Below are positions 1-64,000 of a stretch of DNA of 64,000 nt, one piece after another (the first letter of the stretch is position 1; each line of letters starts with the position of its first letter). The DNA is from Sneathiella chungangensis (GTDB lineage Bacteria; Pseudomonadota; Alphaproteobacteria; Sneathiellales; Sneathiellaceae), in the NCBI RefSeq assembly GCF_009882935.1, contig NZ_WTVA01000001.1, positions 758,238-822,237 of the forward strand. The letters are read 5' to 3'. The translations under genes were made by a program, and so were the position numbers. The notes beneath the pieces were generated by a model. The model was given only the letters and a program-made list of their open reading frames with translations. It did not search any database and was not told where the DNA came from.

Positions 1-72
1 CACGATCTGAGCCGCCAGCAGCTGCGCCGCGAAGACGGTCATCATTGCCAGGATAAATTTGCGTATTGTCAT
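1..72 (-). CDS. Partial exported protein, N-terminus only
   Basis: The first 24 codons of a minus-strand gene are visible; the rest lies outside the window. The ATG is at 72 and the peptide starts MTIRKFILAMMTVFAAQLLA, with a basic n-region and a hydrophobic core as in a Sec signal peptide. The upstream 73-201 interval separates it from the rsmB-like gene, so it probably has its own promoter. The mature protein cannot be identified from what is here. Confidence 0.5.
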   Translation of the reverse strand, partial: MTIRKFILAMMTVFAAQLLAAQIV

Positions 73-201
73 TGTCCCCAATCTCCCATTTTTGACGTCT
101 TTCAAGGACCTACGGGTCATCCGCGACTTCGGATCACCATTATAACGGATCAGGACGGAAATTCCGTTCACATGATGGTGAATTATTTTTCTCACCCAGA
201 G

Positions 202-3077
<2,876 letters not shown>

Positions 3078-3161
3078 TCATACAGCGAGATTTTAAAATT
3101 CATAGAGCGAATTTTGCTCGATCGACGTTTTTTTTGGGAGCGCGAAATTTCGGCGGTTTCG

Positions 3162-3896
3162 CTACTCCCCGTCCGTCTTTTTCCCGCGGAAACCGGTGGC
3201 GATGACATAGGCTTCGCGGGAATCGGCGCGGCTGGCCTCGGGTTTGGCGTGGCGGACATGGGTGAAATTCTGCTTCATCTGCTCAAGCAGGTCATTCTCC
3301 GTCCCGCCTTTCAGCACCTTGGCGATGAAGACGCCGCCGGGCGCCAGCACATCGATGGCGAATTCCAGCGCCAGTTCGCACATCATGACGATGCGCAAAT
3401 GATCGGTCTGGCGATGGCCGGTGGTCGGCGCGGCCATGTCGGAGATCACCGCATCGACCGGCCCGCCGAGCGCGGCCTTGACCCGGTCATCGGCGCCCGC
3501 CTCCGTGAAGTCGAGCTGCATCACCTCGGCGCCGGGGACCGGCTCCATCTCGAGGATATCGACGGCGAGCACCTTGCCCTTGCCCTTTTCCGCGCCGACG
3601 CGGTCCACCGCGACCTGCGTCCAGCCGCCCGGCGCGGCGCCGAGATCGACGACCGAATCGCCGGATTTCAGCAGGTTGTAGCGCTCGTTGAGCTGCATCA
3701 GCTTGAACGCCGCGCGGCTGCGCAGGCCCCGTGTTCTCGCCTCCACCACGTAAGGATCATTGAGCTGGCGTTGCAGCCAGTTGGTCGAGGAGGTCTTGCG
3801 CCCCCGCGCCGTCTTCACCTTGGTATGGAGCAGCCGGCCGGTCATGCCGGTGTTTTTTGTCGCGCCCTTTCCGGGCTTTTTCGCGCCGCCGCTCAT
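3162..3896 (-). CDS. rlmE: 23S rRNA 2'-O-ribose methyltransferase RlmE (FtsJ)
   Basis: A 244-residue RrmJ/FtsJ-family methyltransferase that 2'-O-methylates the uridine in the A-loop of 23S rRNA (U2552 in E. coli). SAM motif VVDLGAAPGGWTQVA lies near residue 85, and the K-D-K-E catalytic set can be placed at the early RAAFKLMQL, the DAVISDMAAP stretch, the FIAKVLKGG stretch and the SREAYV stretch. The lysine-rich N-terminal extension of about 40 residues is common in alphaproteobacterial members. It overlaps the upstream phosphatase gene as ATGA at 3893-3896. Confidence 0.95.
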   Translation of the reverse strand: MSGGAKKPGKGATKNTGMTGRLLHTKVKTARGRKTSSTNWLQRQLNDPYVVEARTRGLRSRAAFKLMQLNERYNLLKSGDSVVDLGAAPGGWTQVAVDRVGAEKGKGKVLAVDILEMEPVPGAEVMQLDFTEAGADDRVKAALGGPVDAVISDMAAPTTGHRQTDHLRIVMMCELALEFAIDVLAPGGVFIAKVLKGGTENDLLEQMKQNFTHVRHAKPEASRADSREAYVIATGFRGKKTDGE

Positions 3897-5002
3897 GGCG
3901 CCACCTTCGGCTCGGCCGTGGCCTGCCGCGCGCGCTGGCGTTCCTCCGCCGCCAGCTGACGTTCGCGGCGCACCCGCTCGATCATGCCGAGCAGCATCCC
4001 CTCGCGCAGGCCCCGGTCGGCGACGCGGAGCTTTTTCACCGGCCAGCGGCTGTGCATCGCCTCGACGATGGCGCAGCCGGAGACGACGAGATCGGCCCGT
4101 TCCTCGCCGATGCAGGGCTCCAAGACGCGCGTCTTGTAATCGCTGCCGGCGAGGCGGCGGCAGATATCGAGCATGGCGCCCGCGTTCAGCCAGGCGCCGT
4201 CGATGCGGCGGCGGCTGTAGCGTTCGAGCCCGAAATGCACGCCCGCGAGCGTCGTCACCGTGCCCGAGGTGCCGAGCATCTGCACCCGTCCCTCGCGGAT
4301 CCGCCCGGCGATGCCGTGCTCCGCCTCGAACGCATCGACATGATGGCGGACATCGGCGATCATGTCGGCATAGGCGGACTGGCTCACCTCCATCCCGCCG
4401 TGGCGTTCGGTCAGGGTGACCACGCCGACGGGGATCGAGGTCCAGCCCAGCACCTCGCTCTGCCGGCGGCCCTCAAGACCAAGCCAGACAAGCTCCGTGC
4501 TGCCGCCGCCGATATCGAAGACGAGCGCATTCTGATGCCGGTAATCGATGAGCGGGGCGCAGCCCTCGGCCGCCAGTGCCGCCTCCTCCGCCGTGGTGAT
4601 GATGTCCAGCTCGATGCCGCAACCCTCGCGCACGCGGTCGAGGAATTCGTCGCTGTTGTCGGCCTTGCGGCAGACCTCCGTCGCGACGCAGCGCATATGG
4701 GTGACGCCGGCGCGGCGCATCTTGTCCGCACAGACGCCAAGCGCGTCGATCGTTCTTTCCATGGCGTCGCCGGACAATTTGCCGGTCAGGCTGACGCCTT
4801 CGCCAAGCCGGACGATCCGCGAGAAGCTGTCGATGACGCGGAAACTCTTCCCCTGCTGTTTCGCAATCAGCAGCCGGCAATTGTTGGTGCCCAGGTCCAG
4901 GGCGCCGAATGTTTCGGGATTGCCCGGCCCGCCATGCTGAAACTTGCGTCGATATCTTCTGCGATCACCCTTTCCCGTTTTACGGGGTTGTGATGTTGCC
5001 AC
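3893..5002 (-). CDS. Ppx/GppA-family phosphatase
   Basis: A 369-residue member of the exopolyphosphatase/guanosine pentaphosphatase family (ASKHA fold). The phosphate-1 motif ALDLGTNNCRLLIA is near residue 35, the phosphate-2 motif VFDIGGGSTELVWL near 165 and LGTSGTVTTLAGV near 250. It starts with GTG at 5002, preceded by GGAGG at 9 nt. The first 30 residues are strongly basic and probably unstructured. It is the first gene of the run with rlmE, guaB and the rsmB-like gene. Whether it acts on polyphosphate or pppGpp cannot be told from sequence. Confidence 0.9.
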   Translation of the reverse strand: MATSQPRKTGKGDRRRYRRKFQHGGPGNPETFGALDLGTNNCRLLIAKQQGKSFRVIDSFSRIVRLGEGVSLTGKLSGDAMERTIDALGVCADKMRRAGVTHMRCVATEVCRKADNSDEFLDRVREGCGIELDIITTAEEAALAAEGCAPLIDYRHQNALVFDIGGGSTELVWLGLEGRRQSEVLGWTSIPVGVVTLTERHGGMEVSQSAYADMIADVRHHVDAFEAEHGIAGRIREGRVQMLGTSGTVTTLAGVHFGLERYSRRRIDGAWLNAGAMLDICRRLAGSDYKTRVLEPCIGEERADLVVSGCAIVEAMHSRWPVKKLRVADRGLREGMLLGMIERVRRERQLAAEERQRARQATAEPKVAP

Positions 5003-5128
5003 CCAGGACTACCTCCAGGTAAATAATATACGGCCCCGGATTGAATAATCCCGGCCCATTTGCCCTATGCTATCAGCTTTCCGCAAAAGGTTCATATATA
5101 TTTTGGCGAAATGTCACTTTATCGAACG

Positions 5129-5157
5129 TTGACAAGGCGCGCGCGACTTGGTAGTAG
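5129..5157 (+). promoter_or_regulatory. Candidate promoter of tRNA-Gln
   Basis: A perfect -35 hexamer TTGACA (5129-5134) is followed after 17 bp by TAGTAG (5152-5157), a weak -10. The stretch after it is GC-rich, as in promoters under stringent control of stable RNA. It lies about 40 bp upstream of the mature tRNA 5' end. Confidence 0.45.
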
Positions 5158-5198
5158 GTCCGCCAGCCCCGCGAGCCGCGGGCGCACCGCCGACATGG

Positions 5199-5272
5199 TG
5201 GGGAATCGTCTAATGGTAGGACAGCGGACTCTGACTCCGTCAATCCTGGTTCGAGTCCAGGTTCCCCAGCCA
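5199..5272 (+). tRNA. tRNA-Gln (anticodon CTG)
   Basis: A 74-nt cloverleaf including an encoded CCA. The acceptor stem pairs TGGGGAA with TTCCCCA, the anticodon stem is GCGGA/TCCGT, and the loop CTCTGAC gives anticodon CTG, reading CAG. The T-arm contains GGTTCGAGTCC. The stop codon of the next, foreign-looking gene lies only 10 bp beyond the 3' end, which suggests this tRNA end may have served as an integration target. Confidence 0.95.
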
Positions 5273-5282
5273 TCCGCCTTCG

Positions 5283-6029
5283 CTAATTTTTCCAGAGATT
5301 ATTAAGTGGAATAATTTCCGATCCGTCGGCCGTTATCCTGACGATCTGATTTCTGCTTTCGACGAAAATGGCGTCGAATGCTGGATCCACTGACCAAATA
5401 TGCTCAATTTTCGGGCGGAGATAGCTGACCGCCAACTCTACATCCAAATCGCCATAAGGTAAGTTGTCGTATATTGCCAGCCAGTTACTATCAAATTTCT
5501 TAAAACCGCATTTGGCCAGTATCTGAAGTTTATTATCAATTCGATAATTAATGTATTCTGTCCATTCCCGCTCTGGCTGATCGCCTACCCAACCAGGTCC
5601 AGTTAATTTTTCCTGACACAGCAATTCCCTCAACTCATTCTCTGTCCATTTGCGTGTACGTGAGGTCCAGCCGAAATGTGAAGGGTCTAAAATTGCATTC
5701 GGAAATTCGTCATTGGCTAACTTCATATATCTCGCAAACTGCTCATCAATACATTCCGTGACTTCGATTCCGATTATTGTTCCATCTGAAATAGCCAAAA
5801 AATCTGGTCTTCCACCTTCTTGCTCATTGTGAGAGGTCAACGCTATTGGTTGATCAATAAAGACTGTATCTGCTAACGATGCCATGAGGCGACAAACAGT
5901 CCATGTTTCAACACGTTCATTATTACGAGCACCACCTCGCGATGGAACAGAAATATCAATCTGCTCCAATTGCGAGCACAACTCATCCGCAGAAGAAGCG
6001 TGAATGGTGACCATTTTTGGGCTCGTCAA
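5283..6029 (-). CDS. Orphan protein with PD-(D/E)xK-like motif
   Basis: A 248-residue protein not recognised as any named family. Residues about 93-112 contain RPDFLAISDGTIIGIEVTE: a PD, a beta-hairpin-sized spacer and an E-V-T end, resembling the PD-(D/E)xK nuclease core with the lysine replaced by threonine. The frame opens with TTG at 6029; ATG at 6014 (MVTIHASS) is an equally plausible start, and neither has a strong ribosome-binding site. Codon use and base composition are clearly more AT-rich than both neighbours. It sits tail-to-tail against tRNA-Gln, consistent with horizontal acquisition. Nuclease activity is inference only. Confidence 0.7.
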   Translation of the reverse strand: MTSPKMVTIHASSADELCSQLEQIDISVPSRGGARNNERVETWTVCRLMASLADTVFIDQPIALTSHNEQEGGRPDFLAISDGTIIGIEVTECIDEQFARYMKLANDEFPNAILDPSHFGWTSRTRKWTENELRELLCQEKLTGPGWVGDQPEREWTEYINYRIDNKLQILAKCGFKKFDSNWLAIYDNLPYGDLDVELAVSYLRPKIEHIWSVDPAFDAIFVESRNQIVRITADGSEIIPLNNLWKN

Positions 6030-6124
6030 AACAGTATTCCAATCTATTAACTTTCAGGCAAAACCCACGATATGTTGACCTGATACCGCCCGTCAATCAA
6101 CAGTCGTCAAGGAATAGAGCTCCC

Positions 6125-6559
6125 TCACTCGCTGTTGAAGCGGGTGGTGAGTTTTTCGAGGGTGGCGACGAGCGCGTCGATCTCGGCGTCGCTCAGCAGC
6201 TCGTCGATGGTGGCGTTGAACTCGTCCAGCGGGGCCTGCAGCTGCGCGAGGGCGTCCCGCCCCTCCGGCGTCAGCGACAGGAGCCAGGCCCGCCCGTCCT
6301 TCCAGCTCCGGTTCCGGTCGATAAGCTTGAGCCGGATCAGCCGCGTCACCATCGCCGTCATCGCCGAGTCATTCAGGCCCAGCAGCTCGGCGACATCGCG
6401 CTGGGTCATGTCATCCTCATGCTCGACAATATAGAGAACCGCCGCCTGCGCCGTGGTGACGCCGACGGAGGACATGGTCGAGCGGTCCGCCGATTTCTTC
6501 AGCGCATGGGCCGCGACCTGCAGCCGGTGATAGAGGCGTGTCTGGCGGGATCTTGACAT
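6125..6559 (-). CDS. MarR-family transcriptional regulator
   Basis: A 144-residue winged-helix regulator of the MarR type, usual length. The helix-turn-helix region TQRDVAELLGLNDSAMTAMV lies near residues 53-72, followed by the wing RNRSWKDGRAWLLSLTPEG with the conserved D-x-R-A. The N- and C-terminal helices would form the dimer. It is divergent from the thioesterase gene at 6645, with a palindrome between them (6603-6620), so it probably represses that gene and perhaps itself. The ligand is unknown. Confidence 0.9.
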   Translation of the reverse strand: MSRSRQTRLYHRLQVAAHALKKSADRSTMSSVGVTTAQAAVLYIVEHEDDMTQRDVAELLGLNDSAMTAMVTRLIRLKLIDRNRSWKDGRAWLLSLTPEGRDALAQLQAPLDEFNATIDELLSDAEIDALVATLEKLTTRFNSE

Positions 6560-6602
6560 GGCCTACTCATAATCCAGTTGCGCGGGATGCGCCATGGAAA
6601 TA

Positions 6603-6620
6603 TACTTCACTAGCAAAGTA
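6603..6620. promoter_or_regulatory. Candidate MarR operator palindrome
   Basis: TACTTCACTAGCAAAGTA is an 18-bp interrupted palindrome (7 of 9 pairs match) with a CTAG centre. It lies 43 bp from the marR-type ATG and 24 bp upstream of the thioesterase ATG. The length and position fit a MarR dimer site controlling both directions. Confidence 0.6.
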
Positions 6621-6644
6621 ATAATCCATAACAGGAAAGAACCC

Positions 6645-7055
6645 ATGACCGAAATCTCCCTGGATCGGGGCCGCCGCGTCCTTGCCGAGCAGCCCTTCAG
6701 CGTCCTGATCGGCTCGGCCCTCGACCGGCTCGAGGCGGGGCAGGCGGAGCTGTCACTGACGCTTCGCGATGACCATCTGCAGCAGCATGGCTTCGCCCAT
6801 GGCGGCGTGGTCAGCTATCTCGCCGACAATGCGCTGACCTATGCGGGGGGCACGGTGCTCGGCGATTCGGTGACGCTCGAATTCAAGATCAACTATGTCC
6901 GCCCGGCGATCGGCGAGAAACTCATCGCCCGCGCCCGCGTCAAGGCGAGCGGCAAGTCGCAGGCCGTCTGCGACTGCGACGTCTATGCGATCCGGGACGG
7001 CGTGGAAAAGCTCTGCGCGACGGCGCAGGGCACGATCTGGAAAGTCAGCGCCTAG
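6645..7055 (+). CDS. PaaI-family hotdog thioesterase
   Basis: A 136-residue single-hotdog-fold acyl-CoA thioesterase of the PaaI/YbgC-like group. The motif HGFAHGGVVSYLADNA (residues about 47-62) is the classic HGG active-site loop, and the C-terminal strand VRPAIGEKLIARARV follows. The start at 6645 (MTEISLDRG) is chosen because AGGAAAG precedes it; an upstream in-frame start at 6594 would run through the operator. It is divergent from the MarR gene. The substrate is unknown, though hydroxyphenylacetyl-CoA-type or other aryl-CoA esters are possible. Confidence 0.9.
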   Translation: MTEISLDRGRRVLAEQPFSVLIGSALDRLEAGQAELSLTLRDDHLQQHGFAHGGVVSYLADNALTYAGGTVLGDSVTLEFKINYVRPAIGEKLIARARVKASGKSQAVCDCDVYAIRDGVEKLCATAQGTIWKVSA

Positions 7056-7056
7056 C
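7039..7056 (+). repeat. 18-bp direct repeat, copy 1
   Basis: GGAAAGTCAGCGCCTAGC covers the last codons and stop of the thioesterase gene. An identical copy occurs at 7778-7795 at the 3' end of the HxlR gene. The two copies bracket the orphan membrane-protein gene at 7077-7577. Confidence 0.7.
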
Positions 7057-7076
7057 GGCTTTTAAGGCGGTGGCGG

Positions 7077-7577
7077 CTAGCTGCTGAAATGGCGGATATA
7101 GATCAGCCCTTCGGGGATATCGAAGATAAAGGAAAACAGGATCACGCCGGTCATGACCGCCGACCAGAGGCGATACCACCGCCCCTCCTCCGGGTTGAGA
7201 AAGGGCCGTTTCACCAGCAGCAGCACCAGCGCCGGCGTCCAGCAGAGCACATGCATGATCGAGATCGAACCCGACAGCATCGGCAGCCCGAGGGCGGCAA
7301 AAATCGGCTCCCCGGCCAGGGCGGAGACGACAAAGCCGCCGCCCGCCCAGCGCGCGATGGGCTTGCGCCAGGCAAAGACGAACAGCCCGGTCAGGAAGGT
7401 CAGTATCAGGAAGGCGAGCCAGATCTTGACCCAGAGCGGCGTGGACATGAAGCCCGCCTGATCGAAAACGTTGAGCGGGCCGTAGCCGCTGGTATATTCC
7501 TCCGCGCGCGCCGCCGCGCTCCAGAACAACGTCGCGAGGCCGCCCCCCGCCAAGGCCAAAATCGACTGTACCTTCAT
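7077..7577 (-). CDS. Small membrane protein with signal peptide, unknown
   Basis: A 166-residue protein not recognised. An N-terminal signal sequence ends at about SAAARAEE (residues 20-26). The mature part has four likely membrane segments, near residues 50-70, 80-100, 105-120 and 138-155. The start at 7577 is supported by GGGGGGAC upstream. It is convergent with the thioesterase gene and bracketed by an 18-bp direct repeat (7039-7056, 7778-7795). No catalytic motif can be seen; a small inner-membrane protein is all that can be supported. Confidence 0.75.
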   Translation of the reverse strand: MKVQSILALAGGGLATLFWSAAARAEEYTSGYGPLNVFDQAGFMSTPLWVKIWLAFLILTFLTGLFVFAWRKPIARWAGGGFVVSALAGEPIFAALGLPMLSGSISIMHVLCWTPALVLLLVKRPFLNPEEGRWYRLWSAVMTGVILFSFIFDIPEGLIYIRHFSS

Positions 7578-7777
7578 GATGTCCCCCCATTCCCTGATAT
7601 CGCCAACGCCGCGATCCGGTCGCAGACTCCTACATACAGGCGACGGGAAATCGTCTCAATAGGCAGGCACCGCGCTCACCCAATTGTGATGGCGCAGCGG
7701 GGAAGGCTGTGGCGGGATTGGCGGGCGGGGGATTATGTCCGGATGGCGTCGCTGTCGTCGGACTCGCTCGGCGTGGG

Positions 7778-7795
7778 GGAAAGTCAGCGCCTAGC
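7778..7795 (+). repeat. 18-bp direct repeat, copy 2
   Basis: Identical to 7039-7056. Here it overlaps the stop codon of the HxlR-family gene on the opposite strand, so the match is not explained by shared protein coding. Confidence 0.7.
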
Positions 7796-8494
7796 AGCGG
7801 CGGGCCCTTCCCCCCGCGCCGATTTCACCTTCGTGAGCGGGCCGAGGTTCAGCCATTTCGCGAGTTTGGTCGTGATGCGGCGGGGGCCGTGGGCGTCGAG
7901 GCGGCCAGCATCCAGCGCCTCGGTGAGTGGGAGATCGCCGCGGATAATATAGATCATGTCCGGCAGGCTGCAGGCGAGATAGAGATCAACCTCGAAACCC
8001 GGATCCTCGACGCAGAGCTCGCAGGCCCCTTCCCGGTTGACGAACCACCAGAGCCGTTTGTTGTCGGGCTGGTCCGTAAGGTCAAGCTGCACCACGGAAC
8101 GCCGTTCACCGAAGGCCGCCGGGTTGACCCCACGCTCGAGCGCCCAGACAAGCAGGCCGAGATCGACCTCTCCCTCCACCAGCTGGCGGCGCGACCAGCG
8201 CTGCCCCCAGATGCCGAGCGCCTCGACCATCGGGATGAATTCCCGACCGGCGGCCGTCAGATGATAGGTCCGCGTCTTTCCGCCCCCGCTCGTACGCCGC
8301 TCGACAATGTCCTCGGCCTCCAGTTGCTTGAGGCGCGAGGACAGCAGCGTCGGCGACATCAGCGGTACGCCCTTCTGTAGCTCGGAGAAGCGGCTTGCCC
8401 CTTGCGCAAGGTCGCGGATAATGAGCGGCGTCCAGCGTTCACAGAAAAGTTCCGACGCCTTCGCCACCGGGCAGAACTGGCCATATGTCTTCAT
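7784..8494 (-). CDS. HxlR-family transcriptional regulator with C-terminal domain
   Basis: A 236-residue regulator. Residues 1-95 are an HxlR winged helix: it begins MKTYGQFCPVAKASELFCER with the family's cysteine, then SRFSELQKGVPLMSPTLLSS is the HTH and RTYHLTAAGREF the wing. The remaining 140 residues are an extra domain resembling the SCP2-like tail seen on some HxlR proteins, probably a ligand-sensing part. A strong AGGAGG lies upstream. It is divergent from the methyltransferase gene at 8619, its likely target. Confidence 0.85.
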   Translation of the reverse strand: MKTYGQFCPVAKASELFCERWTPLIIRDLAQGASRFSELQKGVPLMSPTLLSSRLKQLEAEDIVERRTSGGGKTRTYHLTAAGREFIPMVEALGIWGQRWSRRQLVEGEVDLGLLVWALERGVNPAAFGERRSVVQLDLTDQPDNKRLWWFVNREGACELCVEDPGFEVDLYLACSLPDMIYIIRGDLPLTEALDAGRLDAHGPRRITTKLAKWLNLGPLTKVKSARGEGPAAARR

Positions 8495-8504
8495 TGCCGC
8501 CTCC

Positions 8505-8540
8505 TAGTTTCAAAGACTACCATTCCGGTCGCGCAAGCAA
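8505..8540. promoter_or_regulatory. Candidate HxlR operator region
   Basis: TAGTTTCAAAGACTA (8505-8519) has TAGT/ACTA arms. On the minus strand GTAGTCTTTG and GTAGTTTTG form two similar direct repeats. They lie between the HxlR and methyltransferase starts, where autoregulation would act. Support is by position and pattern only. Confidence 0.35.
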
Positions 8541-8618
8541 AACTACATTTTCTGGACTATTCGCCGACCCGGCCACCGCCTAGCCTTGCCCCCCACATGT
8601 GAGGAAAGGAGGCATGAC

Positions 8619-9437
8619 ATGACGACGGCAATGAGTGAAACGGCGGAGCGCGGACAGCTAACGGGAAGCGCCGCCGGGATTTACGAGCAATTCTTTGTCC
8701 CCGCGCTGTTCCGGGACTGGGCGGCGCCACTCTGCGCGGCGGCGGATGTCAAGGCGGGCGACGATCTTCTCGATGTCGCCTGCGGCACCGGCGTCGTTGC
8801 GCGCGAGGGATTGAGCCGCGTCGGGCCGGACGGATCGGTCACCGGGCTCGATCGCAACGCCGGGATGCTGGTTGTCGCGGGATCTCTCGCGCCGGAGATC
8901 GACTGGCGGGAGGGACTTGCCGAGGATATCCCCTTCGAGGACGGAAGCTTCGATGCCCTCACCTGCCAGTTCGGCCTGATGTTCTTCGAGGACAGAGAAA
9001 AGGCGGTTTCTGAGATGTGGCGGGTGCTGCGCCCCGGCGGGCGGATGGCGGTGGCGGTCTGGGACACGCTCCCCCACACGCCCGGCTATGATGCGATGGC
9101 GGGGCTGCTGGCGGAACTGTTCGGTCGCGGGATAGCGGCGGCGCTGGAGGCGCCCTACAATCTCGGCGATCCGGCGGCGCTTCTCGGGATTTTTGCGGCG
9201 GCGGGGGTAACAGACGCGGCGATCCGCACCCGTCCCGGCCTTGCCCGCTTCCCCTCGATCGAAGACTGGGTTTATACGGATATCAAGGGCTGGACGCTAT
9301 CCGAGGCCATCGACGAGGCGCAATTTCAGGCGCTGCTTGCGGCGGCGAAAGGCACCCTCGCCCGATTCACGGACGATGCGGGCCGCGTCGAATTCTGCGC
9401 GCCCGCGCATATCGTAACGGCGGTGAAGGGAGAGTGA
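8619..9437 (+). CDS. Class I SAM-dependent methyltransferase
   Basis: A 272-residue UbiE/COQ5-like class I methyltransferase. Motif I LLDVACGTGVVAREG is near residue 48, DGSVTGLDRNAGML follows as motif II, and MWRVLRPGGRMAVAVWD is the post-motif strand near 130. The ATG at 8619 has AGGAGG six bases upstream; a TTG at 8586 is less likely. It is divergent from the HxlR regulator. The substrate is unknown; a small molecule is more likely than RNA or protein. Confidence 0.88.
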   Translation: MTTAMSETAERGQLTGSAAGIYEQFFVPALFRDWAAPLCAAADVKAGDDLLDVACGTGVVAREGLSRVGPDGSVTGLDRNAGMLVVAGSLAPEIDWREGLAEDIPFEDGSFDALTCQFGLMFFEDREKAVSEMWRVLRPGGRMAVAVWDTLPHTPGYDAMAGLLAELFGRGIAAALEAPYNLGDPAALLGIFAAAGVTDAAIRTRPGLARFPSIEDWVYTDIKGWTLSEAIDEAQFQALLAAAKGTLARFTDDAGRVEFCAPAHIVTAVKGE

Positions 9438-9441
9438 CAGA

Positions 9442-10056
9442 TCAGGTCGTCAGCGGATCGCGGTCTTCTTCAGGCGTCGGACCGGAGAGCAGGTTCTGGC
9501 CGCGGCTGTTGAGGCGGGAGGTGATCTGCAGGAGCGGCTCCGGCACTTCCTTGGGAAGATAGGACCAGCCAAGCAGGGCGAGCAGCACGCTGAAGGGCGA
9601 GAGCAGCAGGCTCAGCATCGCCCAGGTGATGAGGGCCGCACCGAGGCTGGTGATATTCTCCGATCCCTCAAGCTGCGAGATCACGATGATCAGGATGGCG
9701 AAGGCATGCGGCAGATAGAGACCGAGGCGGAGCGCATCCATGAACCGCCGCTCGCGCAGGCGCGGCCGGATCAGCCGGTAGAGCTTGACCGACACATAGG
9801 CAAACGGCGCAAAGAAGAAGAGGAAGAGCCCGGTCGTGCCGAGAAGGTTGAGGATCCAGCCCTCGCTCCCCTCCTCCCGGAGGAAGATGTCGAGCAGCAC
9901 GGTCAGCCCGGCGAAGATCAGCGCCGCCAGCACCGGCGCGGCGACGATCAGCCGCTGCCGCCAGGAACTGTCGCGGACGATGACGATCGCCTGCGCCAGG
10001 ATTTCCCTGAATTTTTCCTTGATATCAAAAGACTGCGGCATTTTATCGGTGATCAT
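9442..10056 (-). CDS. Membrane protein of unknown function
   Basis: A 204-residue protein not recognised as a named family. Four hydrophobic segments are visible at about residues 38-58, 70-95, 112-128 and 138-163, with basic loops (RLIRPRLRERR) that would face the cytoplasm. The C-terminal 40 residues are hydrophilic and acidic. It ends four bases from the end of the convergent methyltransferase gene and has no clear operon partner. Confidence 0.75.
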   Translation of the reverse strand: MITDKMPQSFDIKEKFREILAQAIVIVRDSSWRQRLIVAAPVLAALIFAGLTVLLDIFLREEGSEGWILNLLGTTGLFLFFFAPFAYVSVKLYRLIRPRLRERRFMDALRLGLYLPHAFAILIIVISQLEGSENITSLGAALITWAMLSLLLSPFSVLLALLGWSYLPKEVPEPLLQITSRLNSRGQNLLSGPTPEEDRDPLTT

Positions 10057-10200
10057 CTACTGTTGGAACGCGACGGCTGCCGGTTATCCTGAAACCCGCG
10101 TCCAGATGTAACATATCCGTCAGGAATGCCAACCCCGATTTTCGCGGACAGGGATAGGTTCATGGCGCCCGCGATGGCCCTCGCCGGCGCGCGCGTCGAG

Positions 10201-10452
10201 TTACCGTGGACCGAGGGTCCGGATGACATCCGAGATTTCCGTGAATTCATTGGACAGCGCCTTGAGGGTTCTCGCCTGCTCCGTCTTGCCCGGCGCCTCT
10301 TCCACCGCTTTGGCACTGTCAAGCAGCAGGTCCAGCGCGGCAAGATTGGCGCCCGTTGCCCGGTCCGAAATCGACCGCCGGTTCAGCCGGGGCGCTTTCG
10401 AAAACTCGGTTTTCAACCCCTCGACGAGGGAGGCCAGTTCCTGTTGCCGCAT
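10201..10452 (-). CDS. Small helical protein, unknown
   Basis: An 83-residue acidic, alpha-helix-rich protein with no recognised domain. The ATG at 10452 is preceded by AAGGAAAGGG at six bases, a strong ribosome-binding site that supports it being real. It is divergent from the PilZ gene across a 200-bp gap. No membrane segment or signal peptide is seen. Confidence 0.6.
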   Translation of the reverse strand: MRQQELASLVEGLKTEFSKAPRLNRRSISDRATGANLAALDLLLDSAKAVEEAPGKTEQARTLKALSNEFTEISDVIRTLGPR

Positions 10453-10652
10453 GTGAGACCCTTTCCTTGAATAGCCTTAGCAAAATAGCGCGAGAGCGTA
10501 AACGAAAGGTTAACGAGGGTCCGTCTAGCCGCCCTTTATGGCCATTTAAGGGCAAAGGCCGCAACCTATTGTTAACCATTATCAGGGACAATGCAGGGAT
10601 CGTATTTAGTCCGGCGGTTGCGCCCCCGCAGATCGCCGCATCCGGAGACAAG

Positions 10653-10991
10653 ATGACCCCGTTTGGCCCCGAAAACCGCCGCGTCCATCGCCGCGTCGTG
10701 ATGGAGAAGGACACCCGCATCTGCCATGGCGGCGGCGCGGCCCGTGCGCGAATCCTCAATATCTCCGCCGGCGGCGCGGGATTGCAGATGGAGATGCGCC
10801 TGCCCGATTCCACGGAGATCACCGTCGAGATCGAGAATATCGGCCTGATTCCGGCGCGCATTGTCCGCCAGATGGCCGATGGCGTCGCCGTGAAGTTCGA
10901 ATTTTCAGAGGAAAAGGAACAGCAGCTCATCCGGCAGATCGCGGGCCTTGTGGCCCGCAAGCGCCGTGAACAGTTTCATGTGGTGAGCTAA
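10653..10991 (+). CDS. PilZ-domain protein
   Basis: A 112-residue single PilZ domain. Residues 9-14 are RRVHRR, matching the RxxxR c-di-GMP-binding motif, and ILNISAGGAGL at about 35-45 matches the D/NxSxxG motif with N in the first position. The protein probably binds cyclic di-GMP and acts as a stand-alone adaptor. The start at 10653 has GGAGACA upstream; the longer open frame back to 10356 lacks support. No partner gene adjoins it. Confidence 0.85.
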   Translation: MTPFGPENRRVHRRVVMEKDTRICHGGGAARARILNISAGGAGLQMEMRLPDSTEITVEIENIGLIPARIVRQMADGVAVKFEFSEEKEQQLIRQIAGLVARKRREQFHVVS

Positions 10992-11006
10992 AATCGGGCG
11001 GGCGAT

Positions 11007-11264
11007 CTAGCCGCCCTGGCGTCCGGCGTGCAGCACCTGCTTGGCGTCTTTATGGAACATTTCCGCCAGTTCATATTCCTTTTTCAATTCCATGATGGAT
11101 TTCGCATTGTCTTCGGGCTTCAACCCGCCATCCACGGAAAAATCGACCAGCGGCGCGGCGCCGGCGTTCGCCGCCAGATGAAATCCCTTGCGCATATAGG
11201 CTTCGCGGCGGTCTTTCACCCAAATTTCAAGAGCATCGACCTGTTCCTGGGTCACTTGCAACAT
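11007..11264 (-). CDS. Small hypothetical protein
   Basis: An 85-residue soluble, helical protein starting MLQVTQEQVDALEIW at 11264, with GAGGACGAGAAG upstream; a TTG at 11294 would add ten residues. A charged pattern with VKDRREAYMRKG and a C-terminal ELKKEYELAEMFHKDAKQV helix is visible, but no family is recognised. It is divergent from the pentapeptide-repeat gene. Confidence 0.65.
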   Translation of the reverse strand: MLQVTQEQVDALEIWVKDRREAYMRKGFHLAANAGAAPLVDFSVDGGLKPEDNAKSIMELKKEYELAEMFHKDAKQVLHAGRQGG

Positions 11265-11440
11265 TTCTTCTCGTCCTCGGTGTTGTGTGGTCAAATAAAA
11301 CTGGATCGCAACAATCTATTAACCTTGTCTGATTATAAAAAGAGACTGCAGGTGGTTAATGTATTCGCGAAGTATGTGAGAAAAACGTTAATCTAGTCTT
11401 ACGAAACCTTGGGACAGTCCGCGCTAGTAGAGAGAAACGC

Positions 11441-12721
11441 ATGACATCGATGACACCGCAGGAAATTATGGAGATGCTTGCTGAACATGCAAAATGGCTC
11501 GCCAACTCGAAGAAGGGGGCGCGGGCGAATTTCAAGCATGCGGACTTTACCGGCGCCAATTTCGCCGGGGCGAAACTCCAGAAATCCAGCCTTTCGGGGT
11601 GCAAGCTCTCACGGACCATATTCCGGGGCGCCAACCTGATCGCCGCCGATCTCTATGCCGCCGACCTCACCAAGGCCGACCTGCGCGACGCCCTGCTCAT
11701 CCGCGCGGACTTGCGCGGGGCCGAGCTCAAGGGCGCGAAGCTGAACGGCGCCAACCTGCAGGAAGCGGATTTCCGCGGCGGCTCGCTTATTCTCTCGGGC
11801 GGCGAGACGGTCACCTTTCCCGCCGGCGACCTGTCGGATGCGGAGATGGAGAATGTGGTCGCGGAAAAAGCCAATCTCAACGGCGCCAACCTGGCGGGCG
11901 CGGCGCTCGGCAATGCCAATTTCGCCTATTCGCATCTGCGCGGGGCGAATCTTTCGGGCGCCGAGCTGCATGGCGCGGGCTTCATGGGCTCCGACATGGC
12001 CGACTGCGACCTCACCAATGCCGACCTCGCGGGCGCCGATCTGTCCAACGTCAACCTTTCCGGCGCGCGGGTCGAGGGCTGCAATTTCGATAATGTGAAG
12101 CTCGACGGCGCGAAGCTTGAGAATGTCGATTTCTCGAAGTCGAAGGCGGTCGCGAAGCATCTGATCAAGGAGGCGGAATCAACCCCACTCCCGCCCAACC
12201 TCCAGGCCATCCTCAAGAAGCATTTCCTCTGGGTCGAGACCAACGGCCTCAAGGGGGAGCGCGCCGATCTATCCGGCATGGACCTGTCGGGCATGGATCT
12301 TTCAAACTGCGCCATGAGCGGCGCGACCATGAAGGGCGCCAATCTCAAGGGCACCATCCTGCGCGGCGCCCAGACCGTGATGAGCGACATGTCCCAATGC
12401 ATCATGGAGGATGTGGATCTCACCGGCGCGATGATGGAGGGGGTCAATCTCTCCCGCTCCAACCTCAAGAACGCGCATCTGAAGGGCGCCATTCTCACCG
12501 CCGTCGATCTCAAGGGGCCGAACGGTGAGGCCCTGGGCAAGAAATGGCCCGCCAACCTCTCGGCGGCGAGTTTCGTCGGCGCCAATCTCGAGGGCGCGGA
12601 CATGACCGACGCCAACCTGATCGACGCCAACTTCAAGGGCGCCAAGCTGAGCGGGGCCATCTTCGACGGCGCCGATATGGAAGACACCAAGTTCGACCAG
12701 GGCCAGAAGGTCAGCGCCTAA
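11441..12721 (+). CDS. Pentapeptide-repeat protein
   Basis: A 426-residue protein made almost wholly of A(N/D)LxG-type pentapeptide repeats, which fold as a right-handed quadrilateral beta-helix. A short helical N-terminus (residues 1-28) precedes the first block at about 29-125 and a second at about 140-235. A helical linker near 240-270 (KHLIKEAESTPLPPN) is followed by a final block to about 420. Such proteins can mimic DNA, for example to protect gyrase, or act as scaffolds, but none of that is demonstrated here. There is no signal peptide, so it is probably cytoplasmic. It stands alone between convergent and divergent small genes. Confidence 0.9.
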   Translation: MTSMTPQEIMEMLAEHAKWLANSKKGARANFKHADFTGANFAGAKLQKSSLSGCKLSRTIFRGANLIAADLYAADLTKADLRDALLIRADLRGAELKGAKLNGANLQEADFRGGSLILSGGETVTFPAGDLSDAEMENVVAEKANLNGANLAGAALGNANFAYSHLRGANLSGAELHGAGFMGSDMADCDLTNADLAGADLSNVNLSGARVEGCNFDNVKLDGAKLENVDFSKSKAVAKHLIKEAESTPLPPNLQAILKKHFLWVETNGLKGERADLSGMDLSGMDLSNCAMSGATMKGANLKGTILRGAQTVMSDMSQCIMEDVDLTGAMMEGVNLSRSNLKNAHLKGAILTAVDLKGPNGEALGKKWPANLSAASFVGANLEGADMTDANLIDANFKGAKLSGAIFDGADMEDTKFDQGQKVSA

Positions 12722-12736
12722 CCATTATCCCGCCGT

Positions 12737-13039
12737 TTAGTGGATCTTCTTGTCGTTGGCGCCGTTGCCGAATTCGTAGATATGCACGTAATATCCGGCC
12801 ATCGGGTTGCGGTCGAGATATTCGACCAGATAGTCGCGGCAGGCCGGGCTCGCATCCCAGATCAGATACTGCCAGAGCGGTTCCATCGGCCGGGTTTTCG
12901 TATCGTGATGCGGCACACTGACCGAGCCGCCCCATTTCACATCGAACCCGTTCAGGTAATTCTCGGCGTAATGGCGAAACACCGTGGCCTCATCGATATT
13001 CACCCCGGCTTTATGTTCGAAACAAAGGCGTAAATTCAT
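12737..13039 (-). CDS. Small hypothetical protein
   Basis: A 100-residue soluble protein starting MNLRLCFEHKAG, with GGGAG about eight bases upstream of the ATG at 13039. It is rich in aromatic residues and ends YYVHIYEFGNGANDKKIH. No domain is recognised. It is convergent with the pentapeptide-repeat gene, 15 bp apart. Confidence 0.6.
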   Translation of the reverse strand: MNLRLCFEHKAGVNIDEATVFRHYAENYLNGFDVKWGGSVSVPHHDTKTRPMEPLWQYLIWDASPACRDYLVEYLDRNPMAGYYVHIYEFGNGANDKKIH

Positions 13040-13143
13040 CACTCATCTCCCGTCGGGTCAAAACACTGGCGGTCGTCCCTGTTATATTTAGGGGAAAAAG
13101 GGGAAAAATGGAAGGGACAGGGCAGCGACACTCATGCCGGCGA

Positions 13144-13218
13144 TGGCATCCCCTAGGAGAATCGAACTCCTCTTTCCAGAATGAGAATCTGGCGTCCTAA
13201 CCGATAGACGAAGGGGAC
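13144..13218 (-). tRNA. tRNA-Glu (anticodon CTC)
   Basis: A 75-nt cloverleaf with encoded CCA. The acceptor pairs GTCCCCT with AGGGGAT, the anticodon stem is CCAGA/TCTGG and the loop TTCTCAT gives CTC, reading GAG. The discriminator base is G. It is nearly identical to the tRNA at 13247-13321. Confidence 0.95.
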
Positions 13219-13246
13219 GCATCGAGAAGTGTCACCGGCGACAGGA

Positions 13247-13321
13247 TGGTATCCCCTAGGAGAATCGAACTCCTCTTTCCAGAATGAAAATCTGGCGTCC
13301 TAACCGATAGACGAAGGGGAC
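13247..13321 (-). tRNA. tRNA-Glu (anticodon TTC)
   Basis: A 75-nt cloverleaf with encoded CCA and loop TTTTCAT giving TTC, reading GAA. It differs from the downstream copy only at the wobble base and the discriminator (A here, G there). The pair looks like a tandem duplication that gained a second anticodon. Confidence 0.95.
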
Positions 13322-13415
13322 ACATATCCTGTTGCTGGAGGCAGGATTTAGCGATTCTATCCTTATATATCAAGTAAAAAATTGGAAAATCCGGAAAATT
13401 CGACACGCGCCCGCG

Positions 13416-15194
13416 TCATACAAGGCGATAGGCGTCGTCGATGAGGAGTTGGGCCGAGACTTTCCCCTGCCAACTGTTCTTCCGAAGATGCCCGGCGATG
13501 TGAAAGGCCGCGCCGTTATGGCCAAGAAGCGCCTCGCCGAGCGGCGTTTCCAGCGCCCGGAAACAGATGCCCGTCAGACGCCCCCGCCCCGCCGTCCCGA
13601 TCAGGATGCAGCGCACATGGTTTTCGCCGACGATGCTGGCCTGTACCAGCCGCACACTCGGGAGCGCGAATCTCGGCTCCGGGTTGCCCGCACCGAAGGG
13701 TCCCGCCTGTTCCATCATGGAAATCAGCTCGACCGTCGCGCCGTCGATCGACAGCGCACCGTCGAGGCCGAGGCTGGCGGTCCGTGCCGCCTCGGAAACA
13801 TCCTTCGCCAGCCGCGCGTTGAGGAAGGCGCGGAATTCATCGATCTTCTCCGCCGCGATGGTGAGGCCCGCCGCCATCATATGGCCGCCGCCGGCGACGA
13901 TCAGCTCCCGATGCCGCGCCGCGCCGATGGCCGCGCCCATATCGACGCCGGGCACCGAACGGCCGGAGCCCTTGCCGGTGCCATTCTCCAGCGCGATGAC
14001 CACCGCCGGGCGCTGGTAGGTGTCTTTGAGGCGGCTCGCGACGATGCCGATAACGCCCGGATGCCACCCCTCCCCGGCGACGACGATGACGGAATCGTCT
14101 TTCAGGCCGCTTTGCTCGACCCTCAAAAGGGCTTCCGTCTGCACCTCGGCCTCGATCTCCTTGCGCTCCTTGTTGTAGCGATCGAGATAGCCCGCAAGCT
14201 CGCGGCATTTTTCCGGATCATCAACCGAGAGCAGCTCGGGGCCATATTCCGGCCGCCCCACGCGCCCGCCCGCATTGACGCGGGGGCCGAGCAGAAATCC
14301 GGCGTGATAGGTGCCCGGCGCCTCGTCCAGCCCGGCGACATCGGCGAGCGCGGCCAGCCCCGCATTGCCGCGCCGCGCCATGACCTTCAGCCCTTGCGCG
14401 ACAAAGGCGCGGTTGAGCCCGATCAGCGGCACCACGTCGCAGACCGTGCCGAGCGCCACCAGATCGAGCCAGTGACGCGGGTCCGGCTCGGGCCGGGTGT
14501 CGGTATACCAGCCCGCTTGGCGAAGCGCGCGGTTGACGGCGACGACCAGCAGGAAGGTGACGCCGACGGCGGCGAGATAGGTGAATTCCTGGCTTTCGTC
14601 ATGGCGCTTGGGATTGACGACGGCGAGCGCGTCGGGCAGTCGCGTCTCCGCCTGATGATGATCGACGACGATGACCTCGAGCCCGATTTCCTTCGCATGG
14701 GCGAGCGCGTCGAAAGAGACGATGCCGCAATCGACGGTGATCACCAGCTGCGCGCCGCGCCCTTTCAAGGTTTCCATGGCGCCGCTGTTGGGGCCATAGC
14801 CTTCCTTCATCCGGTCGGGAATATAGATCTCGATGGGCACGCCGATCGCGGTGAAGAAGCGCTTCAGAAGCCCCGACGAGGTGGCGCCGTCGACATCATA
14901 ATCGCCGAAGACGGCGATCCTCTCGCCCGCCTGAACCGCCGCCGCGATGCGCGCCGCCGCGGCGTCCATGTCCTTGAAGCGGGAGGGATCGGGGAGAAGA
15001 TGGCGCAGCTGCGGGCTGAGATAGCGTTCCGCCTCCTCGATCGGCACGCCCCGGCCCGCGAGGACACGCCCGACAATCTCGGGCACATCGAGGCGCTGCG
15101 CGATGGCGAGGCCCAGCCGCTCATTGTCAGAGCGCAGCCGCCAGCGTTTTCCCGTCAGCGAGCTCTCGACATTGAGAAAGGGAGGCGCGTCCAT
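13416..15194 (-). CDS. recJ: Single-stranded-DNA-specific exonuclease RecJ
   Basis: A 592-residue DHH-family 5'-3' exonuclease used in RecF-pathway recombination and mismatch repair. Motif I FGDYDVDGATSSGLL is near residue 100, the DHH motif VVDHHQ near 180, and the DHHA1 motif GAGNPEPRFALP in the C-terminal third. The length is normal. It lies 24 bp downstream of glpX and closes the aminotransferase-hom-glpX-recJ operon. No strong ribosome-binding site is visible before the ATG at 15194. Confidence 0.95.
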   Translation of the reverse strand: MDAPPFLNVESSLTGKRWRLRSDNERLGLAIAQRLDVPEIVGRVLAGRGVPIEEAERYLSPQLRHLLPDPSRFKDMDAAAARIAAAVQAGERIAVFGDYDVDGATSSGLLKRFFTAIGVPIEIYIPDRMKEGYGPNSGAMETLKGRGAQLVITVDCGIVSFDALAHAKEIGLEVIVVDHHQAETRLPDALAVVNPKRHDESQEFTYLAAVGVTFLLVVAVNRALRQAGWYTDTRPEPDPRHWLDLVALGTVCDVVPLIGLNRAFVAQGLKVMARRGNAGLAALADVAGLDEAPGTYHAGFLLGPRVNAGGRVGRPEYGPELLSVDDPEKCRELAGYLDRYNKERKEIEAEVQTEALLRVEQSGLKDDSVIVVAGEGWHPGVIGIVASRLKDTYQRPAVVIALENGTGKGSGRSVPGVDMGAAIGAARHRELIVAGGGHMMAAGLTIAAEKIDEFRAFLNARLAKDVSEAARTASLGLDGALSIDGATVELISMMEQAGPFGAGNPEPRFALPSVRLVQASIVGENHVRCILIGTAGRGRLTGICFRALETPLGEALLGHNGAAFHIAGHLRKNSWQGKVSAQLLIDDAYRLV

Positions 15195-15218
15195 ACTGGG
15201 TCCAGACCCTAACTCCGG

Positions 15219-16178
15219 TTACTTGGCTTTGTGATCGCCCCGGATATAGCGCACGGTGCCGGAATAGGACCGCATCACGATGGTTTCCGTATAGACCCGG
15301 TCGCCCTTCTGGCGGACGCCGCGCAGCATCGAGCCGTCGGTGACGCCGGTCGCGGCGAAAATCACCTCGCCCGCCGCCAGTTCCTCCAGCTTGTAGACGC
15401 GGTTCAGATCGGTGATGCCCCATTTCGCGGCGCGGGCCTTCTCGTCATCATTGCGGAAAACAAGACGGCCCTGCATCTGCCCGCCGATACAGCGAAGCGC
15501 GGCGGCGGCGAGAACGCCTTCCGGTGCGCCGCCCGTGCCGACATACATGTCGATGCCCGTATCGGGATTGGCCGTCGCCATCACGCCGGCGACATCGCCA
15601 TCGGAAATCAGCTGGATGCGGGCGCCGGTCTTGCGGATATCGGCGATGATGTCGGCATGGCGCGGCCGGTCGAGAACGCAGGCCATGGTCTGGCTGACCG
15701 GGACGCCCTTCGCCTTGGCGATCGCCCGGAGGTTTTCTCCGGCCGGTTTGTCGATATCGATGATGCCTTCGGGATAGCCGCCGCCGACGGCGATCTTTTC
15801 CATATAGGTATCAGGCGCATTGAGGAAGTTCCCCTCCTCGGCAAAGGCGATGACGGCCAGCGCGTTCGGCCCGCCCTTCGCGGTCAGGGTCGTGCCTTCC
15901 AGCGGATCGAGCGCGATGTCGATCTTCGGGCCCTTGCCGGTGCCGACCTTCTCGCCGATATAGAGCATCGGGGCTTCGTCCCGCTCCCCCTCGCCGATGA
16001 CGATGGTGCCGTCGATATTCAATAGATTCAGCGCCGTGCGCATGGCATCGACGGCGGCCTGATCGGCGGCCTTCTCATCGCCAAGGCCCACCAGGTTACA
16101 GGCGGCACGCGCGGCGGCCTCGGTGACGCGGACGATTTCCAGGGTGAGATTTCTGTCCAGATGCGAGGTTTTAGTCAT
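15219..16178 (-). CDS. glpX: Class II fructose-1,6-bisphosphatase
   Basis: A 319-residue GlpX-type fructose-1,6-bisphosphatase (the same fold can also carry sedoheptulose-bisphosphatase activity), serving gluconeogenesis. The metal-site stretches IGEGERDEAPMLYIGE (about 62-77) and ALDPLEGTTLTAKG (about 91-104) are intact, and PRHADIIADIRKTGARI follows. GGAAGAG precedes the ATG. It lies 39 bp after hom, the typical alphaproteobacterial order. Confidence 0.95.
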   Translation of the reverse strand: MTKTSHLDRNLTLEIVRVTEAAARAACNLVGLGDEKAADQAAVDAMRTALNLLNIDGTIVIGEGERDEAPMLYIGEKVGTGKGPKIDIALDPLEGTTLTAKGGPNALAVIAFAEEGNFLNAPDTYMEKIAVGGGYPEGIIDIDKPAGENLRAIAKAKGVPVSQTMACVLDRPRHADIIADIRKTGARIQLISDGDVAGVMATANPDTGIDMYVGTGGAPEGVLAAAALRCIGGQMQGRLVFRNDDEKARAAKWGITDLNRVYKLEELAAGEVIFAATGVTDGSMLRGVRQKGDRVYTETIVMRSYSGTVRYIRGDHKAK

Positions 16179-16217
16179 TTTTTCTCTTCCAAAGCTTTAA
16201 TAACAGTTACGCTCAAC

Positions 16218-17516
16218 TCACAGCGACACGATGCGGATCATACGCGGTTTCGCCACACTATGGGTGAATTTTTCGATTTTTCCAAGGGCGCGGACCAGGG
16301 CCGCCTCCTGCACTTCATGGGTGACGAGAATGACGGAAACCGCCTCCTGTTTCGAGCGGCCGCGCTGCAGCAGGCTCTCGATGGAAATATTCTCGTCGCG
16401 GAACACCGCCGAGACATCGGCGATCACGCCCGGCTGGTCATAGACCGTCAGGCAGACGTAGTAAGCACCGATATGATCGGCGACCGGAACTTTCGGGATA
16501 TCCGTCATCTTGTCGACCGGGATGCCGAAGGTGGGGGTATGGCGGCCGAGCGCGATATCGACGATATCGGCAACCACGGCGGAGGCCGTCGGCCCCTCGC
16601 CCGCGCCGCGCCCGACGTAGGAGGTTTCATCAACAAAGTCGCCATCGACGACGACCGCATTGAAGACGCCGCTGACATTGGCGATGGTGGTATCGCGCCG
16701 GACCATGCAGGGATGCACCCGCTGCTCGATCCCCGCATCGGTGCGCCGGGCGACACCCAGCAGGCGGATACGGTAGCCAAGCTCGCTTGCGGCGGCGATA
16801 TCGGCGGCGGCCACGTTGCGGATCCCCTCGATATAGACATTCGGGAAATCGACGGGGGTGCCGAAGGCGACACTCGCGAGGATGGCGAGCTTATGCGCCG
16901 CATCGACGCCGTCGATATCGAAGCTGGGATCGGCCTCGGCATAGCCGAGATCCTGCGCGTCCTTCAGGATCGCGTCGAATTCGCCGCCCGTCTCCTCCAT
17001 CTCGGTGAGGATATAATTGCAGGTGCCGTTGAGGATGCCGTAAACGCGGGAGATGGAATTGCCCGCCAGCCCTTCGCGCAGCGCCTTGATGATCGGGATG
17101 CCGCCCGCAACCGCCGCCTCATAGGCGAGCTGCGCATCATGCTGCTCGGCCAGCGCCGCCAGCTCGTTTCCATGCTCGGCCAGCAGGGCCTTGTTCGCCG
17201 TCACAACCGGCTTGCCATTGCTGAGGGAGCGAACGCAGAGGTCTTTCGCGACGCCGTCGCTGCCGCCGATCAGCTCCAGCACGATATCCACCTCCGGATC
17301 ATCGGCGAGCGCGACCGCGTCGTCATACCATGTGAGCCCGTCCAGGGAGACGCCCCGGTCCTTGGTCCTGTCGCGCCCGGAAACCGCCGTCACGGTCAGA
17401 TGCGCGCCCGAGCGTGCCTCCAGCAGGTCGCCATGGGCCTTGATGATCTTGAGGACGCCCGCGCCGACGGTGCCAAGCCCGGCGATCCCGATTTTTACAT
17501 TGGTACTCACTGTCAC
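16218..17516 (-). CDS. hom: Homoserine dehydrogenase
   Basis: A 432-residue homoserine dehydrogenase, converting aspartate semialdehyde to homoserine for threonine and methionine synthesis. The Rossmann motif GIAGLGTVGAGVL begins at about residue 9, the catalytic segment with YAEADPSFDIDG is near 200, and a C-terminal ACT domain (about 350-430) should bind threonine for feedback control. It starts with GTG at 17516, overlapping the aminotransferase stop as GTGA, so translation is coupled. Confidence 0.96.
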   Translation of the reverse strand: MTVSTNVKIGIAGLGTVGAGVLKIIKAHGDLLEARSGAHLTVTAVSGRDRTKDRGVSLDGLTWYDDAVALADDPEVDIVLELIGGSDGVAKDLCVRSLSNGKPVVTANKALLAEHGNELAALAEQHDAQLAYEAAVAGGIPIIKALREGLAGNSISRVYGILNGTCNYILTEMEETGGEFDAILKDAQDLGYAEADPSFDIDGVDAAHKLAILASVAFGTPVDFPNVYIEGIRNVAAADIAAASELGYRIRLLGVARRTDAGIEQRVHPCMVRRDTTIANVSGVFNAVVVDGDFVDETSYVGRGAGEGPTASAVVADIVDIALGRHTPTFGIPVDKMTDIPKVPVADHIGAYYVCLTVYDQPGVIADVSAVFRDENISIESLLQRGRSKQEAVSVILVTHEVQEAALVRALGKIEKFTHSVAKPRMIRIVSL

Positions 17517-18721
17517 GACGCCTCTTTCCGTCCGAGATGCGCATCGGCATTGGACATGAATTTCTTGATGTTGCGGCTCGCCTGGCGGATCCGCTGCTCG
17601 TTCTCGACCATAGCGACGCGCACGAAATCATCACCATGCTCGCCAAAGCCCAGGCCCGGCGCGACGGCGACCTTCGCCTCCTTGAGGAGCAGCTTCGAAA
17701 ACTCAAGGCTGCCCAGATGCTTGAAGGGTTCGGGGATCGGCGCCCAGGCGAACATGGTGGCCTCCGGCGAGGGCACCTCCCAGCCGGCGGCGGCAAAGCC
17801 GGAGATCAGCACATCGCGGCGCTGCTTGTAAAGCTGGCGGAATTCCTCGACGCAATCCTGCGGGCCGTTCAGCGCCGCCGTCGCCGCCACCTGGATCGGC
17901 GTGAAGGCGCCATAATCGAGATAGGACTTGATCCGCGCGAGCGCGCCGATGAGCCGCTTGTTGCCCGTCGCGAAGCCCATGCGCCAGCCGGGCATGGAAT
18001 AGGTCTTCGAGAGCGAGGTAAACTCGACCGCGATATCGCGCGCGCCGTCCACCTGCAGGATCGAGGGCGGCGGCACATCGCCGAAGTAAATCTCCGCATA
18101 GGCAAGATCGGAGAGGATATACATCCCGTGATCCTTGGCGAATTTCACCACCTCTTTATAGAAGTCGAGATCGACCGTCATCGCCGTCGGGTTCGACGGG
18201 AAATTGAGGATCAGGCAGGTCGGCGACGGAATGCAGTGGCGCACCGCCCGCTCCAGCGCCGCGAAGAAATCAATCCCCGGCCCAACCTCGAAATGCCGGA
18301 CAACCGCGCCCGCGATGATAAAACCATAGGGGTGGATCGGGTAGCTCGGGTTCGGCGACAGGATCACATCGCCCGGCGTGGTGATCGCCATGGCGAGATT
18401 GGCCAGCCCTTCCTTCGAGCCGAGGGTCGCGATGGTTTCCGTCTCCGGGTCGATCTCGACACCGAAGCGGCGCTTGTAATAGGCGGCGTTGGCGCGGCGC
18501 AGGCCCGGGATACCGCGGCTGGTCGAATAGCGATGGGTGCGGCCGTCGCGCACGGTCTCCACCAGCTTGTCGACGATATGCTGCGGCGTCGGGCTGTCGG
18601 GATTGCCCATGCCGAGATCGATGATATCCTCGCCCGCCGCTCGCGCCTTGGCTTTCATTCGATTCACTTCTTCGAAGACATAAGGCGGCAAGCGTTTTAT
18701 GCGGTGGAAATCCGGATCCAT
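17513..18721 (-). CDS. Class I/II PLP aminotransferase (AlaC/DapL-like)
   Basis: A 402-residue fold-type I aminotransferase. The PLP lysine is in SLSKTYSMPGWRMGFA near residue 236, and IIDLGMGNPDSPTP near 33 is the AspC/AlaC-type substrate-loop signature. Proteins of this type are often annotated as LL-diaminopimelate or alanine transaminase; position before hom fits an amino-acid role but does not decide between them. The ATG at 18721 (MDPDFHRIKRLPP) has AGGA eight bases upstream and is preferred to a start at 18739. Confidence 0.9.
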   Translation of the reverse strand: MDPDFHRIKRLPPYVFEEVNRMKAKARAAGEDIIDLGMGNPDSPTPQHIVDKLVETVRDGRTHRYSTSRGIPGLRRANAAYYKRRFGVEIDPETETIATLGSKEGLANLAMAITTPGDVILSPNPSYPIHPYGFIIAGAVVRHFEVGPGIDFFAALERAVRHCIPSPTCLILNFPSNPTAMTVDLDFYKEVVKFAKDHGMYILSDLAYAEIYFGDVPPPSILQVDGARDIAVEFTSLSKTYSMPGWRMGFATGNKRLIGALARIKSYLDYGAFTPIQVAATAALNGPQDCVEEFRQLYKQRRDVLISGFAAAGWEVPSPEATMFAWAPIPEPFKHLGSLEFSKLLLKEAKVAVAPGLGFGEHGDDFVRVAMVENEQRIRQASRNIKKFMSNADAHLGRKEAS

Positions 18722-18822
18722 CGGTCTCGTCCTGTTCAAATTCCAATTCGGGCCGGAGTGCGGTTTGGCACCGCCCCCGGGTCCCGGTTCATATCTAATG
18801 CGGGTATTTAAACGACTTTTCG

Positions 18823-19968
18823 TTAATTTAGAAGAAAGATTTCCGCTCGCCGGTTCATTGCTTCCGCACTTGGCATCGGCTCGCTGATCCGCGGTTCGGT
18901 ATCGCTCACGGATTCGATCACAAGATCGGTCGGCGCGACCCCCGCCCGGATGAAATATTCCGCGATCGCCGCCGCCCGCTGCTGCGAGACATTGAGATTG
19001 ACGATCATATGCTTTTCCTCCGCCATCTCGCGGGTCCGGCTGGAGGCATGACCGACGATTTTCAGCGTCCCGCCCGCCGCCATCTGGGTGCGGGCGATGC
19101 GGTCGAGCTTGACCCGGTCCTCGCCGTTGATGCGGTGGGATCCTTGGGCGAAATAGATCGTCTCGATCGGCGTCGTCCCGTCGGAGGCGGCATAGTTCGG
19201 GATCGTCCGTCCGCCATCGTTGGCGGGCGGTCTCAAGGTGATCTGTTCGCTGCCGGACGCGGCAGGCGCGGCCGTGGCAGGCGCGGTTGCGGATGACGAT
19301 GCGGTTGCGGTCGCCGTGGCGGTGCCGGAGCCGTCGGCCGCGACGCCCTCAGGCAGGCGGGTGGCGTTCTGGGCGGCGAGCTGCTGTTCAAAGACGCTCT
19401 CCACCGCCGGCTTGGCGGCGCTCTCGCCGCTGATGACCTGCTCACGGATCGGCGCGGGCGGCGGGGTCTCCGTCTTGGGCTCGGGCGCCACCGCAGGCGG
19501 AGCGAGCGGCGCTTTCTGCACCGGCTCCTGCTCAACCTTGGCGACCACCGGCGCAGCCGGTTTCACCTCTTCCACCGTCTCCTTCACGGTTTCCGTCACC
19601 GTCGTCGTTCCGGCGGTTTCAGTAATTTTCTCGCTCACCTCGGTCGTCACCGTCTCCACCTTGGGCTCCGGCCGTGCGAGCGGCGGTTGCAAAGAGGTGT
19701 CGGCGCGCAAGGATTCGTCGGTATAGCGGGCATTCTCGCGATCGGCGCGCAACCCCTCCCCGATCTTGTCGGCTTCGGCGAGGGCTGCCACCGTCTCCGG
19801 CTTCTCCGGCACCTTGTTCAGGTTCGGATATTCCGCCGCCTCCTGCTCTTCGGTGTTATCCGTGGAGCAGCCGGCGCCGGCCAGCAGGAACAGCGCGAGG
19901 GTCGCACCCAGGGCCACCCGCATGACGATTGAACCGCGGTTTTCCAAAGCGATTGATATCCTTTTCAT
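18823..19968 (-). CDS. OmpA-family envelope protein with long linker
   Basis: A 381-residue protein. The N-terminus holds a hydrophobic signal LALFLLAGAGC with a poor lipobox (G at -3), so lipidation is uncertain. Residues about 50-240 are a low-complexity linker rich in Glu, Thr, Val, Pro and Ala. The last 110 residues form an OmpA-like peptidoglycan-binding domain with IETIYFAQGSHRINGEDR, the LNVSQQRAAAIAEYF helix and the terminal NRRAEIFL. The likely role is tethering the outer membrane to peptidoglycan. Start at 19968 (MKRISIALENRG) is chosen over 19923 for its weak GGAGCGGACG site. Confidence 0.8.
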   Translation of the reverse strand: MKRISIALENRGSIVMRVALGATLALFLLAGAGCSTDNTEEQEAAEYPNLNKVPEKPETVAALAEADKIGEGLRADRENARYTDESLRADTSLQPPLARPEPKVETVTTEVSEKITETAGTTTVTETVKETVEEVKPAAPVVAKVEQEPVQKAPLAPPAVAPEPKTETPPPAPIREQVISGESAAKPAVESVFEQQLAAQNATRLPEGVAADGSGTATATATASSSATAPATAAPAASGSEQITLRPPANDGGRTIPNYAASDGTTPIETIYFAQGSHRINGEDRVKLDRIARTQMAAGGTLKIVGHASSRTREMAEEKHMIVNLNVSQQRAAAIAEYFIRAGVAPTDLVIESVSDTEPRISEPMPSAEAMNRRAEIFLLN

Positions 19969-20189
19969 CGAAACGTCCGCTCCGCCCCCTTGTTGCCCCC
20001 GGCCCGGCGGGCACATTGAGATTGGCAAGTTTTTGATATAATCTGTTAAAAAACGAAGCTATCATAAAACATATGGGAGGGAATTTCGCAACGTTTTCTG
20101 GAAATCTCCGGACAACGCACTAAAAAAAACAATATCGCGGAAATTTTCTGCCATAATCGCATAGATTGATTCAACAAAAAGGGAATTCA

Positions 20190-22031
20190 ATGTCTGCCAA
20201 GGAACCGCTCGAAACCAGCCAGGAAGCGCTCGAAGCCTCGAAGGAATTTGCCGAAAACTTCGCCAAGATCGCCGCGCAGAGCCAGGAGCTAGTGACCGAA
20301 TTCCTGAACAGCCAGCAGCCCACCCATATCGATCCCGATCCCGCGACCGTCGGCAAGACCTTCATGGAGCTGATGAACAAGATGATGGCCGACCCCGGCA
20401 AGATCATCGAGGCGCAGGCGGCGCTTTGGAAAAACTACATGGACCTCTGGCAGAACGCGGCCTTGCGCGCCACCGGCGAGGAGGCGAAACCGCTGGTCAC
20501 GCCGGAATCGGGCGACAAGCGCTTCAAGTCGGAGGAATGGAGCCAGAACCAGATTTTCGACTATATCAAGCAATCCTACCTGATGACCGCCAACTGGATC
20601 CAGGACACGGTGGCGGAGGTGGACGGCCTCGACAAACAGACCAAGAAGAAGGCGGAATTCTACACCAAGCTCTATACCGACGCGATGTCGCCGACGAACT
20701 TTTTCTGGTCCAATCCGGATGTGCTGAAAAAGACGGTGGAGAGCAAGGGCGAGAACCTGGTGCACGGGCTCGAGAACATGCTCGATGATCTCAAGCGCAC
20801 GAAAGGGCAGCTCATCCCGAAGATGACCGACGAGAGCGCCTTTGAGGTCGGCCGCAATATCGCGGTGACGCCGGGCAAGGTGATTTTCGAGAACGACCTG
20901 ATGCAGCTCATCCAGTATACCCCGACCACGAAGGAGGTGTACAAGCGCCCGCTGCTGATCACGCCGCCCTGGATCAATAAATTCTATATCCTCGATCTCA
21001 AGTCCGAGAACAGCTTCATCAAATGGTGCGTCGACAAGGGCTATACGGTGTTCATCATTTCCTGGGTCAACCCGGACGAGCGGCATGTGGAGAAAACCTT
21101 CGAGAGCTACATGGCGGAGGGTATTCTTGCCGCGCTCGATGCGATCGAAACCTCGATCGGCGAGAAGGAAGTCACCACCATCGGCTATTGCATCGGCGGC
21201 ACATTGATGGCGGCCACCCTTGCCTATCTCGCCGCGATCGGGGAGGAAGACCGGATCAAGGCGACCACCTTCTTCGCCGCCCAGCTCGATTTCGAGGAGG
21301 CGGGCGATCTCCTCGTCTTCACCGACGAGGATCATATCCAGATGGTCGAGAGCAAGATGAAGAAGGGCTATCTTGAGGGCAAGGAGATGGCGAATACCTT
21401 CAACCTGCTGCGATCCAACGACCTGATCTGGTCCTTCGTCATCAATAACTACATGCTCGGCAAGTCGCCCTTCCCGTTCGATCTTCTCTACTGGAATTCC
21501 GACGCGACCAACATGCCGCACAAGATGCACAGCTTCTACCTGCGCAACATGTATCAGAAGAACCTGCTGAGCAAGCCCGGCGCCCTCAATCTCGGCGGAC
21601 AGCCCATCGACCTAACAAAGGTCAAGACGCCGGTCTTCATCCAGGCCAGCAAGGAAGACCATATCGCGCCGTTCAATTCGGTGTACAAGAACATGAACCT
21701 GTTTGGCGGGCCGGCGGAATTCATGCTGGCGGGCTCGGGCCATATCGCCGGGGTGATCAACCATCCGGATGCAAAGAAGTACCAGCACTGGACCAATACG
21801 AAGAAGAAGAAATACAAGACGGCCGACGACTGGTTCGCCGACGCGAAAGAGCATCCGGGCTCCTGGTGGCCCTATTGGGACAAGTGGCTCTCCAAGAAGT
21901 CCGGGCCCAAGGTGCCGGCGCGCGATCCGGCGAAGGGCAAGCTCAAACCGATCGAGGATGCCCCCGGCAGCTATGTGAAGATCAGGGCCAAGCCCTATAA
22001 CGCGGACGACGACAAGGGCGGCAAGAAATAG
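20190..22031 (+). CDS. phaC: Class I polyhydroxyalkanoate synthase
   Basis: A 613-residue PHA synthase that polymerises (R)-3-hydroxyacyl-CoA, mainly 3-hydroxybutyryl-CoA, on storage granules. The lipase-like box GYCIGG carries the nucleophile Cys334; Asp490 (KEDHIAPF) and His518 (GSGHIAG) complete the triad. An acidic N-terminal PhaC_N domain and a lysine-rich C-terminus are present. The ATG at 20190 has AGGGA five bases upstream. phaA, phaB and phasin genes are not in the window, so precursor supply is encoded elsewhere. Confidence 0.97.
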   Translation: MSAKEPLETSQEALEASKEFAENFAKIAAQSQELVTEFLNSQQPTHIDPDPATVGKTFMELMNKMMADPGKIIEAQAALWKNYMDLWQNAALRATGEEAKPLVTPESGDKRFKSEEWSQNQIFDYIKQSYLMTANWIQDTVAEVDGLDKQTKKKAEFYTKLYTDAMSPTNFFWSNPDVLKKTVESKGENLVHGLENMLDDLKRTKGQLIPKMTDESAFEVGRNIAVTPGKVIFENDLMQLIQYTPTTKEVYKRPLLITPPWINKFYILDLKSENSFIKWCVDKGYTVFIISWVNPDERHVEKTFESYMAEGILAALDAIETSIGEKEVTTIGYCIGGTLMAATLAYLAAIGEEDRIKATTFFAAQLDFEEAGDLLVFTDEDHIQMVESKMKKGYLEGKEMANTFNLLRSNDLIWSFVINNYMLGKSPFPFDLLYWNSDATNMPHKMHSFYLRNMYQKNLLSKPGALNLGGQPIDLTKVKTPVFIQASKEDHIAPFNSVYKNMNLFGGPAEFMLAGSGHIAGVINHPDAKKYQHWTNTKKKKYKTADDWFADAKEHPGSWWPYWDKWLSKKSGPKVPARDPAKGKLKPIEDAPGSYVKIRAKPYNADDDKGGKK

Positions 22032-22061
22032 CCGCCCCCGCCGCGCGCCGCCCGCAGGCGG

Positions 22062-23060
22062 TTATTTGACGCGGAGATCCTCGGGCAGGAAGAACAGGCT
22101 GTCGGTGTCCTCCATCGCCATATGGCATTCATAACAGAAGACCATATTCTCTGAGCCCTTGCCGTTGGTCACCCCGGCGACCGTGCCGTTTGGCAGGATC
22201 ATGGTATATTTCCAGTCGCCGCTCGCCTCGTTGAAGCCGGAGCCCATTTTCTCCATCAGGAAAAGCGGACCGACGGAGGCCGCGCCGCTGGTCTCGACAA
22301 CGAAACTGTCTTTTGCAAGGATCGATCCGACCGGCATCTTGCCGACCTCCTCATATTTGCCATAGGCGTCCTTGGCCACATCATTGGCGTAGTTCATCAC
22401 ATGCCGCCCGCCATGGGTGGCGGAGGCATAGGGCGCGGTTGAGAAGGCTTTCCAGTCGAGATACTGCGCCGCCTCGGGCACACCGGAGCCGGCATAGGCC
22501 GTCTTCATATCCGCATTCAGGCACTCATAGGCGGCGGTGGCCTCAGCCGGTTCCAACTCGACATCAGAGATCGCGGCAGCAGCACCGCAGGGATTGCACG
22601 GGTTGCAGGGATTGCAGGGGTTACTGGCCGCGCAAGGATTTTTCTTTGCGGCGCAAGGGTTGCACGGGTTGCAGGCTTTCTTCGCGGCGCAGGGATTACA
22701 GGGGTTGCAGGCGTTGGCCGGCTTCTTCGCCGCACAAGGGTTGCAGGCCGCGGCTTTCTGCACGGACGGCACGACGCAGTCCGATGCGCTCGACTTTGCC
22801 GCCGCGCAGGGATTGCAGGGATTGCAGGGATTTTTCTTGGCGGCGCACGGGTTGCACGGGTTGCAGGGCTTCTTGGCCGCGCAGGGGTTACAGGCATTGG
22901 CGGGCTTCTTCGCCGCGCAAGGGTTGCAGGCCGCCGCCGCGGGCTTGACCGTCATCGCCGAGAGCGGAACGGCCACCGCCCCCACCAGCAGCAAGCCCCC
23001 CACGCCCATCAATGCCGGAAGGACTGTTGTGGACAGTAATTTATGTCGAGGTGCCGTCAT
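22062..23060 (-). CDS. Cytochrome P460-type protein with CNPC cysteine repeats
   Basis: A 332-residue exported protein. Residues 1-44 look like a signal peptide ending at an AAA stretch. Residues 45-158 are a repeat of CNPC, CNPCNPC and AAKK units with 24 cysteines in 114 residues. Residues about 195-332 resemble cytochrome P460: YLDWKAF, the [18 protein letters not shown] stretch, [13 protein letters not shown] and a heme c motif CYECH at 309-313. The start is backed by GGGAG upstream. The gene is convergent with phaC. The domain suggests a periplasmic heme protein; the repeat could bind metal or form disulfides, which is inference. Confidence 0.8.
22587..22928 (-). repeat. CNPC coding repeat with internal duplication
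   Basis: This in-frame repeat encodes the cysteine-rich segment of the cytochrome P460-type protein. Two blocks share the order [16 protein letters not shown] then [11 protein letters not shown] (protein residues 44-85 and 105-158), separated by a non-repetitive spacer [16 protein letters not shown]. The pattern points to duplication of a block followed by slippage of the CNP unit. Confidence 0.85.
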
Positions 23061-23190
23061 CAGAATTGTCTCCCACTGTTTTTAAAAACCGGGGACACTC
23101 TACAACGGCGGGACGCCTAATTAATCTCAACAGTCTTCACGTTCGGGTGAGAGAATTTGACCTGTCGTGACCTTTCCGTCGGGAAGGCCC

Positions 23191-23715
23191 CTACCCCAGT
23201 TCCTTGCGGTAGGTCTGGGCGAGGGTGGCGTAATGTTTCGCCCCCTCGTTGAGCGACGCGGCCTCGGCCTCGCTCAAGCGCCGGATGCATTTGGCGGGAG
23301 ACCCGCCCCAGAGCTCGCCGCTCGGCACGCGCTTGCCAGGGGTGACCAGCGCGCCGGCGGCGACCATGCCGCCGGTCTCGACGACCGCGCCATCCATCAC
23401 CGTCGCGCCCATGCCGACGAAACTCCCGTCCTCCAGCGTGCAGCCATGGATCAGGCAGTTATGCCCGACCAGCACGTCATCGCCGATGTTCGTGGGATGC
23501 GTACCGCCGGAGACATGGATCACCGTGCCGTCCTGGATATTCGTGCCGCGGCCGATGCGGATCGTATTGACGTCGCCGCGAACCACGCAGTTGAACCAGA
23601 TGCTGGAGCCCTCGCCGATCACCACATCGCCGATGATATCCGCCGAGGGCGCGATGAAGGCGTCCTTGGCGATCTGCGGCGCGGTGCCCTTGAAGGGGAT
23701 GATATTCTTGACCAT
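23191..23715 (-). CDS. Gamma carbonic anhydrase-family protein
   Basis: A 174-residue left-handed beta-helix protein of the gamma-carbonic anhydrase/PaaY/YrdA family. Hexapeptide repeats run through residues 20-140. Metal ligands are visible as the histidines in TVIHVSGGTHPTNIG and VLVGHNCLIHGC. Many members bind zinc without proven carbonic anhydrase activity, so the function is left general. It lies 24 bp downstream of argC, and GGAAACC precedes the ATG at 23715. Confidence 0.9.
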   Translation of the reverse strand: MVKNIIPFKGTAPQIAKDAFIAPSADIIGDVVIGEGSSIWFNCVVRGDVNTIRIGRGTNIQDGTVIHVSGGTHPTNIGDDVLVGHNCLIHGCTLEDGSFVGMGATVMDGAVVETGGMVAAGALVTPGKRVPSGELWGGSPAKCIRRLSEAEAASLNEGAKHYATLAQTYRKELG

Positions 23716-23739
23716 GGTTTCCGTCTTTTCTTGTTGTTG

Positions 23740-24801
23740 TTACGGGAAGAGCGGCGCCTGTTCGAGACCGAGCGTTTCCTCAAGGCCGAACATCAGGTTC
23801 ATGTTCTGAACCGCCTGCCCGCTCGATCCCTTCACCAGGTTGTCGATCGCCGAAATGACGATGGCCCGCCCGGGGATACGATCCTCGAACACATTGATCA
23901 CGCAATTGTTGGAGCCGCGCACCATCTGGGTCTGCGGCACCGCGCCTTCTTTCAGCAGCCGCACAAAAGGCTCGCCCTCATACAGTTTCGCGATTTCCGC
24001 GCGCAAGTCCGCCGCCGTCTTCCCCTTGGCGAGCCGGACATGGGAGGTGATCAGTTCCCCCCGACTCATCGGAATCAGATGCGGCACGAAATTGACCCGC
24101 AGATCGGCGGCGGCCCGGCCGATGGCTTTCGCCACTTCCTGCTCGATCTCCGGGGCATGCCGGTGCTTGGCAATGCTGTAGGGGCTGAGGCCTTCCCCCG
24201 CCTCGCTGAAAAGCGTGTTCTGCTTGAGACCCCGGCCGGCGCCGGTGATGCCCGATTTCGCATCGATCACCAGGTCATCCGCATCGATCAGCCCCGCCGC
24301 CACCAGGGGCACGAGCGAGAGCAGCACCGCCGTCGGATAGCAGCCCGGACAGGCGACCAGCCGCGCGGATTTGATCTTCTCCCGATACAGCTCCGTCAGG
24401 CCGTAAACGGCGTCCTTCTGCAATTCGAGCGCCCGGTGCTCATGGCCGTACCATTCGGCGTAGGTTTCCGGATCGTCCAGCCGGAAATCGGCGGAAAGAT
24501 CGACCACTTTCACCTTCGCGGGAAGGGTCGCGATAATCTCCTGCGTGGTGCCGTGGGGCAGGCCGCAGAAGACGACATCGACCGTGTTCCAGTCCGCATC
24601 CTCCACCGAGATCATGTCGGGCAGGCCATAGCCGCCGAGATGGGGATAGACCTCCTCCACCGGCTGGCCGGCCTTGCGATCGGCGGTCAGCAGCGTCATC
24701 TCGACATTCGGATGCCGGAGCAGCAGCCGCATGGCCTCCGCCCCCGTATAGCCACTCGCGCCGAGGATCCCGGCCTTGATTTTTTCTGTTGTTGTCGTCA
24801 T
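23740..24801 (-). CDS. argC: N-acetyl-gamma-glutamyl-phosphate reductase
   Basis: A 353-residue NADPH-dependent reductase of arginine biosynthesis, forming N-acetylglutamate semialdehyde. The dinucleotide motif AGILGASGYTGAEAMRLL starts at residue 10, the catalytic cysteine is in ACPGCYPTAVLL near 155, and HRHAPEIEQE near 212 carries the conserved histidine. Type 1 ArgC length. The 110-residue unknown gene lies 39 bp upstream on the same strand and the gamma-CA-like gene follows. Confidence 0.97.
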   Translation of the reverse strand: MTTTTEKIKAGILGASGYTGAEAMRLLLRHPNVEMTLLTADRKAGQPVEEVYPHLGGYGLPDMISVEDADWNTVDVVFCGLPHGTTQEIIATLPAKVKVVDLSADFRLDDPETYAEWYGHEHRALELQKDAVYGLTELYREKIKSARLVACPGCYPTAVLLSLVPLVAAGLIDADDLVIDAKSGITGAGRGLKQNTLFSEAGEGLSPYSIAKHRHAPEIEQEVAKAIGRAAADLRVNFVPHLIPMSRGELITSHVRLAKGKTAADLRAEIAKLYEGEPFVRLLKEGAVPQTQMVRGSNNCVINVFEDRIPGRAIVISAIDNLVKGSSGQAVQNMNLMFGLEETLGLEQAPLFP

Positions 24802-24840
24802 GTCCTTATTCCGGCGTACTTCGCCAGACTCCTAAAAGCG

Positions 24841-25173
24841 TTATGTCGTCAGGTAGCTCTGGTGTTCGCCCTTGAGGGCCTTGTCCGCAAACCAGATCAG
24901 CATATTCAGATCGAAGGCCTCGCGGGCCTCCTCGCTCAATCGGAGTCGCCCTTTTTTAAGGCCCGCCAGAATATCCTTGTTCGCCTTTCGAAGCAGCGCG
25001 CCGCGCACGGAACTGCGCACATCGAGCTGGTCGCGCATTTCCTGCACCAACTCCTCCCCCGTCAGGCGATGGACATAATCCTTCACCTGGATGGAGAACG
25101 CCCCGTCGGCATCGAGAGGGATGCCGAGCGCGTCAATATCGATATCGTCCGCGTTCCGGATCGGGTAGGTCAT
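24841..25173 (-). CDS. Small hypothetical protein upstream of argC
   Basis: A 110-residue soluble helical protein, not recognised. AGGAAAACC precedes the ATG at 25173. The middle (RDQLDVRSSVRGALLRKANK) and the tail are amphipathic. It shares strand and spacing with argC and could be co-transcribed. No membrane segment or motif is seen. Confidence 0.65.
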   Translation of the reverse strand: MTYPIRNADDIDIDALGIPLDADGAFSIQVKDYVHRLTGEELVQEMRDQLDVRSSVRGALLRKANKDILAGLKKGRLRLSEEAREAFDLNMLIWFADKALKGEHQSYLTT

Positions 25174-25274
25174 CTTGGTTTTCCTGTTGTGCCGCAGCCC
25201 GTTTCAGCGGCGTTTCTTACACGATTTTGCCGGATGCGCAAAGCGTTCTCGTCGCTCTGCCCCCGGCGGGCCAT

Positions 25275-25308
25275 AAAAAAAGGCGGCTGGTGAGCCGCCT
25301 TTTCTTTC
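25275..25308 (-). terminator. Rho-independent terminator after cspA
   Basis: AGGCGGCT-GGTG-AGCCGCCT gives a perfect 8-bp stem with a 4-nt loop, flanked by a T-run on the minus strand. It lies just past the cold-shock gene stop. Confidence 0.9.
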
Positions 25309-25327
25309 TCGTATCGGAACCTTCGTC

Positions 25328-25537
25328 TCAGTCCAGCAGCTCGAGATTTTCCGCCGATGATTTGCCGTTGCGACCTTCAACAAGTTCATACTGAACTTTT
25401 GCGTTTTCCTGAAGGGTCGTCAATCCGGCCCGTTCAACAGCCGTAATATGCACGAAAGCGTCTGACCCGCCTTCATCTGGAGCGATGAAACCGTATCCTT
25501 TGGTCGGGTTAAACCACTTTACAGTACCTTTTGCCAT
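25328..25537 (-). CDS. CspA-family cold-shock protein
   Basis: A 69-residue single cold-shock domain, an RNA chaperone in the cytoplasm. RNP1 KGYGFIAPD lies at about residues 13-21 and RNP2 DAFVHITAV at about 26-34. The ATG at 25537 has AGGAGA six bases upstream; the open frame extends to 25708 but the added part is leader. It ends with a strong terminator. The leader of 150 bases or more would fit thermoregulated translation. Confidence 0.96.
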   Translation of the reverse strand: MAKGTVKWFNPTKGYGFIAPDEGGSDAFVHITAVERAGLTTLQENAKVQYELVEGRNGKSSAENLELLD

Positions 25538-25936
25538 TTTAAGTCTCCTGGACACACATTCTATATAACAGGTAACCAGCGATGTCGTCGTGCCCATTTG
25601 TAACAGCCGGTTGACCTCGGAAGCGTCATTGCCGGCCGGCATGCAGCCTTGAATTTTCGCCTCCCGTTGACTCGCGTAATTGATAATTAGGGTTTTTGCA
25701 AGAAACATTTCAGCAAAATCAATTTTTTGTGACGCCTCGCCGCCTCCGTTGCATAAATGTTAGTATCCGCGCTTATTTTTTAAGCATTTCTTAGGGCTAA
25801 CAGCCTGTTAACCCCCGGAAGTCCGCCGGAAACAGCCCTGTATTCAAGGCGCGGATCCACCCCCCTTTTGTTGCTGACGCCCCCGCCGAGTCGGGCTATT
25901 CTTGCGACCTGACCGGCAGCACGAAGGAGAAGGAAT
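25538..25936. other. Intergenic: cspA leader and divergent control region
   Basis: About 400 bp without a gene between cspA (minus) and a GFA gene (plus). The part next to cspA probably is its long 5' leader. AT-rich blocks near 25670-25790 suit a promoter. An interrupted palindrome with arms TAACAG/CTGTTA within GGG...CCC lies at 25794-25814. No reading frame has codon support here. Confidence 0.5.
25794..25814. promoter_or_regulatory. Interrupted palindrome TAACAG-C-CTGTTA
   Basis: GGG-C-TAACAG, one central base, then CTGTTA-A-CCC: nine of ten pairs match. The centre is too tight for an RNA hairpin, so a protein-binding site is more likely. It could serve the GFA gene or cspA. Confidence 0.35.
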
Positions 25937-26356
25937 ATGCAAAGGGAGCAAGTGAAAACCGGCGGTTGCCTCTGCGGCGCGGTCCGCTATGAAATCGACG
26001 GGCCGCTGCGCGATATCATCTCCTGCCATTGTGGCCAGTGCCAGAAGACAAGCGGCCATTATTTTGCCGCCACCGCCACGCCCAAGGAACATTTCCACCT
26101 CACCAAGGATGAAGGGCTTAAATGGTACAGCTCCTCCGGTTATGCGGAGCGTGGTTTTTGCAGCGAATGCGGCAGCAGTCTTTTCTGGCGGATGAAGGAC
26201 GGCAGCCATCAGAGCATTCTCGCCGGCAGCCTCGATGGGGACACCGGGCTTAAAACCAGCCATCATATCTTCGTTGCCGACAAGAAGGATTATTACGACA
26301 TTGCGGACGGTATTCCGCAGTACGACACCTATCCGGAAGACCTGAAAAGCGGATAG
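25937..26356 (+). CDS. GFA-family (Gfa-like) zinc protein 1
   Basis: A 139-residue protein of the glutathione-dependent formaldehyde-activating enzyme-like family. Zinc-binding cysteine groups are GGCLCGAVRYEI near residue 12, CHCGQCQKTSG near 33 and FCSECGSSLFW near 74, in the usual order. AAGGAGAAGGAAT precedes the ATG. A second member follows 34 bp on. Most family members have no proven formaldehyde role. Confidence 0.9.
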   Translation: MQREQVKTGGCLCGAVRYEIDGPLRDIISCHCGQCQKTSGHYFAATATPKEHFHLTKDEGLKWYSSSGYAERGFCSECGSSLFWRMKDGSHQSILAGSLDGDTGLKTSHHIFVADKKDYYDIADGIPQYDTYPEDLKSG

Positions 26357-26390
26357 CCGCACAGCCCCGGACACAGCAAAGGAAAGACAG

Positions 26391-26864
26391 ATGAAACTTG
26401 ACGGCTCCTGCCATTGCGGCGCGGTACGGTTTTCGCTCGCCTCGGCCCATCCCTACCCGTTCAACTATTGCTTCTGCTCGATCTGCCGCAAGACGCAGGG
26501 CGGCGGTGGGTTCGCCATCAATCTCGGCGGCGACGCGGCGAGCCTGAAAATCGAGGGGGAGGAAAATATCTCCGTCTATCAGGCCAAACTGGAGGGGGAC
26601 GAGGTAAGCCCCGCCCGACGGCATTTCTGCAAACACTGCGGCAGCGCGCTCTGGGTCCATGATCCGCGCTGGCCGGAGCTGATCCATCCCTTCGCCTCGG
26701 CGATCGATACGGAGCTTCCCGCGGCGCCGGAGCGCACCTTCCTGATGGTCGGATCGAAAAAGGCATGGGTCCCGCTGGAGGCTGGGCCGCAGGACAAGGT
26801 CTTCGACGACTATCCCGAAGAATCCATCGCCGACTGGCATCGAAGGCTGGGTCTTGAAAGTTAG
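26391..26864 (+). CDS. GFA-family (Gfa-like) zinc protein 2
   Basis: A 157-residue paralogue of the preceding gene with the same three cysteine groups: GSCHCGAVRFSL at the start, YCFCSICRKTQGG near 26 and FCKHCGSALWV near 77. Sequence identity outside the motifs is low, so any duplication is old. GGAAAGACAG precedes the ATG. Probably co-transcribed with the first. Confidence 0.9.
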   Translation: MKLDGSCHCGAVRFSLASAHPYPFNYCFCSICRKTQGGGGFAINLGGDAASLKIEGEENISVYQAKLEGDEVSPARRHFCKHCGSALWVHDPRWPELIHPFASAIDTELPAAPERTFLMVGSKKAWVPLEAGPQDKVFDDYPEESIADWHRRLGLES

Positions 26865-26951
26865 CCGCAGACGGGCCAGATTTCTGTCATATTACCTCCA
26901 TGCGGGACTGATACACCGCACATTCAGTAAGATAACGGGAATGAGACAGTC

Positions 26952-27488
26952 ATGCGCAAATTGACATTGCTGCGGCACGCGAAATCAAGCTGGTCCGACC
27001 GGACGCGTAGCGATATTGACCGGCCGCTCACCGGCCGGGGTCGTCGGGCGGCGCTCAAAATCGGAACATATATTTCCAGGAATGCAATTTTCCCGGACCT
27101 GATCCTCTGCTCGCCGGCGAAGCGGACACGCGAGACGCTGGCGCAGATCGAACCCTTCCTTCCCGACGGGACCGAGGTTCAGATCGAAAAGTCCATTTAC
27201 TCGGCGGGCGAAGGCAGCGGGCTCGTCTCCTATCTCAAGGGGTCCGCCATCGACGAGGCGCATGTCATGATCATCGGCCATAACCCGACGATGCAGCAGA
27301 TGGCGCTCGCCCTCGCGCGGCCCGAACCGGACAACGGCTACCGGCAGATCGAGACGAAATACCCGACCGCCGCCCTCACCCATATCCGCTTCGATATTCC
27401 GACCTGGCGCCAGCTTGACGGGCGCGGCGAGCTGGTCCATTACGTAACACCGAAAATGCTTCCCGGCGGCGAGGAGGAGGAGGAATAG
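26952..27488 (+). CDS. SixA-type histidine phosphatase
   Basis: A 178-residue phosphohistidine phosphatase-like protein. The histidine-phosphatase RHG-type motif is LLRHAKSSW at residues 6-14 and the second catalytic histidine is in MIIGHNPTMQQ near 115. SixA proteins remove phosphate from histidine, for example on HPt domains or PTS proteins; the target here is unknown. The C-terminus is an acidic GEEEEE run. The next gene starts four bases after the stop. Confidence 0.9.
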   Translation: MRKLTLLRHAKSSWSDRTRSDIDRPLTGRGRRAALKIGTYISRNAIFPDLILCSPAKRTRETLAQIEPFLPDGTEVQIEKSIYSAGEGSGLVSYLKGSAIDEAHVMIIGHNPTMQQMALALARPEPDNGYRQIETKYPTAALTHIRFDIPTWRQLDGRGELVHYVTPKMLPGGEEEEE

Positions 27489-27491
27489 CGG

Positions 27492-28121
27492 ATGGACGGC
27501 AAGGTCATCACTTTTGATTCCTGGCCACGGCGGGAGCAGTATCTCCTCTTCCGCGGCCAGGAATTCCCGCATTTCAGCCTGACCGCGCCGGTCGATATCA
27601 CGGCGGCTCGGAAACGGACGCGGGCCGACGGGCTCTCCATTTTCAATGTCACGCTGTTCTGCCTCATGAAGACGGTGAACGCGATCCCCGAATTCCGCAC
27701 CCGCTTTCGCGGCGAGACGGTGATCGAGCATGACGTCGTCCATGCCTCCTTCACCGTGCCGATCGGCGGCGACGGCTTCGCCTTCTGCCAGACCTCCTTC
27801 GTCGATGACTGGCCGTCCTTCGACGCCCACTGCCGCGAGACGGTGGCGGCGGCGAAACGGCAGACCGCCCTCGATGACGAGATCGCCGGGGAGGATCAGT
27901 GGATATATCTGAGCTGCATGCCCTGGATCGATTTCACCGCCATCACCCATCCCCTCGCCGGCAAGGATGACTGCATTCCGCGCATTGCCTGGGGCAAGAT
28001 CGTCGAGGACGGGGCGCGCGCCCGCATCTCCGTCAATCTGCAGGTGCATCACGCGCTGATGGACGGCTATCACGCCGCAAAATTTTATGAGTTGCTGGAG
28101 AAAAACCTGGCGGAATTCTAG
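27492..28121 (+). CDS. Chloramphenicol acetyltransferase-like protein
   Basis: A 209-residue protein of the type A chloramphenicol acetyltransferase (CATA) fold. The catalytic signature HHALMDGYHAAKF is at about residues 186-198, matching HHxxxDG. FSLTAPVDITAARKR and FRTRFRGETVIEHD also fit the family. It is a chromosomal homologue, so resistance is not implied; the acyl acceptor is unknown. It follows the SixA gene by three bases and overlaps the convergent PAS gene by four. Confidence 0.85.
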   Translation: MDGKVITFDSWPRREQYLLFRGQEFPHFSLTAPVDITAARKRTRADGLSIFNVTLFCLMKTVNAIPEFRTRFRGETVIEHDVVHASFTVPIGGDGFAFCQTSFVDDWPSFDAHCRETVAAAKRQTALDDEIAGEDQWIYLSCMPWIDFTAITHPLAGKDDCIPRIAWGKIVEDGARARISVNLQVHHALMDGYHAAKFYELLEKNLAEF

Positions 28122-28651
28122 CGGGAGAGGTCGATAAAGGTGCCTCTCGCCGCCGACAGGGTCCGGATCTGGTCTTCGCGGGGGACGCGCGTGCGGGTGA
28201 GCTGAAATCCGGTCGAATAGAAGACAAGCCGGTTGCAATCGCCGCTGTCATCGAGCAGCGGAAAACCGACGGCGACGCTGCTCTCGGTTCCGCCGCTCTC
28301 GGCGGTGCCGCTCAGCTCGCTGAAGATGCCGCAGGGCCGCGACACGCATTCATACATGGACGAGGCGGCCCGCTCCCGCGGCTCCCCCTCCCAGAAATCG
28401 AGGAAATTCTTGCCCGTCACTTCCTTGCCCAACCGCTCGACGATGGCCGTGCCCGCCAGGCGGTAGATGATCTCATCGCGGGAGAGAACCTCATATATCG
28501 CGATAAAGGGAAGCAGCGCCGAAATCCGCATCGGATCGAAACTTCTGCGGTGCGGGACGTCGGCGTCGGGCTCAAGGCCGCGCCAATAGAGCGCGAACTG
28601 CTCCGCATCGGGCGTTGTCCAGTCGATTTCGTCGAATTTCTTCAGCTTCAT
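28118..28651 (-). CDS. PAS_5-type short PAS protein
   Basis: A 177-residue protein matching the alphaproteobacterial PAS_5 pattern: FALYWRGLEPDADVPHRRSFDP at the start, then IAIYEVLSRDEIIYRLAGTA, VTGKNFLDFW, and a closing PLLDDSGDCNRLVFYSTGF strand. Members are often stand-alone and may sense envelope or cyclic di-GMP-linked signals. The ATG at 28651 has GGGAAAAT upstream; a start at 28690 is less likely. Confidence 0.8.
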   Translation of the reverse strand: MKLKKFDEIDWTTPDAEQFALYWRGLEPDADVPHRRSFDPMRISALLPFIAIYEVLSRDEIIYRLAGTAIVERLGKEVTGKNFLDFWEGEPRERAASSMYECVSRPCGIFSELSGTAESGGTESSVAVGFPLLDDSGDCNRLVFYSTGFQLTRTRVPREDQIRTLSAARGTFIDLSR

Positions 28652-28843
28652 ATTTTCCCTCCCCGCGACCGATGGCAACTGCCGGCCCAACGCCCGCCCG
28701 ACAGAAATCGCAAATTTTTACTTTTTTTAGCGGCGGGGAATATACCCATTTAACCCGGATCTGCCAAACGGATATTTCCGCCCTCGGGCCGCCACGCCTC
28801 TCGCAACGGGGCGGATCACCCCGCCGCGGAGCCGGGCCGCCGC

Positions 28844-29617
28844 TTACTTGCTATAGCTGACGCCCATACCGGCGCGGACATCGTTCTGGATGCCATATTG
28901 CGCAATGGGATAGCGCAGGCCGTTTTTCGACAGCGCCGCCAGCCCCTCCACCACTTTGGGCAGATAGGCGGGCGGAATGGCCATGAGCAGTTCATCCTCC
29001 AGCACGCCGCCGTAGCGCCGCTCGGCAAAACAGGGCAGCGACAGGCTCGGCTCCCCGGTGGAAAGCGCCCGTCCCCAGCTATCCGCGCAGGAGGATTCGC
29101 CGACGACAGAGAAATCGAGCTTCTTGTATCCCGCCCATTGCAGGCCGTTGATAAAGATGATCATCTGCGCCGGGGTTGCGTAGATCAGGCAGATATCCGG
29201 CGGGTTCAGCCGTTTCGAGGCGAGCGGCGAGACCGCCATCGCCGTGAACTGGCCCGAGGGGACGACGGTCATGGCCGCCTGATGATTGCGCGCATCTTCC
29301 GGGGTTTCATACCAGACCCCAGCATAGCGCTCCCCCTTCTGCCATTCCGCGTCCTGGGGCCGGATACCGAGAACCGCGCCGCATTGCGCGCCGACAAAAT
29401 CATCGGCCGTCACGCCAACCGTCCAGCCGAGGCGGCAGGCCTGGGCGACGATCTGATCGGCGGTGTGAATGTTCTGTGGCCGGCGGATTTTCTCGACCGC
29501 CTCCATTTCCTCCTTCGTTTCGAACAGCTTCATGCCGATCGGCGTCGCCCGGAGGCGGAGATATTTGTTGAGGCCGTCGAGAATGGCGTCCCAGTCGTAG
29601 AAATCTTCGAGTTTCGT
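28844..29617 (-). CDS. DUF169-family protein
   Basis: A 257-residue DUF169 member. Recognisable parts are LRLRATPIGMKLF near residue 20, a cysteine-rich middle (QACRLGW, GAQCGAVLGI) and SSCADSWGRALSTGEPSLSLPCFAERR near 195. Function of the family is unknown; conserved cysteines suggest metal or redox chemistry. A TTG at 29617 is preferred as start because GGGAG lies seven bases upstream; the frame extends to another TTG at 29647. It is divergent from the MFS gene. Confidence 0.75.
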   Translation of the reverse strand, partial: TKLEDFYDWDAILDGLNKYLRLRATPIGMKLFETKEEMEAVEKIRRPQNIHTADQIVAQACRLGWTVGVTADDFVGAQCGAVLGIRPQDAEWQKGERYAGVWYETPEDARNHQAAMTVVPSGQFTAMAVSPLASKRLNPPDICLIYATPAQMIIFINGLQWAGYKKLDFSVVGESSCADSWGRALSTGEPSLSLPCFAERRYGGVLEDELLMAIPPAYLPKVVEGLAALSKNGLRYPIAQYGIQNDVRAGMGVSYSK

Positions 29618-29751
29618 CAATATTCTTCTCCCGTTCTTTTTTATCAAGCGTGACAGGAAAGCGACTTCCTGTCATCTTGCCCGTCTTATGCGGAAATGAA
29701 ATCACTGAATGCCCGGCCGCTGTTATTCTTTTTTGGCAACCGTCCGGCGCT

Positions 29752-29765
29752 ATTGTTATTACAAT
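29752..29765. promoter_or_regulatory. Inverted repeat before MFS gene
   Basis: ATTGT-TATT-ACAAT, a 5-bp inverted repeat with a 4-bp spacer, lies 17 bp upstream of the MFS start codon, where a repressor would block transcription or loading. No regulator gene adjoins. Confidence 0.3.
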
Positions 29766-29781
29766 ACCGGTAAGGTGCGGA

Positions 29782-31140
29782 ATGATCCAGATCAATAACG
29801 CAAATCGGAAATGGTGGGTGCTGGCGGCCATGGGGGGCGCGCTCGCGCTCATTGTGCTCGACGAGACGGTGGTCGGGGTTGCCTTGCCGACAATCCAGCG
29901 CGAACTGGGCATGTCCCAGGTCAATTCGCACTGGATCGTCAACGCCTATTTCCTTGTTTTCACGGCGCTCGCCGCGGCGGCGGGCAAGATGGGCGACCTG
30001 TTTGGCTATCGCAGCCTGTTTCTGGGCGCGCTCGGCATTTTCGGCCTGTCCACCATTGCCTGCGGCATCGCCGACAGCGGCGCCGCGCTGATTGCTGCCC
30101 GCGCCGCGCAAGGGCTGGGCGCCGCCGTGATCTTTCCCTTCACCGTTGCTATGATCACGACTGTCTTCGCCCCCGAGGAACGCGGCCGCGCCTTTGGCAT
30201 CCAGACGGCCATCGGTGGCTGTTTCATTTCGATGGGACCGCTGGTCGGCGGCTTCCTGACAGATGTCTTGAGTTGGCGCTGGATTTTCTGGATCAACATC
30301 CCCGTCGTAATCGCCGTTGCCCTGACCGTCTTTATCGCCTGGCAGGTACCCGACCGGAGCGCCGGCAAGACACAGGGCCGCTTCGATCTGACGGGGCTTG
30401 TGGCGCTCATCATCGGGCTTGCCGCCCTTGTCGTCGCGATCATGGAAGTGCCCGATTACGGCTGGAGCAATCCCTTTATCATTGCCGGAATTGTCATCGG
30501 CCTCGTGTCGCTCAGCCTTTTTGTCGTTCTGGAGCTTAAAATTCAAAACCCGCTCTTCGATCTGGAGCTGTTTTCCATGCCGACAATCTCGGTGATGAAC
30601 AGCATTGTTTTCATGGGCGAGTTCGGCAAGATCGCGCTGATCGTCTTCGGGGCGCTGTTCCTGCAAAAGACCCTTCATTTCTCGCCCTTCATGGCGGGGG
30701 TCGCCTTGATCCCGGCGGTGCTGCCCTCCCTCTTCGCGTCGCTCGTCGTCGGTGAATTTTCCGACAGATATGATGCGCGGATCGTCTCCCTTATCGGTCT
30801 GTCGCTGAATGCGGCGGGCATGATCTGGCTCGCGATTTTCGTGAATTTCGATACCTACTGGATTTTGATCCCGGCGCTGGTGGCCTGGGGCTGCGCCCTG
30901 CCCTTTCATTTTGTCTCCACCCGCCGCGCCATCGTCAATACGGTCCCGGCGGAGAAGCTCGGCCAGAGCGGCGGCCTGACAATGACGGCGCAGCTTTTGG
31001 GCGGCACCGTCAGCATGGCGCTCTGCGGGACGATCCTCGCCGGCGTTGGCCGGTTTGACGGCCTGTACTGGCTGTCGGGCGGGCTGATGACGCTGGTCGT
31101 GGCCATCGGTTTCCTGCGGCTGCGGCGGGAAGCGGCCTAG
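29782..31140 (+). CDS. MFS transporter, EmrB/QacA (DHA2) type
   Basis: A 452-residue proton-linked drug or metabolite exporter of the major facilitator superfamily. Motif A-type GKMGDLFGYRS is near residue 75, LDETVVGVALPTIQREL near 27 is typical of DHA2, and motif C-like GPLVGGFLTD near 150 marks an antiporter. Twelve or more membrane segments span the length. Start at 29782 (MIQINNANRKWW) has AAGGTGCGGA upstream; the frame extends to 29650 without support. Substrate unknown. Confidence 0.92.
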   Translation: MIQINNANRKWWVLAAMGGALALIVLDETVVGVALPTIQRELGMSQVNSHWIVNAYFLVFTALAAAAGKMGDLFGYRSLFLGALGIFGLSTIACGIADSGAALIAARAAQGLGAAVIFPFTVAMITTVFAPEERGRAFGIQTAIGGCFISMGPLVGGFLTDVLSWRWIFWINIPVVIAVALTVFIAWQVPDRSAGKTQGRFDLTGLVALIIGLAALVVAIMEVPDYGWSNPFIIAGIVIGLVSLSLFVVLELKIQNPLFDLELFSMPTISVMNSIVFMGEFGKIALIVFGALFLQKTLHFSPFMAGVALIPAVLPSLFASLVVGEFSDRYDARIVSLIGLSLNAAGMIWLAIFVNFDTYWILIPALVAWGCALPFHFVSTRRAIVNTVPAEKLGQSGGLTMTAQLLGGTVSMALCGTILAGVGRFDGLYWLSGGLMTLVVAIGFLRLRREAA

Positions 31141-31219
31141 CGCCGCCCGGCCGCGACTATTGAAATTCGGGCGAAAAATGCGATGTAATGATCAGGTCTG
31201 AGCGAAAAGGGAAGAGAAT

Positions 31220-32200
31220 ATGACGGCGCGACCCTATCATCACAATCCGAAGGGCGGCTTTCGCAATCCGGAGGGAAGCCCGAACCTGCGCATCCGCAAG
31301 CGCCGCCTCATCCGCTTTATCTACCGGCAGCTCGGCAAGAAGCAGCGGCAGCCCGAGATCCCCGAGGGCCATGTGCTGGACCGGGCCGCCGTCGATGACG
31401 GCATCCTCGCGGGCGGCAACCCGAGCGTGACCTGGCTCGGCCATGCCGCCTTCATCATTCGCACCGGCGGCAAGGTGATCCTGACGGATCCCTATCTCAC
31501 CGACTATGCCGGGCCCGCCCGGATGGGGCCCAAGCGCTATGTTCCCGCCGCGCTGAAGGCCGACGAACTGCCGCGCGCCGACGTCATGGTCATCAGCCAT
31601 AACCATTACGACCACCTCGATGCGCGGGCGCTCGCCGCCTATCCGCACAAGGACCATACGCAGGTGATCGTCCCTCTCGGCCTCAAATCCTTTATCGAGA
31701 AGCGCGGCTTCGCCAGGGTGATCGAGATGGACTGGTGGGAAAGCTGGACGGCGGACGGGCTGACCGTGACGACGCTGCCGGCCGTGCATTCCTCCGGCCG
31801 CGGCATTCATGACCAGAAAAAGACCCTCTGGGCGAGCTTCGGCATTCGGACGGCGAAGGAGAATATCTGGTTTTCCGGCGATACGGCCTATGGCGAGATC
31901 TTTCATGAGATCGGCGCGCGCCAGGCGCCCTTCGACCTCGCCCTCGTCGGCATCGGCGCCTATGAGCCGCGCGAGATCATGAAGATGGTGCATGCAACGC
32001 CCGAGGAAGCCATCCAAATCGTCCGCGCGATCGGCGCGAAGCAGGCCCTCGGCATGCATTGGGGTACCGTCCTGCTCACGCCCGAGGATCCGTTCGAGGC
32101 ACCGGACCGCTTCCGCCGGGCCGCCATCGACCAGGGCTATGGGGAGGAGAACGCCCTCCTCCTCCGGATCGGCGAAACAAGATCACTCAAAGCTGCGTGA
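31220..32200 (+). CDS. Metallo-beta-lactamase-fold hydrolase (NAPE-PLD-like)
   Basis: A 326-residue MBL-fold enzyme. SVTWLGHAAFIIRTGGKVILTDPYL near residues 69-93 and the metal motif SHNHYDHLD near 132-140 match the UlaG/NAPE-PLD-like group; WFSGDTAYGEIF near 215 supplies the later metal ligand. Such enzymes hydrolyse phosphodiesters or lactones; N-acylphosphatidylethanolamine phospholipase D is the best-known relative. Basic residues crowd the first 45 positions, which could help membrane contact. Confidence 0.88.
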   Translation: MTARPYHHNPKGGFRNPEGSPNLRIRKRRLIRFIYRQLGKKQRQPEIPEGHVLDRAAVDDGILAGGNPSVTWLGHAAFIIRTGGKVILTDPYLTDYAGPARMGPKRYVPAALKADELPRADVMVISHNHYDHLDARALAAYPHKDHTQVIVPLGLKSFIEKRGFARVIEMDWWESWTADGLTVTTLPAVHSSGRGIHDQKKTLWASFGIRTAKENIWFSGDTAYGEIFHEIGARQAPFDLALVGIGAYEPREIMKMVHATPEEAIQIVRAIGAKQALGMHWGTVLLTPEDPFEAPDRFRRAAIDQGYGEENALLLRIGETRSLKAA

Positions 32201-32218
32201 GGCGCAACGGCGCGGCCA

Positions 32219-32743
32219 TCAATGCAGCCGCATGTTGCCCCGGTTTGCATAGACCCGGAGCACCGACCCAGTCCCGGTCACCGCCCGCGCCACCGGGATC
32301 GCCGCGAGGACGCCGTCGCGCATCGGCAGGACAAGCCCGCTTTCCTTGAGTTCCCCGGCCCAGTCATAGATGACCGTCCGGGCGATGCGCGCCGTGGCGG
32401 GCTCGAGAAAATGGGACAGCAGGTCCGCGATCCGCGCCCCGCCCCCCGATTGCACCAGCGCCAGCGATTGCAGCAGCCGCCATTCATCCTCCGATATGCC
32501 GCCGCAACAGGGGCAGCGGAAATCGACGACGCGGCTGTGGCCGGCAACGACGAGCGACAGGAAATTATCCAGCGCCAACAAACCCGCCGGGCAGTTGGCC
32601 CGCGCATAGGCCTCCCTCAGTGTTTCATACGGCGAATAATTCTGGCGAAACCCGTCCGACCAGAAACGCAGGCTCCAGAGGGTCAGCTGCTCGGGAAAAC
32701 TGAGGTCGCTCAACTTGTTCGGGGCGGGGTTGGGGTTTGCCAT
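32219..32743 (-). CDS. Hypothetical protein with CxCC motif
   Basis: A 174-residue soluble protein, not recognised. The centre contains RCPCCGGISEDEWRLL near residue 76, a possible metal-binding cluster followed by helices. The start of the protein is Pro- and Asn-rich. It is convergent with the MBL-fold gene and divergent from nothing close. The even GC content suggests a native gene. Confidence 0.65.
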   Translation of the reverse strand: MANPNPAPNKLSDLSFPEQLTLWSLRFWSDGFRQNYSPYETLREAYARANCPAGLLALDNFLSLVVAGHSRVVDFRCPCCGGISEDEWRLLQSLALVQSGGGARIADLLSHFLEPATARIARTVIYDWAGELKESGLVLPMRDGVLAAIPVARAVTGTGSVLRVYANRGNMRLH

Positions 32744-32886
32744 TCTCTAAAACTCACTTCAAACGTTAAAACATCCTATAGCTAATGATAATGATATTCA
32801 TTCGCAAAAATCAACTGGTTTCTTGGAAGATGCGAAATAGGCGGCGCCGGCGGCGGGTCGGCGGCGGGTCGGCGGCGGGCCCGCGC

Positions 32887-33780
32887 CTAGCCGCGGAGCC
32901 GCCGGATATAATCCCGATGGAAGGCGAGATAGCCCGGCGCGGTCACCTGCAGATGCGGCCGGGTCAGCATGTGGAAATTCTCAAGCAAATGAAACGGCAC
33001 CGCCGGATAGGCGTGATGCTCCGCATGGAAGGGCATGTTCCAGGCGAGCCGCCGCACCAGCCGGTTGGCCAGCGTCGTGCGGGTATTGGCGAAGATATTC
33101 GGAACCTCGGGGCAGCCGTCATGCTCGGCCATCAGATAGAGCCGCAGGAACGGCTGGCCGATCACGGCGGGCAGCACCCAGACATAGAGCAGCAGCGCCG
33201 AGCCGACCAGCACCGAGCCCGCGGCAAGCGCCGCATAGATAAGGAGCATCCCCCGCGCCTCCCCCGCGATGGCGGCGCGGGCATGTTCGGGCAGGAAGGG
33301 ATCATCCGCCCGCCCCGCCGCATTCTTGAGGAGCGTCTTTGTGTGGGAGATCCAGATCGGCACGCCGGAGGCCTGCCAGAGATACTGCGTGAGCGTTGCG
33401 GGCTTTCGCGTGGCAAGCTCCGGGTCGCGCGTCGGGTCCTGGGTGAAGCGGTGATGCTCGATATGGAAATAGCGGAACCATTCCGCCGGCAAGAGGAGGA
33501 GGACGCCGCAGACCGCCGCCACCAGCTTGTTGAGCCAGAGGCTTTTAAAGGCCGTGCGATGGACGCTCTCGTGCAGCGCGGGGAACAGGAAGATTATGAG
33601 AATTCCCTGCGGCAGCATCAGAAGCGGCCAGCCCGGCCCCTGCATCGCGATCAGCGCCCCGATCAGCAGGATCAGCCCCGCCTGCCCGCCAAGATGCATA
33701 AGCCCCTTCGCATCCGAGCGGCGCGTCAGGCTCGAACGCTGTGCCCTCGTCAGGGATTTGATAAAGTCACGACTGTCCAT
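32887..33780 (-). CDS. Membrane fatty acid desaturase
   Basis: A 297-residue di-iron membrane desaturase/hydroxylase. The three histidine boxes are HESVHR at 70-75, HIEHHRFTQD near 103 and HAEHHAYP near 250, with hydrophobic membrane segments between. It could introduce a double bond into fatty acyl chains or act on another lipid; regiospecificity cannot be read. The start at 33780 faces the AT-rich island. Confidence 0.9.
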   Translation of the reverse strand: MDSRDFIKSLTRAQRSSLTRRSDAKGLMHLGGQAGLILLIGALIAMQGPGWPLLMLPQGILIIFLFPALHESVHRTAFKSLWLNKLVAAVCGVLLLLPAEWFRYFHIEHHRFTQDPTRDPELATRKPATLTQYLWQASGVPIWISHTKTLLKNAAGRADDPFLPEHARAAIAGEARGMLLIYAALAAGSVLVGSALLLYVWVLPAVIGQPFLRLYLMAEHDGCPEVPNIFANTRTTLANRLVRRLAWNMPFHAEHHAYPAVPFHLLENFHMLTRPHLQVTAPGYLAFHRDYIRRLRG

Positions 33781-34019
33781 GCGCCGAGTTTACGGCAGAA
33801 AGCAGCGCATTGAAATGCGGCATTTTGGGCGAAATGTTGCGATTCTATTTGTTTTCTTAGTATTACTAAACTGACTTCCTATCCCCTTTTTCCCCCGAGG
33901 ACTAGTGAGCACAGTGAGTACGGCGATCACCTGATCACCGCGAGCACAGCCATTTCCATTTAATGTTATGATATATATAGAATTAACACATATGTATTTG
34001 CCATTTCTATTGACGAGTT

Positions 34020-34033
34020 GGCATATTTATGCC
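34020..34033. promoter_or_regulatory. Operator-like palindrome GGCATA-TT-TATGCC
   Basis: A perfect 6-bp inverted repeat with a 2-bp centre. It sits between a possible -35 TTGACG and -10 CATATT, a location where a bound dimer would block RNA polymerase. Confidence 0.45.
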
Positions 34034-34198
34034 ATATTGTCTTGCGAAATACGCGCTCTCGGGACAACGTGGTTTTGCGATGAAATTTTTAATCCATTGA
34101 TTTAAAAGGATTTTTTTAATATTTTAACAATACCGCCACCGAAGACTGGAGACACAGCCGAATATCCAAAATCGGTTAGTGGGCCTTCGGATGGCGGG

Positions 34199-34231
34199 AG
34201 GGTTGAGCGTCCAAACCTCAACCCTATTTTA
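34199..34231 (+). terminator. Terminator-like hairpin in the orphan gene leader
   Basis: AGGGTTGAG (34199-34207), a 9-nt loop, CTCAACCCT (34217-34225), then ATTTT. The 9-bp stem is perfect. It ends only about eight bases before the AAAGGAG ribosome-binding site of the gene at 34248, so it could act as an attenuator or end a short leader RNA begun near 34045. Confidence 0.55.
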
Positions 34232-34247
34232 ACAAAAGGAGTTCAAT

Positions 34248-34802
34248 ATGGCGAGCCTTAGACGCCGAAAGGTTGGCAAAAAAACACTAGCGTTAAGATC
34301 TAAGCTGTGGCCTGACTTACCGGAAAATGAATTTTGGGATCGCAACTTGTATGATGGCTTTACAAGCATTCCCAGAACCCTTCCAATTGTCATGAATATA
34401 ATTGATGGTTTGACAAAAAACAAACCCGCGTCGCGAACATATTTCGTACTCTGGTGCACTGCCTTCGACGAAATGTATGTCAGTTTAAGCAAGCAAGAAG
34501 ATTTAGCATTTCAGTCGGGATTCACTGGACAGAGAGCGATCCGAACTTGGCGCGAAAGAATGTTAAGTTTGGAGGAATTTGGATTCATCAAGACAGCTGC
34601 AGGTTCCAGAGGAGATTTATCGCACGCAGTAATAATCAACCCACACTTTGTTATTAGGCGCCTTTACAAAAATAATACTCCGGGATTGACAGCTGCCGCT
34701 TATAATACCTTGCTCGAAAGGGCTAATGAAATCGGCGCTAAAGATATGGAGTTTAGTCTTCCTGAGGAAGAGGATGGCTCCGACGCCATCCGATCCAAAT
34801 AA
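34248..34802 (+). CDS. Orphan AT-rich protein, possible winged helix
   Basis: A 184-residue protein not recognised. A basic N-terminus (SLRRRKVGKKT) is followed by helices; residues about 90-130 (FTGQRAIRTWRERMLSLEEFG then IKTAAGSRGDLSHAVIINPHF) look like a helix-turn-helix with a beta-wing, as in replication or regulatory proteins. AAAAGGAG precedes the ATG by eight bases. Base composition is much lower in GC than both flanks, so recent transfer is likely. It is convergent with rpsI across a shared terminator. Confidence 0.65.
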   Translation: MASLRRRKVGKKTLALRSKLWPDLPENEFWDRNLYDGFTSIPRTLPIVMNIIDGLTKNKPASRTYFVLWCTAFDEMYVSLSKQEDLAFQSGFTGQRAIRTWRERMLSLEEFGFIKTAAGSRGDLSHAVIINPHFVIRRLYKNNTPGLTAAAYNTLLERANEIGAKDMEFSLPEEEDGSDAIRSK

Positions 34803-34835
34803 TTCAGATTAATGCCATCCCCCCAACACACAACT

Positions 34836-34865
34836 AAAAAAGGGCCCGCCGAAGCGAGCCCTTTT
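34836..34865 (-). terminator. Rho-independent terminator after rpsI
   Basis: GGGCCCGC-CGAA-GCGAGCCC, seven of eight pairs matching, with a T-run on the minus strand and a shorter T-run on the plus strand. It can serve rpsI and the convergent orphan gene. Confidence 0.85.
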
Positions 34866-34889
34866 CCGTGTCGTATATAGCTCTCGCGA

Positions 34890-35423
34890 TTAACGCTTGG
34901 AGAACTGGAAGCTGCGGCGGGCTTTCGCGCGGCCGTATTTTTTCCGTTCCACAACGCGGCTGTCGCGGGTGAGGAAGCCCTCGGCCTTCAGCGCGCCGCG
35001 CAAGGCGGGCTCATAGGCGGTGAGCGCCTTCGAAATGCCGTGGCGGACCGCACCGGCCTGGCCGGAGAGACCCCCGCCCTTCACCGTGCAGATCACGTCG
35101 AACTGGCCGACGCGGTCGGTAATCTCGAACGGCTGCAGCAGGATCATGCGGAGCACGGGGCGTGCAAAATAGACTTCCTGGTCGCGGCCGTTGACGGTGA
35201 CCTTGCCGGAACCGGGCTTGATCCAGACGCGGGCAATGGCGTTCTTCCGCTTGCCGGTCGCGTAGGAGCGGCCGAGGCTGTCGATCACCGGATCAACCGG
35301 CGCCGCATCGATGACTTCGGCGGCGTGAATGACTTCCGCGCCGGGCTCGCCTGCCGGGGCATCCTTCGCGGTGCCGTCGGTCAGGTCTTTCAGATCCTCG
35401 AGGGAGTTTGCTTCATCGGCCAT
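34890..35423 (-). CDS. rpsI: 30S ribosomal protein S9
   Basis: A 177-residue uS9. The core begins near residue 52 with [19 protein letters not shown], includes [19 protein letters not shown] and ends with the diagnostic [11 protein letters not shown] tail that reaches the P-site tRNA. About 50 acidic N-terminal residues are extra, a feature of many alphaproteobacterial S9 proteins. It starts two bases after the rplM stop. Confidence 0.98.
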
Positions 35424-35425
35424 AC

Positions 35426-35890
35426 TCAGGCACTCCTTACATTCTTGGCATTCATCGATGCAACATCCAGAACTTCCGGGTTCTGGGCGGCGTGCGGATG
35501 CTCAGGGCCGGCATAGACGCGCAGGTTGCTGAACTGCTCCCGGCCCAGGGGACCGCGCGGGATCATCCGCTCAACCGCCTTCATCAGGAGGCGTTCGGGA
35601 TGGGCGCTGGACAGGGTCTTTTCCGCCGTCCGGCTCTTGATGCCGCCCGGATAGCCGGTGTGCCAGTAGAACACCTTGTCGGACAGCTTCTTGCCGGTCA
35701 GCACGACTTTTTCCGCGTTGATGACAATGACATTGTCGCCGCAATCGATGTTGGGCGTATACATGGGTTTATGCTTGCCGCGCAGGCGGGTCGCGATAAT
35801 CGAGGCAAGACGGCCAAGAACGAGCCCTTCGGCATCGATCAGCAGCCATTTCTTCTCCACCTCGGACGGTTTTGCAGAATAGGTTTTCAT
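35426..35890 (-). CDS. rplM: 50S ribosomal protein L13
   Basis: A 154-residue uL13. [21 protein letters not shown] opens the usual fold, followed by [19 protein letters not shown] and the terminal [14 protein letters not shown]. Length is normal. It heads the rplM-rpsI operon. A 6-bp hairpin lies about 45 bases upstream (35933-35949), possibly part of feedback control. Confidence 0.98.
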
Positions 35891-35932
35891 TTAACTCAAG
35901 CCTTCGCGTAGAGCGTGCCATAACAAAATAAA

Positions 35933-35949
35933 GGGAGCAAAGGGCTCCC
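35933..35949 (-). promoter_or_regulatory. Hairpin in rplM leader
   Basis: GGGAGC-AAAAG-GCTCCC, a 6-bp stem followed on the minus strand by TTTATTTTG. It could be a leader structure for autogenous control by L13 or a weak attenuator. L13 represses its own operon in E. coli, but that site is not the same. Confidence 0.4.
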
Positions 35950-36027
35950 CGGTCTTGATGCGCGGTATAAACCCAGTTTGTTCCGCCGTCAACCGAAATA
36001 ATGCTGTTATTTCACTCTTTTACGATA

Positions 36028-36045
36028 GCGGTATTATAATACCGC
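36028..36045. promoter_or_regulatory. Perfect 18-bp palindrome before rplM
   Basis: GCGGTATTATAATACCGC is fully self-complementary and contains TATAAT on both strands. On the minus strand this hexamer could be the -10 of the rplM-rpsI promoter, with the palindrome around it acting as an operator. A T-run follows on the plus strand, but no plus-strand gene ends there. Confidence 0.5.
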
Positions 36046-36067
36046 AATTTTTCGCCGCGGCAAACGC

Positions 36068-36487
36068 CTAGCGTTTCGGCGGGATGGAATAGGTCGCGGT
36101 GACATGCGCGACCGGCTCCTCGCCGCCATTGGCGAACAGGCTGAACTCACCGACCGCCAGCGTCTTGCCGAGCTTCAGGATACGCCCCTTCGCCAGCATC
36201 CGGCCCGGCTCGGGCTTGCGCAGGAAATTGATATTGAGGCTGGTGGTGACGGCGAGCGCGACAGGCCCGATCTGCGCGAGCAGGAGAAGATACATCGCCG
36301 CATCGGCCAGCTCCATCATCGTCGGGCCCGAGACCGTGCCGCCCGGGCGCAGATGCCGCTCCCGCGTTGTCATGCTGATGGTGATGGAGCTATCGTCCAC
36401 CTGCTCGACCTTCAGGCCGAGGTGATCGACCTGCGGGAAATGCTCCCGGTTAAAGGCTTCCAGTTCGTCGGCGGTCATCACGGGCAC
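36068..36487 (-). CDS. PaaI/DUF4442-type hotdog thioesterase
   Basis: A 139-residue hotdog-fold protein. HLRPGGTVSGPTMMELADAAMYL near residues 45-67 is the active-site helix, and SLNINFLRKPEPGRMLAKGRIL the following strands. It differs from the thioesterase at 6645 in lacking the HGG triplet (RPGG instead). A GTG at 36487 is chosen because AGGAG lies nine bases upstream. It is divergent from the enoyl-CoA hydratase gene. Confidence 0.85.
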   Translation of the reverse strand: MPVMTADELEAFNREHFPQVDHLGLKVEQVDDSSITISMTTRERHLRPGGTVSGPTMMELADAAMYLLLLAQIGPVALAVTTSLNINFLRKPEPGRMLAKGRILKLGKTLAVGEFSLFANGGEEPVAHVTATYSIPPKR

Positions 36488-36597
36488 GGGCGCTTTCTCC
36501 TCTTCTCTTTACAAAAAAGATATAAGCTCTTTTGTCCGATCACAAGAATGCTTTATGCTAGCGCAAAAATAACCGGGAATGAGGAAACGCCGCCGCC

Positions 36598-37404
36598 ATG
36601 TCCGCACAAGAAAAAGCCGAAGAGACGAACAGAGACATCGTTACCGTCACTATTGCCGACAGGATCGCCACCATCACGCTCGACGATCCGGCGACGCGCA
36701 ATTCCCTGTCGCGGAACATGATGGCGCGGCTGCAGAAAATCCTCGACGAGATCAAGACCTCGAAGGAGGTCCATGTGGTGATTATCGAGGGCAAGGGCCC
36801 CGTCTTCTGTTCGGGCCACAATCTCAAGGAAATCGCCGCCGAGGATCGCGAGGCCGCCATGCTCGCCCTGTTCGAGCAATGCAGCACCCTGATGCAGAGC
36901 GTCGTCCATCTGCCGCAGCCGGTGATCGCCAAGGTCGACGGCGTCGCCACGGCAGCGGGCGCGCAGCTGGTCGCCTCCTGCGATCTCGCCTTTGCCACGG
37001 AGAGTTCGAAATTCGCAACGCCCGGTGTTAATTTCGGGCTCTTCTGCTCCACCCCCATGGTCGCCATCAGCCGCAATGTCTCGCCCAAGCATGCGATGGA
37101 GATGCTGCTCTCGGGGGAGTTTATCGACGCCGCACAGGCCGCGCGCACCGGATTGATCAACGCCGCCGTCTCCGCCGAGGAACTGACCGAACGGGTCATG
37201 CATTTCGCGACGCGGATCGCCGGCAAGTCGCCGCTGACCGTCCGGATCGGCAAAACCGCGTTCTATCAGCAGCTTCCCATGTCGCTGGCCGACGCCTATG
37301 CCTTCACCTCGCGCGTGATGACGGAAAATATGCAGACCCATGACGCGCGCGAGGGGATCGACGCCTTTATGGCCAAGCGCGATCCCGAGTGGCAGGGGAA
37401 ATAA
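36598..37404 (+). CDS. Enoyl-CoA hydratase/isomerase family protein
   Basis: A 268-residue crotonase-fold enzyme. The first oxyanion segment GKGPVFCSGHNLKEIAAE is near residue 62 and the second, VDGVATAAGAQLVASCDLAFA, near 113. The catalytic glutamates of true hydratases are not obvious: the first position has A-A and the second SP-like region has SPKHAMEM, so isomerase or another crotonase activity is possible. It lies six bases before the CoA-binding protein gene. Confidence 0.85.
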   Translation: MSAQEKAEETNRDIVTVTIADRIATITLDDPATRNSLSRNMMARLQKILDEIKTSKEVHVVIIEGKGPVFCSGHNLKEIAAEDREAAMLALFEQCSTLMQSVVHLPQPVIAKVDGVATAAGAQLVASCDLAFATESSKFATPGVNFGLFCSTPMVAISRNVSPKHAMEMLLSGEFIDAAQAARTGLINAAVSAEELTERVMHFATRIAGKSPLTVRIGKTAFYQQLPMSLADAYAFTSRVMTENMQTHDAREGIDAFMAKRDPEWQGK

Positions 37405-37409
37405 CGCGC

Positions 37410-37907
37410 ATGAATCATGACGCTTACGCCGATGACTATATCGGCGGCATCCTCAATGAGGTGACCACCATCGCCGTCGTCGGCGCGAGCAGCAACCCCG
37501 CCCGGCCGAGCTACTACGTTATGAAATATCTCAAACGCAAGGGATATCGCTGCATCCCCGTCAATCCGGGCCTTGCCGGGCAGCAACTGCTCGGCGAGAC
37601 AGCCTATGCGTCCCTTTCGGACATTCCGGAGCCGGTCGACATGGTTGATTGCTTTCGCGCCAGCGAGGCCATCCCGCCCATCGTCGATGAGGCCATCGCG
37701 ATCAAGGCAAAGGTCGTGTGGATGCAGCTCGGCGTCCGTCATGACGCGGCGGCGGCAAAGGCCGAGGCGGCGGGCCTCAAGGTTGTCATGAACCGCTGTC
37801 CCAAAATCGAATTCGGGCGACTGTCCGGGGAAATCGCCTTCATGGGCGGTCGCTCCGGCGTCATTTCATCAAAAAAATCAAAACTTGTAGGGAAAAAAAC
37901 AACATGA
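37410..37907 (+). CDS. CoA-binding (YccU-like) protein
   Basis: A 165-residue single Rossmann CoA_binding domain. IAVVGASSNPARPSYYVMKYL near residues 19-39 is the nucleotide-binding loop and VVMNRCPKIEF near 133 the conserved C-terminal motif of the YccU/DUF188-like group. The ATG at 37410 has GGGGAA upstream. Its stop overlaps the metY start as ATGA, an arrangement I have seen in related bacteria, implying a link to sulfur amino acid synthesis. Confidence 0.88.
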   Translation: MNHDAYADDYIGGILNEVTTIAVVGASSNPARPSYYVMKYLKRKGYRCIPVNPGLAGQQLLGETAYASLSDIPEPVDMVDCFRASEAIPPIVDEAIAIKAKVVWMQLGVRHDAAAAKAEAAGLKVVMNRCPKIEFGRLSGEIAFMGGRSGVISSKKSKLVGKKTT

Positions 37908-39181
37908 GTACTCCAAAATTCGAAACCCTGTCCATCCATGCCGGCGCTGCGCCGGATCCGACCACCGGGGCGCGCATCACGCCGATCTACCAGACCTCCG
38001 GCTTTGTGTTTGACGATGCGGATCACGCGGCGGAACTGTTCAACCTTCAGGCCTTTGGCAATATCTATTCCCGCCTGACCAACCCGACAAATGCGGTGCT
38101 GGAGGAACGGGTGGCGACGTTGGAAGGCGGGGCAACCGGTCTTGCGGTCTCCTCCGGTCATGCGGCGCAGCTGATTGTCTTTCATACATTGATGCAGCCG
38201 GGCGATGAATTTCTTGCCTCCACCCGTCTTTATGGCGGCTCGATCACCCAGTTCAGCCAGTCGTTCAAGAAATTTGACTGGAACGCCATCTTCGTCGACC
38301 CGAAAGACCCGGAAAACTTCAAGAAAGCCCTGACGCCGAAATGCAAGGCGATCTTTATCGAGAGTCTCGCCAATCCCGGTGGCGTCGTCACGGATATCGA
38401 GGCGATTGCCAAGATCGCTCATGACGCGGGCATCCCGCTGATCGTCGACAACACCATGGCCTCGCCCTATCTCTGCCGCCCGATCGAATGGGGCGCCGAT
38501 ATCGTGGTGCATTCGGCGACGAAATTCCTCGGCGGTCACGGCAATTCCATGGGCGGAATCATCGTTGACTCCGGCAAGTTCGACTGGAGCGCGTCGGACA
38601 AATACCCGACCATGAGCCAGCCGAACCCGTCCTATCACGGGCTGAAATTCCATGAGACCTTTGGCGAATTGGGCTTCGGCATTGCCTGCCGGGCGCTGGG
38701 CCTGCGCGATCTCGGCCCGGCCCTCTCCCCCTTCAATGCCTTCATGATCCTGACCGGGATCGAGACGCTGCCGCTGCGCATGGAACGGCACAGCGCCAAC
38801 GCGCTGAAAGTCGCGGAATATCTGCAGGGCCATGACAAGGTGAGCTGGGTTTGCTACGCCGGACTGAAGGACGATGAATATTACGACCTCGGCCAGAAGT
38901 ATCTCAATGGCGGCGCCGGCGCGGTCTTCACCTTCGGCGTCAAGGGCGGCTATGACGCCGGCGTGAAGGTCGTGGAATCGGTGGAGCTGTTCTCCCATCT
39001 CGCCAATATCGGCGATACCCGGAGCCTGATCATCCATCCCAGCTCCACCACCCACCGGCAGTTGAGCGAGAAACAGCAGATCGCGGCGGGCGCCGGGCCG
39101 GACGTCGTCCGCCTCTCCGTCGGCATCGAGAATGTCGAGGATATCATCGCCGATCTGGACCAGGCCCTCGCCGCCTGCTAA
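37904..39181 (+). CDS. metY: O-acetylhomoserine aminocarboxypropyltransferase
   Basis: A 425-residue PLP enzyme of the Cys/Met metabolism family, joining O-acetylhomoserine and sulfide to give homocysteine. The PLP lysine is in VVHSATKFLGGHGNSMGG near residue 208, FETLSIHAGAAPDPTTGAR opens the protein and RLTNPTNAVLEERVATLEGG is near 62. The long form (about 425) fits MetY rather than cystathionine synthase. It overlaps the CoA-binding gene by four bases. Confidence 0.93.
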   Translation: MSTPKFETLSIHAGAAPDPTTGARITPIYQTSGFVFDDADHAAELFNLQAFGNIYSRLTNPTNAVLEERVATLEGGATGLAVSSGHAAQLIVFHTLMQPGDEFLASTRLYGGSITQFSQSFKKFDWNAIFVDPKDPENFKKALTPKCKAIFIESLANPGGVVTDIEAIAKIAHDAGIPLIVDNTMASPYLCRPIEWGADIVVHSATKFLGGHGNSMGGIIVDSGKFDWSASDKYPTMSQPNPSYHGLKFHETFGELGFGIACRALGLRDLGPALSPFNAFMILTGIETLPLRMERHSANALKVAEYLQGHDKVSWVCYAGLKDDEYYDLGQKYLNGGAGAVFTFGVKGGYDAGVKVVESVELFSHLANIGDTRSLIIHPSSTTHRQLSEKQQIAAGAGPDVVRLSVGIENVEDIIADLDQALAAC

Positions 39182-39187
39182 TCGGCA

Positions 39188-39568
39188 TCAGCTATCATAC
39201 ACCGATAGCTCTATCAGGTTGAGATCGGGGTCGCGCACGTAGAGTGACGTGATCGGCCCCCTCGCCCCGGTCCGTTTGACCGGCCCTTCGAGAATGGCAA
39301 CCCCGGCCGCCTCCAGCCGCGCGCGCATCTCGACCAACTCCCCCTCGATAATAAAGCAGAGATCCGCCGTGCCGGGTTTCGCCAGATGCGCCTTCGGCTC
39401 GAACTCATGACCGGCGAGATGCAGGTTGATTTTCGCATTTCCGAACCTGAGCGCCCGCCGACCCTCGCCGAATTCCTCATAAATCATCCCCAATATTTCA
39501 CAATAGAACGCCTTCGTTCGTTCAATATCGGCGACGGTCAAAACAAGATGATCGAGGTTCTTTATCAT
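39188..39568 (-). CDS. VOC-family (glyoxalase-like) protein
   Basis: A 126-residue vicinal-oxygen-chelate protein with two beta-alpha-beta-beta-beta units. KNLDHLVLTVADIERTKAFY supplies the first metal histidine, KINLHLAG the second region and DPDLNLIELSVY the terminal glutamate. The reaction is unknown; virulence-type VOC proteins resemble it. It converges on metY and its start faces the AT-rich leader of the export cassette. Confidence 0.88.
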   Translation of the reverse strand: MIKNLDHLVLTVADIERTKAFYCEILGMIYEEFGEGRRALRFGNAKINLHLAGHEFEPKAHLAKPGTADLCFIIEGELVEMRARLEAAGVAILEGPVKRTGARGPITSLYVRDPDLNLIELSVYDS

Positions 39569-39617
39569 TATTTTTTTCTTTATTTTGTTTAAATTACCAG
39601 TTGCATGATTTTTATTT

Positions 39618-39632
39618 TATACTACTTAAGTA
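39618..39632 (+). promoter_or_regulatory. Candidate promoter and palindrome of export cassette
   Basis: TATACT (39618-39623) resembles a -10 and overlaps the perfect palindrome TACTTAAGTA (39623-39632). No good -35 is seen at the right distance, so an activator may be needed. It lies 28 bp or more upstream of the first cassette gene. Confidence 0.4.
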
Positions 39633-39659
39633 AAAAAGTGTCATTATTAAGGAAAAATC

Positions 39660-40073
39660 ATGAAATACTTAACTATAGTTGCGCCGCTCCTGCTCATTAC
39701 CTTGCCCTCGCTCGCCGCGGCCAAGGATGGCACCGTATCGGCGGCCGAGGGGCGGAACAACAGCGCGGGCTTTCAGACCTCCTATGACATTCTGACGAAG
39801 TCTATCATCGCCGAGCTGATTGAAAAGAAGGAAAACGGCTATTACGACGGCTTCAACCAGCATAATACCTTCATCACCAATATCGGCGCGCAGACGACCA
39901 CGATCGGCGCCCAGACGATCTTCAACGGCAACCAACTCGACCATATCTTCGTCAATACGACCAATTGCGGCGCGGTGAGCAGCATTACCTCCGTCGAGAC
40001 ATCGGGAGAACACACGAGCACCAGCGGCGAGACGTCTTGCACGGTAACTACAGACAATGCATACAATAATTAA
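39660..40073 (+). CDS. Small exported protein, HfaA-like candidate
   Basis: A 137-residue protein with a clear signal peptide (MKYLTIVAPLLLITLPSLAA, cut near A20-K22). The mature part is rich in Asn, Thr, Gly and Gln and includes NIGAQTTTIGAQTIFNGNQ near residue 80, a short repeat in the style of curlin or holdfast-anchor subunits. Two cysteines (CG and SC) could pair. AAGGA precedes the ATG. The next gene, a CsgG/HfaB-like lipoprotein, overlaps by 17 bp. HfaA similarity is inferred from gene order and composition, not from alignment. Confidence 0.65.
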   Translation: MKYLTIVAPLLLITLPSLAAAKDGTVSAAEGRNNSAGFQTSYDILTKSIIAELIEKKENGYYDGFNQHNTFITNIGAQTTTIGAQTIFNGNQLDHIFVNTTNCGAVSSITSVETSGEHTSTSGETSCTVTTDNAYNN

Positions 40074-40845
40074 AGGCTGCCTGATCCTGCCGATGCTGCT
40101 GGGCGGCTGCATCGCCACGAGCCATGAAAACATCACCCTGCCCGAGGGGCCGCCCGTGCAGACGGTGGTGACGCCCTATGACCGGCTGATCAGATGCATC
40201 GCGACCCGCGCCAAGCTCGGCGGGGTCTGGGCGGTCGGGGAGATCGCCGATGCCACCGGCAAATTCAGCGGCGAATATGCGGGCACCGGAAAATATGTCA
40301 CCCAGGGCGCGGGCGACATGATGCAGACGACGCTGATCAAGGCGAAGGCGGAAAGCGTCGTCAACCGGCGCGATCCCCGTCCCGTCATCTCGGAAATCCA
40401 GCTCGGCATCCGGGACGCCAAGGAACTCACGCGGATGGATTACTACATCACCGGCTCGATCAATACGCTCGACTTCATCCCGGGCGCGGCGGCGGAGCTG
40501 ACCATCGCCGGGATCGGCCCGCGCTATCGCCAGAACAGGGCCATCGTCGGGCTCGACCTGCATCTCACCAACGCCCGCACGTCCGAGGTGCTGGCGGCGG
40601 TCAATATCTCCAAGCAGATCTTCGCCGACGAGGCGGGCTTCGGCATCGGGCGTTTCTTCGGCGACACCCTCGTCGATCTCGACATCAGCGGCCAGAACCG
40701 CGAACCGTTGCAGCTCTCGCTCCGCTCGATGCTGCAATTCGGCTTCTACGAAATGCTGACCCAGCTCAACCCCGATCTTCGCAACGACTGCCAGCAGATC
40801 GTCGATGCCGTCGAGGGGGTCGAGGAGCGGTCGGAAAAAAGCTAG
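40057..40845 (+). CDS. CsgG/HfaB-like outer-membrane lipoprotein
   Basis: A 262-residue lipoprotein with lipobox LLGGC (Cys18). The body follows the CsgG/HfaB pattern: RLIRCIATRAKLGGVWAVGE, GAGDMMQTTLIKAKAE, YYITGSINTLDF, VGLDLHLTNARTSEVLAAVN then NREPLQLSLRSML near the end. CsgG forms the curli secretion pore; HfaB is its Caulobacter relative that anchors holdfast proteins. Flanking small exported proteins at 39660 and 40909 are the likely substrates. No csgE or csgF is nearby, which favours the HfaB type. Confidence 0.82.
   Translation: MHTIIKGCLILPMLLGGCIATSHENITLPEGPPVQTVVTPYDRLIRCIATRAKLGGVWAVGEIADATGKFSGEYAGTGKYVTQGAGDMMQTTLIKAKAESVVNRRDPRPVISEIQLGIRDAKELTRMDYYITGSINTLDFIPGAAAELTIAGIGPRYRQNRAIVGLDLHLTNARTSEVLAAVNISKQIFADEAGFGIGRFFGDTLVDLDISGQNREPLQLSLRSMLQFGFYEMLTQLNPDLRNDCQQIVDAVEGVEERSEKS
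40680..40699 (+). repeat. 20-bp identity, copy 1 (encodes DISGQN)
   Basis: A 20-base stretch inside the HfaB-like gene is identical to 40980-40999 in the next gene. Both are in frame and encode DISGQN. The copies are exactly 300 bp apart. Confidence 0.7.
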
Positions 40846-40908
40846 AAAATAGTATTAATCAACAGGATTGCGTCTTTTATTTATTCATTATCGCGAAAGG
40901 AATATTCA

Positions 40909-41310
40909 ATGAAGAAACTTATTATCACGACCATGGCCCTCGCCCTGCTGGCGGGACCGGCATTTGCCTTCGGCGGGAGCGACATCAGCGGCCAGAACCA
41001 TGTCCATATCGGCGGCGCGTTCGGTTCCATCACCAATGGCGGCGATTCTTCGGCGACTTACGGATCCAGTAATATTGGTGGAGTAGCAGCCCTCACCGTC
41101 ATCAATGACGACGTGCGTGCCCCGGTCATCTTCGGCCTTCCGTCTTCCGGTGAATTTTCCTACACCGGCGTCAGCAATACGGCCATCGGCGCGAACACCT
41201 ATTATGCGGAGAATTTCAGCGGGGGCATCCAGACCGGCGTTCCCGCAGACGGCGCCGTGGAGGATTCTCCTTCTCCGAACGGATGGGGTTGGGGTGATTT
41301 CCTCAGGTAA
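40909..41310 (+). CDS. Small exported protein, HfaD-like candidate
   Basis: A 133-residue protein with a signal peptide (MKKLIITTMALALLAGPAFA, cut near A20). The mature part is Gly-, Ser- and Asn-rich with little charge: GGAFGSITNGGDSSATYGSS near residue 36 and FSYTGVSNTAIGANTYYAEN near 83. It shares DISGQN and 20 identical bases with the upstream HfaB-like gene. AAGGAATATTCA precedes the ATG and a strong terminator follows. A surface or fibre subunit is likely; the exact family is not recognised. Confidence 0.65.
   Translation: MKKLIITTMALALLAGPAFAFGGSDISGQNHVHIGGAFGSITNGGDSSATYGSSNIGGVAALTVINDDVRAPVIFGLPSSGEFSYTGVSNTAIGANTYYAENFSGGIQTGVPADGAVEDSPSPNGWGWGDFLR
40980..40999 (+). repeat. 20-bp identity, copy 2 (encodes DISGQN)
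   Basis: Matches 40680-40699 exactly; here it encodes the start of the mature third cassette protein. Confidence 0.7.
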
Positions 41311-41324
41311 TCAAATGTTTGGAG

Positions 41325-41354
41325 ACCGGTCAGCTTAACCGCTGGCCGGTTTTT
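41325..41354 (+). terminator. Rho-independent terminator of export cassette
   Basis: ACCGGTCAGC, a 5-6 nt loop, GCTGGCCGGT then TTTT: ten pairs with one T-G. It overlaps the last codons of ctaA on the other strand. Confidence 0.85.
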
Positions 41355-42414
41355 CTGATGCCCGCGCCGACCGGAGCTCATGGGTGACGAAGACCGCCGC
41401 GGCCAGCACCAGCATGCCGCCCGCCTGATGCGCCGCGCCGAGGGCCACCGGCACCACATAGAGCAGCGTCGCGATGCCGAGGAAGACCTGCAGGAACACG
41501 ACACTCACCAGCACCGAAATACCGAGGCCCAGCCGCGCGCCCGCGTTGCCGCCCCGGCTCACCAGATAGAGCCAGAGTGCGACGAGGGCGATGGCATAGC
41601 CAAGCATCCGGTGGGTGAACTGGATCGCCGCCGGATTTTCGAGGAAATTATGGTACCAGGGCGCCAGCTCCCACATCTCCGCCGGAACGAAATTCCCGCC
41701 CATCAGCGGCCAGTCCGTATAGATGAAGCCCGCGTTGAGCCCGGCCACAAAGCCGCCGATCAGGATCTGCAGCGCAACGAGGACGAGGAGCAGATAGCCC
41801 GTCCGCCGCACCATGGCGGTGGCGGCGGCGCGCGGCGGCGATTTCGCAAGGTCGAGGATCGTCCAGATCAGCACCGCGAAAATCAGGCTGGCGAGCGCGA
41901 GATGCGCGGTCAGGCGATAATGGCTGACGTCCGGATGATCGACGAGGCCGCTTTTCACCATGAACCAGCCCATGCCCCCCTGCGCCGCGCCGAGCAGGAA
42001 GAGGAGCGCGAGCCGTGGCGCCATGCTACGCGGGATCTTCTTCAATAACAGCAGCATCACGAAGGGCAGGAAAAAGGCGAGACCGATGACCCGCCCGAGC
42101 ACCCGGTGCGCATATTCAAAGGCATAGATGCCCTGAAACTCGGCAAGGCTCATGCCCTTGTTGATCTTCTGATATTCGGGAAAGGCCTTGTAGCGCTCGA
42201 ACTCCGCCGTCCAGGCCTCATGGCTGAGCGGCGGCAGCCAGCCCGTCACCGGCTTCCAGTCGGTCATGGAGAGGCCCGAATTGGTGAGCCGCGTGACGCC
42301 GCCGAGCACGATCATCGCGAACACGAGGACGGCCACCAGCGTGAGCCAGCCGATCACCAGCCGCCACCCGTCGGGGGCGGCCATCGCCGCCGGCCTATGC
42401 AGTTCCGTTGTCAT
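41335..42414 (-). CDS. ctaA: Heme A synthase (COX15/CtaA)
   Basis: A 359-residue inner-membrane enzyme converting heme O to heme A for the aa3-type oxidase. Eight hydrophobic segments and the heme-ligand histidines in YEYAHRVLGRVIG-like and QFTHRMLGYAIA stretches are present, as is VLGGVTRLTNSGLSMTDWKPVTG near 35. The start at 42414 (MTTELHRPA) is the likeliest of several in-frame candidates; no strong ribosome-binding site is seen. The last codons lie inside a terminator on the other strand. Confidence 0.94.
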   Translation of the reverse strand: MTTELHRPAAMAAPDGWRLVIGWLTLVAVLVFAMIVLGGVTRLTNSGLSMTDWKPVTGWLPPLSHEAWTAEFERYKAFPEYQKINKGMSLAEFQGIYAFEYAHRVLGRVIGLAFFLPFVMLLLLKKIPRSMAPRLALLFLLGAAQGGMGWFMVKSGLVDHPDVSHYRLTAHLALASLIFAVLIWTILDLAKSPPRAAATAMVRRTGYLLLVLVALQILIGGFVAGLNAGFIYTDWPLMGGNFVPAEMWELAPWYHNFLENPAAIQFTHRMLGYAIALVALWLYLVSRGGNAGARLGLGISVLVSVVFLQVFLGIATLLYVVPVALGAAHQAGGMLVLAAAVFVTHELRSARASEKPASG

Positions 42415-42569
42415 GGCCCGCAACATAGCCGAAAGCTGCGCAAAATCAATGGGGAGCCGCACCCCTTGCGGCACTCGGTCGCAGGGCGAAGGGCGGCGGC
42501 GAAAAATCCCCTTAAAATAGAAGATTTTTACCGATTGACAACTTTAAGGACGTGTTTTTATAATTGCAC

Positions 42570-42860
42570 ATGGCATTCGTTTGGCAACTTGTAATCTATA
42601 AGCAGCAGGTCGAGGTCTGCTGCAACGACTGCACCCGCTCGGCCGTGCTGGTCACCGACCATCTGGTCACCCGGCTGCGGAAACGGATGCCGCGCGACGA
42701 TGTCTATACCCTCCCCGTCGAGGAGATTGCGAAGCGCATGGTCTGCGGCAATCCCCGCTGCCGCTCGAAAAACATCACCACGAAAGTCGCCGGCCCGCCC
42801 AAAACCCCCTTCCCCAACGGCTACGAATATCCGGATTTTTCGAAGGGCATGCCGCAGTGA
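42570..42860 (+). CDS. Small zinc-ribbon-like protein
   Basis: A 96-residue protein with two cysteine pairs, VCCNDCTR near residue 18 and VCGNPRC near 60, arranged as a zinc ribbon. The C-terminus is Pro-rich (GPPKTPFPNGYEYPDF). It is divergent from ctaA and not linked to other genes. The function is unknown; a nucleic-acid-binding role is possible. Confidence 0.65.
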   Translation: MAFVWQLVIYKQQVEVCCNDCTRSAVLVTDHLVTRLRKRMPRDDVYTLPVEEIAKRMVCGNPRCRSKNITTKVAGPPKTPFPNGYEYPDFSKGMPQ

Positions 42861-42892
42861 GGATAGTGCAAGAAGATCTAAAACTTTTCTCC

Positions 42893-44158
42893 CTACTTGA
42901 GTGCATCAATCGCATCGCGAAGCGGTTTTTTGAGGGGGCGGGATGTCAGTGCATTGGAGTTCAGATCCAGCAGCCAGAAATGTTCAATGTCAGCCGCGAA
43001 ATCTTCGGGCGATATCGGTTCCTGTGGCGGTAAAATTATGAGTTGATTGCCATCGGAGGAAATTGAGACTTGGCTTATCCTGTCAACGCCCAGGTCTGCG
43101 GCGGTCATCAGCGTGCGAAACTTGCCCTTTTCCCAGAGATAAACGATGTCTTTCTTGCCGCTTAAGGCGGCAATCCGGGTGCCGTCTCCGGAGGAAGAAA
43201 TCGAGCGAAGCCGATACTGACGATCAGGCGGAAACCGGGGGTCGAAAGGCATATTCTCCTTATCAAAGGCGACGGAAAGTTCATCACTTTCAATATTATA
43301 AAAAAAAGCAGACGGTTTGCGCGCCTCCAGTTCCTCATGCCCCGGCCCCAATGCGACCGTACCGCTGAATATCAATCTAGCTTTTCCGGCACGCGATAAT
43401 CGACCATCACCCTTAAAAATTACAGCATCATGCTCATGCGACAATACCGATTTATCGGAAACTATATGGGAACCGGTTGAATCTTCCAGATCGAGTTTAT
43501 TCAGCCAGTATTCTGCATTGATCTGCATCCAGAATACATTTGAGCCTTTCGCTCCTGCAGACATGACATGATAAATGTGTTTCCCATCTGCGGAAAAGAT
43601 TGGATATCCGCGAACAACAGCCCGACCATAGTATGGCCAGCTTGTTAGGCGTAGACCTCTCGGAGAAAATCCAAAGCCCCAGTTATAAGTTTTTTCTCGA
43701 GCGTCGGTAATCCAGGTGAATTTGTTGGTATCAAGCTCAAAAACACCAATCTGCGTTCCATATATATCATCAGGACAATTTTCAGTGATGCAAACAGTGA
43801 CCATCACCAGTTTTTTACCGGTCGGATCAAAGCTTGGCGAATGCCATCCGGAGCCTGCCTCTGGCTTTAAAGGTGATTTAAGAATCTTGATGGTCTGACT
43901 TTTCAGGTCGTAAAGCCCGATTGAAAGGCCGGATCGAATAGTACGTCGATCCGCGAACGAAAACTCATAAAAATCGAACGCAAAATACCGGCCATCTGGA
44001 GAAAAAGAAGGGTTGTTTACGGAAAGCCTCGTAACTGGTTTGCTGTCTGCTGTCGTTTCATCCATTGAAGCGCCCCGGAATTTGTAATCTGACGCTGAGC
44101 AGGCGACGCAGGTAAGAACTGCCAGTATCAAACTTACAAAAACCTTGCCGGAAATCAT
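42893..44158 (-). CDS. Beta-propeller-like lipoprotein, low GC
   Basis: A 421-residue protein with a signal ending LTCVACSAS (Cys20 the likely lipidated residue). The body carries TolB/WD40-like repeats of the SxDGxxxxF type: NPSFSPDGRYFAFDF, SPSFDPTGKKLVMV, YPIFSADGKHIYHV, ISSSGDGTRIAALS and VSISSDGNQLIILP. A six- or seven-bladed propeller in the periplasm is likely. GC content is lower than in the flanks and no operon partner exists, so it may be acquired. Function unknown. Confidence 0.75.
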   Translation of the reverse strand: MISGKVFVSLILAVLTCVACSASDYKFRGASMDETTADSKPVTRLSVNNPSFSPDGRYFAFDFYEFSFADRRTIRSGLSIGLYDLKSQTIKILKSPLKPEAGSGWHSPSFDPTGKKLVMVTVCITENCPDDIYGTQIGVFELDTNKFTWITDAREKTYNWGFGFSPRGLRLTSWPYYGRAVVRGYPIFSADGKHIYHVMSAGAKGSNVFWMQINAEYWLNKLDLEDSTGSHIVSDKSVLSHEHDAVIFKGDGRLSRAGKARLIFSGTVALGPGHEELEARKPSAFFYNIESDELSVAFDKENMPFDPRFPPDRQYRLRSISSSGDGTRIAALSGKKDIVYLWEKGKFRTLMTAADLGVDRISQVSISSDGNQLIILPPQEPISPEDFAADIEHFWLLDLNSNALTSRPLKKPLRDAIDALK

Positions 44159-44240
44159 TATGACGGCCCCCTACATCCATACCGGAGCCACCACCTTAAC
44201 GATTTAACAGAAGAAATAAAATCTCTTTATAATCCCCACT

Positions 44241-44274
44241 AAAAAAGCCCCGAAACCGGATGGCTTCGAGGCTT
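44241..44274 (-). terminator. Rho-independent terminator after tRNA-Pro
   Basis: AAGCCTCGAAGCC-ATCC-GGTTTCGGGGCTT on the minus strand, 11 of 13 pairs, then TTTT. It begins three bases past the tRNA CCA end. Confidence 0.85.
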
Positions 44275-44277
44275 GAT

Positions 44278-44354
44278 TGGTCGGGCAGGCCGGATTTGAA
44301 CCGACGACCCCTTCACCCCCAGTGAAGTGCGCTACCAGGCTGCGCTACTGCCCG
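44278..44354 (-). tRNA. tRNA-Pro (anticodon GGG)
   Basis: A 77-nt cloverleaf with encoded CCA. Acceptor CGGGCAG pairs with CTGCCCG, the anticodon stem is CTTCA/TGAAG and the loop CTGGGGG gives GGG, reading CCC. The T-arm has GGTTCGAATCC. Confidence 0.95.
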
Positions 44355-44487
44355 CCAGGTCCCTGGTGACCGGGCGCGCCGCGCCCGAGGCTGGCGCACT
44401 ATACTGACAGCCGCCGGCGATGGCAACGCCCGTTATGGCGTCGACCCGTATTTTTTTCGCGCGCCGCAAATCACCGCCGCATGCCGC

Positions 44488-44940
44488 TCAGGCAAGCATC
44501 TCCTTGAGCTCCCGCAGCTCCGCGAGCACCGCCCGCAGCTCCGCCTTCGCATCGCCCGGCAGTGCCTTCCCCTCGGCCGTGGCCGGATCCCCCGCCGCCT
44601 GGGTCAGCGCCGGGTTCCCCTCCGCTCTCGCGGCGGAAACCATGGCGTCCACATTGTCGATGCGCCCTCCCTGCTCCTTCAGGAGCTTTTGCGCACCGCG
44701 AATGGTGAAACCATGCTTGTACAGGAGATCACGAATGCCGCGGATCAGCTCGACATCGGCGGGCCGGTAATAGCGCCGCCCGCCGCCGCGCTTCAAGGGT
44801 TTGACGACCTTGAACTTCGTCTCCCAGAAACGCAGCACATGTTGCGGGACGTCGAGTTCGGCCGAGACTTCGCTGATGGTACGGAAGGCATCCGGCGATT
44901 TTTGCAGTTTTTGTGCCTCTCTCGCCACCTTATGCGCCAC
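44488..44940 (-). CDS. MerR-family transcriptional regulator
   Basis: A 150-residue MerR protein. The helix-turn-helix with wing is [20 protein letters not shown] at about residues 21-40 and [24 protein letters not shown] at 51-74. The C-terminal part is Ala- and Glu-rich with no cysteine cluster, so it is not a metal sensor. The start overlaps the end of ihfA by 11 bp, a widespread alphaproteobacterial pair. Confidence 0.92.
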
Positions 44941-45235
44941 CGTTGCCCTTGTTGATCTTGTCCTTCAGGACATGGGACGCACGAAACACGAGAACCCGGC
45001 GCGGGTTGATCGGCACTTCCTCCCCGGTTTTCGGATTGCGGCCGACACGGCCCGACTTCTGACGCACCTGAAGACTGCCGAAAGAGGAAATCTTTACTGT
45101 CTCGCCGGCGACAAGTCGGTCGGCGATCTCCGACAGGACGGCCTCAACATGATCGGCGGATTCATTGCGTGAAAGCCCGACCTGTTGATAGACAGCCTCT
45201 GCCAAATTTGCTCTGGTCAATGTGTTTTTTGTCAT
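44930..45235 (-). CDS. ihfA: Integration host factor alpha subunit
   Basis: A 101-residue HU/IHF-family DNA-bending protein. [22 protein letters not shown] opens it, [28 protein letters not shown] is the DNA-contact arm with RNPKT and proline, and [10 protein letters not shown] the last helix. It pairs with IhfB, not in this window. The operon order fabH-ihfA-merR is typical. Plus-strand CCGGGCT-AAA-AGCCGG-TTTTTT upstream (45317-45338) is terminator-like but no gene ends there. Confidence 0.95.
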
Positions 45236-45419
45236 GATGATACCCCGTTAGTGTTAACAGGATTATCAAAGCGGCGGACCGCGTCAATCATAAAGGTGCG
45301 ATTCCGGGCCGTTACCGGGCTAAAAGCCGGTTTTTTGGCAAAAAGGCGCGATAACTGATTGAAATTGATCAGGGAATTGACGACGTAGGAGAGCAGCCCG
45401 GCAAAGAGATTCGCAGAAC

Positions 45420-46391
45420 CTACCAGCGGACCAGCGCCGAACCCCAGGTAAAGCCGCCGCCCATGGCCTCCAGCAGCAGCAGGTCGCCGCGCTTGATGCG
45501 CCCGTCGCGGACCGCCTCGTCCAGGGCGAGCGGAACCGAAGCGGCAGAAGTATTCCCGTGTTTATCGACAGTTAGGATAACTTTCTCAGGATCGAGTTTA
45601 AGTTTCTTGCCGGTGCCGTCGATGATCCGCTTGTTGGCCTGATGGGGGACCAGCCAGTCGATATCGTCGGTCGTCAGCCCCGTTGCGTCCATCGCCTCAT
45701 GGACGACGCTGGCGAGATTGTTGACGGCATGGCGGAACACCTCCCGCCCCTCCATCCGGAGGAAGCCGGTCGTCTGGGTCGAGGACGGCCCGCCGTCGAC
45801 ATAGAGAAGGTCGTGCTTGTCCCCGTCCGAATGCAGATGGGTGGTCAGCACGCCGCGGTCATCGGACGTGCCCTCGCCCTCCGCCGCCTCGAGGATGATG
45901 GCGCCGGCGCCGTCGGCGAACAGGACGCAGGTCGTCCGGTCCTCCCAGTCGAGGATGCGCGAGAAGGTCTCGGCGCCGATGACCAGCGCGCGATTCGCCT
46001 GGCCGGACTTCACGAAATTATCGGCGGTCGCCAGCGCGAAGAGAAAGCCTGTACAGACAGCCTGGATGTCGAAGGCAAAGCCCCGCGTCATGCCGAGGTT
46101 CTTCTGCACCACCGTTGCGCTGGCGGGAAAAGTCTCGTCCGGCGTCGCGGTGGCCAGCACGATCAGGTCGATATCGTCAGGCTTCAGCCCCGCCATGTCG
46201 AGGGCGGCGCGCGCCGCATGGGTGGCAAGATCGGAGGTCAGCTCCCCTTCCGCGGCGATATGCCGCTGCTTGATGCCGGAGCGGGCGACGATCCATTCAT
46301 CGGAGGTATCCACCCTGGTGGACAGTTCCTCATTCGTGACAATACGTTCGGGAAGATAAGATCCGGTGGCGGTAATTACTGAGCGACGCAT
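45420..46391 (-). CDS. fabH: Beta-ketoacyl-ACP synthase III
   Basis: A 323-residue condensing enzyme that starts fatty acid synthesis from acetyl-CoA and malonyl-ACP. The catalytic cysteine is in [13 protein letters not shown] near residue 112, histidine in [14 protein letters not shown] near 248 and asparagine in [14 protein letters not shown] near 278. Normal length. It lies 12 bp downstream of plsX. Confidence 0.97.
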
Positions 46392-46403
46392 AAACTTCCT
46401 GTT

Positions 46404-47552
46404 CTATCCGGCATCATCTTGAGGGCCGGAAGGCTGATTCCGTTTCGGGGCGGCGGTTGAGGCCGGTTCGGCCGCCGCTTCTTGTTTCATTTCACCATTG
46501 CCGGACCCGGCGGTATTATTACTCATTTTCTCCGCCATATCAAAGGTCTCGAAGTTGCTGCGCATTTTATCGATCATATCGTCGGAGACCATCTCGATGG
46601 CGACGCCGATGGCATTGGCGAATCCCGTCTCGTCGGTGCCGCCGTGGCTCTTCACGCAGAGCCCGTTGAGACCGAGCAGCACGCCGCCGTTATAGACGCG
46701 CGGATCCAGCCGCTCGCGCAGGATGTTCAGCCCGCCGCGGGCGAACAGGTAGCCGATGCGCGACATCAGCGAGCTCTTGAAGCCCGCGCGCAGGAAATCG
46801 GTGAACAGCCGGACCACCCCCTCGGCGGTTTTCAGCGCGATATTCCCGGTAAAGCCGTCGGTGACGATCACATCGACGACGCCGCGGGTGATATCGTCGC
46901 CCTCGACAAAGCCGTGATAGTCGAACGGCGCATTTTCGATGGATTTAAGGCGTTCGCCGGCCTCGCGAATGGTATCGTTGCCTTTGAGTTCCTCGATCCC
47001 GACATTGAGCAGCGCGACGCGCGGCGGCACGCGGCCAAGGACGGCGCGGGCGAAATCGGCGCCCATGAAAGCGAACTGCACGAGGTTGTCGGCATCGCAT
47101 TCGATATTCGCGCCGAGATCCAGCATCACCGTCTCCCCGCGCGGGGAGGGCAGCACCGATGCAATGGCCGGACGGTCGATTCCCGCCATCATGCGCAGCG
47201 ACACCTTCGCCATCGCCATCAGCGCGCCGGTATTGCCGGCGGAGACAACGGCCCCCGCCTCGCCGTCGCGCACGGCGTCGATGGCAAGGCGCATGCTGCT
47301 CTTGCGACCCTTGCGCAGCGCCTGGCTCGGCTTGTCTTCGGATTTGACCGCTTCGTCGGTATGGCGCAGCTCGCACACGCCGCGCACGCCCGGATGGGCC
47401 TTCAGCAGCGGCTCGAGGCGGACCTGATCGCCGAACAGCAGGAAGCGGGCCTTGGGAAACTGGACACGGATAATGTCAATGCCCTTAACCACGATGTCGG
47501 GAGCATGGTCTCCCCCCATCGCGTCCAGGGCAATGACAATATTCTCAGGCAT
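46404..47552 (-). CDS. plsX: Phosphate acyltransferase PlsX
   Basis: A 382-residue enzyme making acyl-phosphate from acyl-ACP for phospholipid synthesis. IALDAMGGDHAPDIVVKG opens it and SAGNTGALMAMAKVSLRMM, VALLNVGIEELKGND and DVIVTDGFTGNIALKTAEG are family blocks. The last 40 residues are a Gln/Ala/Pro-rich extension beyond the usual end. It lies between rpmF and fabH. Confidence 0.97.
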   Translation of the reverse strand: MPENIVIALDAMGGDHAPDIVVKGIDIIRVQFPKARFLLFGDQVRLEPLLKAHPGVRGVCELRHTDEAVKSEDKPSQALRKGRKSSMRLAIDAVRDGEAGAVVSAGNTGALMAMAKVSLRMMAGIDRPAIASVLPSPRGETVMLDLGANIECDADNLVQFAFMGADFARAVLGRVPPRVALLNVGIEELKGNDTIREAGERLKSIENAPFDYHGFVEGDDITRGVVDVIVTDGFTGNIALKTAEGVVRLFTDFLRAGFKSSLMSRIGYLFARGGLNILRERLDPRVYNGGVLLGLNGLCVKSHGGTDETGFANAIGVAIEMVSDDMIDKMRSNFETFDMAEKMSNNTAGSGNGEMKQEAAAEPASTAAPKRNQPSGPQDDAG

Positions 47553-47594
47553 AATAAGGTCCGGGTGCGGCCATCCTAATCAGCAAAATGCCGA

Positions 47595-47780
47595 TTACAG
47601 GATGTCGCTCGTTTCCAGGATTTCGCGGTCGCCATAATGGCCGCATTCACCGCAAACATGGTGAGAGCGCTTCATCTCGCCGCAGTTCGGGCATTCCTGA
47701 ACCTGCGTACCGCTGAGCGCATCATGGGCCCGGCGCATGTTGCGCTTGGATTTGGTGGTTTTCCTTTTTGGTACTGCCAT
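47595..47780 (-). CDS. rpmF: 50S ribosomal protein L32
   Basis: A 61-residue bL32. It begins [20 protein letters not shown] and carries the zinc-binding [20 protein letters not shown] (CxxC, CxxC). Position between the YceD protein and plsX is the classic rpmF-plsX-fabH arrangement. Confidence 0.98.
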
Positions 47781-47862
47781 TGTCCTAGTCTTTCACTCCA
47801 AAGCCCCCGTCGAGGGCAACATCATATGGTCCGTCGATATGAAATTGCGGATGCCCTTCATA

Positions 47863-48417
47863 TCATTTCTTGCTCATCAAGTCCTTCAAATTTGCAAAAG
47901 GCTGGTAAACCCCCTGCTCCTTCTTGGCCCGGTCAAGGGCCTCGGCGTCACTCAGATCCTCCGGCGCATTCTCGCTCCGCGGATAGGGATCGAGCGCCAG
48001 CACGATCTGTTCGGCGATCATATCCGCCAGGTTGATCCGCCCCCCTACGATCAGTTCGGGCAGATCCGGTTCATCCATACCAACGACCTTGTCCAGATCC
48101 TCGACGACGAGGTCTTTCGGATCGAAGGTGTAGAACACCGTGAATTCCTCGTCAATCGTCTCCGGCACCGGCTCCAGCGTCACCACGCAGGCCTGAACCG
48201 CCGTCGCCGTCACCCGGCCCGAAAGGGCGATCTGGCCGTTCGAACTCTGGCGCACAAGCGATCCGCTGGCCTGCAGCCGTTCAAGGCCCAGAATACCCAG
48301 CGATGTCGCTAGCGCCGCGCATTCCTCTTCCGTCGCCTGAATATCGAAGCTGTGGGGCTCCCGCCCGATCCGCTCAACATTCATCCACCGAGCGAATCCA
48401 CCCCCGGTCTCCTTCAT
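47863..48417 (-). CDS. YceD/DUF177-family protein
   Basis: A 184-residue DUF177 protein, linked to 23S rRNA accumulation in other bacteria. SLVRQSSNGQIALSGRVTATAVQACVV near residue 65 holds the C-V-V motif and the acidic EPIPETIDEEFTVFY-like stretch follows. The frame extends up to 48552, but the ATG at 48417 (MKETGGGFARWMN) with GGAAGGA upstream is chosen. It precedes rpmF by 82 bp and is probably cotranscribed. Confidence 0.9.
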   Translation of the reverse strand: MKETGGGFARWMNVERIGREPHSFDIQATEEECAALATSLGILGLERLQASGSLVRQSSNGQIALSGRVTATAVQACVVTLEPVPETIDEEFTVFYTFDPKDLVVEDLDKVVGMDEPDLPELIVGGRINLADMIAEQIVLALDPYPRSENAPEDLSDAEALDRAKKEQGVYQPFANLKDLMSKK

Positions 48418-48584
48418 CGCGACAAATCCTTCCAAAACCAGCGCCGCCGGGGCCGCTCCGGGCGTTTCCCGAACGGCTGGCGATTCGAAGGCGCGAAAAT
48501 ACTGGTTTCGCCGCGCGCGGTCAATGTTTTTGTCACATCCGGAAAATGGCAATTTCCGGCGGGCCTTGCAAGGGCAAAATGCGC

Positions 48585-49142
48585 CTATTCCTGCGGTTTT
48601 TCACCTGTCGGAACGGGGCCGAACTGGACCTTTCCCTGCATCAGCTCCGCAAGCGGCGCGGCGGCCAGTTGACGATCGGCACCGCGGACATAGTCGGCGA
48701 GCAGCCCGACGGCCGCGTCCGGCACCGCCTCCACCGTGCCGTAGTGATCGCGGCGCAGCGCCGCCTCCAGCGTCTCCCCCGCCCCGTCGAGCGCCGCCTC
48801 ATAGGCCGCGACACGGCCATAGAAGGCCTTTGCCATCTTCTTGATATGCTTGCCGACGCTGAGGTCGCCGACGCCGATCTCGCGCAGGGACTGGTCCATA
48901 TCGGCGAACATCTCGTCGAACAGGGCCTGCGAGAGTTTCTGCGCCGTCTCCCCGCCCGCTTTCAGCCGCCGCATGACGAGGAAGGCATGCAGCGAGATCA
49001 TCTCGAACCGGCCATCGACCGTATCGGGCACCGCCGCCGCCTCGTAAAAGACCGGTGTGCGCGCGCGGGCGACAATTTCCGCATAGAGCGACGCCGCCGG
49101 GCGGTCCAGCGGATTGCGGCGGAAAAGTTTAGCAAAAACCAC
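48585..49142 (-). CDS. Ubiquinol-cytochrome c chaperone family protein
   Basis: A 185-residue member of the CBP3/UQCC1 family, needed for cytochrome bc1 assembly in mitochondria. The core DTVDGRFEMISLHAFLVMRRL and the tail with MAKAFYGRVAAYEAAL match the family. A GTG at 49142 is preceded by AGGAG at seven bases and starts the family's VVFAKLFRRN; the longer frame to 49220 runs into the bamE control region. It is divergent from bamE. Confidence 0.88.
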   Translation of the reverse strand: MVFAKLFRRNPLDRPAASLYAEIVARARTPVFYEAAAVPDTVDGRFEMISLHAFLVMRRLKAGGETAQKLSQALFDEMFADMDQSLREIGVGDLSVGKHIKKMAKAFYGRVAAYEAALDGAGETLEAALRRDHYGTVEAVPDAAVGLLADYVRGADRQLAAAPLAELMQGKVQFGPVPTGEKPQE

Positions 49143-49305
49143 GCGTTCACTCCTGCTTGGGCGAAAGGAATTCCGTTGATCGCGGAATATGGCGGTCGTC
49201 CGCGTCAGAAAATTTGACATTTCCCAAGCGGCAAGCCATTTATTAGCCTGAATTACGCAATGTACGGCGGATAGTCAACTGAAAGACACGCCGGGGCAAG
49301 GGACC

Positions 49306-49752
49306 ATGAAATATCTGAAAAGCGGACTTTGCATCGCCGTTCTCGGCCTCGCCCTCACCGCCTGCGAGCCGATCAAGTCGGACCAGGGATATCATTTCGA
49401 TCCCGAACAGCTCGCCAAGATCGAGCCCGGCGTCACCAACAAGGACGCCGTGCAGGAGATCATGGGCTCGCCCTCCAGCATCGCCACCTTCCAGACCGAG
49501 GGCGACGCCTGGTACTATATCAGCAGCAAGACCGAGCATCTGGCCTTCTTCGAGAAAGAGGTCCGGGAGCGCAATATCGTCATCGTCAAGTTCGATATCA
49601 ATGATGTCGTCGCCAATATCTCCGACCTCGACAAGGAAGCCGGCGAGGAGATCGAGGTGGTCGAGCGGGAAACGCCGACGGGTGGGCGCAAGCTCAGCCT
49701 GTTCGAGCAGCTCTTCGGCAACCTCGGGCGATTCAACACCGCGGGCCAGTGA
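49306..49752 (+). CDS. bamE: Outer membrane assembly lipoprotein BamE (SmpA/OmlA)
   Basis: A 148-residue lipoprotein with lipobox LTAC (Cys20). LAKIEPGVTNKDAVQEIMGSPS near residue 37 and WYYISSKTE near 68 define the SmpA/OmlA fold. It is a part of the Bam complex at the inner leaflet of the outer membrane. The last 30 residues are extra. A bidirectional terminator follows. Confidence 0.93.
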   Translation: MKYLKSGLCIAVLGLALTACEPIKSDQGYHFDPEQLAKIEPGVTNKDAVQEIMGSPSSIATFQTEGDAWYYISSKTEHLAFFEKEVRERNIVIVKFDINDVVANISDLDKEAGEEIEVVERETPTGGRKLSLFEQLFGNLGRFNTAGQ

Positions 49753-49776
49753 TCACCTCTCCTTCGTGACGCGCAT

Positions 49777-49810
49777 AAAAAAACCCCCGGCGAACCGGGG
49801 GTTTTCTTTT
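49777..49810. terminator. Bidirectional terminator between bamE and hppA
   Basis: AAAACCCCCGG-CGAA-CCGGGGGTTTT, a 7-bp GC stem extended by A/T pairs on both sides. T-runs on both strands serve bamE (plus) and hppA (minus). Confidence 0.92.
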
Positions 49811-49829
49811 GCCGTGCGGGCGAACCGGC

Positions 49830-51935
49830 TTAGTGGGCCAGCGCCGCCAGCAGGAGAAGCGCGATGATGTTGGTGATCTTGATCATCGGGTTGACGGCGG
49901 GACCCGCCGTGTCCTTGTAGGGATCGCCAACCGTATCGCCGGTGACCGCCGCCGCATGGGCATCGGTGCCCTTGCCGCCATGATGGCCATCCTCGATATA
50001 TTTCTTGGCGTTATCCCAGGCGCCGCCGCCCGCCGTCATCGAGACAGCGACGAAGAGGCCGGTAATGATCACGCCAAGCAGCATTGCGCCGACGGTGGCG
50101 AAGGCGGCGGATTTATCCGCGATGAACATCATCAAATAGAAGATGACGATCGGCGCCAGCAGCGGCAGCAGGGACGGAATGATCATTTCCTTGATCGCCG
50201 CCTTGGTCAGCATGTCAACGGCGCGGCCATAATCGGGCTTGCCGGTGCCTTCCATGATGCCGGGGATTTCCTTGAACTGGCGGCGCACTTCGCGCACCAC
50301 CGAGCCCGCGGCCCGGCCCACGGCCATCATGCCCATGGCCCCGAACAGATAAGGAAGCAATCCGCCGAGAATCAGGCCGACCACCACATAGGGATTCTTC
50401 AGGCTGAAGTCGAGCACGACGCCCTGGAAGAAGCTGAACTGGTCCGGCGTCGCATTGGCGATGAAGAAGGACAGATCCTCCGTATAGGCGGCGAACAGCA
50501 CCAGCGCACCGAGACCGGCGGAACCGATGGCATAGCCCTTGGTAACGGCCTTGGTGGTGTTGCCGACCGCATCGAGCGCGTCGGTCGTCTTGCGCACTTC
50601 CTCGTCCATATTGGCCATCTCGGCGATACCGCCGGCGTTATCGGTGACCGGACCGTAGGCGTCGAGCGCGACGATCATCCCGGCGAGCGCCAGCATGGTG
50701 GTCACCGCGATGGCGATCCCGAACAGGGCCGCAAGGTTGTAGGAAACGATGATGCCGGCGCAAATGATGATCGCCGGGATCGCCGTTGCCTCCATTGAGA
50801 CGGCAAGGCCCTGGATGACGTTGGTGCCGTGACCGGTTTCAGAGGCCGCCGCAATGCTGCGCACCGGGCGGTATTCGGTCGAGGTGTAATATTCGGTGAT
50901 CCAGATCAGCAGGCCAGTGACGACGAGACCCACAAGACCGCAGAAGAACAGGCTCATGCCCGTGAATTCCTTGGCGCCGATGGTATAGACCGTGTCCATG
51001 CCGATGGTGAGCTGAGTGATCGGCCAGAGCGCGATCGCCGAGAGGATCGTGGTGACGATGAAGCCCTTGTAGAGCGCGCCCATGATGCTGTTGTTGGCAC
51101 CGAGCTTGACGAAGAAGGTACCGATGATGGAGGTGAGGATGCAGACGCCGCCGATCATCAGCGGATAGGACATCAGTGCCGTATCCCCGGCGAAATAGAT
51201 CGACCCCAGAACCATCGTCGCAACGACCGTCACGGCATAGGTTTCGAACAGGTCGGCGGCCATGCCGGCACAGTCACCGACGTTGTCGCCCACGTTGTCG
51301 GCGATCACCGCCGGGTTGCGGGGATCATCCTCGGGAATACCGGCCTCGACCTTGCCGACGAGGTCGGCGCCGACGTCGGCGCCCTTGGTGAAGATACCGC
51401 CGCCGAGACGGGCGAAGATGGAGATGAGCGAGGCGCCGAGGCTGAGGGCGACGAGGCTGTCAACCAGCCCGCGACCGTCGACACCGGCACTCAGCAGATA
51501 GGCATAATATCCCGATACCGCGAGAAGCGCGAGGCCGACCACCAGAAGACCGGTAATCGCGCCAGCCATGAAGGAGACGCTGAGGCCGTCTTTCAGGCTG
51601 ATCGCCGCGGCCGCCGCGGTGCGGACGTTCGCCCGGACCGACACGTTCATGCCGATGAAGCCGGCGGCGCCGGAGAGAATGGCGCCGATCGCGAAACCGA
51701 TCGCGACGTTCAGGTCCATCAGGAAAAACAGGATGACAAAAATGACGATGCCGACAAGGCCGATGGTCAAATACTGGCGGTTCAGATAGGCCGACGCGCC
51801 CTCCTGAATGGCCGCAGCGATCTGCTGCATCTTTTCCGTACCGGCGTCATGTGCAATCACCAATCTTGCGGCATAAGCGCCGTAGCACAAGGCTAGCAGC
51901 CCGCAGATAATCGGAATCCATAATTCTACTGACAT
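49830..51935 (-). CDS. hppA: Membrane proton-translocating pyrophosphatase
   Basis: A 701-residue integral pump that uses PPi hydrolysis to move protons. Substrate motifs [21 protein letters not shown] and [16 protein letters not shown] are near residues 190 and 212, and [19 protein letters not shown] near 430. [10 protein letters not shown] carries lysine where K+-dependent forms have alanine, indicating the K+-independent H+ type. About 16 membrane segments. It is divergent from ppa, so one locus encodes both PPi-using routes. Confidence 0.96.
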
Positions 51936-52233
51936 TATTCTATCATCCCCATAAAAGTTACAAAAAGGCCATCAAGGAGTCGGCCTCGCATTATTGTTAT
52001 AAATCGCTTGAAGTTTCCCCCATATGCGCGGAACTCAAGCTCCCTCAAGCTTCAGTCGGGGCGTAGAATGCCAGATAACCTTAGCTTTCGCAAGATATTG
52101 GACCCGCCTAATTTAGCGCCCCCTTCTTGAGCGATTATTCATATGCTTTTTCAGCATTTTTTTCGTTTAGACGGTGGCTAAATTTTGCCGGACATGCTAT
52201 CGGAGCGCCAGTTAATTTCAGGAGACCATCAGT
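51936..52233. other. Divergent hppA/ppa promoter region
   Basis: 298 bp without a gene. It should hold promoters in both directions. A weak hairpin ATGC-TTTTTCA-GCAT followed by a T-run lies at 52142-52162. No reading frame is supported. Confidence 0.5.
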
Positions 52234-52752
52234 ATGGACCTTTCCAAAATTCCGGCGGGCAAAGACGTTCCGTGGGACGTCAATGTCGTCATTGAAATTC
52301 CGCTCGGCGGCGTGCCAGTGAAATATGAAGTCGACAAGGAGAGCGGCGCCATGTTCGTCGACCGCTTCCTGCATACGGCGATGTTCTATCCCTGCAACTA
52401 CGGCTTCATTCCCCAGACCCTCGCCGATGACGGCGATCCGGTGGATGTGCTGGTCGCGGGGCCGATTCCGGTCATTCCCGGCGCCATCATCCGCGCCCGC
52501 CCCGTCGGCGTGCTGATCATGGAGGACGAGGCCGGGCAGGACGAGAAAATCCTGAGCGTGCCGGTCGATGCGCTGCACCCCTATTATTCGAACATCAACA
52601 ACTATACCGACCTGCGCGGCATCCTGCTCGACCAGATCTCCCACTTCTTCGAGCATTACAAGGATCTGGAAGAAGACAAATGGGTGCGGATCAAGCGCTG
52701 GGGCGATGCGGACGAAGCGGCGGCAATGATCCGCAAGTCCATCGTTTCCTAA
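52234..52752 (+). CDS. ppa: Soluble inorganic pyrophosphatase
   Basis: A 172-residue family I pyrophosphatase. VVIEIPLGGVPVKYEVDKESG opens the core and the metal site DDGDPVDVLV near residue 66 is intact, with KDLEEDKWVRIKRWG near the end. CAGGAG precedes the ATG. It is divergent from hppA across 298 bp. Confidence 0.97.
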   Translation: MDLSKIPAGKDVPWDVNVVIEIPLGGVPVKYEVDKESGAMFVDRFLHTAMFYPCNYGFIPQTLADDGDPVDVLVAGPIPVIPGAIIRARPVGVLIMEDEAGQDEKILSVPVDALHPYYSNINNYTDLRGILLDQISHFFEHYKDLEEDKWVRIKRWGDADEAAAMIRKSIVS

Positions 52753-52798
52753 GAAGGGGCAGTGATTTAACGGGGCGACGGGCCTGCGGGCCCGCCCA

Positions 52799-53992
52799 CT
52801 ACCCCGCCGCGACGCGCCGCCGCGCCGCGACCATATTCCAGAGCGCCAGCAAAATGACGACGCCGAGGAAGGGCAGCGCGCCCAGATTGACGACTTCCCA
52901 GCCGAACCGCTCCTGCAGCTGGCCGCTCATCAGCGAGGCGGTCGCCACCGTGCCAAAGACCAGAAACTCGTTGAGCCCCTGCACTTTCGCGGTCTCCGAC
53001 GGCCGGTAGGTCGTGGTGACCAGCGTCGTTCCGCCGATGAACATGAAGTTCCAGGCGACGCCGAGCAGGATGAGCGCGACATAGAAATTCACCAGCTCTA
53101 GCCCAAGCAGCGAGACGGTGATGCTGGCCACGCCGAGCAGGGCGCCGATAAGAATGATGCGGAACTCGCCGAAACGGTTGACCAGCGATCCGGTAAAGAA
53201 GCTCGGGCCGAACATGGCGACGACATGCCAGCTGATGACATTGAAGGAATCGCCGGGCTGGTGGCCGCATCCAACCATGGCAAGCGGCGTCGCCGTCATC
53301 ACCAGGCTCATCACGCCATAACCGAACATCGCGCTCAGGGCGGCTATGATAAAGGTCGGCTGCTTGACGATCTCGAGCAGGGGGCGCTGTCCCTCTTCAT
53401 TGGCGGCGGCGACGATTCTCGGGATCTTCACGAAGCTGATCAGCAGCATCGCGATGGCGCAGAGCACGACAATGGCGAGGTAGGAGCCGAGATAGACAAA
53501 GGGTAAAATCAGCTCGGCGCTACGGCTGGCGATCTGCGGGCCCAGAAAGCCGGCGATCACGCCCCCGGCCAGCACATAGGACACCGCCTTGCCGCGGTTC
53601 GCCTGCCCCGCCACATCGACGGCGGCGAAACGGTAGTAGTTGCCGAACGCGGTATACATGCCGACGAGCATCGCGCCGACGGCGAAGCCCCAGAAACTGC
53701 CGATCCAGATGGCGTAGCTGCAAATCGCCGCCCCCATCATGCCGATCGAGACGCCGAACAGGAAGCCGAACTTGCGGCCGACCTTGCGCATGAAGAGAGA
53801 CGCCGGAATCGTGGCCAGCGCCGTTCCCGTCACCACCGCCGTCACCGGCAGCGTCGCCAGGGATTTATCGGAGCCGAGAAGCGTCAGGCTGACCAGCGCA
53901 GCGGCGGAAATCATGATCGCCGTGGTGCTGTTCATCAGCGCCTGGCAACCGGCCAGCAGCAGGATACTGAGCTTCGTCCGGCCGTCCATCAT
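52799..53992 (-). CDS. MFS transporter
   Basis: A 397-residue major facilitator protein with about twelve membrane segments. The loop FMRKVGRKFGF near residue 68 is the motif A region and GGVIAGFLGPQIASRS near 150 a motif C-like one. AGGAAAAACAGG precedes the ATG. The substrate is unknown; it does not resemble a known drug pump. It sits alone between ppa and the DUF4865 gene. Confidence 0.9.
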   Translation of the reverse strand: MMDGRTKLSILLLAGCQALMNSTTAIMISAAALVSLTLLGSDKSLATLPVTAVVTGTALATIPASLFMRKVGRKFGFLFGVSIGMMGAAICSYAIWIGSFWGFAVGAMLVGMYTAFGNYYRFAAVDVAGQANRGKAVSYVLAGGVIAGFLGPQIASRSAELILPFVYLGSYLAIVVLCAIAMLLISFVKIPRIVAAANEEGQRPLLEIVKQPTFIIAALSAMFGYGVMSLVMTATPLAMVGCGHQPGDSFNVISWHVVAMFGPSFFTGSLVNRFGEFRIILIGALLGVASITVSLLGLELVNFYVALILLGVAWNFMFIGGTTLVTTTYRPSETAKVQGLNEFLVFGTVATASLMSGQLQERFGWEVVNLGALPFLGVVILLALWNMVAARRRVAAG

Positions 53993-54035
53993 CCTGTTTT
54001 TCCTGTTATTGAAGGTTGCAAGCCGGCGGCGGGCA

Positions 54036-54596
54036 CTAGGCCGCGCCTTTTAAAGGATGGTAACTTTTTAGAATATCATAGCCATAGACGCAATCGGCTT
54101 CTACCGGGCGCGCCTGATCGCGGCGGTGCCAGAAGCTGAACTCCCCCTTTTCCCAGCGGTCCGGATCGAGGAGGACCATATGGGCATAGAGCCCCGGGGT
54201 CTTGAGAAGGCTGGCGTGCCGTTCCTTCTCCTTGCGCATCAGCTCGCCGACCGGGCGGCTGGCCGGGACCTTGTCGATGGCGCTCTTCATGAAGGTCGGG
54301 TCCTCGCGGGACGGGCCGTAATCGAAGGCGATGACCTGCCAGCTGCGGACGCGCGGACGGCCGAAGGCCTCGATCACGCCATTGAACAGGTTATTGAGAA
54401 GGAAATCCTGGGCATATTGAGCGTTTTCCCAGATATAGAAAGGCGCATACACATGCTCTTCGGAATCGTACAGATAGAATTTGTGGCTCAGTCCGGGGCA
54501 GCCGTCGAACAGCGGGCTGCGCGCGGCCACATGCTGATGTATCTGTGCCATGTCAAAATCTTGTGGCAAGCGAACCGAGTATTGCATCGCCAGCAT
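54036..54596 (-). CDS. DUF4865-family protein
   Basis: A 186-residue DUF4865-type protein. MLAMQYSVRLPQDFDMAQIHQHV opens it, then LFDGCPGLSHKFYLYDSEEH and APFYIWENAQYAQDFL follow; the tail has VLLDPDRWEKGEFSFW. Family function is unknown; ABM/monooxygenase-like folding is possible. ATG at 54596 has GGGAG upstream; the frame extends to 54665 without support. It is divergent from nothing and ends 43 bp from the MFS start. Confidence 0.75.
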   Translation of the reverse strand: MLAMQYSVRLPQDFDMAQIHQHVAARSPLFDGCPGLSHKFYLYDSEEHVYAPFYIWENAQYAQDFLLNNLFNGVIEAFGRPRVRSWQVIAFDYGPSREDPTFMKSAIDKVPASRPVGELMRKEKERHASLLKTPGLYAHMVLLDPDRWEKGEFSFWHRRDQARPVEADCVYGYDILKSYHPLKGAA

Positions 54597-54703
54597 GCAT
54601 CTCTCCCGTAAAATACATGAAAATTTCGTGAAATATGTCAATAATATGACTAAAAGACAACCCACACATATGCATAGCTATTATGCAAATTCCTGAAAAT
54701 GCT

Positions 54704-55702
54704 TCAGAAATGCTGCCAGCCGCGCGCTTTAAGCGGGATCTCCGTGCCATCCGGGCGCCGCACCCGAACGCCATCGCCCGCCGTCATTTCGCCGATAACG
54801 GTGAGCGGGACGCCGCCCGCCCCGGCCAGCGCTTCGAGCAGGCCTGCATCGCCGGGCGGCAACGTAAAGGCGAGTTCGTAGTCATCACCGCCGGTGAGAA
54901 TCGGCTCGATCAGTGCGGTGTCTCTCGCAAGTGCCGCACGGGCCGCCGCGGAGAGCGGCACCTTCTCCCAGTCGAGAAGTGCGCCAAGCTTTGATTCCTC
55001 GGCGATATGGCCGATGTCGGCGATCAGCCCGTCGGAGATATCGATGGCCGCCCGCACCTTGCCCACAAGCGCCGCCCCGAGCGCGAGGCGCGGCACCGGC
55101 AGGTGATAACGGCCGCGAAGGTAATCGCGCTCGGCATCAGGGAGACCGGCGAGCTCCCCCGTCAGCGAGAGCAGCCCGAGCGCGGCATCGCCGATGCGGC
55201 CGGAAACGACGATGAGATCGCCCTCGCGCGCCGCATTCCGCCGGAGCGCGCCGCCCGCCGGAACATCGCCGATCGCGGTCAGGGACAGCGACAGCGGCCC
55301 GGGCGTGCGCACCGTATCGCCGCCGAGAAGCCCGATGCCGAATTCCGCCTGATCCAGCCGCAGGCCGTCGGCAAATTCCATAATCCAGTCAAGGGCCAGC
55401 TTTTCCGGCCAGAAGGTCGCCAGCAGATAGCCGATGGGCCGGGCGCCCATGGCCGCAAGGTCGGAGAGATTGACCCGGAGGAGCTTGCGCGCGATATCGC
55501 CGGGCGCGTCGGTCTCAAGGAAATGCACCCCCGCGACCATGGCATCCTTGGTGAGGACCAGCTCCCGCCCCGGCGCGGGCGCCAGCACCGCCGCATCATC
55601 GGTGAGGCCGAGGGCGGCGGGCGTCTCGGCGGCAAGCGGCTTGAAGACCTTGTCGATCAGGGCAAATTCGCCGGTCCCGGTTGCTGGCCCCTCGCCGGTC
55701 AT
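54704..55702 (-). CDS. thiL: Thiamine-monophosphate kinase
   Basis: A 332-residue kinase forming thiamine pyrophosphate from thiamine monophosphate. GLTDDAAVLAP near residue 37, RVNLSDLAAMGARP near 78 and GGDTVRTPGPLSLSLTAIGD near 123 are the ATP/Mg2+ sites of the AIR-synthase-like fold. It is the last gene of the riboflavin-thiamine operon, one base after nusB. Confidence 0.95.
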   Translation of the reverse strand: MTGEGPATGTGEFALIDKVFKPLAAETPAALGLTDDAAVLAPAPGRELVLTKDAMVAGVHFLETDAPGDIARKLLRVNLSDLAAMGARPIGYLLATFWPEKLALDWIMEFADGLRLDQAEFGIGLLGGDTVRTPGPLSLSLTAIGDVPAGGALRRNAAREGDLIVVSGRIGDAALGLLSLTGELAGLPDAERDYLRGRYHLPVPRLALGAALVGKVRAAIDISDGLIADIGHIAEESKLGALLDWEKVPLSAAARAALARDTALIEPILTGGDDYELAFTLPPGDAGLLEALAGAGGVPLTVIGEMTAGDGVRVRRPDGTEIPLKARGWQHF

Positions 55703-55703
55703 A

Positions 55704-56183
55704 TCAGTCGAATTCGCCGCCGCGCAGCTCTTTGGCGATCTTGTCCAGCACCCCGTTGACGAGCGCCGGTTCCTTGCCGGTGAAGAAGGTGCGGGCGATG
55801 CCGATATATTCCTTGATCAGCACCTTGGCGGGTGTATCGACGCGGGCGAGAAATTCATAGGTCGCGGCGCGCAGGAGACAGAGCAGCACCACCTCCAGCC
55901 GCTCCGTCGTCCGGTCCTTTTCCAGGCGCGCGGCAATCAGGGCGTCGATTTCCTCCTGCCGCGCCCTGGCATTGAGGACGATGTCCTTGAACAACGGCTT
56001 GTCGCTGTCCTTGAACTGGTCGCCGTCCAGCTCCTTGCCGACACGGTGCAGCAGGAATTCCTCGACCACCTCGGCGGCCGGGCGGCTGTCATGCTCGAGC
56101 TGATAGAGGGCCTGTACGGCGTTGAGCCGGGCAAGGGTCCGCCGGCTATGCTTGTCGCCCCGCTTTTCGCTGCGCGCGTTCAT
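55704..56183 (-). CDS. nusB: Transcription antitermination factor NusB
   Basis: A 159-residue all-helical Nus[16 protein letters not shown] near residue 19 is the RNA-binding arginine-rich start and [29 protein letters not shown] near 106 the conserved core; [12 protein letters not shown] ends it. It starts inside the ribH stop as ATGA (56180-56183). Confidence 0.95.
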
Positions 56184-56644
56184 CGTGGGAACATTCCGAA
56201 TTTTTCTTTCAGTTTCAGCATTTTAAGCGCTGCCTCCGCGGCGGCGCCGCCCTTGTTTTTCTCACTCTTGCGGGCCCGCGCCCAGGCCTGTTCCTCATTC
56301 TCGCAGGTGATGATCCCGTTGCCGACGGCGATGCAGTAATCGGTCGAGATATCCATCAGCGCCCGCGCGCTTTCCTCCGACACCGTATCATAATGGGAGG
56401 TTTCGCCGCGGATCACGCAGCCGAGCGCGACATAGGCATCATAGCGTCGCCGTCCGCCCATGAATTCCATCGACTTGATGGCAAAGCGGATGGCGGCGGG
56501 AATTTCGAGGCAGCCCGGCACCTGCACCACCTCGTAGCTTGCCCCGGCGGCGTCGAGCACGTCCTTCGCGCCCTCAAGAAGCGCATCGGAAATGTCGCGG
56601 TAGAAATCCGCCTCGACGATCAGCACATGTATATCGGCACTCAT
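56180..56644 (-). CDS. ribH: 6,7-dimethyl-8-ribityllumazine synthase
   Basis: A 154-residue lumazine synthase, penultimate step of riboflavin synthesis. [19 protein letters not shown] opens it, [19 protein letters not shown] near 38 and [19 protein letters not shown] near 75 contain active-site residues. It overlaps nusB by four bases and starts three bases after ribBX. Confidence 0.96.
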
Positions 56645-56647
56645 ACC

Positions 56648-57760
56648 TCAGCCCTTCGCATTAATCGCCCGGGTTTCGGCGATCGACAGGCCATAGCCCT
56701 CAAGACCCACCACGGTGCGTTTGTTGTTGGAAAGAAGGATCATGTTCCGGATCCCGAGATCGAGAAGGATCTGCGCGCCGATGCCGTAATCGCGCAGCTC
56801 CAGCGATTCTTTCAGCGGCTTGCCGAGCTTGCGGCGCACCCGGTCGGACAGCGCCATCGGGCGCGGTTCGCGGATGAGGACAACGACGCCCTTGCCCGCC
56901 CCGTCGATCTGCGCCATCGCGTCATGGAGAATATCCGGATTCTCGTCAAGCTCGCCCAGCACATCGCCGAGCAGGTTGAGCGCATGCATGCGCACCATCA
57001 CCGGCTCGTCGCCGGCAACATCGCCCTTGATCAGCGCCACATGCTCGGCATATTCGGGCTTGTTGGAGAAGACGATCATCTTCCAGTCGCCGCCGTATTT
57101 GCTGGAGATATCGGCCTCGATCTCGCGGGTGATCAGGCTGTCATGGCGGCGGCGATAGGCGATGAGGTCGGCAATCGTGCCGACTTTCAGCCCGTGGAAC
57201 TGCGCGAATTTCACCAGATCGGGCAGCCGCGCCATGGTCCCGTCGTCATTCATGATCTCGCAGATGACCCCGGCGGGCATCAGTCCGGCGAGGCGGGCTA
57301 TATCGACCGCGGCCTCGGTATGGCCGGCGCGGCGGAGCACACCGCCCTCGCGCGCGACCAGCGGAAAGACATGGCCCGGCGAGACGATATCCTGCGCATT
57401 CTTGCTCGGATCAATGGCGACGGCGATGGTATGGGCGCGGTCGGCGGCGGAAATGCCGGTCGTCACGCCTTCGCGCGCCTCGATCGAGACGGTGAAGTTC
57501 GTCGCGAGGCGGGAGGCGTTATCCTGCGCCATCAGCGGCAGGCCGAGATGATTGACCCGCTCCTCCGACATCGACAGGCAGATCAGGCCGCGGCCATGCT
57601 TCGCCATGAAATTGATCGCGTCGGGGGTGGCGAACTGCGCCGGGATGACAAGGTCGCCCTCATTCTCCCGGTCTTCCGCGTCGACGAGCACGAACATCTT
57701 GCCGTTACGGGCATCCTCGATAATTTCCTCCGCGCTGGAGAGGTATTCTTTATAGGTCAT
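56648..57760 (-). CDS. RibB-GCH2-like fusion (RibBX type)
   Basis: A 370-residue fusion. Residues 1-205 are 3,4-dihydroxy-2-butanone-4-phosphate synthase, with [20 protein letters not shown] and [17 protein letters not shown] intact. Residues 206-370 align with GTP cyclohydrolase II, but the zinc motif (C-x-D-x2-GS-x-RCDCG-type) is gone: here it reads [18 protein letters not shown], with no cysteine. The C-terminal half is thus probably inactive, as in the RibBX variant described in Proteobacteria, so a separate ribA is needed elsewhere. It overlaps ribE as ATGA. Confidence 0.92.
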
Positions 57761-58353
57761 CTTTTTTTATTTACCTCTGTCATGCGGGCGACATACCGCG
57801 CCAGCACATCGATTTCGAAATTAACCCGGCGGCCGACGGTAAGCTGGCCGAAGGTGGTATGTTGCTGGGTATGCGGGATGATATTGACGGTGAAATGATC
57901 ATCGCCGACATCATTGACGGTGAGCGAGATGCCATCAAGGCAAACGGAGCCCTTGGGCGCGACGAATCCCGCGAACTTCGCCGGCAGCGAGAAAATCAGT
58001 TTGGTGGAATCGCCGACAGTCTCCGTCGCCAGCAGCGAGACCACCGCATCGACATGGCCGGTGACCACATGGCCGCCCAGTTCGTCGCCGATTTTCAGCG
58101 CCCGTTCCAGATTGACCTGCGTCCCCTCCCGCCAGTCACCGAGATTGGTGCAGGAGAGGGTCTCGTCCGACGCATCGACGGCGAACCATCCCTCCCCCTT
58201 CTCGACCACCGTCAGGCAGGGGCCCGAACAGGCGATGGAGGCGCCGATATCAATGGTGTCCGTATCGAAGGAGGTTTCGATTTCGAAGCGGGTGTCGCCG
58301 GTTTTCTCGATGCCGCGAACCCGTCCGACATCGGTGATAATGCCTGTAAACAT
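57757..58353 (-). CDS. ribE: Riboflavin synthase (alpha chain)
   Basis: A 198-residue riboflavin synthase with two lumazine-binding domains. MFTGIITDVGRVRGIEK opens it, ACSGPCLTVVEKGEGWF is in the first repeat and KGSVCLDGISLTVNDVGDD in the second. It overlaps ribBX by four bases and lies five bases downstream of ribD. Confidence 0.96.
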   Translation of the reverse strand: MFTGIITDVGRVRGIEKTGDTRFEIETSFDTDTIDIGASIACSGPCLTVVEKGEGWFAVDASDETLSCTNLGDWREGTQVNLERALKIGDELGGHVVTGHVDAVVSLLATETVGDSTKLIFSLPAKFAGFVAPKGSVCLDGISLTVNDVGDDHFTVNIIPHTQQHTTFGQLTVGRRVNFEIDVLARYVARMTEVNKKR

Positions 58354-58358
58354 AATAT

Positions 58359-59474
58359 TCAGTTCCGAAGAAAGTAACTTTCCAACAAATCATCGCCCAG
58401 CCGGCGCTCCTCGATCAGGCGAAGCTCCGGCGCATCAGCAAGACGCTCGAGACCGATGGATTGTAACGCGGGAACGCCATCGCCGCCGATAATCGATCCT
58501 GCGCGAAACCACATCAGCCGATCCGCCAGTTCATCTTTTATCAAGCTTGCCAGTAGATGGGAACCTCCCTCGACAAGTATTCGCGTTATTCCCCTGTCGG
58601 CGAATGCCTCCAGCCCGGCCCGCATGTCGGGAAGGCCGGACTCGTTCGCCGGCATCTCGATCACCTCGGCGCCGAGATCGGCCAGCGCCTCGCGCCGGTC
58701 GCGGTCGTTGCCGGGGATGGTCAGGACCCAGAGCGGCACCTCGCGCGCCGTCTTCACCAGCTTCGAGGTGAGCGGCAGGCGCAGGCGCGAATCCGCGACA
58801 ATGCGGACGGGCGAATGCCGCTCCAGCCCGCTGATCCGGCAGGTCAGCATCGGATCGTCGGTCAGGGCGGTGCCGACGCCGATCATGATCGCGTCATTCT
58901 GCACCCGCAGCAGATGGCTATAGCGCCGCGCCGCCGCGCCGGTGATCCATCTGGAATCGCCTGTCGCCGTCGCAATCCGGCCATCGAGGCTGGTCGCCAT
59001 CTTGAGGGTAACGAGCGGGCGGCCCTTGAGCCGCGTCATCAGAAAACCGCCGTTCAGCTCCGCCGCCTCGTTGCCGAGCAGGCCTTCCCTCACCTCGATC
59101 CCGGCCTTTTGCAAGATCCGGATGCCGCCGCCGTCGACCCGGTCGTCGGGATCGCGCAGGGCAATGAAAACGCGGGCGACGCCGGCCTTGACCAGGGCCT
59201 CGGCGCAGGGCGGTGTTTTTCCGTGATGGGCGCAGGGCTCCAGCGTGACATAGACAATGGCGCCCTTCGCGCGGCTGCCCGCCATCGCAAGCGCCATGGT
59301 CTCCGCATGCGGACGGCCGCCATCCTGGGTCCAGCCGCGCCCGACCACCTCGCCGCCCGCGACGATCACGCAGCCGACAGCCGGATTGGGCGCGACCCGG
59401 CCGAGACCGCGCGCGGCAAGGCGCAGCGCGCTTCGCATATGGAATTCATCCCGGCGGGTGTCTGGGGTCGTCAT
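58359..59474 (-). CDS. ribD: Riboflavin biosynthesis deaminase/reductase RibD
   Basis: A 371-residue bifunctional enzyme. The N-terminal zinc deaminase has HAETMAL near residue 56 and the paired-cysteine PCAHHGKTPPCAEAL near 81. The C-terminal NADPH-dependent reductase includes ITGAAARRYSHLLR near 180 and ILVEGGSHLLASLI near 300. It lies 30 bp downstream of nrdR. Confidence 0.96.
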   Translation of the reverse strand: MTTPDTRRDEFHMRSALRLAARGLGRVAPNPAVGCVIVAGGEVVGRGWTQDGGRPHAETMALAMAGSRAKGAIVYVTLEPCAHHGKTPPCAEALVKAGVARVFIALRDPDDRVDGGGIRILQKAGIEVREGLLGNEAAELNGGFLMTRLKGRPLVTLKMATSLDGRIATATGDSRWITGAAARRYSHLLRVQNDAIMIGVGTALTDDPMLTCRISGLERHSPVRIVADSRLRLPLTSKLVKTAREVPLWVLTIPGNDRDRREALADLGAEVIEMPANESGLPDMRAGLEAFADRGITRILVEGGSHLLASLIKDELADRLMWFRAGSIIGGDGVPALQSIGLERLADAPELRLIEERRLGDDLLESYFLRN

Positions 59475-59504
59475 GGTTCTGGCTTTCCCGGCGGTTCGCG
59501 GCGT

Positions 59505-59966
59505 TCAGTTGGAGACGCCGCTGCTGAGTTCGCCAATAAATTCCTCGAAATCCTTGGCCTCGCGGAAATCCTTGTAGACGGAGGCGAAGCGGACGTAGGA
59601 GACGCTGTCGAGCGCCGCCAGCCCCTCCATCACCAGCTCGCCGATCCGCTCGGAGGGGACTTCCTGATCGCCGCTGCTTTCAAGCTGGCGGACAATGCCA
59701 TTGATCATGCGGTCGATGCGGTCGGGATCGACGGGGCGCTTGCGCGTCGCGATGCTGATGGAGCGTTCCAGCTTCTCGCGCTCGAACGGCATCCGCTGCC
59801 CGTCTTTCTTGACCACCGTCAGCTCGCGCAGCTGCACCCGCTCGAAGGTGGTGAAACGGGCGCCGCAGGTCGCGCAGGCCCGCCGCCGCCGTATCGCCGT
59901 ATTGTCCTCGGTCGGGCGGCTATCCTTGACCTGCGTTTCTTCACTACTGCAAAATGGACAGCGCAT
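59505..59966 (-). CDS. nrdR: Transcriptional repressor NrdR
   Basis: A 153-residue repressor of ribonucleotide reductase genes. The zinc ribbon [17 protein letters not shown] and [16 protein letters not shown] is at residues 1-45, followed by an ATP-cone from about 49 to 140. Co-location with glyA and rib genes is usual. No nrd operon lies in the window. Confidence 0.97.
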
Positions 59967-60021
59967 CCGGCATTCCCCTTACTTCTCTTGTCAAATCCGC
60001 TGTCCGGCGCTCATTCCCTGC

Positions 60022-61317
60022 TCAAATGTCCGGATAGAGGGGAAAGGCATCGCACAGCGCCTTCACCTCACCGCGGACCTTCGCCTCGACAGCCCCGTTA
60101 TCCTCCGGGTTTGCGGCCAGTCCGTCAAGCACTTCGGCAATCAGATCGCCGACTTTCGTGAATTCCGCCGCGCCAAAGCCGCGGGTTGTCGCCGCCGGGC
60201 TGCCAAGACGCACGCCGGAGGTCACCATCGGCTTCTCCGGATCGAACGGAATGCCGTTCTTGTTGCAGGTGATATGCGCATTCTCCAGCGCCCGCTCGGC
60301 AATATCGCCGGTCAGCTTCTTCGGCCGGAGATCGACCAGCATCAGATGGGTGTCGGTGCCGCCCGAGACGATATCGAGGCCATGACCGACCAGCGTATCG
60401 GCCAGCACGTTCGCATTCTCGACGACCTGCGCGGCGTAGGATTTAAAGGCCGGGGTGAGCGCCTCGCCAAAGGCCACGGCCTTCGCCGCGATCACATGCA
60501 TCAGCGGGCCGCCCTGCATGCCGGGGAAGATCGCGCTGTTCACCTTCTTGGCGATCGCCTCGTCATTGGTCAGGATCATGCCGCCGCGCGGACCGCGGAG
60601 CGTCTTATGGGTGGTGGTGGTGACGATATGGGCATGGGGGATCGGGCTCGGGTGGACGCCCGCCGCGACCAGCCCGGCGAAATGCGCCATGTCGACCATC
60701 AGATAGGCGCCGACCTCATCGGCAATCTCGCGGAATTTCGCAAAATCGAGATGCCGCGGATAGGCCGAGCCGCCGGCAATGATCATTTTGGGCTGATGTT
60801 CCCTCGCCAGTTTGCGCACTTCGTCGAAATCGACCTGGTGGCTGTCCCGGTCGACGCCGTAATGAACCGCATGGAACCATTTGCCCGACTGGTTCGGCGC
60901 CGCGCCATGGGTGAGATGGCCACCGGCCGCCAGCGACAGGCCGAGAATTGTGTCGCCGGGCTTGATCAGCGCCATGAAGGCGCCCTGGTTCGCCTGCGAG
61001 CCCGAGTTGGGCTGGACATTGGCAAAGCCGCAGCCGAACAGTTCCTTGGCGCGCTCTATTGCCAGTTCCTCGACGATATCCACGAACTCGCAACCGCCAT
61101 AATAGCGCCGCCCGGGGTAGCCTTCGGCATATTTATTGGTGAGGACGGAGCCCTGCGCCGCCATGACGGCCGGGCTGACAATATTTTCGGAGGCGATCAG
61201 CTCGATCTGGTCGCGCTGGCGGCCCAGCTCCAGCCCGATGGCGCGGAAGACGTCCGGATCGTTCCGCTCCAGGTCCGCTTTGAAGAAATTTACAAGCTCG
61301 GCACTTTGTATCGTCAT
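60022..61317 (-). CDS. glyA: Serine hydroxymethyltransferase
   Basis: A 431-residue PLP enzyme interconverting serine and glycine and feeding one-carbon folates. [20 protein letters not shown] near residue 36 is the signature start, and the PLP lysine is in [14 protein letters not shown] near 230. The ATG at 61317 ([12 protein letters not shown]) is chosen over 61374, with GGAAAGGA upstream. It heads the eight-gene glyA-thiL operon. Confidence 0.96.
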
Positions 61318-61411
61318 CTGTAGAAATCCTTTCCAGGCCGGCCCGTCGGCGGAAATCAGACCGGTGTCACCCAATAATATCTCGCGTCCGGGTCATCCGG
61401 AAACTCACGTC

Positions 61412-61464
61412 AGGCGCCTTCGATCCGATCACCCCGCGTGGCCAAGGCATGGCCGTGAGCGCCT
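61412..61464 (-). promoter_or_regulatory. Possible structured leader of glyA
   Basis: Outer arms AGGCGC (61412-61417) and GCGCCT (61459-61464) pair; inside is GGCC-AAGGCAT-GGCC (61440-61454). It lies about 100-150 bases before glyA. It does not match glycine or other riboswitches I know. Confidence 0.3.
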
Positions 61465-61929
61465 CCCGGATACGGCATCTTCTCTGCAAGTGTAAACCGC
61501 GCCGGATGGATAGCACAGGACGGCGCAAGTTCCTAGAAAAACCCGGCCCCCTTTCTGCTTTTTTCGGCGGTCCGTCGCCGTCCCCCACCGCACGCCAAAC
61601 GGTCCCTGATCACGCGACCATCAAAATCGGCAAAATTATCGGATCGATCCGCGACATCGCGTGTCCCTATCGACAGGCCTTATGGGTGCGCCGGTGGCCG
61701 CGACCTGCCGCCGGGCCGGGCAATGCCGCGGGCTGTCGGTCAAACCGGCCGGATTTTCTTTCTCCTTACAGCGTATTATTTTGCAGCGCAGCGAATATTC
61801 AACAATTCTCATAGTTTTAAACTGCGGAAATGAACTAATCGGGCGGGATTCTCAAGATGTCGGCCAAACTAATATCAAGCAATCATCAACTAATTTGTCG
61901 CTTTTATCTATATTTGATGCCGCCACGTA

Positions 61930-61946
61930 TTGACATTTATAGTCAA
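61930..61946. promoter_or_regulatory. Inverted repeat over mucR-side -35
   Basis: TTGAC-ATTTATA-GTCAA is a 5-bp inverted repeat with a 7-bp spacer. Its left arm starts TTGACA, a perfect -35; the -10 partner near 61951-61959 is weak. MucR-type proteins repress their own promoters at AT-rich sites. Confidence 0.4.
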
Positions 61947-62006
61947 TTCATAACATGTAATGCGGTCAGTCTGAGAAATAGACAACTTCAACGATCGAAA
62001 TAAAAA

Positions 62007-62447
62007 ATGGCACAATCATTTACGAAAGAGGGAAATCCCTCGGCACCAGCGGAGCGCGAGGAACTGCTCCGGATGACGGCGGACATAACTGCGGCTTATG
62101 TCAGCAACAACCAGATCGAAAATTCCGAACTGGTGGAGGTGATCAAGACGGTCTACAACTCGCTTGCCTCCCTCGATACGGAGGCGGAACCGGAACAGTC
62201 GGAACTGAAACCGGCGGTACCGATCAAGCGGTCGGTCCAGAACGACTATCTGATCTGCCTGGAGGATGGCAAGCAGCTGAAAATGCTGAAACGCTACCTT
62301 CGGTCAAATTATGACATGACGCCGGATGAATACCGGGCGAAATGGAATCTGCCGCCTGATTATCCGATGGTGGCGCCGTCCTATGCGAAGCGGCGGTCGC
62401 AATTCGCCAAGGAATTCGGTCTCGGCCGCAAACGCAAAAGCGCGTAA
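62007..62447 (+). CDS. Ros/MucR-family regulator lacking zinc ligands
   Basis: A 146-residue protein with the MucR architecture: an N-terminal oligomerisation helix (residues 15-55), then PIKRSVQNDYLICLEDGKQLKML and PPDYPMVAPSYAKRRS-KEFGLGRK at the end. In usual MucR the motif ends KRHL...HY; here it is KRYL (Tyr97) and SNYDM (Asn101), so both histidines are absent while Cys84 remains. Zinc binding is therefore unlikely, like the zinc-lacking Ros homologues known in Mesorhizobium. Global H-NS-like repression remains possible. Confidence 0.9.
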   Translation: MAQSFTKEGNPSAPAEREELLRMTADITAAYVSNNQIENSELVEVIKTVYNSLASLDTEAEPEQSELKPAVPIKRSVQNDYLICLEDGKQLKMLKRYLRSNYDMTPDEYRAKWNLPPDYPMVAPSYAKRRSQFAKEFGLGRKRKSA

Positions 62448-62502
62448 GGCCGGTTTTCGAGCCGCGTCAGTTTACAAGTCCAGAGAGTCCGAAAAATCCG
62501 GG

Positions 62503-62769
62503 TCAGACGATGATTCCGGATTTCCCCGGCGTGCGCCCTGACGGCGCCGGCGCGGGGTCCGGCTCGGCCGGTGCGCGACCGGCCCGCTTGTTCATGACAT
62601 AATGCAGTTTCTGCAGGGCGGTGCGTTTCAGTTCCTCCTGCCCGACGGAGCTCGGGCCGACGATGGAAACCTCCGTCATGCTCACCGGATCGATCACCGA
62701 GACCTTGACCGAGGATCCATGCTGCTGGAACTCGACGATATATTCGCCCTTTGCGTTGTCGGATGGCAT
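62503..62769 (-). CDS. Small conserved alphaproteobacterial protein
   Basis: An 88-residue protein: YIVEFQQHGSSVKVSVIDPVS then EVSIVGPSSVGQEELKRTALQKLHYV, followed by a Pro/Ala-rich tail. It resembles a short family I believe is DUF6898, but I am unsure of the number. Two strands and a helix are likely. It is divergent from gcdH across 158 bp. Confidence 0.65.
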   Translation of the reverse strand: MPSDNAKGEYIVEFQQHGSSVKVSVIDPVSMTEVSIVGPSSVGQEELKRTALQKLHYVMNKRAGRAPAEPDPAPAPSGRTPGKSGIIV

Positions 62770-62927
62770 GTCCTTCGCCCGAATATTTCAATACTTTGGC
62801 CGGAACATACCATATATTGCTTTAAAGACCATGAAGCATATTGATGTTGCAGCGCAAAACCGGTAAACAGGCGGGCATATGCCACCTCCCGGCCAAAATA
62901 ACAGAAGCAAAAATCGGAGATAAACAT

Positions 62928-64000
<1,073 letters not shown>

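Follow-up and report, generated by a model that had tools for sequence, protein, structure and literature searches.

The marine bacterium Sneathiella chungangensis encodes a protein in which a long cysteine-repeat array precedes a cytochrome P460-type haem domain. Throughout, the window denotes the whole stretch of DNA that was analysed, 64,000 nucleotides of the S. chungangensis genome. The Cys-repeat/haem design is widespread among related bacteria, and its repeats are found elsewhere on a second kind of c-type haem domain. Architecture and gene context lead us to infer that periplasmic thiols arrayed on the protein are coupled to its c-type haem. Sulfur or thiol redox chemistry is the likeliest purpose, with the uncharacterised family DUF6969 as a dedicated partner; we give this reading a probability of roughly 0.4.

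Architecture of the fusion protein

According to the ORF list, the gene has an ATG start and encodes 332 amino acids plus a stop codon. It comprises the following features:

22062..23060, minus strand: Cys-repeat/cytochrome P460 fusion gene (ORF, Pfam, Cys census)
23070..23074, minus strand: GGGAG, a probable ribosome-binding site 9 nt 5' of the ATG, judged from the upstream sequence
22929..23060, minus strand: residues 1-44, export-like segment with a basic start, a hydrophobic core and AAAA preceding the first Cys (sequence, by eye)
22797..22928, minus strand: residues 45-88, first Cys-repeat block (tandem-repeat analysis, Cys census)
22746..22796, minus strand: residues 89-105, linker, in which the CxVPxx motif is conserved and here reads CVVPSV (comparison of relatives)
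22587..22745, minus strand: residues 106-158, second Cys-repeat block (tandem repeats, census, selection analysis)
22092..22466, minus strand: residues 199-323, cytochrome P460 domain, PF16694 (Pfam, Foldseek, VIA-align)
22311..22313, minus strand: K250, aligned to the haem cross-link lysine, Lys78 in McP460 and Lys70 in NeP460 (counting on alignments)
22260..22262, minus strand: F267, predicted by counting to lie where NH2OH-oxidising P460s have their distal carboxylate (invariant in the 25-domain alignment)
22122..22136, minus strand: CYECH haem c attachment motif, C309, C312 and H313 (sequence census, alignment)

The protein contains 27 cysteines, 24 of which lie within the 114 residues from 45 to 158, and 14 CNPC motifs. 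The other three are C180, C309 and C312, the last two forming the CxxCH pair. Tandem-repeat analysis found the blocks 45-88 and 106-158 to be alike, flanking the Cys-containing CVVPSV linker. This matches the 24 cysteines in 114 residues and the duplicated block of an earlier note on this DNA. The signal peptide of that note corresponds to an N-terminus that is apparently export-like, as judged by eye, and its P460-like domain with CYECH was borne out by Pfam, Foldseek and VIA-align, with the motif at residues 309-313. Two ORFs run antisense to the repeat on the plus strand of the window (22313-22948, 211 aa; 22537-23085, 182 aa), and these are taken as by-products of the codon pattern of the repeat. 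A search of the window protein against NCBIfam gave no match, and the SoxA-TsdA domain PF21342 was absent from its Pfam matches (E up to 1).

The C-terminal domain matched the Pfam family Cytochrome_P460 with 35.7 bits (cut-off 27). With an AlphaFold model (pLDDT 87), Foldseek returned six chains at E ≤ 0.001, all of them cytochromes c'-beta or P460. With VIA-align 2, 996 chains were compared, and the first 17 rows were all P460 or c'-beta, the best match being McP460 (9hrk; Z 11.8, rmsd 3.0, 129 aligned). A profile of 25 P460 domains (21 fusions and 4 repeat-less paralogues) likewise matched PDB chains of the P460 and c'-beta types, most of them weakly (best E 3.9e-5).

CxxCH is invariant in the 25 aligned domains and in all 80 of the best 80 of 292 relatives. 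The lysine of the KDSF motif (alignment K97, window K250) is also invariant in 25/25, and it is present at 80/80 loci among the best 80 of 292 (48 by pattern, 32 by eye). Counted on printed alignments, it aligns to K78 of 6hiu and K96 of the 8gar chain. The known cross-link lysines are Lys78 in McP460 and Lys70 in NeP460, the latter numbered K96 by another group (PMC11928373). By residue counting, the place of the distal carboxylate (Glu96 in NeP460, Asp102 in McP460) is taken by an invariant Phe (alignment F114, window F267). The carboxylate required for NH2OH oxidation thus appears to be replaced by a conserved Phe, which suggests a domain other than a classical hydroxylamine oxidase. The term 'halfway house' has been used for cross-linked P460s whose pockets are non-polar, proteins of unresolved function (PMC11928373). 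The window protein hence shares the fold, CxxCH and the lysine at the cross-link position with the cytochrome P460/c'-beta superfamily (PF16694), and differs from it in its N-terminal Cys arrays, its CxVPRL-type linker and the predicted Phe. The available text of a 2025 review does not mention a Cys-repeat fusion for P460s (PMC11928373).

Conservation of the repeat and association with DUF6969

A contig scan yielded 292 relatives, and we retained and examined the best 80. Because these were picked by similarity to an alignment consisting mostly of fusions, they are a biased sample of P460s. Named hosts of these best 80 include Sneathiella, Aestuariispira, Ferruginivarius and Chelativorans, and most records are metagenome-assembled. 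The earlier note had proposed a homologue search for repeat number and neighbours. In this search the repeat was kept at all 80 loci (best 80 of 292), and thus was not lost in relatives: the best P460 ORF carries it N-terminally at 79/80, and at L108 it stands in a second P460 ORF. Nine of the ORFs at the 80 loci reach a contig end. The 70 complete repeat ORFs among the best 80 of 292 contain 14-85 cysteines (median 32). Repeat units differ among relatives of the window protein, and the CxVPxx linker motif is found in 67 of the 70 complete relatives. In the repeat-less relatives G150, G196 and G285 a motif resembling the linker persists (CRVERL or CRVARL, CTVPRI, CAVPRI), and therefore the linker is probably older than the repeats. 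At four loci, a repeat-less P460 paralogue adjoins the repeat fusion (L035:2667-3395, L037:9149-9856, L038:9324-9962, L039:10380-11090).

Purifying selection on the Cys repeat is strong, as a comparison of five Sneathiella species shows. Its dN/dS was 0.010-0.052 in the 7 of 10 species pairs where it was defined, the silent sites being saturated in the other three, and the P460 part of the same species had higher values (0.068-0.137). All five species share Cys at 20 repeat columns, with silent variation between TGC and TGT at 16 of them. An origin of the repeat by low-complexity drift or slippage was ruled out by the dN/dS values and this silent codon variation.

Of 289 genomes sampled across the class, 39 had a P460 match, 28 with and 11 without the Cys repeat. 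In a phylum-wide sample a P460 match was found in 12 of 397 genomes; 11 belong to the same class, and the twelfth match was marginal (E 5.1e-4). Transfer of the P460 domain on plasmids found no support, with no match in 72,556 plasmid records.

DUF6969 was present in 66 of the 289 genomes of the class-wide sample: in 25/28 with repeat-P460, in 2/11 with another P460 and in 39/250 without any P460 match. The two DUF6969 carriers among the 11, both scored as repeat-less, are G040, with a contig-truncated repeat, and G058, with a broken fragment. The resulting table of repeat-P460 against DUF6969 (25/3/41/220) gave a Fisher p of 2.9e-15, which ignores kinship among the genomes. A similar association was seen at 41 DUF6969 loci, most of them drawn from genomes without a P460 match, where exported Cys-rich ORFs called by a script filter occurred at 0.114/kb within 1.5 kb of DUF6969 versus 0.003/kb beyond (13 vs 1). 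Applied as a control to the 64-kb window itself, the same filter flagged only the present gene. Our own reading found a Cys-rich neighbour within 1.5 kb at 13/41 loci and none at 28/41. The script also arrived at 13/41, of which L141 was false (antisense of a cytochrome c gene), and the real case at L270 was dropped by the overlap rule. The filter was incomplete, as in the control loci it missed a short Cys protein at L151, and at L139 it flagged a real gene together with an antisense ORF. DUF6969 thus tracks the repeat and exported Cys-rich proteins generally, and not the P460 domain.

Phylum-wide, DUF6969 was found in 21/397 genomes (22 genes), and for 9/22 an exported, Cys-rich ORF lay no further than about 1.5 kb away. 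Repeat types near DUF6969 include CSPCGAAK, CCAAEGC, CGGS and CGAK. The family also occurs in 168 plasmid records. Among seven plasmid loci, a Cys-rich ORF was present in Skermanella, Ciceribacter and Burkholderia glumae and absent from two Azospirillum loci; in the S. medicae locus a weak PCAA protein was recognised by eye, and none was read out in the S. meliloti locus. On the B. glumae plasmid pBIN_2 (L294:3604-4696), a Cys-rich CAPKCAPKC protein and DUF6969 have a sigma-70 family factor, thioredoxin, CcdA and arsenosugar biosynthesis genes as neighbours. A DUF2336 gene adjoins DUF6969 in the window genome (L141:6926-8098) and in Azospirillum (L290, L296).

DUF6969 itself lacks an export signal, by eye; seven His are invariant in 28 aligned members, and the family has a conserved EHGHFH cluster. 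Neither Foldseek (E ≤ 0.001) nor VIA-align (Z ≥ 5) gave a match to its AlphaFold model (pLDDT 87); hence no function follows from the fold, nor does this make the fold new.

Gene neighbourhoods and a second haem fusion

The window neighbours of the fusion gene are phaC and a gene for a hexapeptide-repeat protein, both by Pfam, and a gene that we take to be argC. DUF6969, FGE-like, cytochrome c, cupredoxin-like, YeeE, rhodanese and short Cys-repeat genes are not adjacent to it in the window. The window genome has DUF6969 on another contig, beside a cytochrome c, and it also holds a cupredoxin-like gene located 5.5-6.2 kb from SCO1 and PCuAC genes. It has no close FGE-like gene, and its one Sulf_transp match over the cut-off is weak (35.9 bits). 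A short CNPC protein of 79 aa with 12 Cys is encoded elsewhere in the window genome (L139:8547-8783), adjoining a gene of the MerA/glutathione-reductase family (disulfide-reductase family) as well as genes for a VTT-domain protein and a sensor kinase.

At the best 80 of 292 loci, the most frequent partner is DUF6969 (39/80), followed by an FGE-family protein (36/80 by profile, 28 by clustering), a separate short Cys-repeat protein (23/80 by pattern) and a cytochrome c gene (18/80). Less frequent in these best 80 are a cupredoxin-like protein (12/80), YeeE (Sulf_transp; 11/80) and rhodanese (4/80, three of them weak). The FGE-family cluster (L095:6330-7202 and 27 others) has GGSWDDxGCGxCR in 27/28 members, and against NCBIfam the L095 protein gave sub-cut-off matches only, to EgtB, PvdO, SenA and others. 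Canonical FGE is a copper enzyme, and its specificity is the source of the idea that a related enzyme modifies C-x-P-x motifs. An FGE-like enzyme as obligate modifier of such motifs was set aside because the window genome has no match. The cupredoxin-like family (L140:8206-8745 in the window genome, and 12/80 loci) comprises small, exported-looking proteins with a C-terminal SCPLNxTPxY, weakly cupredoxin-like; no Pfam model scored over the cut-off, and the 12-member alignment has a single invariant His.

In four loci, a Cys repeat is fused to a different haem domain beside DUF6969:

L315, 5586-6323: SoxA/TsdA-type fusion
L316, 7267-8112: SoxA/TsdA-type fusion
L317, 7105-7923: SoxA/TsdA-type fusion
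L318, 5722-6387: SoxA/TsdA-type fusion

All four repeat-fused haem domains (scanned as L299, L301, L303 and L304) passed the SoxA-TsdA_cyt-c cut-off, and three of the four also passed that of CCP_MauG. The genomes concerned are G628, of the same class, and G374, G625 and G641, of the same phylum only. The Cys of a QxCxxxPM motif is invariant in 4/4 of these fusions, and its correspondence to the ligand Cys was not mappable on the alignments. Repeats lie on both sides of the haem domain in L315 and L316. SoxA-family enzymes join thiosulfate to thiols, with an S-thiosulfonate on the haem-ligand Cys that is thought to be passed to a carrier thiol (PMC4423706).

Sulf_transp, rhodanese and DUF6969 occur together in L119, L161, L292, L293, L295, L320, L321 and L327. 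The gene order in L320 and L321 is two Sulf_transp genes, a small NPCGPKK protein, DUF6969, rhodanese and an ArsR-family regulator (Pfam on L320), with the NPCGPKK protein of L321 on the antisense side; in L327 it is Sulf_transp, DUF6969 and rhodanese. In Chelativorans (L119), rhodanese and YeeE lie on one strand, and the P460 fusion and DUF6969 lie nearby on the opposite strand. The annotation of the S. medicae locus reads sulfurtransferase, YeeE, hypothetical protein (DUF6969) and sulfate-binding protein.

Possible function and alternatives

The preferred reading is that of a predicted periplasmic, haem-containing c-type protein in which the extended N-terminal array of CxPC thiol pairs would handle the substrate. 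This substrate would most likely be sulfur, carried or oxidised by the array as its thiols are converted to disulfides, persulfides or S-thiosulfonates. The P460/c'-beta haem would take electrons from the array and hand them to a soluble cytochrome c. DUF6969 would act before export, as a partner that protects, loads or modifies Cys-rich proteins. The redox role proposed in the earlier note is supported by context, namely by cytochrome c genes nearby and by the joining of such repeats to another type of c-haem at other loci. SoxA/TsdA cytochromes and their SoxYZ carrier offer a parallel, as c-type haems acting on protein thiols, with repeat fusions to such a domain in four DUF6969 loci. The window protein differs from that system in its P460 domain and in offering dozens of candidate thiols where the other has one carrier Cys.

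Several observations speak against the sulfur reading. No partner gene is adjacent in the window, and YeeE and rhodanese are found at only 11/80 and 4/80 of the best 80 of 292 loci. A Cys-rich neighbour is lacking at 28/41 DUF6969 loci, and 41 of the 66 DUF6969 genomes have no repeat-P460. The window genome itself lacks a close FGE-like gene, its sole Sulf_transp match is weak, and its DUF6969 is on another contig. Moreover, the SoxA/TsdA ligand Cys was not mapped on the alignments, and these domains also match CCP_MauG.

The main rival is a periplasmic buffer for copper or other soft metals, in which the CxPC array would act as a metallothionein-like sponge and the haem domain would reduce the metal or report on it. 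We consider this explanation the less probable of the two, and rather unlikely by itself. To the metal binding suggested in the earlier note, the cupredoxin-like and FGE-like neighbours give a weak fit. It would account for the Cys density and for the cupredoxin-like (12/80) and FGE-like (36/80) proteins at the best 80 of 292 loci, and it is consistent with the SCO1 and PCuAC genes near the cupredoxin-like gene of the window genome. However, the cupredoxin-like family has no Pfam model over the cut-off and one invariant His, and no metal exporter or regulator was recognised by eye among the neighbour clusters, which were partly scanned by family. Copper buffering also leaves the SoxA/TsdA-type fusions and the YeeE and rhodanese neighbours unexplained. 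Bacterial metallothioneins are Cys-rich as well, but the window protein differs from them in its Pro-containing CxPC arrays, export-like N-terminus and haem fusion. Bufferins, which are made by MNIO enzymes and chelate copper (PMC12452194), resemble the window family in that each couples an exported, Cys-rich protein to a partner gene of its own. Buf_EGKCG proteins have repeats as well (PMC12452194), and the terms 'CNPC', 'NPC' and 'P460' are absent from the main text of that paper. Unlike bufferins, the window family is fused to c-haem domains and the window genome has DUF6969 and no MNIO: 24 of 60 searched genomes have a PF05114 match, with zero in the window genome, so that bufferin/MNIO membership was rejected for this genome. 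A point in favour of copper is one DUF6969 locus with MNIO beside a CGAK protein. There (L322:2637-6158), the MNIO enzyme, more same-strand genes and the CGAK Cys-rich protein precede DUF6969, and this is the only locus tying DUF6969 to an MNIO cluster.

Two further explanations seem considerably less probable. The P460 domain might bind or turn over NO or hydroxylamine, with the thiols trapping NO or protecting the haem, in line with the P460/c'-beta fold, the lysine at the cross-link position and the proposal that c'-beta proteins are gas binders (PMC11928373). The earlier note had suggested nitrogen-oxide chemistry of this kind. Its hydroxylamine branch is weakened because the carboxylate position appears to hold a conserved Phe, and NO binding would be compatible with the domain. 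Yet no nitrogen-oxide gene was recognised by eye among the recurring neighbours, and DUF6969 follows the repeat rather than P460, with the repeat fused elsewhere to another haem type; hence we regard this explanation as improbable. More improbable still is a structural or adhesive, disulfide-linked low-complexity repeat, like the Cys-Gly-Pro repeats of sperm, with an incidental haem domain. The wide variation in repeat number would suit it, as would a short CNPC protein at L045 that weakly resembles Mst87F (16.1 bits, under the cut-off of 27), but it is at odds with the strong purifying selection, the conserved linker, the fusion to two kinds of c-haem domain and the DUF6969 linkage.

More speculatively, DUF6969 might be a cytosolic metalloenzyme or loading factor of a new class, dedicated to exported Cys-repeat proteins and analogous but unrelated to MNIO enzymes. 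The multi-thiol carriers that it prepares would then have been fused independently to P460-type and SoxA/TsdA-type c-haems, forming a new periplasmic sulfur/metal redox system across Pseudomonadota. We find this wider proposal rather doubtful at present.

Haem domains of this kind are known already; we found neither their joining to long exported Cys arrays nor the DUF6969 link in the open-access literature. No description of CNPC arrays with cytochrome P460, of a Cys-rich P460 or of DUF6969 came up there, and searches for the repeat strings gave apparently unrelated hits among the matches listed. Proteins with up to 85 Cys preceding the haem domain recur across Alphaproteobacteria (best 80 of 292), and Sneathiella and Chelativorans strains are among the hosts, which makes the system directly testable. 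If the coupling of thiols to haem is true, it would give the P460-fold proteins of these bacteria a role. It would also provide a first testable function for DUF6969 and add a carrier-type system to sulfur or metal handling. The design and its DUF6969 link point to a system for sulfur, redox or metal handling that has not been described before.
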